A stretch of 64,000 nucleotides of DNA from Flavobacteriales bacterium (lineage in GTDB: Bacteria; Bacteroidota; Bacteroidia; Flavobacteriales_D; Crocinitomicaceae): assembly GCA_022361195.1 (NCBI GenBank), contig JAKSBJ010000078.1, positions 1 to 64,000 of the forward strand. Direction: 5' to 3'. Under the pieces are notes generated by a model. It ran no database searches. It was not told the origin of the DNA and worked only from the letters and a program-made list of their open reading frames with translations. How positions within the stretch are numbered: the stretch's first letter is position 1; each line of letters starts with the position of its first letter. Positions 1 through 64,000 of the stretch are shown in pieces. The translations under genes were made by a program, and so were the position numbers.

Positions 1-658
1 AATTCAAAATCAACTTCTCCTACCATGTAAATACCAGGGTCAGGACCTCCCATAGCCATGTAGACATAATCTTCTGAAGAGACGATTACCGGCTGAGTTC
101 CGCCTTGTGTAAAACCTAATGTGTCGTTAGGGTTAAAAGTTGTAAATTCCGTTGGCCAAGGTTCCATCGTAAAATCATCACAAGGTGCTTCGGTGTCTAC
201 CACATCTTCTACACAAAGAGAAAGAACACCGGATTCAAAACCAACAATGGTTACTTCATCTAAGTTTCCGGTAAAGGTTAAATAAGCATTGTCCCATGAA
301 TCAAAATCAGGAGCAGAATCGTCTAAATCAACTGTTACTCCACCAATTGTAAGTGGGAAAGTAGCGTCCATGTATTCAATGGCCGATCCATTTACAGCGA
401 ATCCCATTTCGTTGTATTGACCTTCAAAACCGTAAATTTCAAATTGAGCAGATTGGTTACTTCCATCAAATTCAAAATCAACTTCTCCTACCATGTAAAT
501 TCCCGGATCTGGTCCAGCCATTGCCATAAAAACATAGTCTTCGCTCGAAACGATTACTGGCTGTGTACCATCTTGTGTAAACCCTAGTGTATCGCCAGGG
601 TTGAATGCTGTAAATTCTGTTGGCCAGGGTTCGGCCGTAAAGTCATCGCATAAAGTTT
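1..658. repeat. in-frame tandem repeat, 468 bp period
   Basis: Bases 1 to about 190 match bases 469 to about 658 with scattered, mostly third-position differences. The period of 468 bp equals 156 codons, so the reading frame is kept. It encodes the repeated module of the truncated minus-strand secreted protein. Confidence 0.8.
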
Positions 659-725
659 GGGCGGTTGTTGTAAGCCCTATCCCAGACAAACATGCAGTAA
701 AGAGTAAGTATTTAATCCTTTTCAT
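1..725 (-). CDS. secreted two-module repeat protein, 3' end cut by window
   Basis: The gene starts at ATG 725 and runs open off the left edge, giving 241 codons. The first ~22 residues (MKRIKYLLFTACLSG followed by a Thr-rich stretch ending TAQ) form a signal peptide. The rest is a tandem module of 156 residues (468 bp): the segment starting CDDFTAEPWPTEFTAFNPGD recurs as CDDFTMEPWPTEFTTFNPND. The modules are Asp-, Gly- and Phe-rich and look like all-beta extracellular domains. I do not recognise the family. By analogy with its neighbours a T9SS sorting domain may lie in the missing C-terminus, but that part is outside the window. The ATG is preceded by an A/T-rich leader without an obvious Shine-Dalgarno site. 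Confidence 0.85.
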   Translation of the reverse strand, partial: MKRIKYLLFTACLSGIGLTTTAQTLCDDFTAEPWPTEFTAFNPGDTLGFTQDGTQPVIVSSEDYVFMAMAGPDPGIYMVGEVDFEFDGSNQSAQFEIYGFEGQYNEMGFAVNGSAIEYMDATFPLTIGGVTVDLDDSAPDFDSWDNAYLTFTGNLDEVTIVGFESGVLSLCVEDVVDTEAPCDDFTMEPWPTEFTTFNPNDTLGFTQGGTQPVIVSSEDYVYMAMGGPDPGIYMVGEVDFE

Positions 726-836
726 AATTGAACGTTTTACTCTATAGAGGATAAAAAGCTAAAAACGCTGCAAGAAAAAGAAACTTTTTTTATTCTTTTT
801 GAAGATGGGTGACCAGAAAGGCCTGTAAATACAGGC

Positions 837-3101
837 TTATTGGATAATTAGTTTTTGATGAAAAATGGTGTTTTCTGATTGGACAATCAGGAAATAAACG
901 CCCGTATTTTGGCGGCTCATATCTAAATTTAAGATTCCTTCTTGTACATTTTGAGTAATAATTTGCTGTCCGTTTGCATTAAATACATTCAACTTTCCAC
1001 TTTCAGCTAGGATGATTTGGAATTGCCCTTTTGAAGGATTTGGATAAACTTCCAATGCTTGTGAAAATTGTTTTTCCTCAATTCCACTGATGAGTGATAA
1101 AGTTGTAAAAATGGAAGTTTGACCCATATATTCATTCAAGTACAAAAGTCCATCTTGATAATAGAGGTCCTGAACTCCCCATAGGTGATCAAAAACAAAA
1201 TCTGCTCCATGATTATAAGATGCGACAACATTGTGAGGTGCTGATATGGTCAATGCTTTTAAGGAATCGACGGATGAAGTGATGTATAAAAGGGTGTCGT
1301 CTGTTGCCATTAAAATACGATCGTTACTTTGCATACTGTAGGCTGATGTAGAGAGGAAAGTTAGACTTTCGGTTGTTGGAGAATAGTTAAAAGTCATAAT
1401 TCCTTCAGCTCCTCCTGAAGCAAATACATAAAGTGTGTCTTCCGATTCGGCAACAGCTTTAAACTCTTGTCCCAGGGGAGATTCATAACCATCCAGTACA
1501 TTCATGGTTTCCGGATCAAAAATGAGCAGAGAGTCTTTTGCACAGGCCAATAAATTTCCGTCCGATAACCATAATAGATGTTCAATGGTATTTTTTTGAC
1601 GGATATGCTCTACTTCCGGGCTCAAGGGATCATTGACGTCCATGACCGTGATTTTTTTGTTAAAAGCACTTACTTCTTCCATCACAGCAATTCGGCCGTT
1701 ATGATAGCGTGCATTTTGAAAATTACCAATAAACAGAACTCCGGGATCAATATCCTGCGTAGCCACCTGATCTAGCGTATTGGCGTCATACACTCTAAAA
1801 CGATCTCCGGTTAGGTAAAAACAATAAGCATAGTCGGCATCATCATCCAGAGCCACAGCTCTACAAAATCCAACAAGGGTGTCTTCAGCAATTAGTGAAG
1901 GATTAGCTTTATCGGTTACATCAAATAAACGAACACCAAAACCTTCGTTGGCTTCAATTAATCGATTTTGTGCCTGAGCGGAGCCATGACACCAACCTCC
2001 AGTCCAGGTTTTTCCGTAGTCAATATCGTTGTAAATATCACTAATGTCTACTGTTAAAATGCCATACCATTCCGAAGCAACATACATTTTTCGATTGGTA
2101 GGATTAATGTCCGCGTCAAAATGATAAAGCCCGGCATATACATCGGCTAAATAAGTAATATCACTGGCATCGGTAGCATCATATATGTGAATTTGTCCGG
2201 TGTAAGGAGTCGGTAAACTCCATCCTTGTGGGCCACCTCCTTGTGTTGATACATAAACTGTATCGTTGAGAATAAAAGCACTCATTGGTATGGCAACTGA
2301 TCCACCAGCCAGAATTTGACCTTCAATAGTATCAGCATAAACCATATTAAGTGAAGAAGGAACACTATAATCTAAAGCATAATATCGTCCGTTGAATAAT
2401 GTTGCCGGAAGTTGACCTCCCATAACGTGTAGTAGTTCATTGGATTGTCCGAAATAAACTTCAACCGGATCACCAGCGTTATCGGCAAAATAGTCTTCCT
2501 CGGTCATTGTGGTTAAATCCACTAAATAAACGCCATCATTGGCGCTGAAAATGGAATAAGCAACTGTGTAAGCCAAAAAATCATCCTTTACATCCAAACC
2601 TCTAATTCGTGCGGGAGAAGGATAGCTAGCATAAGTATCTACATAGTTAATACTACCTCCCGCATCTTCTAAAACCAATAAACTTGTTTTAGCTGCTACC
2701 AAGAGACTATCTCCATAAAAAGCAACATCGTAAATAGATTCATCTATACTGCTAGGTTCATAATGAGTAACATACTCAGGATTGGAAGGAGTTGAAATAT
2801 CGTATTTATAAAGTCCCGCTCTATTTACGCAAAGGTATAAATGGTCACCATGAACCAGAATTTGATCAATGTTAGAGATGAAACGCTCTTCATAAACAAT
2901 AGTCTCCGGTTTGTCATTCGGTCCATCCAATTCATAAACTCTAAAGGTGTTAGCGCATCCGGCAAAAACCAAATTGTCATAAAAACAAACTTCATAGGTT
3001 GAACCACCAAGGGTAGAACTTATATGATTTAGTGGGCTTTGACCAAAACCAAAAGCACAGAAAATGAATAGTAGGGTAAATAGGGTAAAGGTTCTTTTCA
3101 T
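837..3101 (-). CDS. beta-propeller secreted protein with T9SS type A sorting domain
   Basis: 754 residues. Residues 1-20 (MKRTFTLFTLLFIFCAFGFG) form a signal peptide. The body holds repeated beta-strand units such as LVFAGCANTFRVYELDG, LYLCVNRAGLYKYDIS and MYVASEWYGILTVDIS, the pattern of LVIVD/WD-like propeller blades. The last ~75 residues are a T9SS type A domain: EVYPNPSKGQFQI, a central LNVFNANGQQI strand and a final GVYFLIVQS...KLIIQ. The product should cross the outer membrane by T9SS and be anchored or released at the surface. No catalytic motif was found; binding or adhesion is an inference from the propeller. It is separated by 111 bp from the next minus-strand gene and is probably its own unit. 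Confidence 0.9.
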   Translation of the reverse strand: MKRTFTLFTLLFIFCAFGFGQSPLNHISSTLGGSTYEVCFYDNLVFAGCANTFRVYELDGPNDKPETIVYEERFISNIDQILVHGDHLYLCVNRAGLYKYDISTPSNPEYVTHYEPSSIDESIYDVAFYGDSLLVAAKTSLLVLEDAGGSINYVDTYASYPSPARIRGLDVKDDFLAYTVAYSIFSANDGVYLVDLTTMTEEDYFADNAGDPVEVYFGQSNELLHVMGGQLPATLFNGRYYALDYSVPSSLNMVYADTIEGQILAGGSVAIPMSAFILNDTVYVSTQGGGPQGWSLPTPYTGQIHIYDATDASDITYLADVYAGLYHFDADINPTNRKMYVASEWYGILTVDISDIYNDIDYGKTWTGGWCHGSAQAQNRLIEANEGFGVRLFDVTDKANPSLIAEDTLVGFCRAVALDDDADYAYCFYLTGDRFRVYDANTLDQVATQDIDPGVLFIGNFQNARYHNGRIAVMEEVSAFNKKITVMDVNDPLSPEVEHIRQKNTIEHLLWLSDGNLLACAKDSLLIFDPETMNVLDGYESPLGQEFKAVAESEDTLYVFASGGAEGIMTFNYSPTTESLTFLSTSAYSMQSNDRILMATDDTLLYITSSVDSLKALTISAPHNVVASYNHGADFVFDHLWGVQDLYYQDGLLYLNEYMGQTSIFTTLSLISGIEEKQFSQALEVYPNPSKGQFQIILAESGKLNVFNANGQQIITQNVQEGILNLDMSRQNTGVYFLIVQSENTIFHQKLIIQ

Positions 3102-3220
3102 TTTTTAGGGGGATTTAATTATAAATCGGATAATCAAATGATTACCCCTATTTAAGTAGCGAGTTATCAGGGTAAGTGTTGTACTATGAATGTACGCATT
3201 CTTTGTAAATTTACCACCAA

Positions 3221-3946
3221 TTGAACTGGAAAGAAGAAATCATAAAGTATTTAATTGATTGTGGTGCAGAGGTGGATCAACAGTCTAAATCTGTAATTAA
3301 GGTGAAAGCTAAACGAATTGGTTTTTTCAGTCTTGGAGAAGAAAAAAAGGAGGAATTAGATGTTTATGTGTACGAAGATCAATATCGAAGAAAACCAGCT
3401 CAATTATTATCTCGTTTAAGATCCCTTTGTGGGTTAAATGAATTTCGAATTCACGGACGAGCAACATCCGTTCAGTTAGTGGATAAAAAAATAGCAATGA
3501 AATTCCTAAACCAAAATCACCTAATGGGTTTTGGCGGAGGAAAATACTTTTTGGGTTTATTCCACAAAGATCAATTAGTAGCTCTGGCGGTTTTTTCAAA
3601 AATCCGATTCATGAAGTACGAAAACCCTTCTTATTATTCTACCGAATTAGAACGATATTGCTCTTTGGAAAATACAACTGTTGTAGGAGGTTTAGATAAA
3701 TTAATTCGACACTTTTTAAGGCATTATGAAACGGATGATCTCATTACTTATATCGACAAAGAATGGTCCGATGGAAGTGCTTACTTGAGGTTGGGGTTTG
3801 ACTTAGTAAATACAACAACACCATTGAGTTTTTCGGTTTCAACAGAGACCTATGAGCGCCAAGTGGTTTCGGATAAAAATTCCATTCCTAAGGAATATAT
3901 TTTAATCAAGAACAAAGGGAATTTAAAGTTACGTTTACTTGTTTAA
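3221..3946 (+). CDS. protein resembling phage homing-endonuclease C-terminal domain
   Basis: 241 residues from a TTG start; the frame is closed upstream by TAA at 3206 and has no ATG between, so TTG 3221 is the first plausible start. The core (residues ~85-205) reads FLNQNHLMGFGGGKYFLGLF, then LVALAVFSK, ELERYCS, VVGGLDKLIRHFLRHY, ITYIDKEWSDGSAYLRLGF. From memory this order matches a domain found at the C-terminus of many phage HNH/Hef-like homing endonucleases and as stand-alone phage proteins, with a GNAT-like feel. The N-terminal ~80 residues (Lys/Glu-rich, with one Cys) contain no HNH or GIY-YIG motif. It converges on the transporter gene 2 bp away. No mobile context is seen. The exact activity is unknown. 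Confidence 0.75.
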   Translation: MNWKEEIIKYLIDCGAEVDQQSKSVIKVKAKRIGFFSLGEEKKEELDVYVYEDQYRRKPAQLLSRLRSLCGLNEFRIHGRATSVQLVDKKIAMKFLNQNHLMGFGGGKYFLGLFHKDQLVALAVFSKIRFMKYENPSYYSTELERYCSLENTTVVGGLDKLIRHFLRHYETDDLITYIDKEWSDGSAYLRLGFDLVNTTTPLSFSVSTETYERQVVSDKNSIPKEYILIKNKGNLKLRLLV

Positions 3947-3948
3947 TA

Positions 3949-5481
3949 TCACTTTGCCCAATCTGGATAGACGGTTGGATCCGCATTGAAAATTTCCGTT
4001 CCATAGAAATAAGTCATTAAGGCAATGACGGTAATGGCGATGAGGTTTAACACCAACCCTGTTCTGGCCATCTGCGCCATGCGCAGTCGTTTTGTCCCAA
4101 AAACGATAGCATTGGGGGGAGTGGCGACTGGAAGCATAAAGGCCATTGAACCTGCAATGGTGGCTGGAATCATGAATAAGATTGGATTACTCTCAATGCT
4201 CATGGCCAGTCCGGCTAAAATGGGCAAAAAGGTTTCTACTGTGGCAGTATTGGAGGTAATTTCCGTTAAAAAAGTAATGAGGAAAGTGATGCACAAAATT
4301 AAAATGAGCGGGTGAACGCCTTTTAAAAACAACAATTGTTCTCCAAACCAATTAGACAATCCCGATTCTTTAATTCCTGCAGCTAAGGCAAATCCTCCTC
4401 CGAACAATAAAATAATCTCCCATGGAATTTTTGTGGACGTTTTCCAATCCATAATATGGTCGGGCTTTTTTTGTTTGGATGGAATTAAAAACAAGATAAT
4501 AGCAATGAAAATGGCGACTGTTCCGTCGTTAAAATAACCGGGTTCGGGAAATAAATTAGACCAGCCCGGAATTCGGAATTGACCAATTTGGATATCGGCC
4601 CGGAAAAACCAAAGTAAGGCCATGCTGACAAAGGCTACGATCAACACTTTTTCTTCAAAAGTCACCTTGCCTAAATCGCGATAGGACTGTTTAATTTCGG
4701 ATTTGTCAATGTTCTTCCATTCAGTCTTTTTACGAACGTAGAGAAAGTACAAATAGACATAAAGCAGAATGAATAGAATGATGGTAATAGGTAATGCAAA
4801 CAAAAACCAATTGGTAAAATTAATCTCCGGTGCGTTGGGGAAATGGGTTTCTAAAATCCGTACAAAAGAAAGGTTTGGAGCTGTACCCACCAAAGTTGAA
4901 ATTCCGCCAATAGATGAACTATAAGCAACTGCCAACAGCATTCCAATGGCGTAGTTGCTAATTTTTTCACGACCATTTACCTCTTCCAATTTACTGATGA
5001 TGGAAATTAAAATGGGAACCATCATCATTGTAGTGGCCGTGTTTGAAATCCACATAGAAAGGAAAGCCGTAGCCAGCATAAACCCAAGCATAATTCGGGC
5101 AGGGCTGGAGCCAACCATGCTTAAAATTCGCAAGGCAATACGTTTATGCAACCCCCATTTTTCAATTGCCAGGGCGACTAAAAATCCACCTAAAAAAAGA
5201 AAGATGATATGATTGAAATAGGTGGCCGAAACTACTTTTCCGTCCATCACTCCAAAAAGTGGAAAGAGCAAGAGTGGGAGGAGAGAGGTTATAGCCAGCG
5301 GAACTACATCTGTCATCCACCAAATGGCCATTAAAACCGCAACCGCTAAAGTATAAGTTGTTTCGGGTCGTTCGGGATCTAAATCTCCAAACAGAACAAT
5401 GCTCAACGAAAGCAGCGGAGCCAGCCAAAAAAAGATTTTTTTTAGCAGTGAGGCTTTGCTATTTTGGGGAGCATTTTCCAA
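3949..5481 (-). CDS. SLC13/DASS-family sodium:anion (dicarboxylate/sulfate) symporter
   Basis: 510 residues, the usual length for divalent anion:Na+ symporters, with about 11-13 hydrophobic segments. Two Ser-Asn-Thr signature hairpins are visible: WISNTATTMMMVPIL in the first half and EITSNTATVETFLPI in the second; in characterised members (VcINDY) these bind Na+ and substrate. Expected role: Na+-coupled uptake of succinate, malate, citrate or sulfate across the inner membrane; the sequence does not settle which. A central cytosolic loop (KKTEWKNIDKSEIKQSYRDL) divides the halves. It lies 2 bp downstream of the DUF1456 gene, in one minus-strand unit with it and probably with the SpoIIE-type phosphatase. 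Confidence 0.9.
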   Translation of the reverse strand: MENAPQNSKASLLKKIFFWLAPLLSLSIVLFGDLDPERPETTYTLAVAVLMAIWWMTDVVPLAITSLLPLLLFPLFGVMDGKVVSATYFNHIIFLFLGGFLVALAIEKWGLHKRIALRILSMVGSSPARIMLGFMLATAFLSMWISNTATTMMMVPILISIISKLEEVNGREKISNYAIGMLLAVAYSSSIGGISTLVGTAPNLSFVRILETHFPNAPEINFTNWFLFALPITIILFILLYVYLYFLYVRKKTEWKNIDKSEIKQSYRDLGKVTFEEKVLIVAFVSMALLWFFRADIQIGQFRIPGWSNLFPEPGYFNDGTVAIFIAIILFLIPSKQKKPDHIMDWKTSTKIPWEIILLFGGGFALAAGIKESGLSNWFGEQLLFLKGVHPLILILCITFLITFLTEITSNTATVETFLPILAGLAMSIESNPILFMIPATIAGSMAFMLPVATPPNAIVFGTKRLRMAQMARTGLVLNLIAITVIALMTYFYGTEIFNADPTVYPDWAK

Positions 5482-5483
5482 AC

Positions 5484-5738
5484 TTAAGAATTTGGTTTTT
5501 TGGCTGGTTTTTCAGGCATAGGACCTCTTAGGTGAACAACGAGTCCGTTCAAAAAATTACGGAGAATCTGATCTCCACAGTTTCGGTATTTAGGGTGTCC
5601 TTCTTTTCGGAAAAAAGCACCTAATTCACTTTCGGTTACTTGAAAATCAACCAGGGCACAAATGTCAACAATGTCCTTAGTGGTGAGTTTGTGTGCTACT
5701 CGTAATTTTTTTAAAATATCGTTATTGGTCAGTGCCAT
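5484..5738 (-). CDS. single-domain DUF1456 (YehS-like) protein
   Basis: 84 residues. The fold-defining pattern TNNDILKKLRVAHKLTTKDI, then ALVDFQVTESELGAFFRKEG and CGDQILRNFLNGLVVHLRG matches one copy of the DUF1456 domain; E. coli YehS carries two in tandem, so this is a half-length version. A short basic tail (PAKKPNS) follows. Function is unknown in the family. It starts 22 bp after the SpoIIE-type phosphatase gene and ends 2 bp before the transporter gene, so co-transcription is likely. Confidence 0.85.
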   Translation of the reverse strand: MALTNNDILKKLRVAHKLTTKDIVDICALVDFQVTESELGAFFRKEGHPKYRNCGDQILRNFLNGLVVHLRGPMPEKPAKKPNS

Positions 5739-5760
5739 CTTTTAAGTTTAGGGGGTAAAT

Positions 5761-7767
5761 TTAAAGTTTAAGCCCGATAACGCAGACATCATCTACCTGC
5801 TCAAATTTTCCTCGCCAATTTTCAAAGGCTTCATCCAATGAAGTTAATTGCTCATTCATAGGTTGATGGATGTGGTTCAGGAGAATTTGCTTAAAGGCTT
5901 TATACTTTAGTTTTTTATTATCAGGTCCGCCAAATTGGTCGGGATAACCATCTGAAAAAATGTAAATGTGATCGTTTTCTTCAATATGCAGTTCGTGATT
6001 GGTGAAGGGCTCAGGGTCGGCATACTGGCCAATGGGTTGTTTGTCCCCTTTTACATCAGTAATCTCATTATTTCTGATGAGGTATAGACGGTTGTTGGCT
6101 CCTGCGAATTCAAGTTTATTACTGCCTTTTTCCAAAGCACAAATGGCAATGTCCATTCCGTCTTTGACGTTCTCATTGCTCTTTTCAAAGGTCTCAATGA
6201 CCAAATTTCTGGTTTTGTCCAAAATGGCCGCCGGTGAGGTACAATTAAACTCTCTTACGGCTCTGTTTAGGGCATTATGACAAACGACGCTTACCATGGC
6301 TCCCGGAACACCATGTCCTGTACAGTCGGCAGCGGCAAAAATAATCCGATCACCAACGGTTTCCAGCCAATAGAAGTCGCCTGCTACAATATCCTTTGGT
6401 TTATATAAAACAAAACTGTCTGGAATCATTTTATAGAAATAGTCCAATGGTGGTAAAATAGCTTTTTGAATCCGTTCGGCATAGGTGATACTATCCCTGA
6501 TTTCTTGAAAGTGTATTTCTAACTGTTCGTGCTGTTTTTTAATCTCTTTCTTCTGACTTTCCAATTCCAAATTTTGGGAGCTAATTACTTCATTGTCTCT
6601 CTTCTTTTGACGGAGCCCCTTTAAAAGCACAAAAGCCAGTAAAACCAGTAAGCCCAATCCACTAAAAAGGGCAATTTTTACAATTTTATCCCGCTCAATT
6701 AAAGCAGAGTTTTTAGCATTTTCCTGTTTTTCAATTTCTTTTTCTTTCTCCAACCGTTCAATCTCGGCTAGTTTTTTTTGGTTTTCGTATTTGGCCTCGA
6801 GCATGGAGGTGTTTTTGATGGATTCTTCGTTGAGAATGCTATCCTTAATGGTGGTGTAATTAAGGTGTAGCTCGTAAGCTTTTTTATAATTTCCCAAATG
6901 ATATTCAGCGCGAGATAAGAGATCGTAAGCAAATTGTTTGTAGCGTTTGGAACCAATAACAATGGAGGCGTCTAATCCTTTTTGAGCGTAGTTTTTTACA
7001 TTTGAATAATCTCCTTTTTCATCATAAATACTAGCTAAGTCGAGTGATGAAAAGGCAATTCCTTCCATATCACCAATACTATCCTTAATAAAAATACACC
7101 GTTTAATTTTTTGAATAGCCAGATCATCATCACCCTGCTTCCAATGAACTAATCCAATATCATTTAGGCAATCGGCAATACCACTGTAGTTCTTATCCTT
7201 TTGTCGGATTTTTAAAGCTTCTTCATGGTATTGCATGGATTTGTCATAATCTTCCAAATAATAAAATGAATTGGCCATGTTGTTGATGATGGAATGAGGA
7301 TTTTCAGTTCCTTGCCGTGCATAATCAATAGCCTCTTTGAAATAATCGATAGATTCCTGATACTTCTCTAAATCCTGATAAATTAATCCCAAATTATTGG
7401 CACTACCTGTAATGAGATTAATATTGCCGGACTCTTTGGCTATTTCAATGGAGGCCTGTCCTTTTTCCAATGCCAAATCGGTATAGCCGGTAATGTAATA
7501 GCTGCTAGAGATAGACCAAAGAGCTCTTGATTGCCCTTCGAGATCATTAATGCTCAATGCCTTTAACTGTGCTTTTTTACCGTAGGAAATAGAACTGTCG
7601 GGAAGGATCCAAACTAAATGAGCTGCAATTTGGTTGAGTAAATCAACCTTCTCGGATTCCTTTTCAACCTTGTCCAATTCTTGCAATAAGGAGTCGGTAT
7701 AAGCATCTTGCCCAAAGACCATCTTCAGTTGAAAAAAGATTAGAAAAGTGAGCAATAATGTCCTCAT
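5761..7767 (-). CDS. TPR-repeat sensor with cytoplasmic SpoIIE/PP2C phosphatase
   Basis: 668 residues from ATG 7767; an in-frame TTG two codons upstream is less likely. Order: signal peptide (MRTLLLTFLIFFQLKMVFG), tetratricopeptide repeats over residues ~20-330, a membrane helix near 370 (LGLLVLLAFVLLKGL), a coiled coil, then a SpoIIE-type PP2C domain from ~455. Metal-binding motifs are intact: GDFYWLE, AAADCTGHGVPGAMVS, DGMDIAI and IFSDGYPDQFGG. The layout predicts that periplasmic TPRs sense something and control a cytosolic Ser/Thr phosphatase acting on an anti-sigma-antagonist-like partner. No anti-sigma-antagonist or kinase gene is adjacent. A TAnnTTTG element lies just upstream (7788-7795). 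Confidence 0.9.
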   Translation of the reverse strand: MRTLLLTFLIFFQLKMVFGQDAYTDSLLQELDKVEKESEKVDLLNQIAAHLVWILPDSSISYGKKAQLKALSINDLEGQSRALWSISSSYYITGYTDLALEKGQASIEIAKESGNINLITGSANNLGLIYQDLEKYQESIDYFKEAIDYARQGTENPHSIINNMANSFYYLEDYDKSMQYHEEALKIRQKDKNYSGIADCLNDIGLVHWKQGDDDLAIQKIKRCIFIKDSIGDMEGIAFSSLDLASIYDEKGDYSNVKNYAQKGLDASIVIGSKRYKQFAYDLLSRAEYHLGNYKKAYELHLNYTTIKDSILNEESIKNTSMLEAKYENQKKLAEIERLEKEKEIEKQENAKNSALIERDKIVKIALFSGLGLLVLLAFVLLKGLRQKKRDNEVISSQNLELESQKKEIKKQHEQLEIHFQEIRDSITYAERIQKAILPPLDYFYKMIPDSFVLYKPKDIVAGDFYWLETVGDRIIFAAADCTGHGVPGAMVSVVCHNALNRAVREFNCTSPAAILDKTRNLVIETFEKSNENVKDGMDIAICALEKGSNKLEFAGANNRLYLIRNNEITDVKGDKQPIGQYADPEPFTNHELHIEENDHIYIFSDGYPDQFGGPDNKKLKYKAFKQILLNHIHQPMNEQLTSLDEAFENWRGKFEQVDDVCVIGLKL

Positions 7768-7787
7768 TATCAAATTGGATTACAGAG

Positions 7788-7795
7788 CAAAAATA
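7788..7795 (-). promoter_or_regulatory. Bacteroidota -7 element for the SpoIIE-type phosphatase operon
   Basis: On the minus strand this reads TATTTTTG, a full match to TAnnTTTG, 20 nt before ATG 7767. No TTG was seen at the expected -33 position, so the promoter may be weak or activator-dependent. Confidence 0.4.
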
Positions 7796-7825
7796 CACTT
7801 TTTAACCTATCGTCAGGATGATATA

Positions 7826-7858
7826 AAAAATGCGAAACCATAACGGTTCCGCATTTTT
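7826..7858 (-). terminator. intrinsic terminator after the A2M-like gene
   Basis: Stem AAAAATGCG...CGCATTTTT continues inward as G(A)AACC/GGTTC with one bulge around an ATAAC loop. On the minus strand a T-rich tract (TTTTTTATAT) follows. It lies ~20 bp past the A2M-like stop codon. Confidence 0.8.
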
Positions 7859-7878
7859 GTAGGTTGAAAAAGCAAGTT

Positions 7879-10800
7879 TTACTTCACATTTACACGTATT
7901 CCCTCCGAATGAGCTGTAAACTCAGGAGCATACATGCATTGAATAGTGGTAATTCCATTCGAGAAATTTCCTTTGTGTTGAACTCTTAAATCGTACTCAA
8001 AGACATATGTTCCTTTTTTGATAAAGTCAAAAAAGAAGTTGGTCGCGGCATCTTTTGTGGCTTGATAATACCCCAGGCCATCTTGATAACGATAAGAGGA
8101 TAATACATCAATTGGTTCAAAACCGGAGGCGCGCATATCTTTCATGTGAACGTATTCTAAATTTCGATCTGTTCGCAATACAATACGTACTCTAACCTTA
8201 TCACCCACTTCTAAGGTTTGATTATCCTCAACAGCTCTTAGTTTCTCTCCTTCATCTGTTACATCAACCAAAAACAAACGTTTTTCTAATTTGAGATTGG
8301 TTTCGGCAAAAGTGATTTTGTCTAAATCTTCAAAGTATTGCCAATAAGCTGCTCCCCAGGCTACACCTTCACTCTTTTTGGTGAGTTGAATGTCTCCCAT
8401 TTCTGGTTTTACTTCTTCTTTGTTCCAGTGGGTTTTAAAGTAACCTGTTCCGGCTTGTGATTTAACCTGGTAAGGATTATTTTCCTGAGGGTTTTCAACA
8501 TACTCAATGGCTTTGCCACCCACAGTAATTTCAACCAAATCATCATTGGCTAAGAGATCTGTTCCTTTGAGCAATAATGCATAAACAGCTTCGGTAGTTT
8601 GTTTGGTGGTTTTCCAATTGGTGGTTTGTTTTTCTTTGAGTAACCAAATTTTTAACTCTTCTACAGCTTCTTGATCATTGGTTACTTCATCAAACATCTC
8701 AATCATGAGTGCCTGAGTTTCAATTGGAGCTTCGTACCAATAATATCCTACATAGTACTCCTTCCAGTACATTCCAAACTCTTCTTTATGAATAGCACGA
8801 TCTTTTAAGGATTTAACAATGTCGGTTGAAAGTTCTTTCATTTCCATTCTGTGAGCGGCCAGGGCAATCATTCCTTCGGCATAAATGTTAAAGTTGAGCC
8901 AGAATTTGCTGGCTTGATCTTTAAAGTACATTACTGCCTCCTGCGTATTTTTGTTCATCCCAATTTGAGGGAAATACGATCGGGCATAGAGATATTGAAT
9001 TTGAGTGTACCCAATGTGTTGGTTGATTTTATAATCAGGGTCGTATTTTTTGATGTTGCGATAATCTTTGACAATTTCCCCATCCAAATACTGAACACCT
9101 TTTTTCACCATTTTCCACACTTTGTGATTTTCTTTCACATCCTTTATTCCTAAATGATCCAAATGCCCCATTCCGGTTATAATGTGTTGCGTGATGTAGC
9201 GATTTTCTCGCATTCCAGGAAACCAAGGCCATCCACCATTAGGGGATTGATTTTTTATGGTTTTAGCCAGAGCTTTATCCAGCTCACGTGACATGCGTTC
9301 CATATCCAGTAAAATGGCCAGGTTCTTTTTGCTTTGGGTTTCATCTTGTGCATCTAAAACCCATGGCGTTTCTTCTAAAATAACGGACTTTAGCTCCTGA
9401 TTTTTCTCCAAATTGGACAAGAATGCTTCTGGTGAATTTTCTCCCCAATCTTCAATCACCTTTTTGATCTTAGGGTTTGAATTCATGATGTGAGAAGCAA
9501 TAGCATTTGAATAATAACGCGTAAAGGTTTGCTCGGCACATTCATAAGGATACTCCATCATGTAAGGCATAGCTTGTAGAGCATACCAGGCAGGGTTTGA
9601 AGTGAATTCCAGCGTATAACGATGGTGACGTAAAGTAGCACTGCTACCCGATGCTTTTAGTTTGTCAAAGCTGAATGCCTTAGATTCTTTCCCGCGAATT
9701 GGCAATGGAAGCGATTCAGTTACCATCATACGATTCGATAAAATTGGCAATACATTTTCCTCTCCATCCGAGAAATCTCCTGCTTTGGCTACAATTCTAT
9801 ATTTCACGGCCGAAACTTCGTAAGGAACGGCAATGTTCCAGGAAACCACCGTACTCTTTTTGCCCTCAACACTAAAGTCTTGTTGAAAGTCCTTCAATTT
9901 AAATTTAGCATCAATAACCTCTTCGGTAAAAGGGTCAATCAGGCTCAATTGAATTTTCCCCTTAAGTTCTTCTTCAGTAAGGTTGGAGACCTTGGACGAA
10001 ATGGTTATTTGATCGCCTTCTCGTAAGAAACGTGGTGCATTTGGTACAACCATTAAATCCTTTTGGGTAACTACTTCTTCTGAGATGGTTCCTATTTTAA
10101 GATCTTGAGTGTGTGCTAAGCCTAAGAACTTCCATTTAGTTAATGATTCTGGAATCGTAAACTTGATCTTAACATTTCCATTTTCATCACTGAGCAATTG
10201 AGGGAAAAAGAAAGCTGTTTCGCTAAAGTTTGAACGAGCTTTAACGGTAGACAAGTCGATCATCTCAGGACTTCCTGTTGTTTCGTTTTGTACATTACCT
10301 GATACAGCTTGTTGTTTGTTGTCGTCTCGACTTTCTAATGTGGACGTTGTTGCGGTATTCATAGAAATTTCTGAATCAACAAGATCAAGGATACCGCCCT
10401 GCATATCATAATCATCTACTGCTGTTTGATCTAATTCTGCTGCTTCTGCTACTTTGTCTTTACTATATTCTTTTTTGGAGACAGCTTCTTGTTCATACAT
10501 CACATCACCATCTAATCCACGGAGGTAATTAAAATTGTAGGAACCAGGGTAATAGTAATGGCTATAACCAAAGTAGTTTAGTGTCGGAAAATAGCGGTAA
10601 GGATAACCTACATAATCGTTCCAATAATAATGGATATTACTACCGTAGGTTTGTTGAATTCCAAGAGGATTTCCCCATTGACTATTTCCGTAATAGGTGT
10701 TATAGACATTGAGATAAAAAGAATTTGGACTGTAGAGCTCATCTAAGCTTGCATCATAGAGAGCAGCTAATAGCTCGGCCATTTCTTTTTCTCCTTTTTT

Positions 10801-13800
10801 GTTTTTAATGGTCAATGTCCATTCTTCATCTGCTCCCGGTAATAGCTTGTCCCGAAAAGTGGAGAATTCTAAATCAAGTTCCTTATTTGTATAGGGAACC
10901 ATTACGGTAACCGAATTACCAAATTTACGATTGTTTTTAATTGCTGTAAAATGAATGGTAAAGTTCCCTCTTTGACTTTCCGTAACTGGAAAACTCAATT
11001 TTTTCTGTTCTTTTGAAAGGGTAATTTGGTTAGACTTGATAATGGTATTTTGAACTTCTACGTCATAATGAACTAAAATGTCTTCATCGGCAGTTCCAAC
11101 CAATATTTCGGCTGTTTCACCTACTTCCACTTTAAATTTTAGCAGTTTAATCCACAAAGGATCATTGGTAGGAGCCTTTTTGGCTTCAGGATTAAAAAGA
11201 GTAAAGTAAAATTGATCTTTTACTTCGACTCCACTTTTATCTTTTGAAACAGCTTCGTATACATAAACTCCAGGTCCCCATGAACTGTATTTAGGAAAAG
11301 CAATACTATCTGTTTTTTTAGTGTCAAAATGAGTACTAAAAACTTCTTCCCCTTTTTCCCAGTTGTAGTAGATATTTTCGTCATGATAGGTTTCTAAAGG
11401 AAAGAGTTCTTTGAATTTTTCTTCCTTCCACTGAGGCATATCTGGTTTAGCCCACAATCGGTCGTAATAAACCTGGTTGGGAACTTGAAGCTGATGAATG
11501 CTAATTTCTCCATTGGCTGGAATTGATTCTCCATTGAGGTTAGTAGTGCTTAATCGAAGAAAGAAATCATCTTGAAGATTCATTTCAGATGTTAGGTTAT
11601 TACCCAGTTGCAAGCTGTGGTATCCTATCATCACATTTGTACTGGTGGAGTGAGTCTCTCCATTTATATCAGTTACATCTGCATAGATGGTATAAGAAAA
11701 AACAGGGAGATTTTTTGGATCAACACTTTTATCAGCTAAAGCTTTAAAGGAGATTTCAAATTCACCATTTTCATCCGTTTGGGTTGTTCCATGAGCAATT
11801 TCCTTTGGTGCGGAAGGTTGCCAATACCACCAGTAGTACCATGGGCTGTAAGTGGTATTTCGTACAATTCGATATTGTACGTCGGCACCATCAATTCTAT
11901 TACCAGCAAAAGCTTCTGCGAAACCAGTTGTTGTAATTTGGTCATTCAGTTGGAACTCACCTTCGAGAGGTTTCATTTCAACCATAAATTTTGGTCGTTT
12001 ATATTCCTCTACTCTAAAGCAAGAAGAGCCATGAGAGTTTTTAATACACATTTGGCCTGTTAAAACCCCAAATGGAGCAGTGAATTTACCTTCAAATGAA
12101 CCAAATTGATTGGTTTTAACAGTTACATGATCAACTTCCTGTCCGTTGACATCATAGAAATAAACGGTAGTTGAATAATTTGTGGCTAGTATCTTTTTAT
12201 TGTCAGAATGGTTGACGACAATTCCTTTGAAGTAGATAGTTTGCCCAGGACGATAAATGGTTCGATCGGTAAAAAACTGAGTAGAATAATGGTTGTTATT
12301 ATAGTCATAATAAGGGTATGAATAAATACCACTAGCTGGAGCGTAAATCTGACCATCATGCTGAATAGAGATATTATAGGTTTTATAATCTTCGGATGCA
12401 TTAAAATTAAATCGTCCATTTTTGTCGGTAGTGTAGGTCCCAACCATCTTATTCTCGTCCATTCGGCTACGATAGTTGTACTTGCGATAGGTCACAGTTG
12501 CTTTTGCTCCGGCTAATGGTTTACCACTCTCACGGTCCGAAACAAGAACTTGATGCTTTCCTTTAATATCGCGACTCTGGTAAGTAATATCACTTACCCA
12601 AAGAGGCATAAATGAAAAAGCTGTGTTACCGTCTTTGAATTCAGGATCAGAACTAACGATAACATAGTAGTGACCATTTTTGAGTTCCGGAATTAAGATT
12701 TCAGTAGTATGTGGTTGATAGTCTCCGGGATCGGTTAAGTTGAGGGTTGAATTGTGAATTCCTTTTGTACGTCTCAGGTCCATAATGAACTTGTCCCAAT
12801 TGTATGATGCCTTATAGATTTTTTTATGATCGAAAGGAATAATTTTCATGTAGAGTTGATCTACATTACGGTATTGGAGAAGAAATTTTGATCTTGTTTG
12901 AGTTGGAACGGCCTCTTCACCATTAATATTTAACTCTTTGGTCAATATCGTGGCTCTTAAGGCTGCACATTGTTGACCTCCATGAGCATTGGGATATTTT
13001 GCAATGGTTTTATTACAAATGTCCAAAGCAACTTTCTTTTCCCATCTATTAGTTGTGTCTCCCGCTGCGCTGTATAAATCCCCTTTTTGGACATGATAAG
13101 CCGCAATTTCGTACCATACTTCCGAAATATAAGGTGTTTGATGGTAGTTGTTTGTTAGGCGTTGTAGAGCAGTATAATAGAGATTGTCTTTTTCGGAATG
13201 AAAAGCGTTTTGATAAACATACTTTAATCGTTCCAATTCCAGAATGAGTAAAGCATCCTGATTCTTATTGTCTAAGTGGAATCGGGTAAGTTCCTGAAAA
13301 AGTTTAACAGAGGCAAATTGGTTACTCAGCGAATCTTTAGTAGCAGGTTTCATGGAAAGGAAAGTGGAGTTGGAGGAGAAGTAATGTGCTTCTTCCATCA
13401 CAAATGTTTCTGCTGGTCCTTGAATGTAAAAAGTGTTGGATTTGTAAAAATCTAAAGCTCGATGAGCCAGAAAATCAAAAAGTGTTGGTCGCAAATCATT
13501 GGACTGATTCGAATAGGAAGCAATATCACTAAAATCGCTAATTTCAGCTGTTTTTGAGATGTTAGCATTATTTAATGAAAGCAAATAATGGTATTGAATA
13601 CGACGAGCAATTCGTTTTAAATCCCAGGTTCTTATATCCTTTAAGTCAACATCTGCTACTTCAGTTCTGTCCTGAAATTTCCAGCTGTTAGAAGAATAAT
13701 AACCCCAATACACTTCGGCGGTGAGTGAATGGAGAATTTCTTTTGAGGGAGAAGGAGCCTTTTTAATCAACTCATCCAGGCGCGAAATTCCAAGTACATA

Positions 13801-14076
13801 GTCGTCTTCTTCCAAATAAGCATTGTACCTAAGTTCGTACAATACGGCTTTTATTACCTGATTGTGGTTTTCCTGTTTGGTGGCTTTGTCGAAAATTTGT
13901 TCAACTTCAGATAAGGCCATTCGGTAAAGACCTTTTCGTTCTAGTGAATCTACTTTTTGCCAATTTTTTAAATATTTTGGATCATCACCTTGCTGAGAGG
14001 TGGTTCCTGATGCCAGTGTAAAGAGCCCAGTAGAAATGGAAATCACTGATAATGTGGCAATTATTAATCTTCTCAT
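7879..14076 (-). CDS. giant alpha-2-macroglobulin-like protein with CxEQ thioester motif
   Basis: 2065 residues from ATG 14076; an upstream in-frame ATG (14121) would put 15 polar residues before the signal peptide MRRLIIATLSVISIST, so the shorter start is chosen. Seen in order: helical/TPR-like N-terminal part (~40-400), MG domains with DRTIYRPGQTIYFKGIV (MG2 hallmark, ~600), PNAPRFLREGDQI (~1330), and the thioester-type motif YPYECAEQT with Cys1513 and Gln1516, followed by an alpha/alpha-barrel complement-like domain. Bacterial A2Ms are thought to trap proteases or help guard the envelope. A Tyr-rich stretch (~1110-1192) and an acidic linker interrupt the middle. The usual partner pbpC is not adjacent. 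A beta-sandwich C-terminal domain closes the protein. Confidence 0.92.
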   Translation of the reverse strand: MRRLIIATLSVISISTGLFTLASGTTSQQGDDPKYLKNWQKVDSLERKGLYRMALSEVEQIFDKATKQENHNQVIKAVLYELRYNAYLEEDDYVLGISRLDELIKKAPSPSKEILHSLTAEVYWGYYSSNSWKFQDRTEVADVDLKDIRTWDLKRIARRIQYHYLLSLNNANISKTAEISDFSDIASYSNQSNDLRPTLFDFLAHRALDFYKSNTFYIQGPAETFVMEEAHYFSSNSTFLSMKPATKDSLSNQFASVKLFQELTRFHLDNKNQDALLILELERLKYVYQNAFHSEKDNLYYTALQRLTNNYHQTPYISEVWYEIAAYHVQKGDLYSAAGDTTNRWEKKVALDICNKTIAKYPNAHGGQQCAALRATILTKELNINGEEAVPTQTRSKFLLQYRNVDQLYMKIIPFDHKKIYKASYNWDKFIMDLRRTKGIHNSTLNLTDPGDYQPHTTEILIPELKNGHYYVIVSSDPEFKDGNTAFSFMPLWVSDITYQSRDIKGKHQVLVSDRESGKPLAGAKATVTYRKYNYRSRMDENKMVGTYTTDKNGRFNFNASEDYKTYNISIQHDGQIYAPASGIYSYPYYDYNNNHYSTQFFTDRTIYRPGQTIYFKGIVVNHSDNKKILATNYSTTVYFYDVNGQEVDHVTVKTNQFGSFEGKFTAPFGVLTGQMCIKNSHGSSCFRVEEYKRPKFMVEMKPLEGEFQLNDQITTTGFAEAFAGNRIDGADVQYRIVRNTTYSPWYYWWYWQPSAPKEIAHGTTQTDENGEFEISFKALADKSVDPKNLPVFSYTIYADVTDINGETHSTSTNVMIGYHSLQLGNNLTSEMNLQDDFFLRLSTTNLNGESIPANGEISIHQLQVPNQVYYDRLWAKPDMPQWKEEKFKELFPLETYHDENIYYNWEKGEEVFSTHFDTKKTDSIAFPKYSSWGPGVYVYEAVSKDKSGVEVKDQFYFTLFNPEAKKAPTNDPLWIKLLKFKVEVGETAEILVGTADEDILVHYDVEVQNTIIKSNQITLSKEQKKLSFPVTESQRGNFTIHFTAIKNNRKFGNSVTVMVPYTNKELDLEFSTFRDKLLPGADEEWTLTIKNKKGEKEMAELLAALYDASLDELYSPNSFYLNVYNTYYGNSQWGNPLGIQQTYGSNIHYYWNDYVGYPYRYFPTLNYFGYSHYYYPGSYNFNYLRGLDGDVMYEQEAVSKKEYSKDKVAEAAELDQTAVDDYDMQGGILDLVDSEISMNTATTSTLESRDDNKQQAVSGNVQNETTGSPEMIDLSTVKARSNFSETAFFFPQLLSDENGNVKIKFTIPESLTKWKFLGLAHTQDLKIGTISEEVVTQKDLMVVPNAPRFLREGDQITISSKVSNLTEEELKGKIQLSLIDPFTEEVIDAKFKLKDFQQDFSVEGKKSTVVSWNIAVPYEVSAVKYRIVAKAGDFSDGEENVLPILSNRMMVTESLPLPIRGKESKAFSFDKLKASGSSATLRHHRYTLEFTSNPAWYALQAMPYMMEYPYECAEQTFTRYYSNAIASHIMNSNPKIKKVIEDWGENSPEAFLSNLEKNQELKSVILEETPWVLDAQDETQSKKNLAILLDMERMSRELDKALAKTIKNQSPNGGWPWFPGMRENRYITQHIITGMGHLDHLGIKDVKENHKVWKMVKKGVQYLDGEIVKDYRNIKKYDPDYKINQHIGYTQIQYLYARSYFPQIGMNKNTQEAVMYFKDQASKFWLNFNIYAEGMIALAAHRMEMKELSTDIVKSLKDRAIHKEEFGMYWKEYYVGYYWYEAPIETQALMIEMFDEVTNDQEAVEELKIWLLKEKQTTNWKTTKQTTEAVYALLLKGTDLLANDDLVEITVGGKAIEYVENPQENNPYQVKSQAGTGYFKTHWNKEEVKPEMGDIQLTKKSEGVAWGAAYWQYFEDLDKITFAETNLKLEKRLFLVDVTDEGEKLRAVEDNQTLEVGDKVRVRIVLRTDRNLEYVHMKDMRASGFEPIDVLSSYRYQDGLGYYQATKDAATNFFFDFIKKGTYVFEYDLRVQHKGNFSNGITTIQCMYAPEFTAHSEGIRVNVK

Positions 14077-14189
14077 TTTGCTTATTTGCTTGTTATGATT
14101 AAATGTACAAATAAGGTTCAAAAGGGTTCATTCTTAATCTAAGAATAGTGTTTCTTGAGATAAAGATGTAAACCACTCGTCGAAATGTG

Positions 14190-14221
14190 TTGGGACAGAC
14201 AAAATATATCGGTTACTTTTG
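14190..14221 (+). promoter_or_regulatory. candidate promoter, TTG-N21-TACTTTTG
   Basis: A TTG at 14190-14192 and a perfect TAnnTTTG at 14214-14221 are 21 nt apart, inside the 17-23 nt range described for Flavobacterium-type promoters. Transcription would start near 14227, about 20 nt before ATG 14248, which argues against the upstream in-frame ATG at 14185. Confidence 0.5.
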
Positions 14222-14247
14222 GCAGAGTGAAATTCCCTGAAGGAAAT

Positions 14248-14472
14248 ATGGAAGTTGAGCATTTTCCGGTCTCAATAAGTGATTTACAAGATCGGTATTA
14301 TGAGGGTGAAGGGTTGACGATGGAAGAGCGACAAGCATTGGCCAACTTCGACTCTTATCGTATTTCCTATTTAAAAGAGGCAATGAGTGAAGAAGATTTT
14401 GAGCAACGATACTTTGAGTTGCAAATTAAATCTAACCTCTCTTCTTATACTGAATTTCTGAACATCGGATAG
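14248..14472 (+). CDS. small acidic hypothetical protein
   Basis: 74 residues from ATG 14248 (MEVEHFPVSISDLQDRYYEG); an upstream in-frame ATG at 14185 would give 95 residues but lies before the best promoter and adds a Cys/Trp-rich stretch of unlikely composition. A GAAGGAAAT purine tract precedes ATG 14248. The protein is helical and charged, rich in Glu and Tyr, without signal peptide or membrane segment, so cytosolic. I do not recognise a family. It diverges from the A2M-like gene and ends at a strong bidirectional terminator, so it is monocistronic. Confidence 0.65.
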   Translation: MEVEHFPVSISDLQDRYYEGEGLTMEERQALANFDSYRISYLKEAMSEEDFEQRYFELQIKSNLSSYTEFLNIG

Positions 14473-14500
14473 TTTCAAAAAAACTTTTATAAAACAAAAA

Positions 14501-14530
14501 ACCCGATCGTTTTACCGATCGGGTTTTTTA
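14501..14530. terminator. bidirectional intrinsic terminator
   Basis: Perfect stem ACCCGATCG / CGATCGGGT around a TTTTAC loop, with a T tract on the plus side and an A tract on the other. It serves the small plus-strand gene and the convergent T9SS gene. Confidence 0.9.
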
Positions 14531-14548
14531 ATATTAAGAGGCAAATAA

Positions 14549-16414
14549 CTATTTAGTTACTACCATTCTTTTAGTGATTTTAGTTTCACCTACAGTGAAA
14601 GTGTAGAAGTAGATTCCTTCAGAGAAATCAGCAGCGTTAAGGTTAAGCTTGTGCTCACCAGCAGCTTGGTTTCCTTTGTTGATATCAAGAACTACTCTTC
14701 CGCTAGCGTCAACGAACTGTACAGTTACGTTAGCAGCTTCTTCTAAGCTATAAGTAATTGATGAGTTTACGTCAAATGGATTTGGAACGTTTTGTCCAAC
14801 AGTTAAGTTACTGTTAGTCTTCTCGTCAATAGAAACATAGTTTTGAAGGTCAGCTCTAATCATGATAGCATCTGGAGTGATCAATTGGAATCCTGATCCG
14901 TCAATGTATCCTTGAACAGTTCCTTCCATAACTGGCTGAGCCATTCCGAAAGTTGGAGGAGTTGGTCCACCATAGTGACCAGCAGTGATCAAAATAACAT
15001 CTCCTTCAGAAACAACAACAGCATCGTCAGTGAAATATAATTTTACGAATCCACCAACATCACCTGGTTGTAATTCATACTCATCAGTAGTGTTTTGGTA
15101 TACCCAGTCACCAGCTCCGTCATCGTAGATATAAACGTCACCGTAAACTTGATCATTCTCAGCTCCAGCAGAAATGAAAACATCAATTGCTCCAATTTCA
15201 GCATTACCGAAAACTTCCATAATGTTACCAATAGTCATTACACCTTCTGGAGATGAAGTTACAGAGTTAATTCCACCTGTAGCAACTCCATTATCTCTAC
15301 CGTAAGTCAATTCAGTTACTTCGATAGCGTCAGTAGAAACATCGTTATCAGTTACATCGTCAGGATTGTCTCCGTCGAAAGTATAAGTAATGTTGTAAGT
15401 TCCTAATCCATCAGCAGGAGTAAAAGCAGCAGCTCCAGATAAAGAATCTGAATCACAAACAGCTAAATCAACTGGAGTTGTAGATCCTGTATAAACAGAA
15501 CCACTTTTTTCAACTTCGATGTTCAATTTAGCACCAGTATGATCAGCACCACCATTGTTTGATCCCCATCCTGAGAATTCGATTTCAGTAATTTGAGATT
15601 CAGGAATCATGTAGTACTCAAGACCTTCTACGAAAGCAGGTCCATCAACACCTGATCTGTGGTATGTAGCATCGTTTTGGATATCGTAAGAGAAACCTTC
15701 AACGATTCTTACATCATCAACAAACCATCCGTAATCAACATAGTTTGCACTAGGACCGTTAACAGCATCAGCCCAGTACAATCTGATCATTACATTAGAA
15801 GGATCATCTGCGATAGCACAGTGAATAGGGAATCTTCTAGTTTGAGGTTTTGCATAAACATCTCCACCGTCAATAGTCAAAGGAGGAATATCGTCGTTTG
15901 AACCAACAGTGATCCACTCAGTACCACCATCAATAGAAACCTGAATTTCTTGAGTTGTGATGAAACGAGCTCCATATTGCTCCCACTCAATGTGTGGTGC
16001 AGGAATCCCTGTTAAATCTAAACTACCGTCAAACTCTAAAGTAAATGGAGCATCTTCAATTGGATCAGGTGATCCGGTTGGGTCTCCGTTTCTGAATCGA
16101 GCGAAGTTTCCTGAAGTACCCATGTCAGCGTCAAAACCGTACCAGTCGTTCGTTTCACTTCCAATTGACCATCCCCACTCATCGTAGTCTCCCGAAGGAC
16201 CAGTGGCAATCCAGTTAGCTGGATCTTCAAATCCATCTTCCCAAATGATGTCTCCACCAGCTCTATCTTCAGCCATTGGACGATCCTCAATATTATTCGG
16301 AGCTGTAAAAGCAAGTTTTTTGGCTCCTGCATGCTCACCCTGAGGGTTTGATACCTGCGCATTTAAAGCACCGGCAGCATAAACCGTCAAGGCCAATAAG
16401 TAAACCTTTTTCAT
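14549..16414 (-). CDS. secreted protein with T9SS type A sorting domain
   Basis: 621 residues from ATG 16414, chosen because the signal peptide MKKVYLLALTVYAAGALNAQ begins there; an in-frame ATG 22 codons upstream adds unlikely sequence. Residues ~60-245 (WEDGFEDPANW, WFVDDVRIVEG) resemble a MAM/jelly-roll-type beta-sandwich. A middle region reads like adhesion/Ig modules, and the last ~80 residues are a T9SS type A domain (VGQNVPNPFDVNSSITYSL, VQFVDASGRVV, GIYFYTFTVGETKITKRMVV). The codons are strongly biased (AAC, ACT, GCA/GCT), suggesting high expression. No catalytic motif was found. It is followed by the bidirectional terminator at 14501. Confidence 0.9.
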   Translation of the reverse strand: MKKVYLLALTVYAAGALNAQVSNPQGEHAGAKKLAFTAPNNIEDRPMAEDRAGGDIIWEDGFEDPANWIATGPSGDYDEWGWSIGSETNDWYGFDADMGTSGNFARFRNGDPTGSPDPIEDAPFTLEFDGSLDLTGIPAPHIEWEQYGARFITTQEIQVSIDGGTEWITVGSNDDIPPLTIDGGDVYAKPQTRRFPIHCAIADDPSNVMIRLYWADAVNGPSANYVDYGWFVDDVRIVEGFSYDIQNDATYHRSGVDGPAFVEGLEYYMIPESQITEIEFSGWGSNNGGADHTGAKLNIEVEKSGSVYTGSTTPVDLAVCDSDSLSGAAAFTPADGLGTYNITYTFDGDNPDDVTDNDVSTDAIEVTELTYGRDNGVATGGINSVTSSPEGVMTIGNIMEVFGNAEIGAIDVFISAGAENDQVYGDVYIYDDGAGDWVYQNTTDEYELQPGDVGGFVKLYFTDDAVVVSEGDVILITAGHYGGPTPPTFGMAQPVMEGTVQGYIDGSGFQLITPDAIMIRADLQNYVSIDEKTNSNLTVGQNVPNPFDVNSSITYSLEEAANVTVQFVDASGRVVLDINKGNQAAGEHKLNLNAADFSEGIYFYTFTVGETKITKRMVVTK

Positions 16415-16530
16415 TTTGTCTTTGATTTTTAAAATTAAGCAGCTGTAAATATAACAAAAAGAGGTGGAATCTCCCAACAAGATACCCTTTTCATCTAGTT
16501 AAGTGCTCATTCTGTTGATTTTGATGAAAA

Positions 16531-17313
16531 CTAATCTGCGTCCAGATAGGCCGTAAATTTTTGACGGATGTCCTCCAATTTTTCATAGTTAATTGTTTGG
16601 ATTTGAATAACTTCTTGAGATGGAGTACATTGTAGTTCAGGATTTCCCCAAGGGTCGTAAATGGCTGAATCACCGGAGTATACGATGTCATTTCCGTCTT
16701 TTCCAACCCGATTTAAACCAAGGCAAAAAGCCTGATTTTCAATAGCTCGTGCTTGAATTAAATTCTTCCATGCATAGCTTCTTTTTTCGGGCCAGTTGGC
16801 AATGTATATCATGAGGTCATAATCTTGTTTTTGACCATCAAAGTGATTTCTGGAAAAAACGGGAAATCGCAAATCATAACATACTTGCAACAAAATTCGC
16901 CAACCATTAAGTTCGTAGACAACCCGTTCTTCTCCCGGACTGAAAAATTCGTTTTCTCCAGCCATTCTAAATAGGTGTCGTTTGTTGTAATAGGCCAAAA
17001 CCTCCATTTCATCGACAATAACAAAGCGATTGTAAAAATGTCCTTCTTCTTCAATGATTAAGGATGCTCCCAACTGACATTTGAGCAAAGCGGCTTGTTT
17101 TTTTAGCCAACTAATAGCTTCACCATCCATCGTTTCTGCCATGCTGTGTGCATTCATTGTAAAGGAGGTGTTAAACATTTCAGGGAGCAGAATCAAGTCA
17201 GCATCTTTGCCTTCAAGATGCTTTTTGAAAATGGCTTCAAAGTGTGTATAATTCGCTGCTTTGTCTTCCCAATGCTGGTGGGTTTGAACCAATCCTATTT
17301 TTAAATCCTGCAT
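16531..17313 (-). CDS. omega-amidase, carbon-nitrogen hydrolase (YafV/Nit2 type)
   Basis: 260 residues, typical for the nitrilase superfamily. The catalytic triad is visible as Glu45 (ILLPEMF), Lys111 (YYNKRHLF) and Cys145 (LQVCYDLRFPVFSR). The pattern CYDLRFP and the length fit omega-amidases of the YafV/Nit2 group, which hydrolyse alpha-ketoglutaramate or alpha-ketosuccinamate to 2-oxoglutarate or oxaloacetate plus ammonia. No signal peptide, so cytosolic. Its first 13 bp overlap the end of the upstream aminotransferase gene, indicating translational coupling. That neighbour can use glutamine as amino donor and would produce this enzyme's substrate. Confidence 0.9.
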   Translation of the reverse strand: MQDLKIGLVQTHQHWEDKAANYTHFEAIFKKHLEGKDADLILLPEMFNTSFTMNAHSMAETMDGEAISWLKKQAALLKCQLGASLIIEEEGHFYNRFVIVDEMEVLAYYNKRHLFRMAGENEFFSPGEERVVYELNGWRILLQVCYDLRFPVFSRNHFDGQKQDYDLMIYIANWPEKRSYAWKNLIQARAIENQAFCLGLNRVGKDGNDIVYSGDSAIYDPWGNPELQCTPSQEVIQIQTINYEKLEDIRQKFTAYLDAD

Positions 17314-18464
17314 AGTTTATCGGTCGCTTTTAATAAGGTGTCATTTTCTTTGGCAAAGCAAAAACGAACTACCTTATGGTCTGTTTTGTCACCATAAAAA
17401 ACTGAAACCGGAATGGTGGCTACACCATGTTCGTGTGTAATTCGTTTGGCAAATTCAACATCATTTTCATTCGAGATAGCCGAATAATCAAAAAGGCAAA
17501 AGTAAGTCCCCTGACAATTTAATGGCTTAAAACGTGATGCTTGCATGGCGTCTAAAAATAGATCCCTTTTTTCTTTGTAAAATGGTGTAACTTCTTGCCA
17601 GGCATTGGTTTGATTCATATATGTTGCTAAGGCATATTGAATGGTATTGTTGACACAAAAAACATTGAATTGATGAACCACCCTCAATTCTTCACTGAAG
17701 GTTTTTGGAGCTACACAATATCCTACTTTCCAACCAGTGGCATGAAAGGTTTTTCCAAAACTGTAGCAAACAAAACTTCGACTTCGGATGTAGTCATTTT
17801 TTAAAACGGACTGGTGTGTACCTTCAAATTGAATGTGCTCGTATACCTCATCACTCAGAACTAAAAGTTTGGGAAAATCCCTTAATAATTGTTCCAATTG
17901 TGCTAAATCACTTTCATCCCATACTGAGCCGCAAGGATTGTGGGGATTGTTAACGATGAGCATCCGACTTTTTGCCGTCAATTTTTCTCTCAATTCATCC
18001 CAATCAATTTTATAGGTAGGATGTTTAAGTTTTAAATGAACCGGAATTCCTTTGTTGAGCCGGATAGTAGGATCATAGCAATCGTAGGCGGGATCAAAAA
18101 GAATCACTTCATCACCTTCTTCAATCACGGCACTAATGGCACAATAAATGGCCTGTGTGGCTCCGGCAGTTACCGTAATTTCTGTTTCAGGATCAACTGA
18201 AATACCATGTTGTAGTTCAATTTTCTTTGCAATTGCCATTCGAAGATCTAAACGACCCGGCATAGGAGCGTATTGAACTTGATTTTTATCCAGTCCTTCC
18301 TTCACGAATTCTTTTAAGCGTGGATCGATTTCAAAATCAGGAAATCCTTGCGAAAGGTTAATAGCACCACATTCTTGTGCCAATTTTGACATAACAGCAA
18401 AAATGCTGACTTCAGTCTTTGGTAATTTGGACTGTATAAGTGTATTTGTGTTCTCGGTAAGCAT
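17301..18464 (-). CDS. ybdL: class I/II aminotransferase, YbdL-type methionine/glutamine transaminase
   Basis: 387 residues from ATG 18464 (MLTENTNTLIQSKLPKTEVS); the in-frame ATG 23 codons upstream adds a basic extension absent from the family. Hallmarks: INLSQGFPDFE, AGATQAIY, NNPHNPCGSVW (172-182), SDEVYEH, and the PLP-binding lysine Lys238 in SFGKTFHATGWKVGY. These fit YbdL/kynurenine-aminotransferase-like enzymes that transaminate methionine's keto acid (KMTB), using glutamine or aromatic amino acids. Overlap with the omega-amidase gene suggests a unit that makes KMTB transamination irreversible. Cytosolic. Exact substrate preference is inferred from context. Confidence 0.88.
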   Translation of the reverse strand: MLTENTNTLIQSKLPKTEVSIFAVMSKLAQECGAINLSQGFPDFEIDPRLKEFVKEGLDKNQVQYAPMPGRLDLRMAIAKKIELQHGISVDPETEITVTAGATQAIYCAISAVIEEGDEVILFDPAYDCYDPTIRLNKGIPVHLKLKHPTYKIDWDELREKLTAKSRMLIVNNPHNPCGSVWDESDLAQLEQLLRDFPKLLVLSDEVYEHIQFEGTHQSVLKNDYIRSRSFVCYSFGKTFHATGWKVGYCVAPKTFSEELRVVHQFNVFCVNNTIQYALATYMNQTNAWQEVTPFYKEKRDLFLDAMQASRFKPLNCQGTYFCLFDYSAISNENDVEFAKRITHEHGVATIPVSVFYGDKTDHKVVRFCFAKENDTLLKATDKLCRI

Positions 18465-18593
18465 TAAAGCCAAAATACAAATTCCTTTGGATTTTGAATT
18501 CAATAACTTCAGCTGGTGGGGAGGAATGCTCAAAAAAACACAAGTTATTTAGACTGATTCTAAATAATGTAGTGATTATTCATAAAAGCTGCT

Positions 18594-18601
18594 TAAATTT
18601 G
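18594..18601 (+). promoter_or_regulatory. -7 element TAAATTTG upstream of sufS
   Basis: A full TAnnTTTG match ends 10 nt before ATG 18612, so the leader would be only a few bases long. No TTG is seen at the -33 position. Confidence 0.45.
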
Positions 18602-18611
18602 TACGCTCGAC

Positions 18612-19832
18612 ATGATATTTGAAGTAGAAAAGATTAGAGAAGAGTTCCCGATCCTCAAGAGTCAGGTAGGGAAATATCCGTTAATTTATCTGGATAATGG
18701 GGCAACTTCTGAGAAGCCGCAATGTGTCATTGACCGTATTCAGAAGTATTACGAAGAGGAGAATGCAAACATTCATAGAGGTGTTCATCATTTGAGTCAA
18801 ATTTCAACAGATAATTACGAAAAAGCACGTAAGATTATTCAATCTTACTTAAATGCCCGATTTGATCACGAAATAATTTTTACCAAAGGAACCACTGATG
18901 GAATAAATTTGGTGGCAAGTAGTTTTGGAAAACTGTTGAAAGAGGGAGATGAGGTTCTAATTACTGAGATGGAGCATCATTCGAACATTGTTCCCTGGCA
19001 CATGTTGGTGGAAGAAAAAGGAATTGTGGTGAAATACATTCCTTTAAAACAAAATGGCGAGTTGGATTTGTCAACTTTGGATGAGCTGTTAACCGACCGA
19101 ACAAAACTTTTATCAATTACCCACATATCCAATTCGTTGGGAACCATTAACCCCATAAAAGAAGTCATTGAAAAAGCACATCAGAATGGTACAAAAGTAT
19201 TGATTGATGCTGCTCAATCTCTACAACATACTAAAGTAGATGTTCAAGAGTTAGACTGTGATTTATTGGTGTTTTCAGGGCATAAAGTTTTTGGACCAAC
19301 CGGAGTTGGAATCTTATACGGAAAAGAGGAGTTATTGAATGAGCTACCACCTTATCAGGGCGGAGGAGATATGATTAAGACGGTGAGTATGGAGCGAACA
19401 ACGTACAATGATTTGCCACATAAATTTGAAGCCGGAACACCAAATATTGTAGGAGGAATAGCACTCGGAACAGCTTTGGAATGGTTGTCGGGCTTTGATA
19501 TGGAACAAGTAGAGGCTTATGAGCACGAATTATTGCTTTACGCTACTAAACGAATCAAGGAAATTGAAGGAGTGAAGATTTATGGAGAGGCGGAACATAA
19601 AAGTGCAGTTTTATCCTTTTTAGTAGAGAACATTCATCCCTATGACATAGGCACTCTTTTAAATCAACAGGGAGTTGCTGTTCGTACAGGACACCATTGT
19701 ACGCAACCGATTATGGATTTTTATAGCATTCCTGGAACAATAAGAGCTTCATTTAGTTTTTATAATACCAAAGAAGAAATAGACCAATTTATTACAGCGC
19801 TTCAAAAGGCGGTAAATATGTTAGGAGCATGA
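18612..19832 (+). CDS. sufS: cysteine desulfurase SufS
   Basis: 406 residues, class V PLP aminotransferase fold, group II desulfurase. Visible: YLDNGATSEKPQ near the N-terminus, HHSNIVPWHML, the PLP lysine Lys225 in FSGHKVFGPTG, and the active-site Cys363 in RTGHHCTQPIM, in the short-loop context typical of SufS. It removes sulfur from cysteine and passes it to SufE for Fe-S cluster assembly in the cytosol. Its stop overlaps the sufE start by 4 nt (ATGA). sufB, sufC and sufD are not in the window; the upstream neighbour is divergent, so this is a separate sufS-sufE-DUF59 operon. Confidence 0.95.
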   Translation: MIFEVEKIREEFPILKSQVGKYPLIYLDNGATSEKPQCVIDRIQKYYEEENANIHRGVHHLSQISTDNYEKARKIIQSYLNARFDHEIIFTKGTTDGINLVASSFGKLLKEGDEVLITEMEHHSNIVPWHMLVEEKGIVVKYIPLKQNGELDLSTLDELLTDRTKLLSITHISNSLGTINPIKEVIEKAHQNGTKVLIDAAQSLQHTKVDVQELDCDLLVFSGHKVFGPTGVGILYGKEELLNELPPYQGGGDMIKTVSMERTTYNDLPHKFEAGTPNIVGGIALGTALEWLSGFDMEQVEAYEHELLLYATKRIKEIEGVKIYGEAEHKSAVLSFLVENIHPYDIGTLLNQQGVAVRTGHHCTQPIMDFYSIPGTIRASFSFYNTKEEIDQFITALQKAVNMLGA

Positions 19833-20248
19833 CAATAGCTGAAAGAGAATCGGAGTTGATTGATGAGTTTTCCTTCTATGAAGATTGGATGGAAAAGTAT
19901 GAGCATATCATTGAATTGGGAAAAAGTTTACCATTAATTAGCGAGGAGCATAAAAAGGATGAGAACATTATTAAAGGATGTCAGTCTACAGTATGGCTTC
20001 ATGCCGATTTGCAAGATGGTAAGGTAATTTTTACGGCAGATGCGGATGCAATTATTGCCAAAGGAATTATTGCAATGTTGGTTCAGGTGTTGAGTGGAAA
20101 CAGCCCACAAAATATCATAGATGCCAAATTAGATTTTATAAAGGAATTAGGCTTACAGGAACATTTGTCTCCAACTCGTTCAAACGGTTTGGTATCAATG
20201 GTTAAACAAATGAAAATGTACGCTCTTGGATTTAACATGAAGGCATGA
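19829..20248 (+). CDS. sufE: SufE sulfur-transfer protein
   Basis: 139 residues, normal SufE length. Catalytic Cys51 lies in IIKGCQSTVWLHA, and FIKELGLQEHLSPTRSNGL near the C-terminus is a family signature. It accepts persulfide from SufS and passes it on to the SufBCD scaffold. It overlaps sufS by 4 nt and the following DUF59 gene by 4 nt, so all three are probably translated in a coupled way from one transcript. Confidence 0.95.
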   Translation: MTIAERESELIDEFSFYEDWMEKYEHIIELGKSLPLISEEHKKDENIIKGCQSTVWLHADLQDGKVIFTADADAIIAKGIIAMLVQVLSGNSPQNIIDAKLDFIKELGLQEHLSPTRSNGLVSMVKQMKMYALGFNMKA

Positions 20249-20589
20249 TCGTTTCAAAAGAGGGAGATATGAATAAAGAAGAAGTAAAGGCCATGGAAAA
20301 TGCCATTATTTCCGCATTAAAGGAAATTTACGACCCCGAAATTCCGGTTGATATTTTTGAATTGGGATTGATTTACGAGGTGAAAATCGCCAAAGATGGA
20401 GCGGTTGATATTGATATGACACTTACTTCACCAAATTGTCCTGTTGCAGAGAGTTTGCCTGTTGATGTTAAAAATAAGGTAGAAGGTGTTCCGGGAGTTA
20501 CTTCAGCTAAAGTCAACATTGTTTTTGATCCGCCGTGGGACAAAGATATGATGAGTGAAGAGGCTCAATTAGAACTTGGTTTTTTGTAA
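20245..20589 (+). CDS. DUF59/MIP18-family Fe-S assembly protein (SufT-like)
   Basis: 114 residues from ATG 20245, overlapping the sufE stop; an internal ATG at 20269 (MNKEEVKAMEN) follows a GGGAGAT tract and may be the true start, giving 106 residues. Family features: YDPEIPVDIFELGLIYEV, DMTLTSPNCPVAESLP with the conserved Cys, and VNIVFDPPWDKDMMSEEAQLELG. DUF59 proteins act late in cytosolic Fe-S assembly, probably in cluster transfer to targets. The position in the suf operon supports this. Confidence 0.92.
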   Translation: MIVSKEGDMNKEEVKAMENAIISALKEIYDPEIPVDIFELGLIYEVKIAKDGAVDIDMTLTSPNCPVAESLPVDVKNKVEGVPGVTSAKVNIVFDPPWDKDMMSEEAQLELGFL

Positions 20590-20641
20590 GTCGCTGAACC
20601 TTTTATATCTTACGGTCGTTTCATAACTAAATTTTGAGGTG

Positions 20642-21127
20642 ATGAAAAAGACATTAAAGACCGTATTATTCCTTTTTACTTTTATCCTTTTAAATGGTTT
20701 TGAGCTTAAGGCTTCTGACACGGCTAATTTTTGGAATTATGCTAAGAATTTTGAGGCGGGTCAAAAAGAAACTGTTGAACGTGAGTGGGGAAGAGAAAAC
20801 ATCATTTATCTTGGAATGATGGATTGGAAAACGCCCAGTGGTAAAACTGTCCATCTAAGAATAATTACCTCATACCGACAGATCACCAAAGCAAATGGAT
20901 TCAATGACCAAAGTGTTTTGGCACTGGTAAAAACCAATAACGAACTCATTAAAATTTACGATATGGTTAAGCGTCAAAACTTACCCATTGAAATACGAGA
21001 TAACCAATTGGTTTATAAACCCGAATCGGATGAGATATTGGCAACATTGCCCGTTAAATTTTCACAGCGCTTTTGCGTTACCGGCCTCAATTGCTTTAAT
21101 GAAATTTATGCTTTAAGGTATAACTGA
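20642..21127 (+). CDS. small secreted hypothetical protein
   Basis: 161 residues from ATG 20642 (a GTG immediately before it is in frame). A signal peptide is clear (MKKTLKTVLFLFTFILLNGF, cleavage probably near KAS). The mature part is charged with no repeats; two cysteines near the C-terminus (RFCVTGLNCFNE) may form a disulfide, which fits a periplasmic or extracellular location. I do not recognise the family. It lies 52 bp after the suf operon without a terminator between, so read-through is possible. It converges on the lipoprotein gene 2 bp away. Confidence 0.8.
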   Translation: MKKTLKTVLFLFTFILLNGFELKASDTANFWNYAKNFEAGQKETVEREWGRENIIYLGMMDWKTPSGKTVHLRIITSYRQITKANGFNDQSVLALVKTNNELIKIYDMVKRQNLPIEIRDNQLVYKPESDEILATLPVKFSQRFCVTGLNCFNEIYALRYN

Positions 21128-21129
21128 TT

Positions 21130-21555
21130 CTAGTTCTCCCAGCTATCAATAATAAGTCCGGAATCGTCTTTTAAGAAAATGGTTTCTTTGGAATCGTTGA
21201 TGGTGATTCCAAGCGAAACTGCAGTCCATGAGAGTACTTCACCACTTTCAATATTTGCCGATGAAGAAATTGTAAAAATATTTGGATTTTCTTCATCCCC
21301 AATAATCCATCCACCAATATCCTGAGTGGTCTCCATGGTGTTTTTTATACTAACCGATTCTGAGAAATCGGGATACGCAATAACCTGTTGAATAAAAACT
21401 TTTCCCGTATCAGTTGGATAGTTGCAAGAACCATCATCCTTTTCTGCCGAAGAATCATAGTTCAAAGCATTTTCATCCATACAACCCTTTTTCTTACAGC
21501 TTTGAATGCTAATGGCCAAAAAGAAAATTCCAATTAAATAAAAGCCTGTTTTCAT
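21130..21555 (-). CDS. lipoprotein with lamin-tail-like domain
   Basis: 141 residues. The signal peptide ends in a lipobox-like IQSC (Cys20) followed by KKKG, so a lipoprotein is expected. Right after it, GCMDENALNYDSSAEKDDGS matches the short Cys-bounded motif that precedes adhesion domains in many Bacteroidota surface proteins. The remaining ~85 residues (VIAYPDFSESVSIKN, IGGWIIGDEENPNIFTI, INDSKETIFLKDDSGLIIDS) follow the lamin-tail domain pattern. Function unknown; ligand binding at the cell envelope is an inference. Confidence 0.82.
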   Translation of the reverse strand: MKTGFYLIGIFFLAISIQSCKKKGCMDENALNYDSSAEKDDGSCNYPTDTGKVFIQQVIAYPDFSESVSIKNTMETTQDIGGWIIGDEENPNIFTISSSANIESGEVLSWTAVSLGITINDSKETIFLKDDSGLIIDSWEN

Positions 21556-21642
21556 CTTTCTTTATTTTACGATACGTTTCGTTAAAAATTGTGGGTCATT
21601 TCATTTTAACTTCAGAAAAATGAAATGGTCTCAACCGTAAAG

Positions 21643-22380
21643 TTATCGTGTTAAAACGATATAATCCTGAAGCAGAGTCTTTAAAAATGTTAACTTCTTT
21701 TGAGGAACCTCAGGAAGTTTTAATTCTTCTGCTGCCCGAATGGCTAATTCACGAATAAGTTGTTTATGCGGTTCGTTAGGATACTTTTTTACTCTGTTAA
21801 TGGCATTTTTAATCAGAATCATATCCTCGTCGGTAAACTTTGAAACACCCAAATAAGTCGGTTCATGTTTACTACGATCTTTAATGTTAAGAATATCTCG
21901 AATCGAATAAACTTGTTGTGGTTTGTTACGAACGATGGCAGTTTGAGCCAAAATATCACCCAGTCGCTGTCCTTTTTCGGTAGTGGCAATAAACATAGCC
22001 GCAATAGATCCCGCTGAAAACCAAAAGTCAACAATTTTAAATGCCCAACGCATGGTGTAATCATTGATGTTGGCATTTTCACCATTGAGCTTTACTACTC
22101 TTATTCCAAGAGCTAGTTTACCTACTGTTTGTCCCTTTAGGAGGTATTCCATGAACAAACTGTAAAACATTACCGGTAGCATCAAAACATAAAAGATTAC
22201 TGCCATCATGTTAAAATCGTAAGTGCTAAACCCAAAGGAAATGCAAACAAATAAAACAATCCAGAAATACACCAACAGAATCAATAAATCCAAGAAAAGA
22301 GCAATCCCCCTGCTTGCAACAGAAGCGGCGTCATATTCGATAGAAATATTATGCGATGTTACTATGTCAACTTTCTTCAT
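21643..22380 (-). CDS. RDD-family membrane protein
   Basis: 245 residues. Three hydrophobic segments lie in the first ~150 residues. RDD-type residues are seen in ASRGIALFLDLLILL (Arg, Asp) and GQRLGDILAQTAIV (Arg, Asp). A cytosolic C-terminal ~95 residues (FTDEDMILIKNAINRVKKYP) is helical and charged. RDD proteins are inner-membrane proteins, some reported as ion exchangers; here the function is not determined. Diverges from the acidic 119-residue gene. Confidence 0.88.
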   Translation of the reverse strand: MKKVDIVTSHNISIEYDAASVASRGIALFLDLLILLVYFWIVLFVCISFGFSTYDFNMMAVIFYVLMLPVMFYSLFMEYLLKGQTVGKLALGIRVVKLNGENANINDYTMRWAFKIVDFWFSAGSIAAMFIATTEKGQRLGDILAQTAIVRNKPQQVYSIRDILNIKDRSKHEPTYLGVSKFTDEDMILIKNAINRVKKYPNEPHKQLIRELAIRAAEELKLPEVPQKKLTFLKTLLQDYIVLTR

Positions 22381-22458
22381 ACCAATTCGGCTGAAAGGTG
22401 AAAATACAAAAAAGACAAATAATTAAAACCTACTTCTTTAAATATTGGCTTAAATATT

Positions 22459-22466
22459 TACTTTTG
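22459..22466 (+). promoter_or_regulatory. -7 element TACTTTTG
   Basis: A full TAnnTTTG match 15 nt before ATG 22482. A TTG at 22445-22447 is only 11 nt upstream, too close for a standard -33 box. Confidence 0.4.
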
Positions 22467-22481
22467 GGAAAAATTTAAAAA

Positions 22482-22841
22482 ATGGTAAGAGAAGAGTCAA
22501 ATGCAAAAATAGATGCCCTTTTGGCAAGTTTAGAAAAAGGCTTTGATGGCGAAAAATTGGTGCCGTCATTGATGGACTTGAGAGAAGATGCTTTGCAGGA
22601 TGAAGATCCTTTATTAGCTAAAGTACTTCGTTTATCTTCTGAATACATTACAGAAGAAGGTTGTTTTGACCATACCGTAGAGAAGGAAGAAGATGAAGAA
22701 GGTGAAGAGTATTTGTTGGAGCCTGGAACAGATGCTGAAAATCTTTCTTATTTGTTACAGTTAATCAAAAAAGCGGATAACAAATTCAATCGGGAAGAAA
22801 TTAAGGAAATGAGAACTTTCCTTAAGCAAAAGCTATACTAA
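22482..22841 (+). CDS. acidic cytosolic hypothetical protein
   Basis: 119 residues with no signal peptide or membrane segment. It is strongly acidic, with a DHTVEKEEDEEGEEYLLEPG patch near the middle, and predicted helical on both sides (EESNAKIDALLASLEKGFDG and NREEIKEMRTFLKQKLY). I do not recognise a family. It is monocistronic: a promoter element lies upstream and a strong terminator (22864-22895) follows. Confidence 0.82.
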   Translation: MVREESNAKIDALLASLEKGFDGEKLVPSLMDLREDALQDEDPLLAKVLRLSSEYITEEGCFDHTVEKEEDEEGEEYLLEPGTDAENLSYLLQLIKKADNKFNREEIKEMRTFLKQKLY

Positions 22842-22863
22842 GAAAAGACAATTAAAAGCATAA

Positions 22864-22895
22864 AAAAAGAGGAGTGAATTTTCACTCCTCTTTTT
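22864..22895. terminator. bidirectional intrinsic terminator
   Basis: Perfect stem GAGGAGTGA / TCACTCCTC, extended by A/T pairs, with a T tract on both strands. It separates the acidic gene from the convergent lipoprotein gene. Confidence 0.9.
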
Positions 22896-22919
22896 TATTG
22901 TCTATAATTTTTTGGTCGA

Positions 22920-23495
22920 CTAAGATGCAGCTCCTGTACATTGTTTTGCTGATCGGATTGTCTTTTCCATATCTTCAATAATTGGCTTGAGACTTCCATC
23001 TTCATGACTTCTCAATACGTAAGTATAACCATCAACTACGGTTTCTCCATAGCAATGGTAAGAAGGTTTTCCACCCAATCCTTCATGCAAAGTTCGTTTG
23101 TACATGATGATTCCTGGCTCGTCAATGATGTACTCAATGTTAAAAATGGTTTGCAAATCATCCAAACGCTTCTTCTCATTTACAACCTTTTCTTTTTCTT
23201 TTCCGAAATCCTCAATGATCAAATGAAAACGACTTCCGATTTTCACATTCCACAAGTAGTCTCCATCTTCGTGTTCAATAGAAGGTTCTATGGAAGCTCC
23301 GGTTGACGAAGCGACTTCAGGAAGCATGATACACATGTTTAATCCGTTATCTTTCAATGAAATTTCATTCATATCCGCAAAATCCAACTCCACCACTGTA
23401 GAATCACTTCCGTCCGATTCAACCGCTTCTTCGCCACCACAGGCAGTTAGAGAAAGGGTTGCAAACAACACGATTAAATGAAATACCTTTTTCAT
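22920..23495 (-). CDS. lipoprotein of unknown function
   Basis: 191 residues. The signal peptide MKKVFHLIVLFATLSLTACG has a good lipobox (LTAC, Cys19). A short acidic linker (GEEAVESDGSDSTVVELDFA) precedes a compact domain (MCIMLPEVASSTGASIEPS, LWNVKIGSRFHLIIEDFG, YHCYGETVVDGYTYVLRS). I do not recognise the domain. The Gly after Cys does not suggest a surface-export signal strongly, so either face of the periplasm is possible. Confidence 0.85.
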   Translation of the reverse strand: MKKVFHLIVLFATLSLTACGGEEAVESDGSDSTVVELDFADMNEISLKDNGLNMCIMLPEVASSTGASIEPSIEHEDGDYLWNVKIGSRFHLIIEDFGKEKEKVVNEKKRLDDLQTIFNIEYIIDEPGIIMYKRTLHEGLGGKPSYHCYGETVVDGYTYVLRSHEDGSLKPIIEDMEKTIRSAKQCTGAAS

Positions 23496-23630
23496 GTCTG
23501 GTTTTTTGAACTTTAAGCCTCGCCGAAGGCGTTAATTTATTATCACAAAGTAAAGAAAAAAATGGTATCTAAATCATATAAAACTTAAAAAAGCACTATC
23601 TATCAATCGGTATAGCGTTCTTTTTTTGTG

Positions 23631-23638
23631 TAAATTTG
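23631..23638 (+). promoter_or_regulatory. -7 element TAAATTTG upstream of the PTPS gene
   Basis: A full TAnnTTTG match, 26 nt before ATG 23665. The preceding T-rich stretch holds a TTG too close for a standard -33 box. Confidence 0.4.
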
Positions 23639-23664
23639 GTCTAAGATAAAGCTCCTTTTGGTTG

Positions 23665-24075
23665 ATGAAAATATCTGTTTGTCGTAAAGCTCATTTTAAT
23701 GCCGCACATCGTTTGTACAATCCTGCTTGGGATATGGCAAAAAACGATGCTGTTTTTGGTCTTTGTAATAATCCTAACTTTCATGGACACAATTATAAAT
23801 TAGAGGTTTGGGTAAAAGGAGAAATAGATCCTGAAACAGGTTATGTCATTGACATGAAAGATCTCAAAGAGTTAATAAAAACGGAAATTGAAGATCGGTT
23901 TGATCACAAAAACCTGAATTTGGACACGGAGGAGTTCAAAGAACTTAATCCAACTGCCGAAAACATCTGTTACGTAATTTGGACCATTTTGCGTGAAAAG
24001 TTGAATTCGAAATTTGAATTAAAAATCCGCCTGGAGGAAACCGAACGTAACATTGTTGAGTATTCGGGGGAGTAA
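23665..24075 (+). CDS. 6-pyruvoyl-tetrahydropterin synthase family protein (PTPS-II-like)
   Basis: 136 residues from ATG 23665; a TTG one codon upstream is less likely. Zinc ligands are His15 (NAAHRL), His40 and His42 (FHGHNY); catalytic Cys34 lies in GLCNNPNFHGHNY. The Cys-x5-His-Gly-His spacing is that of PTPS-II (eukaryotic-type BH4 pathway), whereas queuosine QueD has Cys-x3-HGH. LEETERNIVEYSGE carries the conserved pterin-binding Glu. Expected substrate: dihydroneopterin triphosphate; cytosolic. Databases often label such Bacteroidota proteins as QueD. No queC or queE is nearby. It is monocistronic, ending 1 bp before the convergent YD-repeat gene. Confidence 0.88.
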   Translation: MKISVCRKAHFNAAHRLYNPAWDMAKNDAVFGLCNNPNFHGHNYKLEVWVKGEIDPETGYVIDMKDLKELIKTEIEDRFDHKNLNLDTEEFKELNPTAENICYVIWTILREKLNSKFELKIRLEETERNIVEYSGE

Positions 24076-24076
24076 A

Positions 24077-24967
24077 TTACCCAGGATAATAATTGTATTC
24101 CGAGAATTTCAGGATTGTTAAAAAGTTATTCGCTACTTCCCGGCGAATGATGGCTTTTAAGGATTGATTTTCTGATCTGTAAACCAGCTGATACTCTCTT
24201 GTGTAATCTTCATTTTTATATTCCCGAATAGCTAAAACATTCCCAAAAGAATCATAGTCGTACTCGTACTTATTGGTTTTGCGACTCACCATTTTGGACA
24301 GGGAACTTTTTTCGGTTAAACGCCCTTGTTTATCGTATAAATAAGAAGTTTCCGTACGTCCCGATCCATTTTTGAGATTTGCCTCCTGCCGAAGTAACTT
24401 TTGTTTTTCGTTTAGGTGAAAAAATTCCTCTTTATAACCAATTCCAGCCTGGTTCAAATACACCTTTTTGTAGAGAATCGGGGATAGTTCGACGTATTCA
24501 AAATTCTCTTCACTTACCAATTCAGCTGCATCTAAATCAAATGTAGTTCTTTCTGATCCTTTAAAACGCTGTTGAAAGTAGGAGTTTTTTAACGTTCGTC
24601 CCTTTTCATCATACTTAAAAGTATAGTAGTGATAACCGTATTTATCCTGCTTTAGGGCAGAAGATAGCCGTGATTGTTGGTTGTAATGATATTGGATAGA
24701 TATCGTGTCATGAAGTGGGTTTTTCTCTTCCAAAGTCAAATTACCATTTTGGTCAAACTCATAGTAAATGTAATGAGAAGTTGGACGAATGTAATCCAGT
24801 TCAGCCTTGGTGGTATATTCTCCCCGCATTGAACGAATTCCGGCCTTTTTTACAAATTGAGGATTGAAATAGGGTTTATCACCAAAAATCTCTCCCGATT
24901 CGTTCAAAAACACTTGTGCGTGTAATGAAAGAGACAAAAATACTATTGAGAAAAGAATAAAACGCAT
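24077..24967 (-). CDS. secreted YD-repeat-like protein
   Basis: 296 residues with a signal peptide (MRFILFSIVFLSLSLHAQ). The body has short repeats of the RHS/YD type: YYEFDQNGNLTLEE, FKYDEKGRTLKN, YLYDKQGRLTEKS, YEYDYDSFGNVLAIRE. Each has Tyr-x-Tyr/Phe-Asp-x-x-Gly-x-hydrophobic, the YD hairpin. Unlike true RHS toxins it is short and has no core DPxG motif or toxin tip, so it is probably a small periplasmic or surface beta-rich protein. Function unknown. Confidence 0.8.
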   Translation of the reverse strand: MRFILFSIVFLSLSLHAQVFLNESGEIFGDKPYFNPQFVKKAGIRSMRGEYTTKAELDYIRPTSHYIYYEFDQNGNLTLEEKNPLHDTISIQYHYNQQSRLSSALKQDKYGYHYYTFKYDEKGRTLKNSYFQQRFKGSERTTFDLDAAELVSEENFEYVELSPILYKKVYLNQAGIGYKEEFFHLNEKQKLLRQEANLKNGSGRTETSYLYDKQGRLTEKSSLSKMVSRKTNKYEYDYDSFGNVLAIREYKNEDYTREYQLVYRSENQSLKAIIRREVANNFLTILKFSEYNYYPG

Positions 24968-25088
24968 CCAACTACAAATGAAGAACGAAAAAAGATATCA
25001 TTTTCTTGTTTAAGGTTGATTTCGTCAACATTCCTTTGCTCATAAAGCACAATTCGTACCGTAAAATAAATATTGGACTCAAATTTGA

Positions 25089-25096
25089 TACATTTG
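25089..25096 (+). promoter_or_regulatory. -7 element TACATTTG, near-leaderless
   Basis: A full TAnnTTTG match ending 6 nt before ATG 25103, so transcription should start at or within a base or two of the start codon. It lies downstream of an in-frame TTG at 25073, which excludes that start if the promoter is used. Confidence 0.45.
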
Positions 25097-25102
25097 TGCA
25101 TC

Positions 25103-26050
25103 ATGGGAAAAATTAAAGCCCTATTGGCTATCTTCTTAATTGCACTCATGGCCGGAGGATCGGCTTGGGCAGCAGAAAAAAAATACAAAACCGAAAATGT
25201 GGTTATTTTGGTAATGGATGGGCCTCGACACACAGAGACATGGGGAGATCCAACCCATCAATACATTCCGCATTTGGCCAATGATATTATTCCGCAGGGG
25301 GCTTTTTATCCTAATTTCAGAAACGAGGGTCCTACCTATACTGCTGCAGGACATACTGCTATGACAACAGGTGTCTACCAACGCATTGATAATACCGGAT
25401 TGCAATTCCCAAAACATCCGTCCATCTTTCAGTATTGGCTAAAAAAGAGTGAAAAAAAGCGAAATGCAGCGTATGTAATTTCATCAAAGGATAAATTGGT
25501 GATTTTAACCGATTGTCGAAAGAGAAGCTGGAAAGGACAGTACCGCCCTTATTCGGATTGTGGAGTGAACGGACTGTATACAGGTTACCGTTCAGATAGA
25601 ACAACCTACCAACGTTCATTGCAAATTTTAGAAAAAGACAAGCCTAATCTAGTACTGATTAACTTTCGTCAGCCTGATTCGTGGGGACATGCTGGAAATT
25701 GGGAAAAATACCTTTCGTCCATGAAAAAAACGGATCAGTATATCCATGGTATTTTCAAATTCATTCAAACTAACGAACATTATAAGGGTAAAACCACAGT
25801 TTTTATTACCAATGATCATGGGAGGCATTTAGATGGACGTAAGGATGGATTTATCTCTCATGGAGACAATTGTGAAGGTTGTCGCAGAATTATCTGTTTT
25901 GCATATGGTCCTGATTTTGTAAGTGGTAAAATGTTTGATGAGAAAAGAGAGTTGATCGACATTCCGGTAACGGTGGCCGAGCTATTGGGCTTTCAAATAG
26001 AAAAGTCAAAGGGAGAGGTAATGAAGGAGTTGTTTATCCAAAACAACTAA
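25103..26050 (+). CDS. NPP/type I phosphodiesterase-like alkaline phosphatase superfamily protein
   Basis: 315 residues from ATG 25103 with a signal peptide (MGKIKALLAIFLIALMAGGS, AWA cleavage). The order VVILVMDG (Asp39 metal ligand), GPTYTAAGHTAMTTG with Thr80 in the nucleophile position of PTKTFPNHY-type NPP enzymes, DSWGHAGNW, and TNDHGRHLDG fits the PF01663 phosphodiesterase fold. It probably hydrolyses a phosphodiester or phosphomonoester in the periplasm; the substrate cannot be told. The stop overlaps the stop of the convergent MurF-Alr gene (CTAA, 4 nt). A few conserved Cys (HGDNCEGCRRIICF) may be structural. Confidence 0.85.
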   Translation: MGKIKALLAIFLIALMAGGSAWAAEKKYKTENVVILVMDGPRHTETWGDPTHQYIPHLANDIIPQGAFYPNFRNEGPTYTAAGHTAMTTGVYQRIDNTGLQFPKHPSIFQYWLKKSEKKRNAAYVISSKDKLVILTDCRKRSWKGQYRPYSDCGVNGLYTGYRSDRTTYQRSLQILEKDKPNLVLINFRQPDSWGHAGNWEKYLSSMKKTDQYIHGIFKFIQTNEHYKGKTTVFITNDHGRHLDGRKDGFISHGDNCEGCRRIICFAYGPDFVSGKMFDEKRELIDIPVTVAELLGFQIEKSKGEVMKELFIQNN

Positions 26051-28338
26051 TCATCCAGGTATATTCTAAACACTCTTGACGAAATTGAACTAATGATTTC
26101 GTATGGAATAGTATTGAGGAGTTGTGCCATCTCATAAATGGAGTTTTCTTTCCCAAATACTAAAACGTCATCGCCACGTTTGGCATCAATTCTGCTTAAG
26201 TCAACCATGCACATATCCATGCAAATGTTTCCAACAATAGGAGCGTTTTTGCCATTAATGATCACTGACCAAACTCCTTTGCTCAATTCTCTTCTCAGTC
26301 CATCTGCATAACCAATAGGAACAACTCCAATAGTCATGTCTTCTTCTGCGATAAATGACCTTCCATAACCAACACTCTCGCCTTGCTTAACCAGGTTTAT
26401 TTGAGATATTCGAGATTTGAGGCTGAGTGCATTTTCTAGTGATTTGTTTTTGGCGTCAACCAATCCAAATAATCCAATTCCCATCCGAATCATGTCAAAA
26501 TGAGATTGGCGGTAATTTAAAGTAGCGGCTGAATTGGCAATATGTCTAATAACCGGATATCCTAATTGATCTTTTATCATGCCGCTCATAATCTCAAACT
26601 TTCGGATTTGACCAAAGGTGAATTCACTTTCTCGTGTGTCATCTGCCGAAGATAAATGTGAAAAGATAGACTTGACATACACTTCTGGCTGTGTTTGAAG
26701 CACCGAGATAAGTTCAGCTAACTCATCTTCATTAAACCCGAGCCTGTTCATTCCAGTATTCAGCTTGATGTGAATGGGATAATTACTGCGTTGTTTTAAA
26801 ATGAGCTCATGAATAAACTCTTGTAAAGCTTCTATTGAATAAATACTAGGCTCCAGACTGTATTCAATAATATCATCCAGAGCGTTGGGCTCAGGATTCA
26901 TCACGATAATGGGTGTATTTAAGCGTGATTTCCGAATTTCAACTCCTTCGTCGGCATATGCTACACCAAAATAATTGACCTTTTCTCCGGCTAAAAAATG
27001 AGCCATTTCAGTAATCCCACTTCCATATGATTGGGCCTTAACCATGGCTAAAACCATCGTTCCTTTTTCCAAATGGTCTTTGTAGTAATTAAGGTTATGA
27101 CGAATGGCGTTAAAGTCAATAATTAAGCGGCTAATGTGCTTCTTCTCAGCGTATACTTTAACAATTCGTTCGAGGCCAATTTTTCGTGATCCCTTAAAAA
27201 GAATAAGTGAGTTTTTGTAGCGAAGTGGCTTTTGTAAATAGGCTTCAACATTAGGGTAATGATGAACTTTGAGGTGTTTTGGATACGCTAAATCAGCTTC
27301 ATCACCAATGAGAACAATTTCATTGAGATGAGCTCCACTCAATAGGTCAATTAGTTCCTCTCCTCGTTTATTGTCCTCGAAGGGAGTTAAAAACAATACT
27401 TTATTTTCCAGTGAATTAAATTGCTCAATATGTTTCAAAGCAATTTCTAAAGATTGTAAATCGGAACTGTAAGCATCATTTAAAATGAGACACCCTCCCT
27501 TGGCTGGAATTTGTTCCATTCGCATGGAAATGCTGGGTAGAGTGGCCAGCTTTGGCTCAATAAACGAAAGCTCATGTCCTAAATGCAATGCGGTTTGTTT
27601 TACCAACTGAGCATTACTTTGAGAAGCTTCATCTTCAAACGGAATTTGAAGTCGGTCAAACTGACCGTTATTTTCAATTAGTTTTTCAACGGAACGAAAC
27701 AACTTAAATTTTTCACTTTTCTTTTCCTCATCAGAGATAAAGTTGGCGCTATGAGCATCCCCTAATCCCGTGAAAATTCCAAGAGAGGGTTGTATGATTC
27801 GTTCCAATCGTTCCATTTCTCCTGGCTGAGATATTCCAGCTTCAAAAATAGCCAGTTCATGTTGTTCGGTTAATTGTAAAACGGAAAGTGGAACTCCAAT
27901 TTGACTGTTATAACTTTTGGGACTACGAACAATGTTGTATCGATCCCTTAAACAATGATACAGCCACTCCTTGACCACCGTTTTACCATTACTTCCTGTT
28001 ATTCCAATTACTGGAATATTGAATTTTGAACGATGAAAACGAGCAATTTCCTGTAAGGCTGTGAGTGGATTTGAAACAATAATTTGAGCAACCTCAGTTG
28101 AAACGGTGGACTTACCAATAATTAGTTTTCCTCCTTTTTTGCAAAAATCATCAACAAAATTTAGTCCGTCATCCTTTTTCCCTTCCAATGTAATAAACAA
28201 GGTGTTTTCTCCAACTAAAGGAGAACGGCTATCAATGATAATATTTTGAATAATGAGATCGGATTTTACGGCCGGATCTCCAATAAATTCACCCTGTGTA
28301 ACGCTACACAATGTTTCAATGTCAAGACGAAGATTCAA
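26047..28338 (-). CDS. bifunctional MurF-like ligase / alanine racemase fusion
   Basis: 763 residues. The N-terminal half is MurF-like (UDP-MurNAc-tripeptide:D-Ala-D-Ala ligase), with the P-loop GITGSNGKTVVKEW (112-125) and NDAYSSDLQSL. From ~400 on it is an alanine racemase: PLP Lys434 in VLAMVKAQSYGSG, KLNTGMNRLGF, SHLSSADD, and GNICMDMCMVDLS holding the second-half Tyr/Asp region. The fusion is common in Bacteroidota and couples D-Ala formation to wall precursor synthesis. The start is TTG 28338, directly after an in-frame stop, with no ATG available. The lysine motif is KAQSYGSG instead of the usual KANAYGHG. Cytosolic. Confidence 0.93.
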   Translation of the reverse strand: MNLRLDIETLCSVTQGEFIGDPAVKSDLIIQNIIIDSRSPLVGENTLFITLEGKKDDGLNFVDDFCKKGGKLIIGKSTVSTEVAQIIVSNPLTALQEIARFHRSKFNIPVIGITGSNGKTVVKEWLYHCLRDRYNIVRSPKSYNSQIGVPLSVLQLTEQHELAIFEAGISQPGEMERLERIIQPSLGIFTGLGDAHSANFISDEEKKSEKFKLFRSVEKLIENNGQFDRLQIPFEDEASQSNAQLVKQTALHLGHELSFIEPKLATLPSISMRMEQIPAKGGCLILNDAYSSDLQSLEIALKHIEQFNSLENKVLFLTPFEDNKRGEELIDLLSGAHLNEIVLIGDEADLAYPKHLKVHHYPNVEAYLQKPLRYKNSLILFKGSRKIGLERIVKVYAEKKHISRLIIDFNAIRHNLNYYKDHLEKGTMVLAMVKAQSYGSGITEMAHFLAGEKVNYFGVAYADEGVEIRKSRLNTPIIVMNPEPNALDDIIEYSLEPSIYSIEALQEFIHELILKQRSNYPIHIKLNTGMNRLGFNEDELAELISVLQTQPEVYVKSIFSHLSSADDTRESEFTFGQIRKFEIMSGMIKDQLGYPVIRHIANSAATLNYRQSHFDMIRMGIGLFGLVDAKNKSLENALSLKSRISQINLVKQGESVGYGRSFIAEEDMTIGVVPIGYADGLRRELSKGVWSVIINGKNAPIVGNICMDMCMVDLSRIDAKRGDDVLVFGKENSIYEMAQLLNTIPYEIISSISSRVFRIYLDD

Positions 28339-28429
28339 AACTCAAAATAAGATTAAAGTTTCTGAGCTTGAAGTTAGAAAGAAAAGCTTGAATAGGATTG
28401 AGCAGGAAATTTAAATTGAAAATAAATTC

Positions 28430-29053
28430 TTATTTCAATTCGCTATAGCAACTTCTGCACAAAGGAACATATTTGTTTTTTTCGCCCAAAACAACAATTC
28501 CATCTTCCTCTGAGATTCGATGTGAATAACGGGCACGACCTGAGCAAAAAGTACAAACAGAGTTCAATTTAACCACTTCATCTGCCAGGGTCAATAACTG
28601 AGGCATTGGTCCAAAAGCCTCAGAACGATAATCCATATCTAAACCGGCTACAATGACAGATTTACCTGCATTGGCAATGGTATCGCACACTTTTACAACT
28701 GATTCATCAAAAAACTGTACTTCGTCAATGGCAACAACATCTGCGTTTAAGTAAAGATCTAAAATTTCCTTAGGACGTTCAACGCTAAAAGCTCCAACTT
28801 CATCTTTGTCATGCGAAACAATGGCCTCCTCTGCGTAACGATCGTCTAATTTGGGCTTAAACACAAAAACGGTTTTCCCCTGCGACTTTTCTTCGTTAAT
28901 AGCGGAAATTAGGCTTTTTGTTTTACCCGAAAACATAGGTCCGCAAATGACTTTGATTCGAGCATTCGAAACGCGAGGACTGAAGTCCGGAAAGCGTTTG
29001 ATTTTAACATCAGTTTTTTGAGAAATTTTCAATTGGCAGGAGTTTAAAATCAA
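28430..29053 (-). CDS. tdk: thymidine kinase
   Basis: 207 residues. Type II thymidine kinase: P-loop CGPMFSGKTKSL (37-48), the DEVQFFD catalytic segment (Glu is the base), VAGLDMDYRSEAFGPMPQLL, and the zinc-binding CTFC...CRSC pair. It phosphorylates thymidine with ATP in the salvage pathway; cytosolic. The track of in-frame starts gives TTG 29053, adding ~35 residues before RIKVICG compared with most relatives (usually ~20); the true start may be further in, but no ATG is available. It diverges from the acidic gene at 29106. Confidence 0.9.
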   Translation of the reverse strand: MILNSCQLKISQKTDVKIKRFPDFSPRVSNARIKVICGPMFSGKTKSLISAINEEKSQGKTVFVFKPKLDDRYAEEAIVSHDKDEVGAFSVERPKEILDLYLNADVVAIDEVQFFDESVVKVCDTIANAGKSVIVAGLDMDYRSEAFGPMPQLLTLADEVVKLNSVCTFCSGRARYSHRISEEDGIVVLGEKNKYVPLCRSCYSELK

Positions 29054-29105
29054 ATATATCGTTTAATTTTAGGCCTTCTACTAAATTGTGAATAACTTGT
29101 CTAAA

Positions 29106-29897
29106 ATGGGTAAAACATCTTATCGTAATATGAAAGAATTAGTGGACGAGCTTAGTGCTAGAATCGACGAATTACAGCAAGGAAAGCTTGGGATGGAGGA
29201 GCTTGAAACAGCGGTGAGTAACAGCAGAGAACTGTATGAACGTTTACTCATTGTTCGTTATAAAGCCTTGGAGCAATATGCCAAAGGAGAGGAGGTTGTT
29301 GTTCATGCCGAAGAGGAAGTTTTAGTCGAAGAAAAAACGGTTGAAGTAGAGGAAGAAAAGGTAGAAGAGATTGAAGAAAGTAAAGAGGATAACATTCAAC
29401 CAACTTTTGATTTCTCATTGGACATGAATACTTCTGAGGAAGAGGAAAGGGTAGAGGTTACTGAGGAGGTGATAGAAGAAGAGGAAGCGGAAACAGAATT
29501 GGTGGAGGAAGAAACTGAGGTAGTAGAAGAGGAGATTGAGGAGGAAGTTATAGCGGAGGAGGAAAAAGAAGAGGGTATTGCTACTCAAAATGAGGATGAA
29601 GTTTCTTTGAATGATAAATTGGGAGACGGAGAGCTTTCATTGCGTAAAAAATTACAATCCTCTCCTGTTACAGACTTAAATTCAGAAATTAGTATTGCAA
29701 AAAAGTTTGAGTACATCTCTAATATGTTTGATGGAAATAACGATGAATACAATCAAGCTATTCAGGTTTTAAATAGCTGCAATACGGGAGATGAAGCCCG
29801 TGCTAAACTAAACGAATATTCTTCAAAGTTCAATTGGAATTTGGAGGATAAATCAATCATTAAATTCGTTGAACTTGTTGAGAGAAGATACCTATAA
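29106..29897 (+). CDS. acidic protein with XseB-like N-terminal helical domain
   Basis: 263 residues from ATG 29106 (MGKTSYRNMKELVDEL); a GTG six codons upstream is possible. Three parts: a ~60-residue helical hairpin (MKELVDELSARIDELQQGKL, MEELETAVSNSRELYERLL) resembling exonuclease VII small subunit XseB; a ~115-residue Glu/Val-rich low-complexity stretch; and a ~90-residue C-terminal domain (FEYISNMFDGNNDEYNQAIQ, LNSCNTGDEARAKLNEY) that I recall as recurring in Bacteroidota hypothetical proteins. No signal peptide. It ends inside the next gene, which starts 29 nt before this stop. Whether it really acts with an XseA is untested; none is nearby. Confidence 0.8.
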   Translation: MGKTSYRNMKELVDELSARIDELQQGKLGMEELETAVSNSRELYERLLIVRYKALEQYAKGEEVVVHAEEEVLVEEKTVEVEEEKVEEIEESKEDNIQPTFDFSLDMNTSEEEERVEVTEEVIEEEEAETELVEEETEVVEEEIEEEVIAEEEKEEGIATQNEDEVSLNDKLGDGELSLRKKLQSSPVTDLNSEISIAKKFEYISNMFDGNNDEYNQAIQVLNSCNTGDEARAKLNEYSSKFNWNLEDKSIIKFVELVERRYL

Positions 29898-31176
29898 CCA
29901 TTCGGAATCTTCACGATCAGCTTCCATTTTATTATTGGGCACTTTTCTGGCCTGTTCCTTTATCGGTTTAACGCAAAAAGATTATGCAAAAAGCATGCTC
30001 GACTCACTTTGCAGTCCACGTTATGATGGTAGGGGATATGTAAACAATGGTGATATAAGAGCCGCCGATTTTTTAGCCCGGGAATTTCAAAAAATCGGCG
30101 TTCAACCCTTCGACGAAAGAGGTTACTTTCAGGAATATGATTTACCAATCAACACCTTTCCATATAGTATCCATCTTCAGTTAGATGAAGATACACTTGT
30201 TCCGGGAGTCGACTTTTTAGTCGATCCACATTCGGGAAGTGCTCAGGGGGAATTTGAAATCATTGAAGTTAATTCCGACAATTTTTTTTCAGACTTTGGA
30301 GGTCAATTGAATTTGGAAAACCAAAAATCGGGTCAGTTTATTTATGCCTTGAATTTTACGGATATTAGTGATCGGGAGAAGAAGTCAAAACTAAAGCAGT
30401 TGGCTTATGCGGGAATGCGATATTTCCCAATGATTTGGGTTGAAAAAAGCAAGCAATTCCATTCGGTTCGAGCCCCTGCTTTGAACTATCCTATGTTTAC
30501 CATTGACTCTGCCTCTTATGTTTCAGCAAAAAAAGCCAATATTAAAGTCAACAATAAGTATATCCCCAAATACCGTAGCAAAAATGTAATTGGACTCATT
30601 CCGGGTAAAAAGAAGAAAAAGTATATTGTATTTTCAGCTCATTACGATCATCTTGGACGAATGGGAACTGAGACTTATTTCCCAGGTGCCAATGACAATG
30701 CCAGTGGAGTGGCGATGCTTTTGTCGCTGGCGAAACATTATGTGCAAAATCCACCTAAATATTCCATTGTATTTTGCCTTTTTAGTGGTGAAGAGGCGGG
30801 CTTACATGGTTCAAGGTACTTTGTGTCCAATCCTTTTTTCAAATTAAAAAAGGTCAAATTTGTTCTAAACATTGATATCATGGGGGGTGCTTCAGACGGT
30901 ATTACAGTAGTAAATGCAACTGAACATCAAAAGGCCTATGAAGAATTGGTTCAGATCAATGAAGAAAATAACTTACTGGCTAAGGTAAAACGAAGGGGCC
31001 CAACTCAAAATTCAGATCATTATTATTTCACCCAAAGTGGTGTCCCAGCTTTCTTCATTTACTCATTGGGAGCGGTGAAAAATTATCATGATATTTACGA
31101 TACCGCTGAAAATACACCTCTTAATAAGTTTGATGAGGTCCAAAAATTACTCATAGAATTTGTTAAAAGACGTTAG
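29869..31176 (+). CDS. M28-family zinc aminopeptidase
   Basis: 435 residues from TTG 29869, which overlaps the previous gene by 29 nt; TTG at 29875 or 29878 are alternatives and no ATG exists. After a hydrophobic N-terminus (ILLLGTFLACSFIGLTQ) comes a PA-like insert and the M28 peptidase core: zinc ligands in SAHYDHLGRMG, GANDNASGVAMLLSLA, SGEEAGLHGSRYF, NIDIMGG and NYHDIYDT. Expected to cleave N-terminal residues from peptides in the periplasm. LACS looks like a lipobox, but the start is uncertain. Its frame relation suggests translational coupling with the acidic protein. Confidence 0.88.
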   Translation: MNLLREDTYNHSESSRSASILLLGTFLACSFIGLTQKDYAKSMLDSLCSPRYDGRGYVNNGDIRAADFLAREFQKIGVQPFDERGYFQEYDLPINTFPYSIHLQLDEDTLVPGVDFLVDPHSGSAQGEFEIIEVNSDNFFSDFGGQLNLENQKSGQFIYALNFTDISDREKKSKLKQLAYAGMRYFPMIWVEKSKQFHSVRAPALNYPMFTIDSASYVSAKKANIKVNNKYIPKYRSKNVIGLIPGKKKKKYIVFSAHYDHLGRMGTETYFPGANDNASGVAMLLSLAKHYVQNPPKYSIVFCLFSGEEAGLHGSRYFVSNPFFKLKKVKFVLNIDIMGGASDGITVVNATEHQKAYEELVQINEENNLLAKVKRRGPTQNSDHYYFTQSGVPAFFIYSLGAVKNYHDIYDTAENTPLNKFDEVQKLLIEFVKRR

Positions 31177-31352
31177 TGAACGAATGGTTTTGGAGAACAA
31201 GAGGCTATTTTGAATTATTTAACTGATTATCAAGTGGTCAAAAAGGAGGTAATCAAAGGCAACTAGAAAACAAAATGGGTTTGATATTTTAGTTAATCCA
31301 TTTAATCTATCAATTTTAAGAAAAAAAGGGCTCCCCACTTGCCTGATTTTGC

Positions 31353-31381
31353 TTGCGTTAAAAATTATTTTTTGTAATTTG
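31353..31381 (+). promoter_or_regulatory. candidate promoter, TTG-N19-TAATTTG
   Basis: TTG at 31353-31355 and TAATTTG at 31375-31381, one base shorter than TAnnTTTG. It lies 33 nt upstream of ATG 31415. The rest of the 238-bp gap since the M28 gene shows no clear structure. Confidence 0.35.
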
Positions 31382-31414
31382 CGGCCTAGAATTAAATTAA
31401 AAACTAAACAGCTT

Positions 31415-33115
31415 ATGAAAAACAACTACATGACAAAGGCCATGGCTCTTGGTCTTTTTTCAGTTTTATTTTCAGCTTCAAATAGTTTTGGTCAATTGTA
31501 TGAGTTCACAACTCACACCTTTACCAATGCTGGAGCAACAGGGACAGATGGACCGACTTTAGTTGAATGCCAAACAGAATATGCTGCTGAAGCATGGTCA
31601 TCTGATGTATCATTTTTTAACATGACCACGCAAGGGATTCAGGAATGGACAGTACCTGCTACTGGTGATTACTTAATTGAAGCTTACGGAGCACAAGGAG
31701 GTGATGACATTTACACTCCTGCACCAACTACTGGAGGTTTAGGAGCTAAAATGACAGGTGAATTCTTTTTGACAGAAGGAACTGTACTTCATATCATCGT
31801 AGGACAAGAAGGTGGAAACACACTTTTTGTTGGAATTGATAACGCTGCCGGAGGTGGTGGAGGTGGATCTTTCGTTTGGGATCCAACTGATTTATCAAAC
31901 CCTTTAATTGCTGCCGGAGGTGGTGGAGGTGGATCTTCTGCTACTGATTACGCAGGAATTAATGCTACTGATGCTATTGACGGAAACGATGCTGAGTTTA
32001 TCGCTAATGGTGGTACAGCAGGAAACGGTGCACTTCCAAACAACGGTGGTTCAAGCTACTGGGGTGGTGGTGGATGCGGATGGCTCACTGACGGAACTGG
32101 TGGAAACAACGCAACTACTTACGACTACACTCCTGGTTCTTCTGGAGCTGAAGGAGGAAGAAGTCCAATGAACGGTGGACAAGGTGGTGTAAGATGGATC
32201 GACGGAACTGATGAAGGTGGAGACGGCGGCTTCGGTGGAGGCGGCGGAGGTGGATCCGATAACATGGGTGCCGGTGGCGGCGGTGGATACTCCGGAGGAG
32301 GAGCTGACCGTGGTGGTACTTATGGTGACGGTGGTGGAGGAGGTTCCTTCAATGCCGGAATAAATCAGGATAACGAAGCTGCTTTCAACTCAGGAATGGG
32401 ATACGTTGTTATTACTCAACTTTGCGAGCCTTTAACTACTTCAATGTCTGCTGATACTATCTGTCAATATGGAGGACTTACTTTAAGTGCATCTTCTAAC
32501 ACTGGAGGAACTGTAACTTGGGATTCAGGTGTTGTTGATGGTGAAGAGTTTTACCCTTCAACTGCTGGAACAATGACTTATACTGCTACTTCTTCTGATG
32601 GTGATGAGTGTCCATTCATCGCTGTTGTTGAAGTATTAGAATCTCCAGAGTTCACTTTAGAAGCTACTGACGTATTAGTTGGTGGTGACGGTTCTGTTGG
32701 TTTAACAATCGACGGAGGAATGTTCCCTTTCACTTACGACTGGGATAATGACGGAACTGGTGACTTTGATGATGATCAAAACTTAACTGGTGTTGACGCT
32801 GGTGATTACACAGTTGTTGTAATGCACGCTAACGGATGTACTAATACTGCTACTGCTACAGTTAGTTCACAACTCGGAATCGAGGATGATCAAATTTTAG
32901 CAAATGTATATCCTAACCCAACTCAGGATGTAGTGAGAATTACTTACCCAGGACAATTTACTTATACAATTGTAAATTACCTTGGAGCAACTGTTCTTAC
33001 AGGAACTGCTGCTGATCAGGAAGATCTTTCTCTTGAAAACTTCGCTGCAGGGAACTACATCATTACAATTGTTGGAGAAAACAACATTGACAACGTTAAG
33101 TTGATTAAGAAATAA
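31415..33115 (+). CDS. T9SS protein with ALK-like glycine-rich domain (copy 1)
   Basis: 566 residues from ATG 31415 (the in-frame ATG at 31349 adds a stretch without signal features). Signal peptide to ~27 (FSASNSFGQ). Then a lectin-like entry (WTVPATGDYLIEAYGAQGG), poly-Gly blocks (AAGGGGGGSFVWDP, LIAAGGGGGGS, FGGGGGGGSDNMGAGGGGG) that match the ALK/LTK-type glycine-rich domain, a repeated 4-Cys-like module (CEPLTTSMSADTICQYGG), an SprB-like repeat (PFTYDWDNDGTGDFDDDQN) and a T9SS type A domain (VYPNPTQDVVRITYPG). Codons are strongly biased toward AAC, TAC and GGA/GGT, suggesting high expression. It should be a surface or matrix protein; the glycine helices may self-assemble. First of three tandem paralogues, ended by the terminator at 33137. 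Confidence 0.92.
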   Translation: MKNNYMTKAMALGLFSVLFSASNSFGQLYEFTTHTFTNAGATGTDGPTLVECQTEYAAEAWSSDVSFFNMTTQGIQEWTVPATGDYLIEAYGAQGGDDIYTPAPTTGGLGAKMTGEFFLTEGTVLHIIVGQEGGNTLFVGIDNAAGGGGGGSFVWDPTDLSNPLIAAGGGGGGSSATDYAGINATDAIDGNDAEFIANGGTAGNGALPNNGGSSYWGGGGCGWLTDGTGGNNATTYDYTPGSSGAEGGRSPMNGGQGGVRWIDGTDEGGDGGFGGGGGGGSDNMGAGGGGGYSGGGADRGGTYGDGGGGGSFNAGINQDNEAAFNSGMGYVVITQLCEPLTTSMSADTICQYGGLTLSASSNTGGTVTWDSGVVDGEEFYPSTAGTMTYTATSSDGDECPFIAVVEVLESPEFTLEATDVLVGGDGSVGLTIDGGMFPFTYDWDNDGTGDFDDDQNLTGVDAGDYTVVVMHANGCTNTATATVSSQLGIEDDQILANVYPNPTQDVVRITYPGQFTYTIVNYLGATVLTGTAADQEDLSLENFAAGNYIITIVGENNIDNVKLIKK

Positions 33116-33136
33116 GCTTGAAATAAGCGAAAAATT

Positions 33137-33167
33137 AAGCCCTCTCATCCGAGAGGGCTTTTTTTAA
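33137..33167 (+). terminator. intrinsic terminator after glycine-rich copy 1
   Basis: Stem AAGCCCTCTC / GAGAGGGCTT with an ATCC loop and a T7 tract. The remaining ~190 bp before the next start hold no further clear element. Confidence 0.92.
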
Positions 33168-33354
33168 CTTATAACCTTTTAAATCGTTTTATCTCTTGGT
33201 TTTTATTAGCCTATTATTCAGGGAATAGTAAAAAATGAAGAGTCTAAGCAACGAATAAGGTATCCTCACCGTTTTGATGGTGAAAACTAGACTAAACTAA
33301 GGAGATTTACTTTACTCGAGTTGTAGAGTAGATTGACAGACCCAAACTAAAACT

Positions 33355-34878
33355 ATGAAATACAACTACGCAAGACTTCTGCTGCTAGTTTTAGCAGGAG
33401 CATTTTCCGTATTTTCTTACGGACAAACTGTTTTTACTTACTCAGGAACAATAGAAACATATACTGTTCCTCCTGGAGTAAGTAATATCCAAATTGAATG
33501 CTGGGGAGCTCAAGGAGCTGGTGATAATGGAACTACTGGTGGGCTTGGAGCTTATATGAGTGGTACTTTTGCTGTTACTCCAGGACAGGAACTGAAAATA
33601 TTGGTAGGAGGTCAGGGAAGCGCTGACCCAGGATCAATCAATTCTGCCGGAGGTGGAGGAGGATCCTTCGTAACTGACTTATCTGACAATCCGTGGATCA
33701 TTGCCGGAGGTGGTGGTGGAACCAATGGTACACCAATGAATGGTGATGAGAACGCACCTGTTACCAATAATGGTTTAAATGGTTACTCACCTTCAAATCC
33801 TTCTAACTATGGTGTTGGAGGTACTGCAGGAAATGGCGCAACTATGGGGCCTTCAACTCCTTGTGCCGGAAACGGTGGAGGATTGTTGACAGATGGGGCA
33901 CCTGAAACTTGCTGTGGAGACAGCGATGTTGGAATTGCCTTTGTAAATGGAGGTACAGCAGCTGCATCTGGTGGTTGCGGAACATCCTCACCGGGTGGAT
34001 TCGGTGGCGGTGGTGCAGGTGGAAGCCACGGTTGCGGTGGTGGAGGTGGATACTCTGGAGGAGGAGCTAACTACCACCACGGAGGAAATGGTGGAGGTGG
34101 AGGTTCCTACAATGACGGAACCGACCAAGTGAACATTGCTGGAGACAATTCAGGCGACGGTCAAATTGTCATTACTGAATTGTGTGATGGTTTGGTAGCT
34201 ACTGTTTCTTCAGATACGGTTTGTGAAACAGAACAAATTATCTTAAGTGCTGAGTCTACAAACGGAGGAACCGTAACATGGGATTCAGGTATTGAAAATG
34301 ATGTGCCTTTCTATCCAGCTTCTACAGGAACTGTAACCTATACTGCTTCTTCTGACAATGAAGAGGATTGTGATTTTGTCATTGACATTTTCGTGATGGA
34401 ATCTCCTAATTTCACGCTAACAGCTAATGATGAGTTAGTAGGTGGTGACGGAGCTGTTTATACCACTTTAGAAAGTGGAATTTTCCCTTTAACTTATGAT
34501 TGGGATAATGACGGTACAGGTGACTTTGATGATCCTCAAAATTTAATTGGACTTTCTTCTGGAACATACACGGTTACTGTAATGCAAGCTGATGGATGTA
34601 CTAGAACAGATTCAGCAACTGTAAGTTCGCAATTGGGAGTAGAAACAGAAGAAATAGTTTTAATTGAAGTTTATCCAAACCCGACAAAAGATCAGCTTAC
34701 AATTAACTATTCAGGAGCGTTTTCTTACAACATCATTAATGTATTGGGTGAGGTTGTGATGATCGGTAAAGGAAAAGATCAAACATCGCTTTCTGTTGAA
34801 AAATTATCCAAAGGAACTTATACCGTTCAATTGACTTCTGACGATCGGGTTGAGACCGTTCAGTTCGTGAAACAATAA
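33355..34878 (+). CDS. T9SS protein with ALK-like glycine-rich domain (copy 2)
   Basis: 507 residues. Signal peptide to ~24 (LAGAFSVFSYGQ). The glycine-rich part contains AQGAGDNGTTGGLGAYMSGT, AGGGGGSFVTDL, IIAGGGGGTNG, FGGGGAGGSHGCGGGGG and NGGGGGSYND, plus paired cysteines (TPCAGNGGG, ETCCGD, GGCGTSS). Unlike copies 1 and 3 it lacks the leading CGATG/DGPT segment and starts directly with the beta-strand part. It keeps the Cys-rich module, the SprB-like DWDNDGTGDFDDPQN repeat and the T9SS type A tail (VYPNPTKDQLTINYSG). Its own terminator follows, so it is a separate transcription unit. Confidence 0.92.
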   Translation: MKYNYARLLLLVLAGAFSVFSYGQTVFTYSGTIETYTVPPGVSNIQIECWGAQGAGDNGTTGGLGAYMSGTFAVTPGQELKILVGGQGSADPGSINSAGGGGGSFVTDLSDNPWIIAGGGGGTNGTPMNGDENAPVTNNGLNGYSPSNPSNYGVGGTAGNGATMGPSTPCAGNGGGLLTDGAPETCCGDSDVGIAFVNGGTAAASGGCGTSSPGGFGGGGAGGSHGCGGGGGYSGGGANYHHGGNGGGGGSYNDGTDQVNIAGDNSGDGQIVITELCDGLVATVSSDTVCETEQIILSAESTNGGTVTWDSGIENDVPFYPASTGTVTYTASSDNEEDCDFVIDIFVMESPNFTLTANDELVGGDGAVYTTLESGIFPLTYDWDNDGTGDFDDPQNLIGLSSGTYTVTVMQADGCTRTDSATVSSQLGVETEEIVLIEVYPNPTKDQLTINYSGAFSYNIINVLGEVVMIGKGKDQTSLSVEKLSKGTYTVQLTSDDRVETVQFVKQ

Positions 34879-34887
34879 AAATCTTGA

Positions 34888-34917
34888 GGAGTGACATTGT
34901 GTTGGTCACTCCTTTTT
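34888..34917 (+). terminator. intrinsic terminator after glycine-rich copy 2
   Basis: Stem GGAGTGAC / GTCACTCC around an ATTGTGTTG loop, followed by TTTTT. It lies only ~25 bp before ATG 34940, so copy 3 would rely on read-through or a promoter inside the hairpin region; none with a good TAnnTTTG was seen. Confidence 0.8.
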
Positions 34918-34939
34918 ACTAATCCTAAAAACAAAACAA

Positions 34940-36559
34940 ATGAACACATTAAAGACGATGGTGATGTCGGCGGCAATGGCACTCGCAGGAGGAGTTACTG
35001 CTCAAACGACATACACTTTTACCAATTGTGGTGCTACAGGTCAGGACGGACCAAGCGCAGCGGAGGTAACCGCAGAGTATATGGGGACCAGCCTTGAAGG
35101 TTTGGTAACCGAAACGGGAGGAATCCAATTCTGGACTGTTCCTGTAACTGGAGACTATTCCATTGAAGTATTTGGAGCTGAAGGTGGTGATGATGGAGGA
35201 CTTGGAGCTAGAATGTATGGAGAGTTCTTTTTAACAGCTGGTGACGAAATACAAATTTTAGTAGGTCAAATGGGAGGAACTGCAGATGGACTTCACGGTA
35301 GTGGAGGAGGAGGATCTTTTGTTGTAGCTACAACAGGAACAACCCCTTTAATTATCGCCGGAGGTGGTGGTGGTCACGGAAAAGGATCACCAGGAATTTC
35401 AACCGAAGCAGATGGAAGCGATTTAGAGCCAGGACAATCACCGCCTTTAAGTGGTGGACCAGGTGGAGTTGATGGTGGTGGAGGTGCTGCTGCCAGTGGA
35501 GCAACTGGTGGAACAGCAACTACTCCTGGTGCTGATGCCGGAGGTAGTACCTGGGCTTCAGGTGGAGGAGGTTTACTCACTAATGGTGGGGGAGCTAACT
35601 CTGGAACAACTCCAGGAGGACAAGCCTTTGTAAATGGAGGACAAGGAGGAGATGCAGCGAGTGGAGCTAACACACCAGGTGGATTTGGTGGTGGAGGTGG
35701 AGCTGGTGACCGTGGAGCGGGAGCTGGTGGATATTGTGGAGGTGGAGCCGGAACCAACAACAATGACAGTGGTGGAGGAGGAGGATCCTTCAATTCTGGA
35801 GTAAACCAGGATAATGAAGCTGGAAACAACTCTGGTCACGGAATGGTGATCATCACGCAATTGTGTATTCCATTAACAACTTCTGTTTCAAGTACTACTA
35901 TTTGTCAGTTTGATGAATTAACATTGGGTGCTGAATCTACTTTAGGTGGAACTGTAACTTGGGATATGGGAGTTGAAAATGATGTTCCTTTTCAAGTAAC
36001 TGATGCTGGAACAATTATTTATACAGCAACTTCTGATGATGCCTTAGATTGTGAATTCTCAGTTGAGGTATTGGTTGAAGAAGCTCCAGAAATTTCATTA
36101 ACTGCTACTGATGTATTAGCAGGTGGTGACGGAGCTGTTTATACAACTTTAGAAGGTGGAATTTTCCCTTTTACTTACGATTGGGATAATGACGGAACTG
36201 GTGACTTTGACGACGATCAAAACATTACTGGATTAGACGCAGGATGGTACACTGTAACTGTAATGCATGGAAATGGATGTACATATACTGATTCAGCTGA
36301 GGTTAGTTCTCAGTTAGGAATCGAAGATGAAGTTGAATTGTTAACTTCTGTTTATCCAAATCCTACAACAGATAGAGTAACTGTTGCTTACCCAGGACAA
36401 TTCAACTATGTAGTTACAAACATCCTTGGAGAAGAAGTTTTCCGTGGAAATGGAACAACACAAGTTGAACTTTCTTTTGAAGAATTTGAAGCTGGTGCTT
36501 ACCTAATCTCTGTAACGAGCGAAGGTCGTACCGAAACAGTTCAGTTGGTTAAAAACTAA
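34940..36559 (+). CDS. T9SS protein with ALK-like glycine-rich domain (copy 3)
   Basis: 539 residues; signal peptide MNTLKTMVMSAAMALAGG then TAQ. Domain order equals copy 1: TFTNCGATGQDGPSAAEVTA, WTVPVTGDYSIEVFGAEGG, glycine blocks (SGGGGSFVVATT, IIAGGGGGHGKG, DGGGGAAASG, FGGGGGAGDRGAGAGG, GGGGGSFNSG), the Cys module (CIPLTTSVSSTTICQFDEL), the DWDNDGTGDFDDDQN SprB-like repeat, and a T9SS type A tail (VYPNPTTDRVTVAYPG). A 29-nt block coding the SprB-like repeat is identical to copy 1. Expected at the cell surface or in the matrix. Confidence 0.92.
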   Translation: MNTLKTMVMSAAMALAGGVTAQTTYTFTNCGATGQDGPSAAEVTAEYMGTSLEGLVTETGGIQFWTVPVTGDYSIEVFGAEGGDDGGLGARMYGEFFLTAGDEIQILVGQMGGTADGLHGSGGGGSFVVATTGTTPLIIAGGGGGHGKGSPGISTEADGSDLEPGQSPPLSGGPGGVDGGGGAAASGATGGTATTPGADAGGSTWASGGGGLLTNGGGANSGTTPGGQAFVNGGQGGDAASGANTPGGFGGGGGAGDRGAGAGGYCGGGAGTNNNDSGGGGGSFNSGVNQDNEAGNNSGHGMVIITQLCIPLTTSVSSTTICQFDELTLGAESTLGGTVTWDMGVENDVPFQVTDAGTIIYTATSDDALDCEFSVEVLVEEAPEISLTATDVLAGGDGAVYTTLEGGIFPFTYDWDNDGTGDFDDDQNITGLDAGWYTVTVMHGNGCTYTDSAEVSSQLGIEDEVELLTSVYPNPTTDRVTVAYPGQFNYVVTNILGEEVFRGNGTTQVELSFEEFEAGAYLISVTSEGRTETVQLVKN

Positions 36560-36581
36560 TTGATATAAAAGATCATAAGAG

Positions 36582-36611
36582 AGCCCCTTCGTTTTACGGA
36601 GGGGCTTTTTT
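36582..36611 (+). terminator. intrinsic terminator after glycine-rich copy 3
   Basis: Stem AGCCCC(T)...(A)GGGGCT, extended by CG/CG around TTTTA, followed by TTTTTT. Confidence 0.9.
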
Positions 36612-36693
36612 GTGGAAGGAACTGTAGAAAATTAAACAGATTTGAAGCCTTCTCTTATGCTTATCACTTCAAAAATTTTTACCTTGCAACAGC

Positions 36694-39600
36694 ATGACCA
36701 GGAATTACTTACTCATAGCTTTTCTTCTCTTATCGATTAGCTTAAAGGCGCAACCCTTATTAACCGATCCGGGGTCACCGCCAGCTGATGAAAGAGCTGC
36801 AGGTTGTTCACCTGCCAATGGCTCTTATTTCTTAGAATTTAATAATGTCAAAGCCCTTATTCATACGGGAGGGAATTTATGGCAGATTCAAGGACAAAAC
36901 TTTGCGACTTATGAAGTGCCAAAGGGTTCTGGAATTCACGCTTTGTTTGCTTCGGCACTGTGGTTAGGAGGAGTTGATATTAACGGTCAGTTAAAAATTG
37001 CTGCCGTACGTTATCGTAATGGCCAGGATTATTGGACAGGACCCTTAACCATTGCAGGAGATGCGGAAATTATTCCTGAAACCTGTGAAAAATATGACCG
37101 TCATTATATTGTTACGCAAGATGAGGTAAGAGAATTTGATGCCTGGTTTAATGCCGGTTTGCAGGATGCAGAAACCGGAGGTAATACACAAGCCGAAGAG
37201 TTTCCGGATTATGAAATTCCCTTGTCTATTTTAGAATGGCCAGCTCATGGAGAGCCAGCATTGGGTCAGGATCTTTATTTAGCTCCTTTTTATGATCGTG
37301 ATGAAGACGGAAATTATGACCCTTATTCGGGCGATTACCCTTGGTATGATATTAATAAAGAATTAGATTGTTCAGTGGATAGAACCGTTACCTTATATGG
37401 TGATCAAACGGCATGGTGGGTAATGAATGATAAAGGAAATATCCATACCGAGACAGGTGGTGATCCATTGGGAATGGAGATCAGATGTCAGGCTTTTGCC
37501 TTTGCTACCAATGATGAGGTAAACAACATGACGTTTTATAATTATGAATTGGTTAATCGTTCAACCCAAACGTTATACGATACATATTTTGGGGTTTTTA
37601 TTGATGGTGCATTAGGTGGTCCGTTTGATGATTATGTAGGATGTGATGTGGCAAGAGGTTTGGGATATACCTACAACGGAAATGCTTTTGATGCTGATGA
37701 AGGAGGGTGGCTAGGATATGGAGATAACCCACCAGCTTGTGGAATTGACTTCTTTGAAGGGCCTTATTTAGATAATGATGGAATTGATAATCCGCTAGTA
37801 GAAAATTTTGTGGCGGCAAAGGCTGAAAATGGAATTCCATATGCAGGACTTGGAATTGGTTATGGAGACGGAATTGTAGATAATGAACGTCTAGGGATGA
37901 GAAGGTTCCTATACTATAATAATTTGGGTGGAGGAAGTATCGCTGCTCAAACCGATCCTATTTCAGGTCAGGATTATTACAACTACCTCAGTGGATATTG
38001 GAAAGACGGTACTCACTTTGTTTATGGAGGAAATGGGCATCCTGCCGATCCATCAGCAAACGAAAACATGGAAGCGAATTACATGTTCCCTGGAGAAACT
38101 GATCCTATTGGATGGGGAACCAATGGTATTCCACAACCCAATTGGACCGAGCAAACAGCAGGAAATCCACCTTACGACAGACGTTTCGCACAATCTGCTG
38201 GACCATTTGTCTTAAAACCGGGAGCTGTTAATAATATTACAACCGGTATTGTATGGGCACGTGCTGCAAGTGGTGATCCTTTTGAGTCGGTAGTAGCCTT
38301 GCAAAAAGCAGATGATAAAGCACAAGCTTTATTTGACAATTGTTTTAAAGTATTAGACGGTCCTCATGCTCCAGAATTGTCTATTCAGGAAATGGAGAAT
38401 GAGTTGATCATATCACTCTATAATCTGCCAAACTCAAATAACAGCAATGAAGATTATGAAGAGTTTGACCCATTCTTAGTGAATGTCGATAACGATCCAA
38501 ATTTTGATGGTTTTTACAGATTCCAGGGATATCAGGTTTTTCAGTTAAAAGATGAAACTGTTTCGGCTACTGATTTGGGTGATCTTGAAAAAGCCCGACT
38601 GGTTTTTCAATGTGATGTTAAGGATAGTATTACCCGATTGGTGAATTATGAGTTTGATGAAGAATTGGAGCTTACCGTACCAAGCTTAAAAGTTGTAGGT
38701 GAAAATGAAGGGATTCGTCATTCTTTCAATGTAACGATCGATCAATTTGCAACAGGTGATGATCGTCGATTAGTTAATTTTAAGCGATACCACTATATGG
38801 CAATTGCTTATTCTACCAATATCTATAAAGAATATAGTCCAACAGATCCTACATTATTGGATGGACAAAAAATTCCATATAAAGCCAGCCGTAAAGCTGC
38901 TATTGGTGAAATCAAATCTTTTGAAGGAATTCCACATTTACCAGATCCTGAATTGGGAGGTACGAGTTATCAGGTAGGATATGGATATCAGTTACCAATC
39001 ACCAAAATCGACGGATGGGGGAATGGAGGAAACTGGACCGAATTAACGGAGGGTACCGAAGAAGCTATTTTGGCTAATGAAAATGTCAATGAATTAGATT
39101 ACGTTTCAGGAGCGGGCCCAATTAAAGTTCAGGTGATAGATCCTTTGAACTTACCAAATGGCGATTTTGAACTTTATTTTGTCGAAGATGGAGAAGGAGA
39201 ATTGGATTCGGCCAATTGGTATATCGTTAACCTAACTACAGGTGATTCTATTTATTCAAATCACAGTATTGACTTTTCAAATGAACAACTAATTCCGGAA
39301 TGGGGAATTTCAGTTTCTATTACTCAAACTGAGTATTCTAATACAAATTTGGCGTATAAAGATTGGTTTACTGAGCCTTTGGAAGGAAAAATGATATTTG
39401 AAGATTCTTCAAAAATTTGGTTAACCGGAGTTCCGGATGATGATTCTTATTTCCCAACCAATTGGATTCGATCAGGAGATTACGAACCTGAGGACGATGA
39501 ATGTATTCCAGGTGCACTAGCAAATCCATGTCTATATACTGACAAAAACATTGACTATGAAGAGATGTATGAAGAAATATTGGGGGGTATTGCCGGTCCG

Positions 39601-40698
39601 TTTAAATTGTTAGGAACACAGGTTAGAGGAATGCCTTATGGTTATCCGGATGCTACTTACAATTCGGATTTGGAACCATCATCCTGGTTTGGACCATTTG
39701 TTCCTCAAGGGCAGGTAAGTTTATTAGATTTACATGGAGTTGATATCGTGATTACTTCCGACCAATCAAAATGGACACAGTGTCCGGTAATTGAAACTTG
39801 TCACAATTCTACACAGGCTCAGGGAGGTTCATCCATTACAAAACTAAGGTATGCACCTTCGGTTGACAAGGATGGAAATCCTACAAGTGGAACCGGAATG
39901 GGATGGTTTCCAGGATATGCATTTGATATTGAAACAGGAGAGCGGCTTAATATGGCCTTTGGAGAAAATTCATGGCTACACGGTTCAAATGGACGGGATA
40001 TGATCTGGAATCCAACCTCAGAATTTTTTGATCCGGTTGGTGAACCAATTTTAGGGGGTGGACACTTTATCTATATTTTTGGGACAGATGTTGACGGAGG
40101 AGAAATGCCTACTTACGATAATGGAGCCTGGCTACATGAACAGTTGAGCGATGAAACAGCTACTTCTTACATCAATGCATGGAAAAACTGTATGTGGGTA
40201 ATTGAGCCAATTTTGATTCCGAATGAAGAGTTATTAGCGACAGATGTTCGTTTTCAGTTGAGAGTGAGTCATCCGTATCAGGAAGAAGTTTTTACCAATA
40301 TTAACAACGGTTTACCGGCTTATCGTTTTTCAACGTCTGATATTGCTTCCTCTATTATGCAACAGGATGTTTCAGTAGATGCACTCCAACACATTAAAAT
40401 TGTTCCAAATCCATATTATGCTTATTCTCAGTATGAAACAGGAACATTGGACAACAGAGTTAAGTTTACCAATTTACCAGAACGTTGTACCATTAATATT
40501 TATAATATGAATGGAGGTCTGGTGAAAAATATTAGTAAGGATAATCCACTAACTTTTGAAGATTGGACACTTAAAAATCATAAAGGTATTCCTATTGCCG
40601 GTGGGGTGTATATCATTCATGTTGAAGTGCCTGATGTTGGCGAAAAAGTGCTCAAATTTTTCTGCTCTCAACGGGTTGTAGATACTTCCAATTTGTAA
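36694..40698 (+). CDS. very large secreted Bacteroidota protein with FlgD/T9SS-like C-terminus
   Basis: 1334 residues with signal peptide MTRNYLLIAFLLLSISLKAQ. The N-terminal half (FASALWLGGVDINGQLKIAA, YWTGPL, AWWVMNDKGN) belongs to a long secreted family I know only from Bacteroidota surface proteins with calcium-like DRDEDGNYDPYSGD and DNDGIDNPL loops (EF-hand-like, Asp-rich). The last ~100 residues (IVPNPYYAYSQYETGTLDNR, NIYNMNGGLVKNISKDNP, GGVYIIHVEVPDVGEKVLKF) resemble a FlgD-Ig/T9SS type A sorting domain. No enzyme motif was seen. The beta-barrel gene 67 bp downstream on the same strand may be a partner. Confidence 0.88.
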   Translation: MTRNYLLIAFLLLSISLKAQPLLTDPGSPPADERAAGCSPANGSYFLEFNNVKALIHTGGNLWQIQGQNFATYEVPKGSGIHALFASALWLGGVDINGQLKIAAVRYRNGQDYWTGPLTIAGDAEIIPETCEKYDRHYIVTQDEVREFDAWFNAGLQDAETGGNTQAEEFPDYEIPLSILEWPAHGEPALGQDLYLAPFYDRDEDGNYDPYSGDYPWYDINKELDCSVDRTVTLYGDQTAWWVMNDKGNIHTETGGDPLGMEIRCQAFAFATNDEVNNMTFYNYELVNRSTQTLYDTYFGVFIDGALGGPFDDYVGCDVARGLGYTYNGNAFDADEGGWLGYGDNPPACGIDFFEGPYLDNDGIDNPLVENFVAAKAENGIPYAGLGIGYGDGIVDNERLGMRRFLYYNNLGGGSIAAQTDPISGQDYYNYLSGYWKDGTHFVYGGNGHPADPSANENMEANYMFPGETDPIGWGTNGIPQPNWTEQTAGNPPYDRRFAQSAGPFVLKPGAVNNITTGIVWARAASGDPFESVVALQKADDKAQALFDNCFKVLDGPHAPELSIQEMENELIISLYNLPNSNNSNEDYEEFDPFLVNVDNDPNFDGFYRFQGYQVFQLKDETVSATDLGDLEKARLVFQCDVKDSITRLVNYEFDEELELTVPSLKVVGENEGIRHSFNVTIDQFATGDDRRLVNFKRYHYMAIAYSTNIYKEYSPTDPTLLDGQKIPYKASRKAAIGEIKSFEGIPHLPDPELGGTSYQVGYGYQLPITKIDGWGNGGNWTELTEGTEEAILANENVNELDYVSGAGPIKVQVIDPLNLPNGDFELYFVEDGEGELDSANWYIVNLTTGDSIYSNHSIDFSNEQLIPEWGISVSITQTEYSNTNLAYKDWFTEPLEGKMIFEDSSKIWLTGVPDDDSYFPTNWIRSGDYEPEDDECIPGALANPCLYTDKNIDYEEMYEEILGGIAGPFKLLGTQVRGMPYGYPDATYNSDLEPSSWFGPFVPQGQVSLLDLHGVDIVITSDQSKWTQCPVIETCHNSTQAQGGSSITKLRYAPSVDKDGNPTSGTGMGWFPGYAFDIETGERLNMAFGENSWLHGSNGRDMIWNPTSEFFDPVGEPILGGGHFIYIFGTDVDGGEMPTYDNGAWLHEQLSDETATSYINAWKNCMWVIEPILIPNEELLATDVRFQLRVSHPYQEEVFTNINNGLPAYRFSTSDIASSIMQQDVSVDALQHIKIVPNPYYAYSQYETGTLDNRVKFTNLPERCTINIYNMNGGLVKNISKDNPLTFEDWTLKNHKGIPIAGGVYIIHVEVPDVGEKVLKFFCSQRVVDTSNL

Positions 40699-40765
40699 TT
40701 TGTACGTGCCCTCTTTTGCTAAATAGCACATTCCATTTAACCTTTGAAAGAAAAATGATACACTG

Positions 40766-41560
40766 ATGAAAAAACTACTTACTCTTATTTTAATTGCAGG
40801 AAGTTTAAGCTCTCACGCTCAAAAATGGTTTATTGGTCCTGAATTAGGAATGAACCTTGTTCCAAATACAGATGATACATTAGGGCTCAATTTTCATCCA
40901 GGATGGTTTGGAGGGCTCAATGCCGAATATAAGATCAACGACTTTTTATCTGCCCGAACGGGGATTTATTTAACTCAAAAGCAAAAGACGTTTCAAACAT
41001 ATGACAGCTCAGAGTTTGCACTTCCGCTTCCTATTCCTGGTTTAGTTGATCTTTTAGAATCCTTTAATTTGAATACCTACACAGAGACCCGCAACCGCGT
41101 TTCTCAATTTTATTTTGAACTCCCTTTGATGATAAGTGCCAATTATAAGCAAATAGGGGCTTATGCCGGACCTTATGTTGGCTATAATTTCAGAACGGTG
41201 GTACGTACCGAGGAGCGCAGTAATAGTCCCTGGGTATCTGTTTTAGACATTGAATCTTTGGTTGGTGATATTGATCCTACAGGAACATTAGGACCACTCA
41301 TTAACGGTTTTATTCCAGCAGAAGAAGCCTATGAATTTACTTCCGAAACGAGTTCTTCATATTCAACACTTGATTTTGGATTTAAGTTTGGATTACGCTA
41401 TCAAGCTGAACATTTGGGAGTAAATGCCTTTTATAATTTTGGATTGTTAGACTACCGTGGAAGTTCCATCGGTAAACGACAAACACATCAGTATTTCCGA
41501 TTTTCGGTTAATTACAACTTTGGTTTGGGAAAAGCCAAAAATGTGACCGGACGCTCTTAA
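40766..41560 (+). CDS. outer-membrane beta-barrel protein (PorT-type fold)
   Basis: 264 residues; signal peptide MKKLLTLILIAGSLSSHAQ. Alternating hydrophobic strands, such as FIGPELGMNL, WFGGLNAEYKINDFLSARTG, AGPYVGYNF and FKFGLRYQ, end in an aromatic strand (YFRFSVNYNFGLG), typical of small 8-10-stranded outer-membrane barrels grouped as PorT-family/OMP_b-brl. Function unknown. It follows the giant secreted protein gene closely, and its stop overlaps the stop of the convergent propeller gene (TTAA, 4 nt). Confidence 0.85.
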   Translation: MKKLLTLILIAGSLSSHAQKWFIGPELGMNLVPNTDDTLGLNFHPGWFGGLNAEYKINDFLSARTGIYLTQKQKTFQTYDSSEFALPLPIPGLVDLLESFNLNTYTETRNRVSQFYFELPLMISANYKQIGAYAGPYVGYNFRTVVRTEERSNSPWVSVLDIESLVGDIDPTGTLGPLINGFIPAEEAYEFTSETSSSYSTLDFGFKFGLRYQAEHLGVNAFYNFGLLDYRGSSIGKRQTHQYFRFSVNYNFGLGKAKNVTGRS

Positions 41561-44304
41561 GGTCGAATGAACTTTACACTTTCCAACTTATTGGCTGATC
41601 TGGCAACGAAGAGGTAAGTACCGCTTTGTAAATGGTCAACGTTAATGCTAGGATTAAAGTCTGACTCTGTCTTTTGGTAAACCATTCGTCCATTAATGTC
41701 AAAGATTGCAAACTCATTAAAGGTGGAATAATTGGCCACTGTGATTTGGTTTGCAGCGATAGTAGGGAACACAGCTAGCTCTGCCACTTCACCCTTTTCT
41801 TCCATTCCAACAAAAGCGGGTTCAAGGCTGGTAGAGAAAACTCCTGCACCATGCGTACCAACAACAAATGTTCCATCATAAGTTCGGTAATCCATGTGAT
41901 TAATAACCACATTTCCAATTCCCGGCTCAAAGGTCCATTCAGTGTTTGCTCCATCCGTATAATCTGTGGTATAAAGTCCTGTTGTGGTTCCGGCAAATAA
42001 AGTTCCGTCAGGGTAATATTCTACCCAAATAACTGCCGGTCCAGCCCCTGATCCGTCAGGATTTTCTTCCAGATTTCCGCTAATGTCTACCCAGGTTTCT
42101 CCTCCATTGGTAGTTCGGAAAATACTTGGAACGCTATAATTGGCAAAACAAACAATCATATTGTCAGGGTTATATGGATTAACTGAAACGGATGATAACC
42201 ATGCTCCATTTGGAAAGTCTTCACCTGTTAGTTCAGTTTGAACCGGTGAGTCAGTGTCGGCACTATCAAGTCTAAATAGCTTTCCGTTTGAACTTCCGTA
42301 AAAAACAACATTTGGTAGCCCTTCGCACATTTCAATATCCGTAACAAAACCAGCTGGCCCGGTAATGATACTTTCAGGAATCGATACCCAATGGTCAGGC
42401 TCTTTATTGATTTTATCACCATTTAGGGTAACGTCGTCCAAATTATCCAAACGCCAAATACGGTTTCTACCATTCCAGTAAAGTCGTTTGGTGTTGTTAG
42501 GATCCAACTTATAGCTGTTAGCCCAATTGTATGAAGAAGGCCCATCTTCAGGATCAATTCTTTCGTATTCGGTAACGCTACCGTCTTCATCCAGCTTCAT
42601 TAAGTATAAACGACCATATTGAGTACAACCCAGGTAATATTCTGCTCCTTCTGTAATGGCACAAAACATTCCATCTCCACCAGTTAAGCGCACCCATGGA
42701 TTTTCGGGATTGTCATCTAAGGCTAACCAGGTATTGTTATCCTGCATTCCACCAATAATTTGCTGGCTGTTGGTTTCTCCTTTTTCCAGGGACACGGCAT
42801 AAAACTGAGTGGTTAAGTAACCATTATTTTTAGGATCCCACTGAACAGAATCCGCCAGAATATCTTCAGAAACATAAATTCCCCCATCATTAATGTTTAG
42901 CATTTTGCTATCATCTGATGGCAAAAAGGTCATAAAATGCTGATCAGGGTGGTGATTAGGATAAGAGGATTGCCAATTAACGTCATTAAATGGAAGTGGG
43001 CTGCATCCGTAACCTCCAATCCAAGTATTGTTCATGTCAGTTGTAAATCCGTCAGTTGATCGCCAAATACTGGTTCCAGCTACAAAAATCACATCTGGAT
43101 CGGTTGGGTGAATGGCAATGTGAACATCATATGAACTTTGAGTATTTAACAAACCTAAATTCAATGATAAGCCATCTACCGAGCAGGAAACATCTGGTAA
43201 ATTAATACTTCTGTCTTCCCAGCTACCTCCGGCTCCACTACCGTCTCCTGAAAGGTAATTGTATTTTAGAAGAGAATGCCCATTTCCATAGGGTCCATCT
43301 GTATCACCAAAAAACCATACTTCATCCTGGTTTAGTGGATTGAGCGCCATGGCTAAACGTCCCCATGAGCCTGGAAAGGTTTCAGGCGTAATGTCGGTCC
43401 AGTTAATTCCGTCAGCAGATCGAAAAACTCCTTTTGAAGGCCCATCGCTTGAAAAAGTGGCGTAAAATTCACCGTCATCAGTTGTAATAAGATCCAAATA
43501 GTCACAATCTGTATTTGTAAAGCCTCCTACTTCAAATCCCAATACCTGATCCCAGTTTTCACCACCATCCTCGGTACGATAAATTCCATTAAAAACAGCA
43601 GCTAAAACAATGTCCTGACTTAAGTTATTTTTATCCTGAACCAAACGCCAGGTAAAATCAAAGTCTCCTTCGCTATTATAAATTGTTTCAGGTGTGTTGG
43701 AGACAGTTGATTCAAGAGCTGTCCATGTTAACCCCGAATCTTCACTTTTCAATAGTCCATTACCCGAAAAACGTGTTTCAAAAGTAGAGTGAGAAACAAT
43801 TGTGTAGTGCTCACCTGTTGCGGCATACCAAATATTTTCTTTTCCTGGCCTAACGTCCTGGAGAATGGCTGTAACCGAATGAATTTGATCTTGAGTTGTT
43901 ACTTTGGTCCAGTTTTCACCAGCATCTTCCGTTCGCCAAATTCCACCGGTTACTCCACCTGCAATCCATACATTTTCATCCAAAACATCAATTCCAATCG
44001 CTCGAGTTCGACCTCCTACATTAAAAGGACCACGGTTTACCCAATCAAAATCACGATTGGCGTTTAAAGGCAAAGTTTTGGCAAATGCTAATTCCTTATC
44101 TCGAATATTATCTGGGATTTCATTCGTCATAGGATCATGAAAGCGTTGAAAATCCCAGGCTGCTTTAGATGAAGGGTGAGCTTCATTTCCATTGCTCATA
44201 TCTCCGGCTGAAACCAGTTCTTTAGGCAGTGCATTCTCTGATTTTTCCTGACAAGAAAACAATACAACAGCCGTTAAAAAAGTGAGAGTAAGTAATTTAT
44301 ACAT
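41557..44304 (-). CDS. sortilin/BNR-propeller protein with T9SS domain and lipobox-like signal
   Basis: 915 residues. The signal sequence MYKLLTLTFLTAVVLFSCQE contains a lipobox-like LFSC followed by polar residues. Residues ~85-830 carry VPS10/BNR repeats with Asp-box-like units: WRTEDAGENWTKV, LKSEDSGLTWTAL, YRTEDGGENWDQV, FRSADGINWTDI, FRTTNGGETWVDI. The last ~75 residues form a T9SS type A domain (ELAVFPTIAANQITVANYST, FDINGRMVYQK, GTYLFVARSANKLESVKFIR), though the usual PNP is replaced by PTI. Propellers of this kind bind glycans or proteins, sometimes as glycosidases; no catalytic residues were recognised. Confidence 0.9.
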   Translation of the reverse strand: MYKLLTLTFLTAVVLFSCQEKSENALPKELVSAGDMSNGNEAHPSSKAAWDFQRFHDPMTNEIPDNIRDKELAFAKTLPLNANRDFDWVNRGPFNVGGRTRAIGIDVLDENVWIAGGVTGGIWRTEDAGENWTKVTTQDQIHSVTAILQDVRPGKENIWYAATGEHYTIVSHSTFETRFSGNGLLKSEDSGLTWTALESTVSNTPETIYNSEGDFDFTWRLVQDKNNLSQDIVLAAVFNGIYRTEDGGENWDQVLGFEVGGFTNTDCDYLDLITTDDGEFYATFSSDGPSKGVFRSADGINWTDITPETFPGSWGRLAMALNPLNQDEVWFFGDTDGPYGNGHSLLKYNYLSGDGSGAGGSWEDRSINLPDVSCSVDGLSLNLGLLNTQSSYDVHIAIHPTDPDVIFVAGTSIWRSTDGFTTDMNNTWIGGYGCSPLPFNDVNWQSSYPNHHPDQHFMTFLPSDDSKMLNINDGGIYVSEDILADSVQWDPKNNGYLTTQFYAVSLEKGETNSQQIIGGMQDNNTWLALDDNPENPWVRLTGGDGMFCAITEGAEYYLGCTQYGRLYLMKLDEDGSVTEYERIDPEDGPSSYNWANSYKLDPNNTKRLYWNGRNRIWRLDNLDDVTLNGDKINKEPDHWVSIPESIITGPAGFVTDIEMCEGLPNVVFYGSSNGKLFRLDSADTDSPVQTELTGEDFPNGAWLSSVSVNPYNPDNMIVCFANYSVPSIFRTTNGGETWVDISGNLEENPDGSGAGPAVIWVEYYPDGTLFAGTTTGLYTTDYTDGANTEWTFEPGIGNVVINHMDYRTYDGTFVVGTHGAGVFSTSLEPAFVGMEEKGEVAELAVFPTIAANQITVANYSTFNEFAIFDINGRMVYQKTESDFNPSINVDHLQSGTYLFVARSANKLESVKFIRP

Positions 44305-44390
44305 GGCGGATATAATTAGGTAACTAAGGTAACCAATTTCTATTGATTAGACGTTTGAAAGGCTTTAAGCTAACAGTTTAGGAAAATTAA

Positions 44391-44418
44391 AACCCCCACC
44401 AAAAAATTGATGAGGGTT
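44391..44418 (-). terminator. intrinsic terminator after the ALDH7-type gene
   Basis: On the minus strand, an 11-bp stem AACCCTCATCA / TGGTGGGGGTT with two G-U pairs and loop ATTTTT, followed by a T-rich tract. Confidence 0.75.
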
Positions 44419-44444
44419 TCGTTTTTAATAATGAGTGAGCTTTA

Positions 44445-46001
44445 TTAAAAATCAAATTTGATTCCTTGTGCTAAAGGTAACTCAGTTGAGTAGTTGATGG
44501 TATTGGTTTGACGACGCATATAAACTTTCCATGCATCCGAACCAGACTCTCGTCCTCCTCCGGTATCTTTTTCACCTCCAAAGGCTCCACCTATTTCAGC
44601 TCCAGATGTACCAATGTTTACGTTGGCAATTCCACAGTCCGAACCAGCTTGTGATAAGAACATTTCGGACTCACGCACATTATTGGTAAAGATGGATGAT
44701 GACAATCCTTGATCAACTGAGTTTTGAATTTCAATTGCGTTAGAAATATCTCCTGAGTATTTCAATAAATAAAGGAGTGGAGCAAAAGTTTCGTGCTGAA
44801 CGATTTCATAGTGATTTTCAGCTTCAGCAATTGATGGAGAAACATAGCATCCTGACTCATATCCTTCACCTTCTAATTGTCCTCCTTCAACCAATACATT
44901 TCCACCGGCATCTTTTACTTTTTGGATTGCGTCCAAATAAGTTTGAACAGCGTCCGTATCAATAAGTGGTCCCATGTGGTTTGACTCATTTAACGGATTT
45001 CCAATTTTGATTTGGCCGTAAGCTTTTACCAAAATGTCTTTTACCTTATCGTAAACTGAATCGTGAATGATTAATCTTCGGGTAGAGGTACATCTTTGTC
45101 CTGATGTTCCAACAGCTCCAAATACTACTCCAGGAATCACCAATTCTAAATCGGCAGATGGGGTAATAATAATAGCGTTGTTTCCTCCTAACTCTAAAAG
45201 TGACTTTCCTAAACGTTTTGCAACAGCTTCACCAACCGCTTTACCCATTCGGGTTGATCCAGTTGCTGAAACCAAAGGAACACGGCGGTCAGCAGTCATT
45301 AATTGTCCTAAATCAGCACCACCAATAACCAATGATGAAACTCCTTCTGGAACTCCATTTGCTTCAAACACCTCATTGGTGATTTTTTGACAAGCAATAG
45401 CAGTGATAGGTGTTTTTTCGGACGGCTTCCAAATACAAACATCTCCACAAATCCAAGCTAAAGCTGTGTTCCAGCACCAAACGGCAACTGGGAAGTTGAA
45501 AGCCGAAATAATTCCGACAACCCCTAATGGATGATATTGGTCGTACATTCTGTGAGCCGGACGCTCAGAGTGTAAAGTAGCACCGTTTAATTGTCTTGAT
45601 AATCCAACAGCAAAATCGCAGATGTCAATCATCTCCTGAACTTCACCTAAACCTTCCTGGTATGATTTTCCCATTTCGTAAGAAACCAATGCACCAAGAG
45701 GCTCTTTGTATTCGCGAAGTTTTTGCCCTAATTGTCTCACAATTTCCCCTCTTTTAGGAGCAGGGATTAAACGCCATTCTTTAAAGGCTTCTTGTCCTTT
45801 AATAATAGCGGCTTCATATTCGGCCTCTGTAGCGGCACTTACCGAAGCAATTAAATTTCCATCAACCGGTGAATAAGAATCAATCTTTTCTCCTCGGGTA
45901 GTAAACCAATGAGAACCAGTTGATGCTCCCGAATTCATTTCAGAAATTCCTAATTGATTTAGAACTTCTGTTATATTTATTTCTGCAATAGCTGAAGACA
46001 T
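44445..46001 (-). CDS. aldehyde dehydrogenase, ALDH7/L-piperidine-6-carboxylate dehydrogenase type
   Basis: 518 residues. NAD-dependent ALDH fold with general base Glu270 (LLELGGNNA), nucleophile Cys304 (GTSGQRCTSTRR), Lys in WKPSEKTPIT for NAD binding and the Rossmann motif VSATGSTRMGK. YHPLGVVGIISAFNFPVAVW and LGGNNA, rather than LGGKSP/LGGNDA, point to the ALDH7 (antiquitin/AmaB) subgroup, which oxidises aminoadipate semialdehyde (P6C) in lysine catabolism; betaine aldehyde is a secondary possibility. Cytosolic. No other lysine-degradation gene lies nearby. Confidence 0.92.
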   Translation of the reverse strand: MSSAIAEINITEVLNQLGISEMNSGASTGSHWFTTRGEKIDSYSPVDGNLIASVSAATEAEYEAAIIKGQEAFKEWRLIPAPKRGEIVRQLGQKLREYKEPLGALVSYEMGKSYQEGLGEVQEMIDICDFAVGLSRQLNGATLHSERPAHRMYDQYHPLGVVGIISAFNFPVAVWCWNTALAWICGDVCIWKPSEKTPITAIACQKITNEVFEANGVPEGVSSLVIGGADLGQLMTADRRVPLVSATGSTRMGKAVGEAVAKRLGKSLLELGGNNAIIITPSADLELVIPGVVFGAVGTSGQRCTSTRRLIIHDSVYDKVKDILVKAYGQIKIGNPLNESNHMGPLIDTDAVQTYLDAIQKVKDAGGNVLVEGGQLEGEGYESGCYVSPSIAEAENHYEIVQHETFAPLLYLLKYSGDISNAIEIQNSVDQGLSSSIFTNNVRESEMFLSQAGSDCGIANVNIGTSGAEIGGAFGGEKDTGGGRESGSDAWKVYMRRQTNTINYSTELPLAQGIKFDF

Positions 46002-46097
46002 AAGCGTAAGTAATTAAAAATTTTAACAAAAATATAATTATTCGTTCAGTTCTTAGTTAGTAAAGGCCATGATTAATTCGTGAAATTTTATTAGGAG

Positions 46098-46124
46098 TTG
46101 TTAAAGGGCTTAAGCTTATATTTG
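46098..46124 (+). promoter_or_regulatory. promoter TTG-N16-TATATTTG
   Basis: TTG at 46098-46100 and a full TAnnTTTG at 46117-46124, ending 14 nt before ATG 46139. Spacing of 16 nt is just below the usual 17-23. Confidence 0.55.
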
Positions 46125-46138
46125 TAAAAAACTAGATA

Positions 46139-46852
46139 ATGAGAGTAGCTAAAATTGCAGCAGTATTTGCCATCCTGGCTTTGTTGAGCTTTCGTTGGAT
46201 TTCAACAGATGACGGGCTTTGTAAGGCATTTATTCCTATGACAAAAGGTTCGGTTTTAACCTATCATGATTTTGATAAAAAAGGAAAAATGACAGGTTCA
46301 CAGACCCTGGAAATCACCAATATTGTTACATCCGGTACAGAAACAAAAATTGATATTCATTCAATTTTTATGGATAAAAAGGGGGAATCGACTTATGAAA
46401 GCGACTTTACCTACACCTGCAGTGGAGATGTTTTTAAGGTAAGTATGGAGTCTCAAATTTCAGGACAACAAATGGAAGCCTATAAAAACATGGAAGTAGA
46501 AGTTGATGCAGGTGATTTGGAATTTCCATCTGCTATGGAAGCTGGAACCACACTTGATGATGCTCATTTGAAAATGAAAATAACGAGTGAAGGAATTCAG
46601 GTGATGACGATGGATATCGATATTGTTGAACGTAAAGTTGAGACGATTGAAAATATGACAACGGATGCTGGAACTTTTGAATGTTTTAAAGTGAGTAGTA
46701 AATCAAAAACCAAAATGGCTTTTATGAATATTGAAGCCGGATCAATTGAATGGTTTGCTCCTAATGTAGGAGTTGTTCGTTCTGAATCGTACGACAAAAA
46801 AGGAAATTTGCAGGGATATAGAGTACTTGCGTCTTTGAAGAGCGGAAAATAG
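46139..46852 (+). CDS. secreted TapB/DUF3108-like beta-rich protein
   Basis: 237 residues; signal segment MRVAKIAAVFAILALLSF then a short linker. The body alternates beta-strands: LTYHDFDKKGKMTGSQTLE, YESDFTYTCSGDVFKVSM, TTDAGTFECFKVSSKSKTK, GSIEWFAPNVGVVRSESYDK. The pattern TDAGTFECFKV...EWFAPNVGVVRSE is that of TapB/DUF3108 relatives, periplasmic beta-barrel-like domains of unknown job. Two Cys (TYTCSGD, TFECF) may pair. The glycosyltransferase gene starts 4 bp after its stop, so both are probably one operon driven by the promoter at 46098. Confidence 0.8.
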   Translation: MRVAKIAAVFAILALLSFRWISTDDGLCKAFIPMTKGSVLTYHDFDKKGKMTGSQTLEITNIVTSGTETKIDIHSIFMDKKGESTYESDFTYTCSGDVFKVSMESQISGQQMEAYKNMEVEVDAGDLEFPSAMEAGTTLDDAHLKMKITSEGIQVMTMDIDIVERKVETIENMTTDAGTFECFKVSSKSKTKMAFMNIEAGSIEWFAPNVGVVRSESYDKKGNLQGYRVLASLKSGK

Positions 46853-46855
46853 CGG

Positions 46856-48352
46856 ATGTTAAATAGAATTGACTTTTCTTCATACAGGACAATCATTTTT
46901 GTAGCATTAATTGTTCGTTTAATCGCTGCAATTTTCTCACAGGGCTATGGAATGCATGATGATCACTTTTTGGTGATTGAGGCTTCAGGTTCTTGGGTAG
47001 ACGGATTTGATTATAACCGCTGGCTTCCTTGGACCGAGGGGAATAGAGGAATGCCTGAGGGGCATAGTTTCACGTATGTTGGGTTAAACTTTTTACTCTT
47101 TTCTTTTCTCAAAGGGATTGGTATCGCCGATCCAAAAATTCTAATGCTTCTGAATCGTTTGATTCATGCGGTGTTCTCAGTTTTGGTGGTTAAATATGGA
47201 TTTAAGATTACTGAAAAACTATCGAGCCGTAAAAATGCAGTTTTAGTAGGGTGGATTTTGGCTTTACTTTGGTTGTGGCCATTCTTATCTGTTCGGAATT
47301 TGGTAGAGGTAGTTCCAATTCCGTTTCTAATGTGGGCTATGTGGTTGTTAATTAAAGACCATGATGAGTTGGGGAAGGTCAATTGGCAAAATTATTTGTA
47401 CGCAGGTTTACTCTTGGGCTTAGCAACCTCTTTCCGTTACCAAATTGGTGTTTTTGCGATTGGAGTGGCGGCTTTCTTGTTTTTTAAATGGAAGTTTAAA
47501 GAGTTTGCCCTTTTGTCAGGTGGAGTATTAATTGTGTTTGCATTAACCCAGGGGGTAGTGGATTATTTTATTTGGGGATACCCTTTTGCTGAGTTGTATG
47601 TTTACGCAACCTACAACATGAATGAAGGAACAGAGTACATTCCTAACAGCAATTATTTCATGTACATTATTGTATTGATGGGAGCCTTTTTACCACTGGG
47701 ATTATTATTAGGAGTTGGCTTCTTTAATTCAGCCAAAAAATACTTTATTCTCTTTTTACCAGTTTTGCTGTTCATCATTTTTCACACCTTATATCCAAGC
47801 AAGCAAGAGCGGTTTATCTTACCTGTATTGCCATTTTTTGCCATTTTGGGTGTACTGGGTTACGAAAGTTTGTTGCAAAAACAATTTTGGGCTTCACTTT
47901 GGAAGTATACCCTAAAGGTTTTTTGGGTAATTAATATTCCATTATTGATTTTAGCTTGTTTCACCTATTCAAAAAAATCAAGGGTAGAGGCAATGTATTA
48001 CCTCTACGAAAATGATTTACATCCAGACAGGATTTTATATGAATTAACTGGTGAAACGGATTATTCCATGCTTCCTAAATTTTATGGGACTTGCTGGGAT
48101 GTAACTGCGGATAAAAGAGAGTCTCAAGATCAAAAGCCGAAAGTTTACGATACAGTTGAACATGACCATATTTACTTTTTTGACGATCATCGTTTGGATG
48201 AACGAATTGCTGAGTACAAAGAGGTATATCCTAATATGACAAAAGCAAAGGTGTGTGAACCCAGTATGGCCGATGCATTTTTACGCTGGATTAATCCGCG
48301 AAATAAAAATGAGTATATCGAGATTTGGGACACCAACGTAACCAAGGAATAA
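46856..48352 (+). CDS. polytopic GT-C glycosyltransferase, Alg9-like
   Basis: 498 residues with about 10 membrane segments. The first periplasmic loop has acidic catalytic-type residues (GYGMHDDHFLVIEA), like the HxDE(H/Y) loop of GT22/GT39 mannosyltransferases, and a later motif HTLYPSKQERFILPVLPFF matches the HKERRF segment of the Alg9/GT22 family. Such enzymes move a sugar from a polyprenyl-phosphate donor onto a periplasmic acceptor. The C-terminal ~130 residues are soluble. Acceptor unknown. It starts 4 bp after the TapB-like gene. Confidence 0.82.
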   Translation: MLNRIDFSSYRTIIFVALIVRLIAAIFSQGYGMHDDHFLVIEASGSWVDGFDYNRWLPWTEGNRGMPEGHSFTYVGLNFLLFSFLKGIGIADPKILMLLNRLIHAVFSVLVVKYGFKITEKLSSRKNAVLVGWILALLWLWPFLSVRNLVEVVPIPFLMWAMWLLIKDHDELGKVNWQNYLYAGLLLGLATSFRYQIGVFAIGVAAFLFFKWKFKEFALLSGGVLIVFALTQGVVDYFIWGYPFAELYVYATYNMNEGTEYIPNSNYFMYIIVLMGAFLPLGLLLGVGFFNSAKKYFILFLPVLLFIIFHTLYPSKQERFILPVLPFFAILGVLGYESLLQKQFWASLWKYTLKVFWVINIPLLILACFTYSKKSRVEAMYYLYENDLHPDRILYELTGETDYSMLPKFYGTCWDVTADKRESQDQKPKVYDTVEHDHIYFFDDHRLDERIAEYKEVYPNMTKAKVCEPSMADAFLRWINPRNKNEYIEIWDTNVTKE

Positions 48353-48452
48353 AAGTCCGTTATTTCCCATAAACGTTGTGATTAACAGTGTTTTCTTCTT
48401 CTCCCCAAATGGCATCATAATTGTTTAAAACTTGTGAGTAAGTGATGTCTAA

Positions 48453-48483
48453 GACAATGTATAAATGGTTGACTTACATTGTC
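48453..48483. promoter_or_regulatory. 9-bp perfect inverted repeat, candidate operator
   Basis: GACAATGTA (48453-48461) and TACATTGTC (48475-48483) are perfect inverses with a 13-nt spacer. The left arm also sits in an odd palindrome TGTCTAAGACA (48446-48456), and GTCTAA occurs on both sides. It lies 22 nt upstream of the tiny ORF at 48506. It could be an operator for a dimeric regulator or part of an RNA hairpin. Confidence 0.4.
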
Positions 48484-48505
48484 TAATCAAATAGATTTAA
48501 AGAAC

Positions 48506-48571
48506 ATGCGGATAAAACTAATCATATTGTTACTGGTGGCTTTTGTCGTTGTTTCTGGCCTATTGGGCTAA
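48506..48571 (+). CDS. tiny hydrophobic peptide ORF (21 residues)
   Basis: An ORF from ATG 48506 to TAA 48571 encodes 21 residues: a basic start (MRIK) and then a run of Leu, Ile and Val ending in SGLLG. This is the composition of a small membrane peptide or of type I toxin-like peptides, or of a signal peptide whose gene was cut by a stop. An AAAGAAC purine stretch precedes the ATG. It lies in the 236-bp gap between the glycosyltransferase and the convergent VWA gene. Coding status is unproven. Confidence 0.3.
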   Translation: MRIKLIILLLVAFVVVSGLLG

Positions 48572-48588
48572 GAATACCACAATATTTG

Positions 48589-50022
48589 CTACGACTTAAA
48601 TGATGTTCTCTTGATTTCGTCAATGAGTTTGGTCATAGCATCTTCTACACTTCGAATTTCAATGAAGCTACCACCACCTTCGGCTACCACTTCTTCCATG
48701 TGACGAGTGACATAGTCCGCCGTTTTTATTCCCACAACAGAAAAACGAATTCCTTTTTGCTTGTAGTTATTGGCCACTGTTTTCAAGTAGTTTTTATCAC
48801 CGCGATTAAAAAGCCCATCTGTAATCATAATTACAATGTTGTTATCATTGGGCAAGTAGCCTTTTTTACTCACCCGATAAGCAGTTTTAATGGCATCTCC
48901 TCCTGCAGTAAGTCCACTTGTTCGAAGTCCTTTAATCGTTTCAATAATCTCACTGGCATGGTCACCATGTGTATGTTCCATAATAGTTGTTACCTTAGCC
49001 GAATATTTAAGCATAGAGACAGCGTCTTGTGGTCGTAAAATCTTAATGAGTTCAATCATGGATAGTTTTAATAAATCCAATTTTCCATGCGAATTCATTG
49101 AACTGGAAACATCCAGAATGAATGTAATGTTATTGTATTTAAAATGAAGGTCGTCAAATAAGGTATCTGGTAATTCTTCCAAAGGAGTTGGATCGATTAT
49201 TTCCTCCTCAAAAGAACTGCTGTCCTGCTCTTCATCTTCTATCAAAACAATATCGTCGTTTTGATTTTCCTCTTCATTATTGTCAATTTCAACAATAATC
49301 TCATCTTCGGGTTCTTCCGGTTCTGGTTCAGGCTCTGGTATATCCTCCACATTTACTTTACTCAGTGGAATTTCCACATAATTGCGCGTGAAATTCAAAT
49401 AGGATTCCCGATGGTTGTTTAAATACGACTCTTTTTGGGCCGTGATGAAATAATATCCCAGTGGTAGAGATCGTCGGATAATACCGTTGCTATTGGTTTT
49501 ATGAGAACCTACAATCTCACCTCGTTCTACCAAATAAACTTTTGCATTTTTAATAGGCTCTCCGCTTAAAGAGTCAATGACCTTAATAGTTATATCAAAA
49601 GCAGTTTTTTGTCGGCTTGGTGTAGAGGAAAAATCGGGACAGTCTGTTAATGAGTTTTGACTTACTTCTCTAATGTTTCCAGTAAGAGCAATGGTTTTAG
49701 GAGTATTTGAGTCCGAGAAATAGACATCCACCAAATGGTTAAAACGCCCCTTTTTAGCGTCATTCACTTTCATACGAATGGTAATGGAGCTATCTGGAAG
49801 TAGTTTTTTACCAGAGAAGATATAATAGACATCTCGCGGCTTGTCAATTGTCAATAAAAATTGAGTTTTAGGGGAATTGTTGGTAAAGACAATGTCAACA
49901 TAAGTTGTTGAACCCGAGTATAAATCCCCAAAGTCATGTTTACTCTTCTCGGCTGTAATTTGAGCATTCACCGAAAAGATCGTTGTAAAGAATAGTAGTA
50001 ATGTGAACAGTTGTTTCATCAT
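48589..50022 (-). CDS. secreted von Willebrand A (VWA) protein
   Basis: 477 residues; signal peptide MMKQLFTLLLFFTTIFSVNA. Order: DUF1573-like Ig strand region (KHDFGDLYSGSTTYVDIVFT) at ~25-125, a carboxypeptidase-regulatory/Ig-like domain (IKVIDSLSGEPIKNAKVYLV) ~145-215, a Pro/Glu acidic hinge (EPEPEPEEPEDE) and a VWA domain (~290-470) with an intact MIDAS start DVSSSM (DxSxS), the TSGLTAGGDAI segment and ITDGLFNRGD. Metal-dependent protein binding is expected in the periplasm or at the cell surface. It is the last of three minus-strand genes with the DUF2807 lipoprotein and PagL-like gene. Confidence 0.9.
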   Translation of the reverse strand: MMKQLFTLLLFFTTIFSVNAQITAEKSKHDFGDLYSGSTTYVDIVFTNNSPKTQFLLTIDKPRDVYYIFSGKKLLPDSSITIRMKVNDAKKGRFNHLVDVYFSDSNTPKTIALTGNIREVSQNSLTDCPDFSSTPSRQKTAFDITIKVIDSLSGEPIKNAKVYLVERGEIVGSHKTNSNGIIRRSLPLGYYFITAQKESYLNNHRESYLNFTRNYVEIPLSKVNVEDIPEPEPEPEEPEDEIIVEIDNNEEENQNDDIVLIEDEEQDSSSFEEEIIDPTPLEELPDTLFDDLHFKYNNITFILDVSSSMNSHGKLDLLKLSMIELIKILRPQDAVSMLKYSAKVTTIMEHTHGDHASEIIETIKGLRTSGLTAGGDAIKTAYRVSKKGYLPNDNNIVIMITDGLFNRGDKNYLKTVANNYKQKGIRFSVVGIKTADYVTRHMEEVVAEGGGSFIEIRSVEDAMTKLIDEIKRTSFKS

Positions 50023-50080
50023 AAAATATAGTTCAACAAGCTATTTAGGTTACTACAAATCTAAGTCCAAAGTTTCGGAA

Positions 50081-50815
50081 TTAGTACGGAAAACAATTCC
50101 CGTCCCCAGTTTTTTCTATGTCTAAACTGGCTGGATTCCCATGATATATAATATCTCCTGTGCCCGAAACACGGGCAATTGTTTCTGCAGCTTCAAGATT
50201 GACAGAGAGATCTCCAGTTGAATTATTATAGAGTGAGTAATATTTGGCTGTCAACTCACTCGCATCACCATAGGAGTTAACTTTCATAAAAATCTGAGAA
50301 AAACCTTTTACTTCACCACTCAGTTTAAAATGAGTGACTCCGCCAATTACGTCCAATCTTAACTGATGAACGTCCATAGGTAAGTCCATAAATCCACCAC
50401 CATTGAGTAGTTCAATGTCCAAACGCTTATCGACAATGGTGTCCTTGAAAATCATTGAATCGGTGGGTGAAGCCTTGATTTTATGGTAATGTTCAGAATG
50501 AACTTCTACTTCAATTTTCGCTTCTTTGTCCCTCAAAAAATTGCAACGATTTTCATTTTTTATCTCGATTATAGAGTCAGAAATGGTAACAGCTACTTTT
50601 GGGATGACATTTTTCCCTCCTTTTACAATAATTTGATTGGTACTATCCTGATAAAGGGTGTATTTAATCCGTTCTGAGAGTATAAATTGATTGGTACTAT
50701 CAAATGAATACACCAAACTATCGGCTTCACCTAACGATTTGAAACAGCTTTTTTCTTCAGCTTTTTTGCATGAAAAAATCAATAGTGCTATGATAAAAAG
50801 ACAGATCCTATTCAC
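50081..50815 (-). CDS. DUF2807 lipoprotein (head GIN domain)
   Basis: 244 residues from GTG 50815. Signal peptide with lipobox-like IFSC (Cys16, then KK). The body is a right-handed beta-helix-like run (VKGGKNVIPKVAVTISDS, LRLDVIGGVTHFKLSGEVKG, SGTGDIIYHGNPASLDIEKT), with the G(T/D)GD repeats and C-terminal KTGDG of the DUF2807/GIN family, once called auto-transporter adhesin-like. Function unknown. It overlaps the PagL-like gene by 8 nt, so the two are translationally coupled. Confidence 0.88.
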   Translation of the reverse strand: MNRICLFIIALLIFSCKKAEEKSCFKSLGEADSLVYSFDSTNQFILSERIKYTLYQDSTNQIIVKGGKNVIPKVAVTISDSIIEIKNENRCNFLRDKEAKIEVEVHSEHYHKIKASPTDSMIFKDTIVDKRLDIELLNGGGFMDLPMDVHQLRLDVIGGVTHFKLSGEVKGFSQIFMKVNSYGDASELTAKYYSLYNNSTGDLSVNLEAAETIARVSGTGDIIYHGNPASLDIEKTGDGNCFPY

Positions 50816-51911
50816 TTTGAATCAATTTATAGGCAATTCCAAATTCAAGATAATCAGCTTTGGCAAAATTGGCCTTTATAGCTACCGAACCGTAAAAACG
50901 TTGACTAAAATGGTATTGAAATCCTGTACGCTTATACACTTTTCCGGCTACGTCAATTTTATCGTAAAGGTAAACTCCTCCTCCAAAGAATAAAGCTGAC
51001 TTATGAAAATAGACCACTGCTCCGGCATAAAGTCCCAACTGTAAAGTATTTCCAATGGTATAGTTTGAATTGGCATAGTAGTAGCGGTTTGCTTCATTAT
51101 AGATAAGGTCCGTTGAAGTTTCAAAGCCCCACTTTAGTCCTGGACGATACACATAAGAAAATCGACTAGCCAAAACTGGGTAACGTTTGGCTTCGAGCGG
51201 AACAGCGCTTACCTCCTTGACACTACCAATTAGCTCTGCCGAAAAAGTGTGATCGGCATATTGGTTAAACACATCTTTTTTGTTTAATCCAACATTTTTG
51301 GACTGACGTTTTCGTTCATCGAAATTGTATCCAACATTCACAAAAAAATTCGGGCAATTGATTCCTAAATTGGGGTACTGTATTGAGCCGTTGGAAAAGT
51401 GTACAAAACTAATTCCTAGTCCATAATGGAATTTCTTTAAGTAATGGCTGACATTAAATTGCATCTCAAACTTTGAATTCAAGTGAGATCCAATGGCATT
51501 GTTTTTAGGGTTTTCAAACTTGTCATAGTGTTTGGTTATCCAGGCAATACCTGTTCCAATTGAATAATCCAAAAAGAGATTAGATCGAGTTGAAAAAATG
51601 GGAAAAACATAGGTTTTGGTTAGCGCAAAGTTACTTCCCAAAACATCGGGATTACCAAAATTAAAATAGCTCACATTCAGCGCTTTCATGGGGTACTTTA
51701 GGCGCTTACTCAAGGCTGATGTGTCTTGGTTTTGTCTTAAAACGGAGACTTCAAATGCAAAAGGATTTTTTTGGATAAGGTGAACCATATTGGCTCGGTG
51801 AGCCAATAAAATTCCGGTAGAACTCTTTGCAGACACAAAATAGCCGTACTCTTTTTGGGAAAAAGAGCAGAGGGGTAAAATGAGTAATATTGTAATAAAA
51901 ATACGTAACAC
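50808..51911 (-). CDS. PagL-like lipid A 3-O-deacylase (acyloxyacyl hydrolase)
   Basis: 367 residues from GTG 51911; no in-frame ATG exists nearby. Signal peptide MLRIFITILLILPLCSFSQ. The catalytic PagL signature FVHFSNGSIQYPNLGIN is present (His, Ser and Asn; usual form HxSN...PNxGxN), embedded in barrel strands. Relatives remove a 3-O-acyl chain from lipid A at the outer membrane. At ~367 residues it is longer than Salmonella PagL (~170), as common for Bacteroidota versions with an added barrel. It is first of a three-gene minus-strand operon. Confidence 0.88.
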   Translation of the reverse strand: MLRIFITILLILPLCSFSQKEYGYFVSAKSSTGILLAHRANMVHLIQKNPFAFEVSVLRQNQDTSALSKRLKYPMKALNVSYFNFGNPDVLGSNFALTKTYVFPIFSTRSNLFLDYSIGTGIAWITKHYDKFENPKNNAIGSHLNSKFEMQFNVSHYLKKFHYGLGISFVHFSNGSIQYPNLGINCPNFFVNVGYNFDERKRQSKNVGLNKKDVFNQYADHTFSAELIGSVKEVSAVPLEAKRYPVLASRFSYVYRPGLKWGFETSTDLIYNEANRYYYANSNYTIGNTLQLGLYAGAVVYFHKSALFFGGGVYLYDKIDVAGKVYKRTGFQYHFSQRFYGSVAIKANFAKADYLEFGIAYKLIQSE

Positions 51912-51918
51912 TGCGGGT

Positions 51919-51926
51919 CAAATATA
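51919..51926 (-). promoter_or_regulatory. -7 element TATATTTG for the PagL-like operon
   Basis: A full TAnnTTTG on the minus strand, ending 7 nt before GTG 51911. The transcript would be nearly leaderless. No -33 TTG was found. Confidence 0.45.
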
Positions 51927-51982
51927 GACGAATAGTATAATTTCGGTACGATTTTAGAGTTAGATTATCCAATTGAATTTAA

Positions 51983-52903
51983 ATGAAGAAAACAGGCTTG
52001 TTTTTGCTGTGTATTGTTCTTTCTTTCTCGGGAAAGGGTTTCGATTCATATTTGGGGTGGTCGGCCGGATTAAGTTTTTCATTTGGGAATAAAATAAATC
52101 GTTTAGGGCTTCAACTGAGTGGTTACTATAATTACGGTTTTGCGCAAGCAAATGCGCAGTTTGTCTACTATCACAATTTTCGTTCCATTGCTACCCGAAA
52201 TAAAGGCTCTGAACTACAGGCGGGTCTTGGACTTGAACTTGGCTTTGGACGTGAAGACTCAGTTCGCAATGCCTTTGTGGGATTGGGTGAAAATAATATG
52301 CAACATATTTATTCGGTAGGATATTCATATATGCGTTATTGGGATCGTTTAGAGACAAGCCAGGCAGGGGGGATGTTTTCTGTGAATATTGATGATTTTA
52401 GATTGTTGATAGAAAATGACCTTTTTGGTGCTGGTGAAGGGTGGAGAGATCATTTTAGAACGGGGGCTTTTTTGATTGAATATCAGTATGACCTCATGCG
52501 GTTTTCAACTGCTGTTGTATTGTGGACAGGTGATTATGTGGGCTGTAAGGTGGTAGAGGACGATACACTTTACCCTTGTCGTTTTGGTTATCGTTTGCAG
52601 GAAGGGTCAAAATTTGGAAATCGCTCAGCCGGATTATTCAGTTTTAGAGCCGAATATTTATTGCCATTTAATCAACGTCCTCGAATTGATGTTGGAGTAG
52701 ATTCTGAAAAGGTCCGCAATTTATTTCAAAACCGACTAATTCATGATCAGCCTTTTTTTCCACGAAGTTGGATTCGCCGAACTCCGCCACATATTCCTAT
52801 GTTGCAAGAAGATGGTAGCCAATTCCTATTTCGTGAGGGACAAAAAGTTCGCCCTGCTTCTTTTTATTACAATTTGGGCTTAAACAACATGCCTTTTTAT
52901 TAA
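51983..52903 (+). CDS. stand-alone Ntox23-like beta-rich secreted protein
   Basis: 306 residues; signal peptide MKKTGLFLLCIVLSFSGKGF. The first ~120 residues are alternating beta-strands (LGLQLSGYYNYGFAQANAQF, LQAGLGLELGFGRED). The segment FRLLIENDLFGAGEGW, RDHFRTGAFLIEYQYDLMRF fits the polymorphic-toxin type 23 (Ntox23) pattern ENDxF...D(R/H)xRT as I recall it. There is no N-terminal delivery module, no repeat scaffold and no downstream immunity-like gene, so toxin action is not supported; the fold may be a small outer-membrane beta-barrel. Divergent from the PagL-like operon. Confidence 0.8.
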   Translation: MKKTGLFLLCIVLSFSGKGFDSYLGWSAGLSFSFGNKINRLGLQLSGYYNYGFAQANAQFVYYHNFRSIATRNKGSELQAGLGLELGFGREDSVRNAFVGLGENNMQHIYSVGYSYMRYWDRLETSQAGGMFSVNIDDFRLLIENDLFGAGEGWRDHFRTGAFLIEYQYDLMRFSTAVVLWTGDYVGCKVVEDDTLYPCRFGYRLQEGSKFGNRSAGLFSFRAEYLLPFNQRPRIDVGVDSEKVRNLFQNRLIHDQPFFPRSWIRRTPPHIPMLQEDGSQFLFREGQKVRPASFYYNLGLNNMPFY

Positions 52904-53020
52904 AGGTTCAACGTTTTGATTGGCAGTTGGTTGATTGGAGTGTTCAAATGATAAATCAAAGGATGAAAGCCTTCAAAATAAAATAAACCGTACCTTAGAT
53001 TTTTAAAGAAATCAGAAAGG

Positions 53021-54562
53021 ATGTCGTCCAAATTAGATCAATTAAACAGTAAAATAGAAGAGGCTCTTCAAGGAGGTGGAGAGGAACGAATTAATTCTCA
53101 GCACAATAGAGGTAAATTAACCGCTCGTGAACGAATTAGTCTTTTGTTAGATGAAGGTACTTTTGAGGAAATTGGAATGTTGGCCAAGCACCGTTCGGAG
53201 AACTTTGGTTTAGGAAATCAAAAGTTTTTAGGGGATGGTGTTATTACCGGTTACGGAATGGTTAATGGACGTCCAATTTATGTTTTTGCTCAGGATTTTA
53301 CTGTTTTTGGAGGTTCTTTGGCTGAGGTTCACGCCAAAAAAATTGTCCGAATCATGGATTTGGCTCTTAAAAATGGAGTTCCGTTGATTGGTTTAAATGA
53401 TTCTGGTGGAGCCCGAATTCAGGAGGGAGTTGTTTCTCTTGGAGGCTATGCCGATATTTTTTACAGAAACACAATGGCTTCAGGGGTAATTCCTCAAATT
53501 TCTGCCATTATGGGACCATGCGCTGGTGGAGCAGTTTATTCTCCGGCATTGACTGATTTTATTTATATGGTTCAGGATACTTCTTTCATGTTTGTTACTG
53601 GACCAAATGTGGTAAAAACCGTTACGCATGAAGAAGTAAGCTCGGAGGAATTAGGTGGAGCATCTACCCATTCTCAAAAATCGGGAGTAGCTCATTTCTC
53701 TGTAAAGAATGACTTAAAATGCATTAACGATATCAAAAAACTTTTGTCTTACCTACCGCAAAACTGTGAAGAGGAATCGCCGCGTTATGCTTATGAAGGA
53801 GGAAGTGAGAGAAGAGAAAAACTCAATGATATTATCCCTGAAAATGCTAATACACCTTATGACATTAAAGAAGTTATTGAGGAATTGGTTGATGAAGGGT
53901 CTTTCTACGAAGTACATTCTGAATATGCACAAAACATCGTAGTAGGTTTTGCCTTCTTAGAAGGAAAAAGTATTGGAGTTGTTGCCAACCAACCTGCCTT
54001 TTTAGCTGGAGTTTTGGATAACGATTCTTCTGCCAAAGCTGGACGTTTTGTTCGTTTTTGTGACTCCTTTAACATTCCGTTATTAGTATTAGAAGATGTA
54101 CCAGGATTTTTACCTGGAACAGATCAGGAGTGGAATGGAATCATTAACAACGGAGCTAAATTGTTGTACGCATTCTGCGAAGCCACCGTGCCAAGAGTTA
54201 CCGTTATTACGCGTAAGGCCTATGGTGGTGCTTATGACGTAATGAATTCAAAGCACATTGGTGCCGACATGAACTATGCGTGGCCTACTGCCGAAATTGC
54301 GGTAATGGGAGCTAAAGGTGCTGCTGAAATTATCTTTAAAAAGGAAATTGCTTCAGCTGATGATCCTGCCGCTAAATTGGCGGAGAAAGAACAAGAGTAC
54401 GCCGATCTTTTTGCAAATCCTTATGCGGCAGCAGAACATGGATTTGTTGATGAAGTGATTGAGCCTGCCCAAACACGTCAAAAACTGGTTCGCGCATTCG
54501 AAATCCTTAAAAATAAGGTAGATAAACTTCCGCGTAAAAAGCACGGAAACATTCCTCTTTAG
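53021..54562 (+). CDS. biotin-dependent acyl-CoA carboxylase, carboxyltransferase subunit (PccB/MmdA type)
   Basis: 513 residues, normal PccB size. Crotonase-fold carboxyltransferase halves are both present: GGSLAEVHAKKIVRIMDLAL, LNDSGGARIQEGVVSLGGYA, IMGPCAGGAVYSPALTDFIY in the first and the GVVANQPAFLAGVLDNDSSA, VPGFLPGTDQEWNGIINNGA, ITRKAYGGAYDVMNSKHIGA series in the second. It transfers CO2 from biotin to propionyl-CoA (or related acyl-CoA). The biotin-carboxylase and carrier genes are not in the window. An AGAAAGG tract precedes ATG 53021. Cytosolic. Confidence 0.94.
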   Translation: MSSKLDQLNSKIEEALQGGGEERINSQHNRGKLTARERISLLLDEGTFEEIGMLAKHRSENFGLGNQKFLGDGVITGYGMVNGRPIYVFAQDFTVFGGSLAEVHAKKIVRIMDLALKNGVPLIGLNDSGGARIQEGVVSLGGYADIFYRNTMASGVIPQISAIMGPCAGGAVYSPALTDFIYMVQDTSFMFVTGPNVVKTVTHEEVSSEELGGASTHSQKSGVAHFSVKNDLKCINDIKKLLSYLPQNCEEESPRYAYEGGSERREKLNDIIPENANTPYDIKEVIEELVDEGSFYEVHSEYAQNIVVGFAFLEGKSIGVVANQPAFLAGVLDNDSSAKAGRFVRFCDSFNIPLLVLEDVPGFLPGTDQEWNGIINNGAKLLYAFCEATVPRVTVITRKAYGGAYDVMNSKHIGADMNYAWPTAEIAVMGAKGAAEIIFKKEIASADDPAAKLAEKEQEYADLFANPYAAAEHGFVDEVIEPAQTRQKLVRAFEILKNKVDKLPRKKHGNIPL

Positions 54563-54669
54563 GGTCGACAAAAAAATATTTGTCCTTTTTTTCTAATCGA
54601 TTAAACCTTTTTCATCATAGAGGGTCTTAGCCGTGTATGCCTTGTATTGAGGTTAAAACTAAGATCCAA

Positions 54670-55455
54670 ATGAAGACAATTTTGTTGATAGCGGTGATGG
54701 CCATTAGCCTTCATCTCACTGCCCAACTCTCGGGTGAAATTTCCTACACCACCAAAGTTAATATGCACAAAAAACTTCCACCCGGAGAAAGAGGGGAGCG
54801 GATGAAAGAGTGGATGCCGGAATTTTCTGAATTTAAAAATCAACTTTTATTTAGTACAGATGAGACCCTTTACCGCAATGTGGTAGAGGAGGAAGATGAC
54901 AATTTATTGCAGGAAGAGGAATTGTCTAAAGCGGAACGCAGAATGAAATGGGTTCAGCGCAGAATGGCCCCAGCCAATGATATTGTTTATTGTGATGTAA
55001 AGAATGGTTTGGTAGTGGAGAAGAAAGAGTTCATGGACAAAACTTTTTTAATTCGGGATACGCTAGAATTGGCCAAATGGAAAATTACCGGCGAACAAAA
55101 AGAGGTGTCAGGGATGAATTGCATGAAAGCCGTTTACATTCCTGATGATGGTGATACAACTAAAATAGAAGTTTGGTTTACACCCGAAATTCCAGTTTCC
55201 AGTGGTCCGGCGGGTTATGGTGGCTTACCTGGTTTGATTCTTCATTTGGATGTGGATGAAGGGGCTATTCAAATTTCGGTTTCAAACATCGTGATGCGTG
55301 AATTAGAGAAAGGCGAGATTAAAGAACCCAAAAAGGGGAAAGAAGTTACGCAGGAAGAGTTTGAGGAAATCCGCAGAAAGAAAATGGAAGAGCAACGTCA
55401 AATGCATGGCGGAAGAGGAGGCCCCGGACGTGGTGGTCCACCGGCTCATCGTTAA
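54670..55455 (+). CDS. GLPGLI-family secreted protein (copy 1)
   Basis: 261 residues from ATG 54670, which opens the signal peptide MKTILLIAVMAISLHLTAQ (an in-frame ATG 11 codons upstream adds hydrophilic residues). GEISYTTKVNMHKKLPPGE starts the mature beta-sandwich-like domain, and SGPAGYGGLPGLILHLDVDE carries the family's GLPGLI motif. The C-terminus is basic and Gly/Arg-rich (GGRGGPGRGGPPAHR). Function is unknown; GLPGLI proteins are typically encoded beside TonB-dependent-type receptors, as here. A paralogue follows 97 bp downstream. Confidence 0.93.
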   Translation: MKTILLIAVMAISLHLTAQLSGEISYTTKVNMHKKLPPGERGERMKEWMPEFSEFKNQLLFSTDETLYRNVVEEEDDNLLQEEELSKAERRMKWVQRRMAPANDIVYCDVKNGLVVEKKEFMDKTFLIRDTLELAKWKITGEQKEVSGMNCMKAVYIPDDGDTTKIEVWFTPEIPVSSGPAGYGGLPGLILHLDVDEGAIQISVSNIVMRELEKGEIKEPKKGKEVTQEEFEEIRRKKMEEQRQMHGGRGGPGRGGPPAHR

Positions 55456-55460
55456 AAGTG

Positions 55461-55498
55461 TTAACCTTTTTTAACCTCCCTTTAACCCGGCTTTAACC
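55461..55498 (+). promoter_or_regulatory. four phased TTAACC direct repeats, candidate response-regulator operator
   Basis: TTAACC occurs at 55461, 55471, 55482 and 55493, with start-to-start spacing of 10, 11 and 11 bp, so all copies face the same side of the helix. The last copy sits 21 nt before TAGTTTTG, at the place where a -33 TTG would be. Direct 6-7 bp repeats every ~11 bp are the usual site form of OmpR/PhoB-family regulators. Confidence 0.55.
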
Positions 55499-55519
55499 TT
55501 TTTAAGGCGCTTATTGAAA

Positions 55520-55527
55520 TAGTTTTG
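55520..55527 (+). promoter_or_regulatory. -7 element TAGTTTTG for GLPGLI copy 2 and receptor
   Basis: A full TAnnTTTG match, 24 nt before ATG 55552. No TTG at the -33 position; the fourth TTAACC repeat occupies it. Confidence 0.5.
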
Positions 55528-55551
55528 ACCTGAGAATTAAAACATAAAAAA

Positions 55552-56313
55552 ATGAAAACTATTCTATTAACATTTAGCGCTTTCCTGACAGTCATCTCAA
55601 TGGCACAAACGGAGGGAGAAGTAAAGTATACAACTAAAATTGACATGCATGCTCAACTTCCTGAAGGGGAAAATACAGAGATGTTAAAATCCATGTTACC
55701 ACAGTATCAGGAAGAAAAAAGCACTTTGTTGTTTACAACAGAAGAGACTTTATACAAATCTGGAGGAACAGATGAAAGTGTGGAGAAACAAGAGACAGAC
55801 GATGATGATAATCAGGTTCAAATTAAGATTGAAATGTCTTCACCTGAAGAAAAAATTTATACCGATGTAGAAAACGGATTGGTGGTTCAGCAAAGAGATT
55901 TAATGGATAAAATCTTTCTAATCAAAGATACCATTGATCCGGCTGAATGGAAAATTACCGGAGAAACAAAAATGGTATCGGGATTAAGTTGCCAAAAAGC
56001 CACTTTAGAGTCAGAAGAAAATGGAGTAATTGAAGCTTGGTTTACAACACAAATTCCAGTTTCAAGCGGACCAGCCGGTTTGGGAGGCCTTCCGGGATTG
56101 ATTGTATATGTAAGCATGGATGATGGAAATGTGACCATGACGGCTACTCAAATTATTCCTCGCGAAATTGAAAAAGGAGAGATAGAAGCACCTAAAAAAG
56201 GGAAAGTGGTGACACGTGAAAAATATTTGGAGTTGGAGCAAAAGAAAATGGAGCAGATGAAGAAGCAATATGGAGGTGATGGAGACGGAAACATCATCAT
56301 GATTACCGAATAA
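55552..56313 (+). CDS. GLPGLI-family secreted protein (copy 2)
   Basis: 253 residues; signal peptide MKTILLTFSAFLTVISMAQ. The mature domain starts GEVKYTTKIDMHAQLPEGE, closely like copy 1, with the same IYTDVENGLVVQQRDLMDKI region and the motif SGPAGLGGLPGLIVYVSMDD. It differs in an acidic insert (SVEKQETDDDDNQVQIKIEM) and lacks the Gly/Arg tail. It ends 25 bp before the receptor gene, so the two are co-transcribed from the promoter with the TTAACC array. Confidence 0.93.
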   Translation: MKTILLTFSAFLTVISMAQTEGEVKYTTKIDMHAQLPEGENTEMLKSMLPQYQEEKSTLLFTTEETLYKSGGTDESVEKQETDDDDNQVQIKIEMSSPEEKIYTDVENGLVVQQRDLMDKIFLIKDTIDPAEWKITGETKMVSGLSCQKATLESEENGVIEAWFTTQIPVSSGPAGLGGLPGLIVYVSMDDGNVTMTATQIIPREIEKGEIEAPKKGKVVTREKYLELEQKKMEQMKKQYGGDGDGNIIMITE

Positions 56314-56338
56314 ACTAAAAAGTAATTAAGTACTAAAA

Positions 56339-59095
56339 ATGAAACGAATAATTCTTCTGTTTTTGATCGTTGTTGCCGGAGTGGCAAAAGGTCAATCAGT
56401 AAAAATTTACGGCCAAATTTTGGATTCTTTAGAAGGACCAATTCCAGGAGCAACCGTAATGTTGGTTGGAGCACAAGACTCCATCTTAAAATCCTTTTCA
56501 GTTTCGGATAAGGATGGACTGTTTACCTTTTCTAACATCAAAGCAGGAGAATATGTTTTTAAAGCATCCTTTTTTGGATACGATCCATACGAGCAAAGCT
56601 TATCAATTGGTAAAGGGTCGCAGGATACCAGTGTTGGTAAAATTCAGCTTCAGTCTAAAATGCTGAACAAGGTAACAGTTCAGGGACACTACATTCCCAT
56701 TCAAATTAAGGGAGATACCATTGAGTACGATTCAAGAGCCTTTGAAACCGGAGAACATGATGTAGTAGAAGACTTGTTGAATCAACTTCCTGGAATTGAG
56801 GTCAACGAAGATGGGTCGATTAAAGCTCAAGGAAAAGATGTCGATAAGATACTAGTTGACGGAGAAGAATTCTTTGCTGATGATCCAACTTTAGCGACCA
56901 AAAACCTTCCGGCTGAGGCGGTGGATAAGGTTCAGGTATTTGATAAACAGTCCGACATGGCTGAATTTACCGGGGTGGATGATGGGAATGAATCTACCAC
57001 CATTAATCTCAAACTTAAAGATTCACATAAAAAGGGAATGTTTGGAAATTTGGAAGCAGCCGGGGGGACAGATGCTCCTATCCATCAAAATGAGAGTTTT
57101 AACGATTATTTCCGTTATACAGCAAAAGGAAATGTCCATTATTTCAAGAAGAAATGGCAATTGTCTTTCATTGGAATGTCCAACAATGTCAACGAAACTG
57201 GTTTTAGTATTCGGGATTACATCAACTTTATGGGAGGAATCTCTAATATGATGCGCGATGGTGGAATGGGATTTGATTTGGGAAGTGGAATTGCAATTAA
57301 CACAGGTGGAGCGAATGATGGGTTTTTAAATACCAATGCTACAGGATTTAATTTCAATTATAAACCATCTAAACAAACGGTTTTAAATGCCAGTATCTTC
57401 TTTAATGGCTTTGATAAAACCTACAATAAAAACCTCGACCGTACCACCTATTTTGCTGATTCGTCACTGTTTACCAATGAAAGAGTAAATCAACGAAGTA
57501 CAACCATGAACAATCGTGGAAATCTCCACTTTGAACAAAAAATAGATTCCACCCATTTTATCAATGTCGATTTTTCGGGGAATTGGAATTTGGCAGACTA
57601 TTACAATGTCTCCTTGGTCAACAACTTTAATCCTCAAAATGCTTTAACGTCCGATTTTAGTACTGATCTTAATCAGGAGAATTTTAGCTATGATTATACT
57701 GCTGCAGCTGATTATCGAAAAAAGTTTGCCAAGGCAGGACGATACACTGGAGGAGGAGTTTCTTATGATGCTTCCAATAGTGATGCGAGTACTACTTTGG
57801 ATTATGTAAATCAACTCTATTTTGCTGGTGTTTCTACGGCTTTTAACATCAATCAAATTCAAGATATGATTGAAACCAGCGGGAATTTAAATGCCAATTG
57901 GATGTGGTCTGAGCCCTTAACAAAGAAAATGCTTCTTCAGACACAATATAACTATGTACGAAGAACGTCAGGTAGAGACAAAGATGTGTGGGATGTAGTT
58001 TCTGATGACCAAATTCCAAACGATTTTTTCTCGGCTGAGGCAGATTATTTATCTTTTAGACATCAGGCCGGATTAAAACACAAATACATCAGTAAAAATT
58101 TCCGAACCACAATTGGAGCAACGTACCAATATGTGAACCTTTCGGGCGATTCGATTTTCACTGCCGGACCTAAAGAGTTTCATTATGTAATGCCGTCAGT
58201 AAACATTCAGTGGGAGCCAAGTAAAAGCTCTGATATGCGAATTAATTATAGCACTTCTTTGACTTTGCCATCGCTCAATCAATTGCAGCCACTGCCTGAT
58301 AACTCTAACCCTTCTGAAGTGGTGCTTGGGAACACTAATTTGGAACCAGAGTACAATCATAACCTCATGTTCTCCTTCCACAAGTTTGATGAGTTTACTT
58401 TCACCCATTTCATGTTCCGTTTAAGTGGTGCTTATGTCACGAACAACATTACCTATTCACAAAATATCAATGAGTTTTTGATACGGGAAATCACACCAGA
58501 AAATTTGGGAGATGAAAAAAGCTTAAGCTCTTATTTGGCCTTAGGTTCGTCTTTGCATGCCATTCACATTAAGTTTAATGTATCTAACAACTCATCATTG
58601 TCTAACGGACTTATTATGTTGAACTCAGTGCAGGATCAATATACATCTTTTGCTACTACACCAACACTCAGCATTGAAAACATCAATAAAAAAGTACTTA
58701 GTGTTAGAGGTGGATTCACTTATACCTGGTCACAAAATAGTTATCAAAACAATGACTTCTTTAACAATACCTTTTCTAACTACAGTTACTTTGGAAACCT
58801 CAAACTCAAATTAAAAGACAGATGGGTGTTAAGCTCAGATATCAATCATTACTTCTATCCTGACTTTGAGGTGAATTCGCAGCAAGTTATTTTGGATGCT
58901 AAAATCGGAGTGAACCTGACTAAATCCAGAAAACTTCAACTGTACTTAGCCGGATATGATCTACTGAATCAAAATACGGGAATTAATCAATATTACCTAC
59001 AAAATATCTATGAAGAGGAAACAACCAGTACTCTTGCACGATATTTTATGTTAGGGTTTAAATATTCGTTCCAAAAGTTGGGAGCGTCTAAATAG
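56339..59095 (+). CDS. TonB-dependent-receptor-like outer-membrane protein
   Basis: 918 residues; signal peptide MKRIILLFLIVVAGVAKGQ. Residues ~22-105 form a carboxypeptidase-regulatory-like (CarboxypepD_reg) beta-sandwich (IYGQILDSLEGPIPGATVML). Then comes a plug-like domain (EDLLNQLPGIEVNEDGSIKA, KILVDGEEFFADDPTLATKN) and a large barrel to the end, with a terminal aromatic strand (YFMLGFKYSFQKLGAS). The usual plug/barrel match is close to the OMP_b-brl_3 group often found next to GLPGLI genes. No clear TonB box was seen. It should transport or display a ligand at the outer membrane; the substrate is unknown. The 25-bp gap to GLPGLI copy 2 indicates a shared transcript. Confidence 0.9.
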   Translation: MKRIILLFLIVVAGVAKGQSVKIYGQILDSLEGPIPGATVMLVGAQDSILKSFSVSDKDGLFTFSNIKAGEYVFKASFFGYDPYEQSLSIGKGSQDTSVGKIQLQSKMLNKVTVQGHYIPIQIKGDTIEYDSRAFETGEHDVVEDLLNQLPGIEVNEDGSIKAQGKDVDKILVDGEEFFADDPTLATKNLPAEAVDKVQVFDKQSDMAEFTGVDDGNESTTINLKLKDSHKKGMFGNLEAAGGTDAPIHQNESFNDYFRYTAKGNVHYFKKKWQLSFIGMSNNVNETGFSIRDYINFMGGISNMMRDGGMGFDLGSGIAINTGGANDGFLNTNATGFNFNYKPSKQTVLNASIFFNGFDKTYNKNLDRTTYFADSSLFTNERVNQRSTTMNNRGNLHFEQKIDSTHFINVDFSGNWNLADYYNVSLVNNFNPQNALTSDFSTDLNQENFSYDYTAAADYRKKFAKAGRYTGGGVSYDASNSDASTTLDYVNQLYFAGVSTAFNINQIQDMIETSGNLNANWMWSEPLTKKMLLQTQYNYVRRTSGRDKDVWDVVSDDQIPNDFFSAEADYLSFRHQAGLKHKYISKNFRTTIGATYQYVNLSGDSIFTAGPKEFHYVMPSVNIQWEPSKSSDMRINYSTSLTLPSLNQLQPLPDNSNPSEVVLGNTNLEPEYNHNLMFSFHKFDEFTFTHFMFRLSGAYVTNNITYSQNINEFLIREITPENLGDEKSLSSYLALGSSLHAIHIKFNVSNNSSLSNGLIMLNSVQDQYTSFATTPTLSIENINKKVLSVRGGFTYTWSQNSYQNNDFFNNTFSNYSYFGNLKLKLKDRWVLSSDINHYFYPDFEVNSQQVILDAKIGVNLTKSRKLQLYLAGYDLLNQNTGINQYYLQNIYEEETTSTLARYFMLGFKYSFQKLGASK

Positions 59096-59180
59096 CGGTA
59101 TCACCAAAAAATATACTGCTAGAATAGTAGGTTCTGAGCTTTATTTGTCAGAAAGCATTGCTCGGAGATTTTTTCATGTC

Positions 59181-59211
59181 GCCGTCCTCTTTTAAAGGGG
59201 GCGGCTTTTTT
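59181..59211 (+). terminator. intrinsic terminator after the receptor gene
   Basis: Stem GCCG(T)CC / GG(G)GCGGC with short loop, followed by a T6 tract. Confidence 0.8.
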
Positions 59212-59269
59212 GCTTAAAGATGCAATAAATGAATAATGTTTACATTCGTTCACTTCAAACAATGAAATT

Positions 59270-60034
59270 ATGAAATACAACATCTCCATTTTAAGCGCCT
59301 TTATTCTAAGCATTCTAATTTCATCTTGTAATAACAAGGAAAAAAGCTGGAGTACTTCCGTTTTAAGTACCATTGAGGTTTCGTATAACGAAGTTGTGGT
59401 TCAGGCTGATTATAATCTATATCGTAATAAAAACTACGTTAACGTTGGTATTTGTGTATCTGAAGAAGCTAATCCAGATATCAATAATAAACTTCACGAA
59501 GATCAATTGTTAGATAGTGATCATATTGATTATACTATTGAGAACCTTTTTTCAGATCATGAATATCATGTGAGAAGTTTTATTGAAACAAGTTCAATAG
59601 GCATTCTTTATTCTGATGATTTTACCTTTTCAACACTTCCGTTACCAGAACCACCGTGTGAAATTACAGAGGGAGTTATTGACTTTGACTTTTTTAATAT
59701 GGATATGGCCGATTTAACCATCGATCCTACTTCTGATGATTATAAAATGGGAACGTCTTGTGATTTGGGAGATTTGGATTTTACTTTTGCAGCAGAACCG
59801 AAAACAGGAATATATAAAACCGTTGGCCCTACTAGCTATTTAAGTCCTGATGAGGTACGTGTTGATGGAATTTTAGGAGGAACTTTTAGTTGTTATTATG
59901 GTGGATATTCGGACGAAGGTCTTTATGTGATTAATGATGGAAATGGTAACATTTCAATTGCCTTTTGTGATATGAATATGTCAACTTCTATGTCCTGTTC
60001 TTCCTATTCTGCAGCTGGAGAAGTTCATAATTAA
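59270..60034 (+). CDS. lipoprotein with fibronectin-like region
   Basis: 254 residues. Signal peptide with lipobox ISSC (Cys20) followed by NNKEKSW. Residues ~30-125 (VSYNEVVVQADYNLYRNKNY, YTIENLFSDHEYHVRSFIET, YSDDFTFST) have the strand pattern of a fibronectin type III-like domain. The C-terminal half (DFDFFNMDMADLTIDPTSDD, GGTFSCYYGGYSDEGLYVIN) is acidic and holds paired cysteines. I do not recognise the second domain. Function unknown; exposed at the envelope surface is possible. Confidence 0.82.
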   Translation: MKYNISILSAFILSILISSCNNKEKSWSTSVLSTIEVSYNEVVVQADYNLYRNKNYVNVGICVSEEANPDINNKLHEDQLLDSDHIDYTIENLFSDHEYHVRSFIETSSIGILYSDDFTFSTLPLPEPPCEITEGVIDFDFFNMDMADLTIDPTSDDYKMGTSCDLGDLDFTFAAEPKTGIYKTVGPTSYLSPDEVRVDGILGGTFSCYYGGYSDEGLYVINDGNGNISIAFCDMNMSTSMSCSSYSAAGEVHN

Positions 60035-60054
60035 CCCTTCTTTACATAAATTTT

Positions 60055-60075
60055 CATTCTTTAACTTAAAGAATG
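60055..60075 (+). other. short perfect palindrome CATTCTTT-AACTT-AAAGAATG
   Basis: An 8-bp perfect stem with a 5-nt loop, 21 bp after the lipoprotein stop. No T tract follows, so it is not a standard terminator. It may be a protein-binding site or an RNA hairpin. Confidence 0.4.
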
Positions 60076-60164
60076 TTAAGAGAGAATGGCCTTCCCAAAC
60101 ATCCTAACTAAATTGGTCTCCAGATTCTTTAGTTAATGAATAATTAGTTTATTCATTGTGTCTG

Positions 60165-60199
60165 GAGCCGGTAAAATGAGGGATACCGGCTCTTTTTTT
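60165..60199 (+). terminator. intrinsic terminator downstream of the lipoprotein gene
   Basis: Stem GAGCCGG / CCGGCTC around a 14-nt loop, followed by a T7 tract on the plus strand. Confidence 0.85.
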
Positions 60200-60359
60200 A
60201 TGAGTTAACAATATCATCCAATTCCTTTTCTTTATCCTTTTTGGCTTTCTTCTTTTTGCTTCGGTAATAAGAGTAGAAGGCGAAAGCACCTATGAGAATC
60301 ATGAGAAAATCTGCACAAGCTTCTGGTTCAAGTGAAAATAAACGCTGAAAGAAATTCAT
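60198..60359 (-). CDS. small membrane protein with Lys-rich tail
   Basis: 53 residues from ATG 60359 to TAA 60198. MNFFQRLFSLEPEACADFLM leads into a hydrophobic segment (ILIGAFAFYSYYRS) followed by a strongly basic run (KKKKAKKDKEKE) and an acidic end (LDDIVNS). A single membrane helix with a basic cytosolic tail is predicted. It fills most of the otherwise empty 439-bp gap 60035-60473. No homologue is recognised. Start codon and reading frame are clean, and codon use is like the neighbours'. Confidence 0.5.
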   Translation of the reverse strand: MNFFQRLFSLEPEACADFLMILIGAFAFYSYYRSKKKKAKKDKEKELDDIVNS

Positions 60360-60473
60360 AAGTTTTGGTTTAAATGAACCAGCAAAATAGATAAAACTGA
60401 GAAAAGGGAAAATTTAGATTTTGGCCAGATATCTGCAGAGCCACATTGAATTTATAACGGTTGGACTCTTTTT

Positions 60474-61253
60474 TTAAAGAAATGCAAAGTCAACGTGGTA
60501 GTGTTCGTCATGCAAAGCATTAACCGTTGGATTTAGTTTTTGAACTACGTAGATATTACTTTCCTTTAGTTGTTTACCATAATGTGTAGCAAACAACTCC
60601 TCCTTCAATTCTATTTTGATAATGACTTTACTCAACCGCATTCCAAATTTTCGAGCACTCTTTTCTAAGGTAAGTAAGTGTAGTGCTATGGTATTAAAAT
60701 CGATAACGATAGATTTATCTTTCTCATATTGTCCTGCATCATCAAAGGTCAACCAATAGTGATCGGCGCCAATAGTGTCTAAACCTATATATGGCTTACC
60801 ATCCTTGAGTAAAGGCATCATAAAGTCTACACTTAAACCATTTTGATGCGTTTTATGAGGATGCATTTCTCCACCAAATTGATTGGAGCATTCCATTAAA
60901 TAGAATATTCTGTTTGGTAATGATTGTACCAGAGTTTCATAACAATGCAAGACGGCCTTTGCGGCTTTATTGTTCATAAATGCTCTGCCTGATTTATAAC
61001 TGACTTCATCAAAATAACGGAAATTATGCCCTTCATAAGGCATTAAGTGTCCATTAATTAGTTCCCCATTGCTAACACTTCCTTTAGATATACTAGGTAA
61101 GGTGTCTCCAATGTACATTTTTTGATAGGCCTCAATTGTTAAATTCTCGGTTGATTTTTTTACTACCTCTATAGAGTCCAAGAACTGTTGATCAAATTGC
61201 CCAAATCCAATAGAATAGGTCAAAAGAGCTAAAAAGAAAATGCTTGCTTTCAT
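60474..61253 (-). CDS. secreted LAS-family murein endopeptidase-like protein
   Basis: 259 residues; signal peptide MKASIFFLALLTYSIGFG. Zinc-site motifs of the LAS metallopeptidases are visible: GGEMHPHKTHQNGLSVDFMM (H-x6-D type pair) and LHDEHYHVDFAFL at the C-terminus. This layout fits MepA (M74)/M15-like enzymes that cleave D-Ala-meso-DAP cross-links or act as D,D-carboxypeptidases in the periplasm. No further domains. It may be read-through-linked to the ClpP-like T9SS gene upstream, but a strong hairpin separates them. Confidence 0.85.
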   Translation of the reverse strand: MKASIFFLALLTYSIGFGQFDQQFLDSIEVVKKSTENLTIEAYQKMYIGDTLPSISKGSVSNGELINGHLMPYEGHNFRYFDEVSYKSGRAFMNNKAAKAVLHCYETLVQSLPNRIFYLMECSNQFGGEMHPHKTHQNGLSVDFMMPLLKDGKPYIGLDTIGADHYWLTFDDAGQYEKDKSIVIDFNTIALHLLTLEKSARKFGMRLSKVIIKIELKEELFATHYGKQLKESNIYVVQKLNPTVNALHDEHYHVDFAFL

Positions 61254-61302
61254 TTTGATGATACCCTTAGTTTTGTCTCAAGCTAAAGTGCAAAAAATTG
61301 AA

Positions 61303-61352
61303 ACAGCCCCTTTATTTTTAAACGTTAAAAAATTAAAAATAAGCGGGGCTGT
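61303..61352 (-). terminator. very long near-perfect hairpin terminator
   Basis: ACAGCCCC/GGGGCTGT arms continue, after a small interior mismatch, as TTATTTTTAA/TTAAAAATAA, so ~18 bp pair in a 50-nt element. On the minus strand a T-rich tract (TTTCAATTTTTT) follows, making it a terminator for the ClpP-like T9SS gene that ends at 61380. Confidence 0.8.
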
Positions 61353-61379
61353 CTTGGAAACTTCAACCAATAAAGGTCT

Positions 61380-62546
61380 TTATTCTACTATAAATTGCTT
61401 TTTGAATTGCCCTAAACTTAGGGTGTAAATTCCTTTAGGTAATTTGGAAATATCCATCTGAATTTCGTTTTGATTAGTTTGTGAAACATTCACTAACGAA
61501 CTTGTCTCTTTTCCTGAACCATCAAAGATTTTTAACAAATCAGTTTCAATTTCGCTACCTTGAATAATTAGAGTTTGAGCCACTGGATTAGGGAATAATT
61601 TTAGATTGATTGAGGTTGGTTGCACAGTTCCCAAATCGGTAATGGTTACACAATCTGAAACACCTTCACAACCCTCTTCACTTACCTCAACAGCATAACT
61701 TCCGTTAGATGGTGGAGTGAATGTTTGACTGGTCTCTTCATCAATTGGTGCCATGGCATCATCACAATCTACCCATTGGTAAGAAGCTCCGGCTAAAGTC
61801 GCAGATAAGCTTCCATCATTAAAGTAAACGGAGTAAGAAGGTGCGTCCGAATAAATGCATGTCCGCAGTTTATACTGCTCAATTTCAGCTTCGGTCATGT
61901 TATGAATACCAGCGGCAGGCGCAGCATTGATCGTGAAATAATAAAATGCTTCTGCGTCCTCTGTGCTAAATCCAACCGAAACATAATAATCAATGTAAGG
62001 TTGATGATAAGGATGCCCTTCGGGATAATCGGTCGCATCATTCACACCATCGCTCCAGGAATGAACTCCAACTTCAGCATCCTCTTCAATGACTCTTACA
62101 TTTCCTGATAGGAACATATCTACTGCTCCTGAAGCAATAAAGGCATCATCGGGATATTGATTCACTGACGGAAGGTAATATTTAAAACCAGCCTCTTTTA
62201 AAGCCATTGAAGCGATTAAATTTGACTCATCGTCATCACTGCCTGGCATTTGCATAAAGACCAAAGTGGTTACTTCCGGGTAGGATGAAATAAAGGTATT
62301 GACTACAGTTGGTGTAGATCCATCAATATAACCATGTAAAACCGCAAAGGTGGAAGAAGAACTCTCTACTTCAAAACTCAAAGGAGTATCTTCAGATAAA
62401 GTTAGTGTACCGAGGTAAGAAGCCAAACCACTGGTGTCAACAGTGCAATTACAACTTTCAGAGGTAGAATAAGTAGTTTGTCCAAAAGTAAAGGACGAAA
62501 TGCATGCAACGAATGTAGCTGCAATGCTTTTTGCTAAAATTTTCAT
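61380..62546 (-). CDS. secreted protein with ClpP/COG3904-like domain and T9SS tail
   Basis: 388 residues; signal peptide MKILAKSIAATFVACISSFT. Residues ~65-225 read like the COG3904 ClpP-fold: FAVLHGYIDGSTPTVVNTFI, PEVTTLVFMQMPGSDDDESN, FKYYLPSVNQYPDDAFIASG, AVDMFLSGNVRVIEEDAEVG, then VHSWSDG and YYVSVGFSTEDAEAFYYFT. The Ser in IASGAVDMF is where ClpP-type enzymes carry the nucleophile, but GG of the oxyanion loop (usually SPGGS) is replaced by MPGSDDD. A 6-Cys-ish Ig/PKD-like region (WVDCDDAM, SEEGCEGVSDCVTI) follows, and a T9SS type A tail (LFPNPVAQTLIIQGSE) ends it. Secreted to the cell surface; activity uncertain. Confidence 0.85.
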   Translation of the reverse strand: MKILAKSIAATFVACISSFTFGQTTYSTSESCNCTVDTSGLASYLGTLTLSEDTPLSFEVESSSSTFAVLHGYIDGSTPTVVNTFISSYPEVTTLVFMQMPGSDDDESNLIASMALKEAGFKYYLPSVNQYPDDAFIASGAVDMFLSGNVRVIEEDAEVGVHSWSDGVNDATDYPEGHPYHQPYIDYYVSVGFSTEDAEAFYYFTINAAPAAGIHNMTEAEIEQYKLRTCIYSDAPSYSVYFNDGSLSATLAGASYQWVDCDDAMAPIDEETSQTFTPPSNGSYAVEVSEEGCEGVSDCVTITDLGTVQPTSINLKLFPNPVAQTLIIQGSEIETDLLKIFDGSGKETSSLVNVSQTNQNEIQMDISKLPKGIYTLSLGQFKKQFIVE

Positions 62547-62848
62547 TTTAATCGATTTTAAACCTTAAACAATGCGCCAATCCTTACAAAAGTAAAGACA
62601 GCAATAATCATGTAATTGGTTAAGGTACATGGTGGAATCACCATGAGGAACCGATCAAACTTCCAATTTCTTCCTTAACGATAAAGTTTGATGGAGTACG
62701 GATTGTACCTGAATCCCTTCCAATGTCGAAGGTAGAAAATTTTTGGTAAAAACGGAAAAGAAGGAATAATCGATTCAGAGAATCAACAAAAAACAAAAAA
62801 ATGTGGTTACCTTTTTTGAGTGGTTACATCATCGGGAAAGAAAGCACA
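62547..62848. promoter_or_regulatory. 302-bp divergent intergenic region with inverted repeat
   Basis: It separates the minus-strand ClpP-like T9SS gene from the plus-strand sigma gene. A minus-strand TACTTTTG (62587-62594) fits a -7 element for the T9SS gene. CATGGTG-GAAT-CACCATG (62628-62645) is a perfect 7-bp inverted repeat with a 4-nt loop, with outer GGTT/AACC pairs. No convincing TAnnTTTG for the sigma gene was seen; only very short ORFs occur. Confidence 0.5.
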
Positions 62849-63415
62849 ATGACAAACGAAATAATCTTATCGCTTTTGCGGGAAGGAGATCACGAAAGAG
62901 CCTTTAAGGCATTGTACAAACATTTCCCAAAAGTGCGAAAACACATCGTAGCCAATTCAGGAAGTAGGGCAGAGGCTCACGACATTTTTCAGGAGGCTCT
63001 GGTTATCCTGTTTAACAAAGTCAATTCGGACGAACTAAAAGCAGGTGTTGATCCTTTTGGTTTTGTTCATACCACCTGCAAATTTTTGTGGAGCAATCGA
63101 TTGAAAAAAAAGAAAGTCCGGCAAAAAAATGATTCGACAGATGTAGGTGATCTTCATTATCAGGATGAGGTTGAAGAGGCCATTCAAAAAGAACAAAAAT
63201 TTAAAATTATTGAAGACGCCCTTGAAACATTGGGTGCAAAATGTAAGAAAATACTGGAGCTGTTCTATTTCAAATCGCTCTCTATGGAAAGCATTGCCAA
63301 AAAAATAGGTTTTGCTACGGTTAAATCTGCCAAAGTGCAAAAATATAAGTGTATGGAACGTGCACGAAAGTATGCTTTGGAGCAATTGTCTAACCAAAAA
63401 AATCCACAGCCATGA
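62849..63415 (+). CDS. ECF-type RNA polymerase sigma factor
   Basis: 188 residues from ATG 62849 (MTNEIILSLLREGDHERAFK); an in-frame ATG at 62801 would add 16 residues before the usual start and is less likely. Region 2 includes AEAHDIFQEALVILFNKV and the DNA-melting stretch FVHTTCKFLWSNRLKKKK; region 4 holds LGAKCKKILELFYFKSLSME and IAKKIGFATVKSAKVQKYKC, the HTH that reads the -35-like element. It directs RNA polymerase to a set of promoters. The following gene overlaps by 4 nt (ATGA) and looks like its anti-sigma factor. Confidence 0.88.
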   Translation: MTNEIILSLLREGDHERAFKALYKHFPKVRKHIVANSGSRAEAHDIFQEALVILFNKVNSDELKAGVDPFGFVHTTCKFLWSNRLKKKKVRQKNDSTDVGDLHYQDEVEEAIQKEQKFKIIEDALETLGAKCKKILELFYFKSLSMESIAKKIGFATVKSAKVQKYKCMERARKYALEQLSNQKNPQP

Positions 63416-64000
63416 GAGCAGCATTAGTACAAATAGAAAGAATTGAGAATTACATTTTAAACAAAATGTCAGCTTCTGAAAAATCCGAATTTGAAGAGCA
63501 AATCAATAATGACCCTCAACTGAAAAAAGAGGTAGAGGCTCAAAAATTATTGGTTGAGGGAATTAAACGCTTAGGCTTAAAATGGTCAGCAAATAAAGCC
63601 ATGAAGAGTTATAAACTGATGCAGTTTTTGAAAGTGGCAATTCCGACTTTGTTGGTGGCGACAGCAGCTGCAGTTGGGGCGGTAATGTATTTTGGAGCGG
63701 AAACTGATGGAGAGAAAAGTATAGAAACACCCACAGAATATAATGAGACGATGTCTACCCCTTTGATTTTAGATGAAAATGATAGTCTTTACACTTCTGC
63801 GAATGATTTTTTAGAGGAGGAAGTTTTTAGAATTAGAACTGATCGAGATACGGTGATAGAATCGAAAGATGGATTGGTCATTTATATCCCAGAGGGTTCT
63901 TTTGACACAGAAAACTCGCAGGTCGATTTTGTCGTTCAGGGAGCGCTTTGTCCGGAGGATATTATTTATTCAGGTTTAAGTACAATGACAACTGATGGGG
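63412..64000 (+). CDS. anti-sigma-factor-like membrane protein, cut by window end
   Basis: Starts at ATG 63412, overlapping the sigma gene stop by 4 nt, and runs off the right edge (196 codons visible). Cytosolic ~75 residues (IERIENYILNKMSASEKSEF), one membrane helix (IPTLLVATAAAVGAVMYFG, ~78-96), then an acidic periplasmic part (IYIPEGSF). N-terminal helices resemble anti-sigma domains; no HxxxCxxC zinc finger is present. Position and topology suggest it holds the upstream sigma factor and releases it upon an envelope signal. Regulated-proteolysis partners are not in the window. Confidence 0.75.
   Translation, partial: MRAALVQIERIENYILNKMSASEKSEFEEQINNDPQLKKEVEAQKLLVEGIKRLGLKWSANKAMKSYKLMQFLKVAIPTLLVATAAAVGAVMYFGAETDGEKSIETPTEYNETMSTPLILDENDSLYTSANDFLEEEVFRIRTDRDTVIESKDGLVIYIPEGSFDTENSQVDFVVQGALCPEDIIYSGLSTMTTDG

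Follow-up and report, generated by a model that had tools for sequence, protein, structure and literature searches.

What drives expression of the second of two adjacent GLPGLI genes and of the receptor gene behind it, and is the cluster of TTAACC repeats between the two copies part of that control? To our knowledge, GLPGLI proteins and their partner receptors, although widespread in Bacteroidota, have no known function. In the window (the whole stretch of 64,000 nucleotides analyzed here), two GLPGLI family genes lie on the forward strand. Copy 1 (54670..55455, +; TIGR01200, 144.2 bits) lies 5' of the repeat array and has a separate promoter. Copy 2 (55552..56313, +; TIGR01200, 159.5 bits, cut-off 50) is followed by a gene for an outer-membrane beta-barrel receptor with a carboxypeptidase-like regulatory domain (56339..59095, +; PF14905, PF13715, and PF00593). 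The array starts 6 nt past the stop codon of copy 1, with copy 2 and the receptor gene on its 3' side.

A pattern search confirmed the four TTAACC repeats of the preliminary description, at 55461..55466, 55471..55476, 55482..55487, and 55493..55498 (all +). Their spacings of 10, 11, and 11 bp are those of OmpR/PhoB operators, which consist of direct repeats every 10 to 11 bp. The predicted minus-7 element TAGTTTTG (55520..55527, +), of the TAnnTTTG type used by the primary sigma factor, begins exactly 21 nt past the end of the fourth repeat. Since TAnnTTTG has been placed at -12 to -5 (PMC9723704), the array would extend from about -71, where repeat 1 begins, to -34, and transcription is predicted to start near 55532, giving copy 2 a putative 5' leader of about 20 nt. 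Repeat 4, at about -39 to -34, would then occupy the place of the -33 element. The suggestion that this copy replaces a -33 TTG agrees with what we found: neither TTTG nor TTG occurs 17 to 23 nt 5' of TAGTTTTG in the window, nor at that spacing in any of the 31 distinct array sites compared here (0/31). In all 31, the distance from the last TTAACC to TAnnTTTG is 27 bp from start to start, the best distance in a search of 22 to 32 bp. In an alignment of the arrays (A1), TTAAC is invariant in repeat 1, and repeat 3, the most degenerate unit outside the window, keeps only TT as an invariant part.

We scanned the genome that carries the window (G000; 5.4 Mb, a 404-contig draft, 98.4% complete) with profiles and patterns. 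Profile R1, trained in part on the window site and its orthologs, returned two sites at 1e-14 and its next match at 0.017. Because R1 is partly circular, a leave-out profile, R2, was built solely from 11 kinase-locus arrays of other genomes. It recovered a site at a kinase locus (E 2.9e-10) and the window site (E 9.3e-9), with the next match at 0.064; the E-value calibrations are rough, yet the bit scores are far apart (37.6 versus 15.7). Matches to either profile with E >0.01 were not read as sites, except in genomes G089, G093, and G094, where partial matches at the kinase loci were judged by eye. The proposal that copy 2 and the receptor gene belong to a regulon thus held in part: a second promoter carries the same array, but the whole-genome scan gave two such promoters rather than a large regulon. 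A third site could be missing from a draft of 404 contigs. Neither of the two strong sites lies at a phosphate gene (0/2; profile scans of this 98.4% complete genome).

The second site (G000:C216:19750) has TTAACC at offsets 0, 10, and 31 and TTAAGA at 20, followed by 21 nt and then TAGCTTTG, and it shares TTAACCTTTTTTAACC with the window array. On one side of it lies a sensor kinase gene in reverse orientation (L050:8147-9718, contig C216), which adjoins the array gap and is followed by a gene for an OmpR-family regulator (L050:7458-8150, contig C216) with a receiver domain (PF00072) and a winged-helix Trans_reg_C domain (PF00486). On the other side, divergent from the kinase gene, is a forward gene (L050:9814-10854) whose secreted product carries a type-IX sorting tail; it has equivalents in the related loci L090 to L100. 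This uncharacterized protein is a candidate partner or feedback component of the system. As expected of an OmpR/PhoB-family operator, a protein with receiver and Trans_reg_C domains is encoded beside the site, and the array adjoins or reaches into the -33/-35 region.

Is this association conserved? We collected orthologs of the regulator by protein similarity, without use of the motif, and then extracted their loci. The array is present in 11 of the 11 kinase loci L090 to L100, where the regulators are 49 to 69% identical and the secreted-protein gene is divergent; the repeats there are of the type ACTTTAACC-(TTT/TAA)-TTTAACC, and TAnnTTTG or a close variant of it comes next. Of 80 regulator loci from named public genomes (Crocinitomicaceae, Crocinitomix, Fluviicola, and other Flavobacteriales metagenome-assembled genomes), 22 reach E <= 0.1 with R2, three with partial matches. 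The Flavobacterium orthologs (~55% identity) gave no R2 match at E <= 0.1. In the genus of G089, G093, and G094, the kinase-locus array is reduced to two repeats, and the secreted-protein gene is gone or replaced. Two further genomes, G041 (a member of another family of the order) and G135, have their GLPGLI-receptor unit directly divergent from a different kinase-regulator operon, and an array separates the two. The G135 array is without a good minus-7 element at the 27-bp register. The adjacent regulators of these two genomes are 33 to 34% identical to the C216 regulator, so more than one regulator has come into this association or stayed in it.

Similar arrangements occur elsewhere. RprY-like kinase loci located beside an aldehyde-dehydrogenase-like gene (L101, L102, and L103, and also L108) carry TTAAC(A/C) arrays, with TAnnTTTG 27 bp 3' of the array in L101 to L103 and 26 bp in L108. 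We regard them as a sister regulon built in the same way. In genomes G018, G032, and G141 (L038, L046, and L047), TTAACC triples also separate another kinase-regulator operon from a gene for an outer-membrane beta-barrel protein.

We then compared the array with the history of the genes that it precedes. The receptor was found at E <= 1e-100 in eight genomes of the family, with orthologs 51 to 57% identical in seven of them; a scan of the named genome collection returned no receptor matches. The ortholog in G022 retains the array at 57% receptor identity. The check proposed in the preliminary description, conservation in the orthologous gaps of relatives, was run, and the repeats proved to be conserved there together with the 27-bp register. 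GLPGLI genes of receptor-bearing genomes form two clades (support 100/99). The array lies 5' of all five clade-2 genes (copy 2 of G000 and of G022, and the genes of G089, G093, and G094), while TTAAACC-N16-GTC, always with the same spacing, lies 5' of all five clade-1 genes (copy 1 of G000 and of G022, and the genes of G004, G010, and G088); clade matches promoter type in 10 of 10 genes. From its sequence, the latter element, found at 54601..54626 (+) in the window, looks like an ECF-sigma promoter. Mutually similar sigma-factor-like genes are found near the GLPGLI-receptor unit in the window (62801-63415) and in G089 (L112:1802-2377), one of which may serve the copy-1 promoter. The C216-type regulator is present in five of the five genomes with an array at GLPGLI. 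G010 and G088 have neither the regulator nor an array at GLPGLI; G004 has the regulator, a GLPGLI gene of clade 1 only, and a receptor gene without the array.

The best NCBIfam model for the C216 regulator, and hence the nearest described system by this measure, is RprY of the Bacteroidota RprXY system, yet the score of 258.9 bits is under the curated equivalog cut-off of 370. An assignment as PhoB was rejected (Bacteroidota PhoB model, 161.8 bits versus a cut-off of 270). The preliminary description regarded the array as a new site type, which does not stand. In cyanobacterial Pho boxes, SphR of Synechocystis binds a minimum of three CTTAACCT copies separated by 3-bp linkers, one every 11 bp (PMC1906773). 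PhoP of Riemerella anatipestifer has the core TTTAACA and binds 5' of its own operon; its direct targets include several genes for GLPGLI proteins, TonB-dependent receptors, and outer-membrane beta-barrels (PMC9603813, PMC5399024). Given the SphR hexamer and spacing and the Riemerella core and targets, the site type was already known in kind. Our array resembles the SphR boxes in its OmpR/PhoB-family regulator, its hexamer, and its spacing. It differs in that SphR serves cyanobacterial phosphate genes, whereas this array is tied to no phosphate gene, its regulator is not PhoB by the NCBIfam cut-off, and its minus-7 element is the Bacteroidota TAnnTTTG. With Riemerella PhoPR it shares a Flavobacteriales OmpR-family regulator and GLPGLI, receptor, and beta-barrel targets; it differs in having two sites, against 583 peaks there, and in that the Riemerella core ends in A rather than C. 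A phased array and a replaced -33 element are not described in the accessible parts of the two Riemerella reports (PMC9603813, PMC5399024), and we liken the two systems by core and targets. Similarly, loss of the OmpR-type two-component system PG0719/PG0720 (HaeSR) of Porphyromonas gingivalis alters GLPGLI genes; this GLPGLI link is alike, but no repeat motif for HaeSR was found in the accessible parts of the sources (PMC8757827, PMC3764172). In the open-access literature, we found no description of the phased array, the 27-bp register, or the present regulator.

Altogether, the array is probably the operator of the C216 OmpR-family regulator, which would activate copy 2 and the receptor gene from the -33 position. 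In many related marine bacteria, the same array, exactly as far from the promoter, lies next to the regulator genes, and for this reason we read it as the docking site of the C216 sensor-regulator pair. That an element of this kind flanks an OmpR-family kinase/regulator operon in the same genome and in relatives also favors the OmpR-family control first suggested for the locus, as far as sequence comparison can speak to it. Genomic adjacency, the count of two sites, and co-occurrence point to the C216 regulator in particular, and activation is suggested by the fixed spacing and by the lack of a -33 element. According to this model, the kinase would phosphorylate the regulator, which would bind the 10- to 11-bp repeats head to tail, as two dimers per four repeats. 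The promoter-proximal subunit, in the place of the -33 element, would recruit primary-sigma polymerase to TAGTTTTG, switching on copy 2 and the beta-barrel receptor in a class-II-type activation. Through the equivalent array, the same regulator would act on the type-IX-sorted secreted protein divergent from the kinase gene and perhaps also on its own operon, while copy 1 would be under separate control via its ECF-type promoter.

A broader proposal, to which we give an even chance, is that the GLPGLI-receptor operon and the kinase-adjacent, surface-secreted protein are linked by a dedicated two-component system whose regulon comprises just two promoters, and that anciently split GLPGLI paralogs bring different promoter classes (ECF sigma versus response regulator) to the same receptor, control changing with the paralog that is kept. 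Promoter class, at any rate, tracks GLPGLI paralog identity. Assigning the operon to one particular kinase/regulator pair, and giving it an operator defined to the base, a predicted start, and a candidate partner protein, makes its signal and function testable. The locus also offers a well-conserved case in which an OmpR-type activator may take the place of the -33 element in a promoter of the TAnnTTTG type.

Several other explanations of the array deserve consideration. A chance cluster of AT-rich repeats would be suggested by the lower orders of the motif, which occur at chance frequency. The preliminary description was right that single copies exist elsewhere, but its remark was incomplete, as both strands of the window hold 48 TTAACC versus 46 expected. 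Pairs 10 to 11 bp apart number 7 in the whole genome versus 11 for the reversed pattern and, lacking enrichment, are uninformative by themselves; own-genome pair matches at L001 and L002, both inside open frames, and at L004, without a third repeat or a minus-7 element in register, were set aside. The higher-order array alone stands out. In 240 genomes of the family, exact TTAACC triples occur 12 times versus once for the reversed pattern, and a four-unit-plus-minus-7 score of >=24 was reached 32 times in the fetched loci, some of these being one site counted in overlapping loci, versus 0 times in reversed sequence. Conservation in orthologous gaps refutes chance; the triples, the four-unit scores, the R2 matches, and the 27-bp register in 31/31 sites speak against it too, and we consider a random origin next to impossible. 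It is also very improbable that an ECF-sigma promoter uses repeat 4 as its -35 element and that the repeats are incidental. While the adjacent copy 1 does have TTAAACC-N16-GTC, that motif reads TTAAACC and not TTTAACC, no GTC follows any array TTAACC at the ECF spacing, and what is conserved instead is TAnnTTTG at 27 bp.

Alternatively, the regulator could be a repressor, with the array blocking the promoter; Riemerella PhoP, after all, raises some GLPGLI genes and lowers others (PMC9603813). We consider repression quite unlikely here, given that the -33 element is absent in 31/31 sites and the array lies at a fixed helical distance 5' of the minus-7 element, as expected of an activator that replaces -33. 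Unlikely, too, is binding by a sibling OmpR-family regulator, such as an RprY-like protein or the PhoB of the same genome, in place of the C216 regulator. The genome has eight Trans_reg_C matches, the Riemerella core TTTAACA goes with GLPGLI targets (PMC9603813), and in the RprY-like loci L101 to L103 of relatives, TTAAC(A/C) arrays likewise stand 27 bp from TAnnTTTG. With at least two sibling regulators beside such arrays, a paralog could bind the window array, and similar half-sites make cross-regulation possible. However, L260, the RprY-like locus examined in the genome itself, has no such array, genomes without a C216-type regulator have no array at GLPGLI, and the sole other strong site in the genome adjoins the C216 kinase gene and shares TTAACCTTTTTTAACC with the window.

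The neighborhood of the operon holds one more gene that recurs in a relative. A secreted protein with a match to Pfam Ntox23 (bacterial toxin 23) is encoded at 51983-52903 of the window, and a protein similar to it is encoded near the GLPGLI-receptor unit of G089 (L112:12921-13850).
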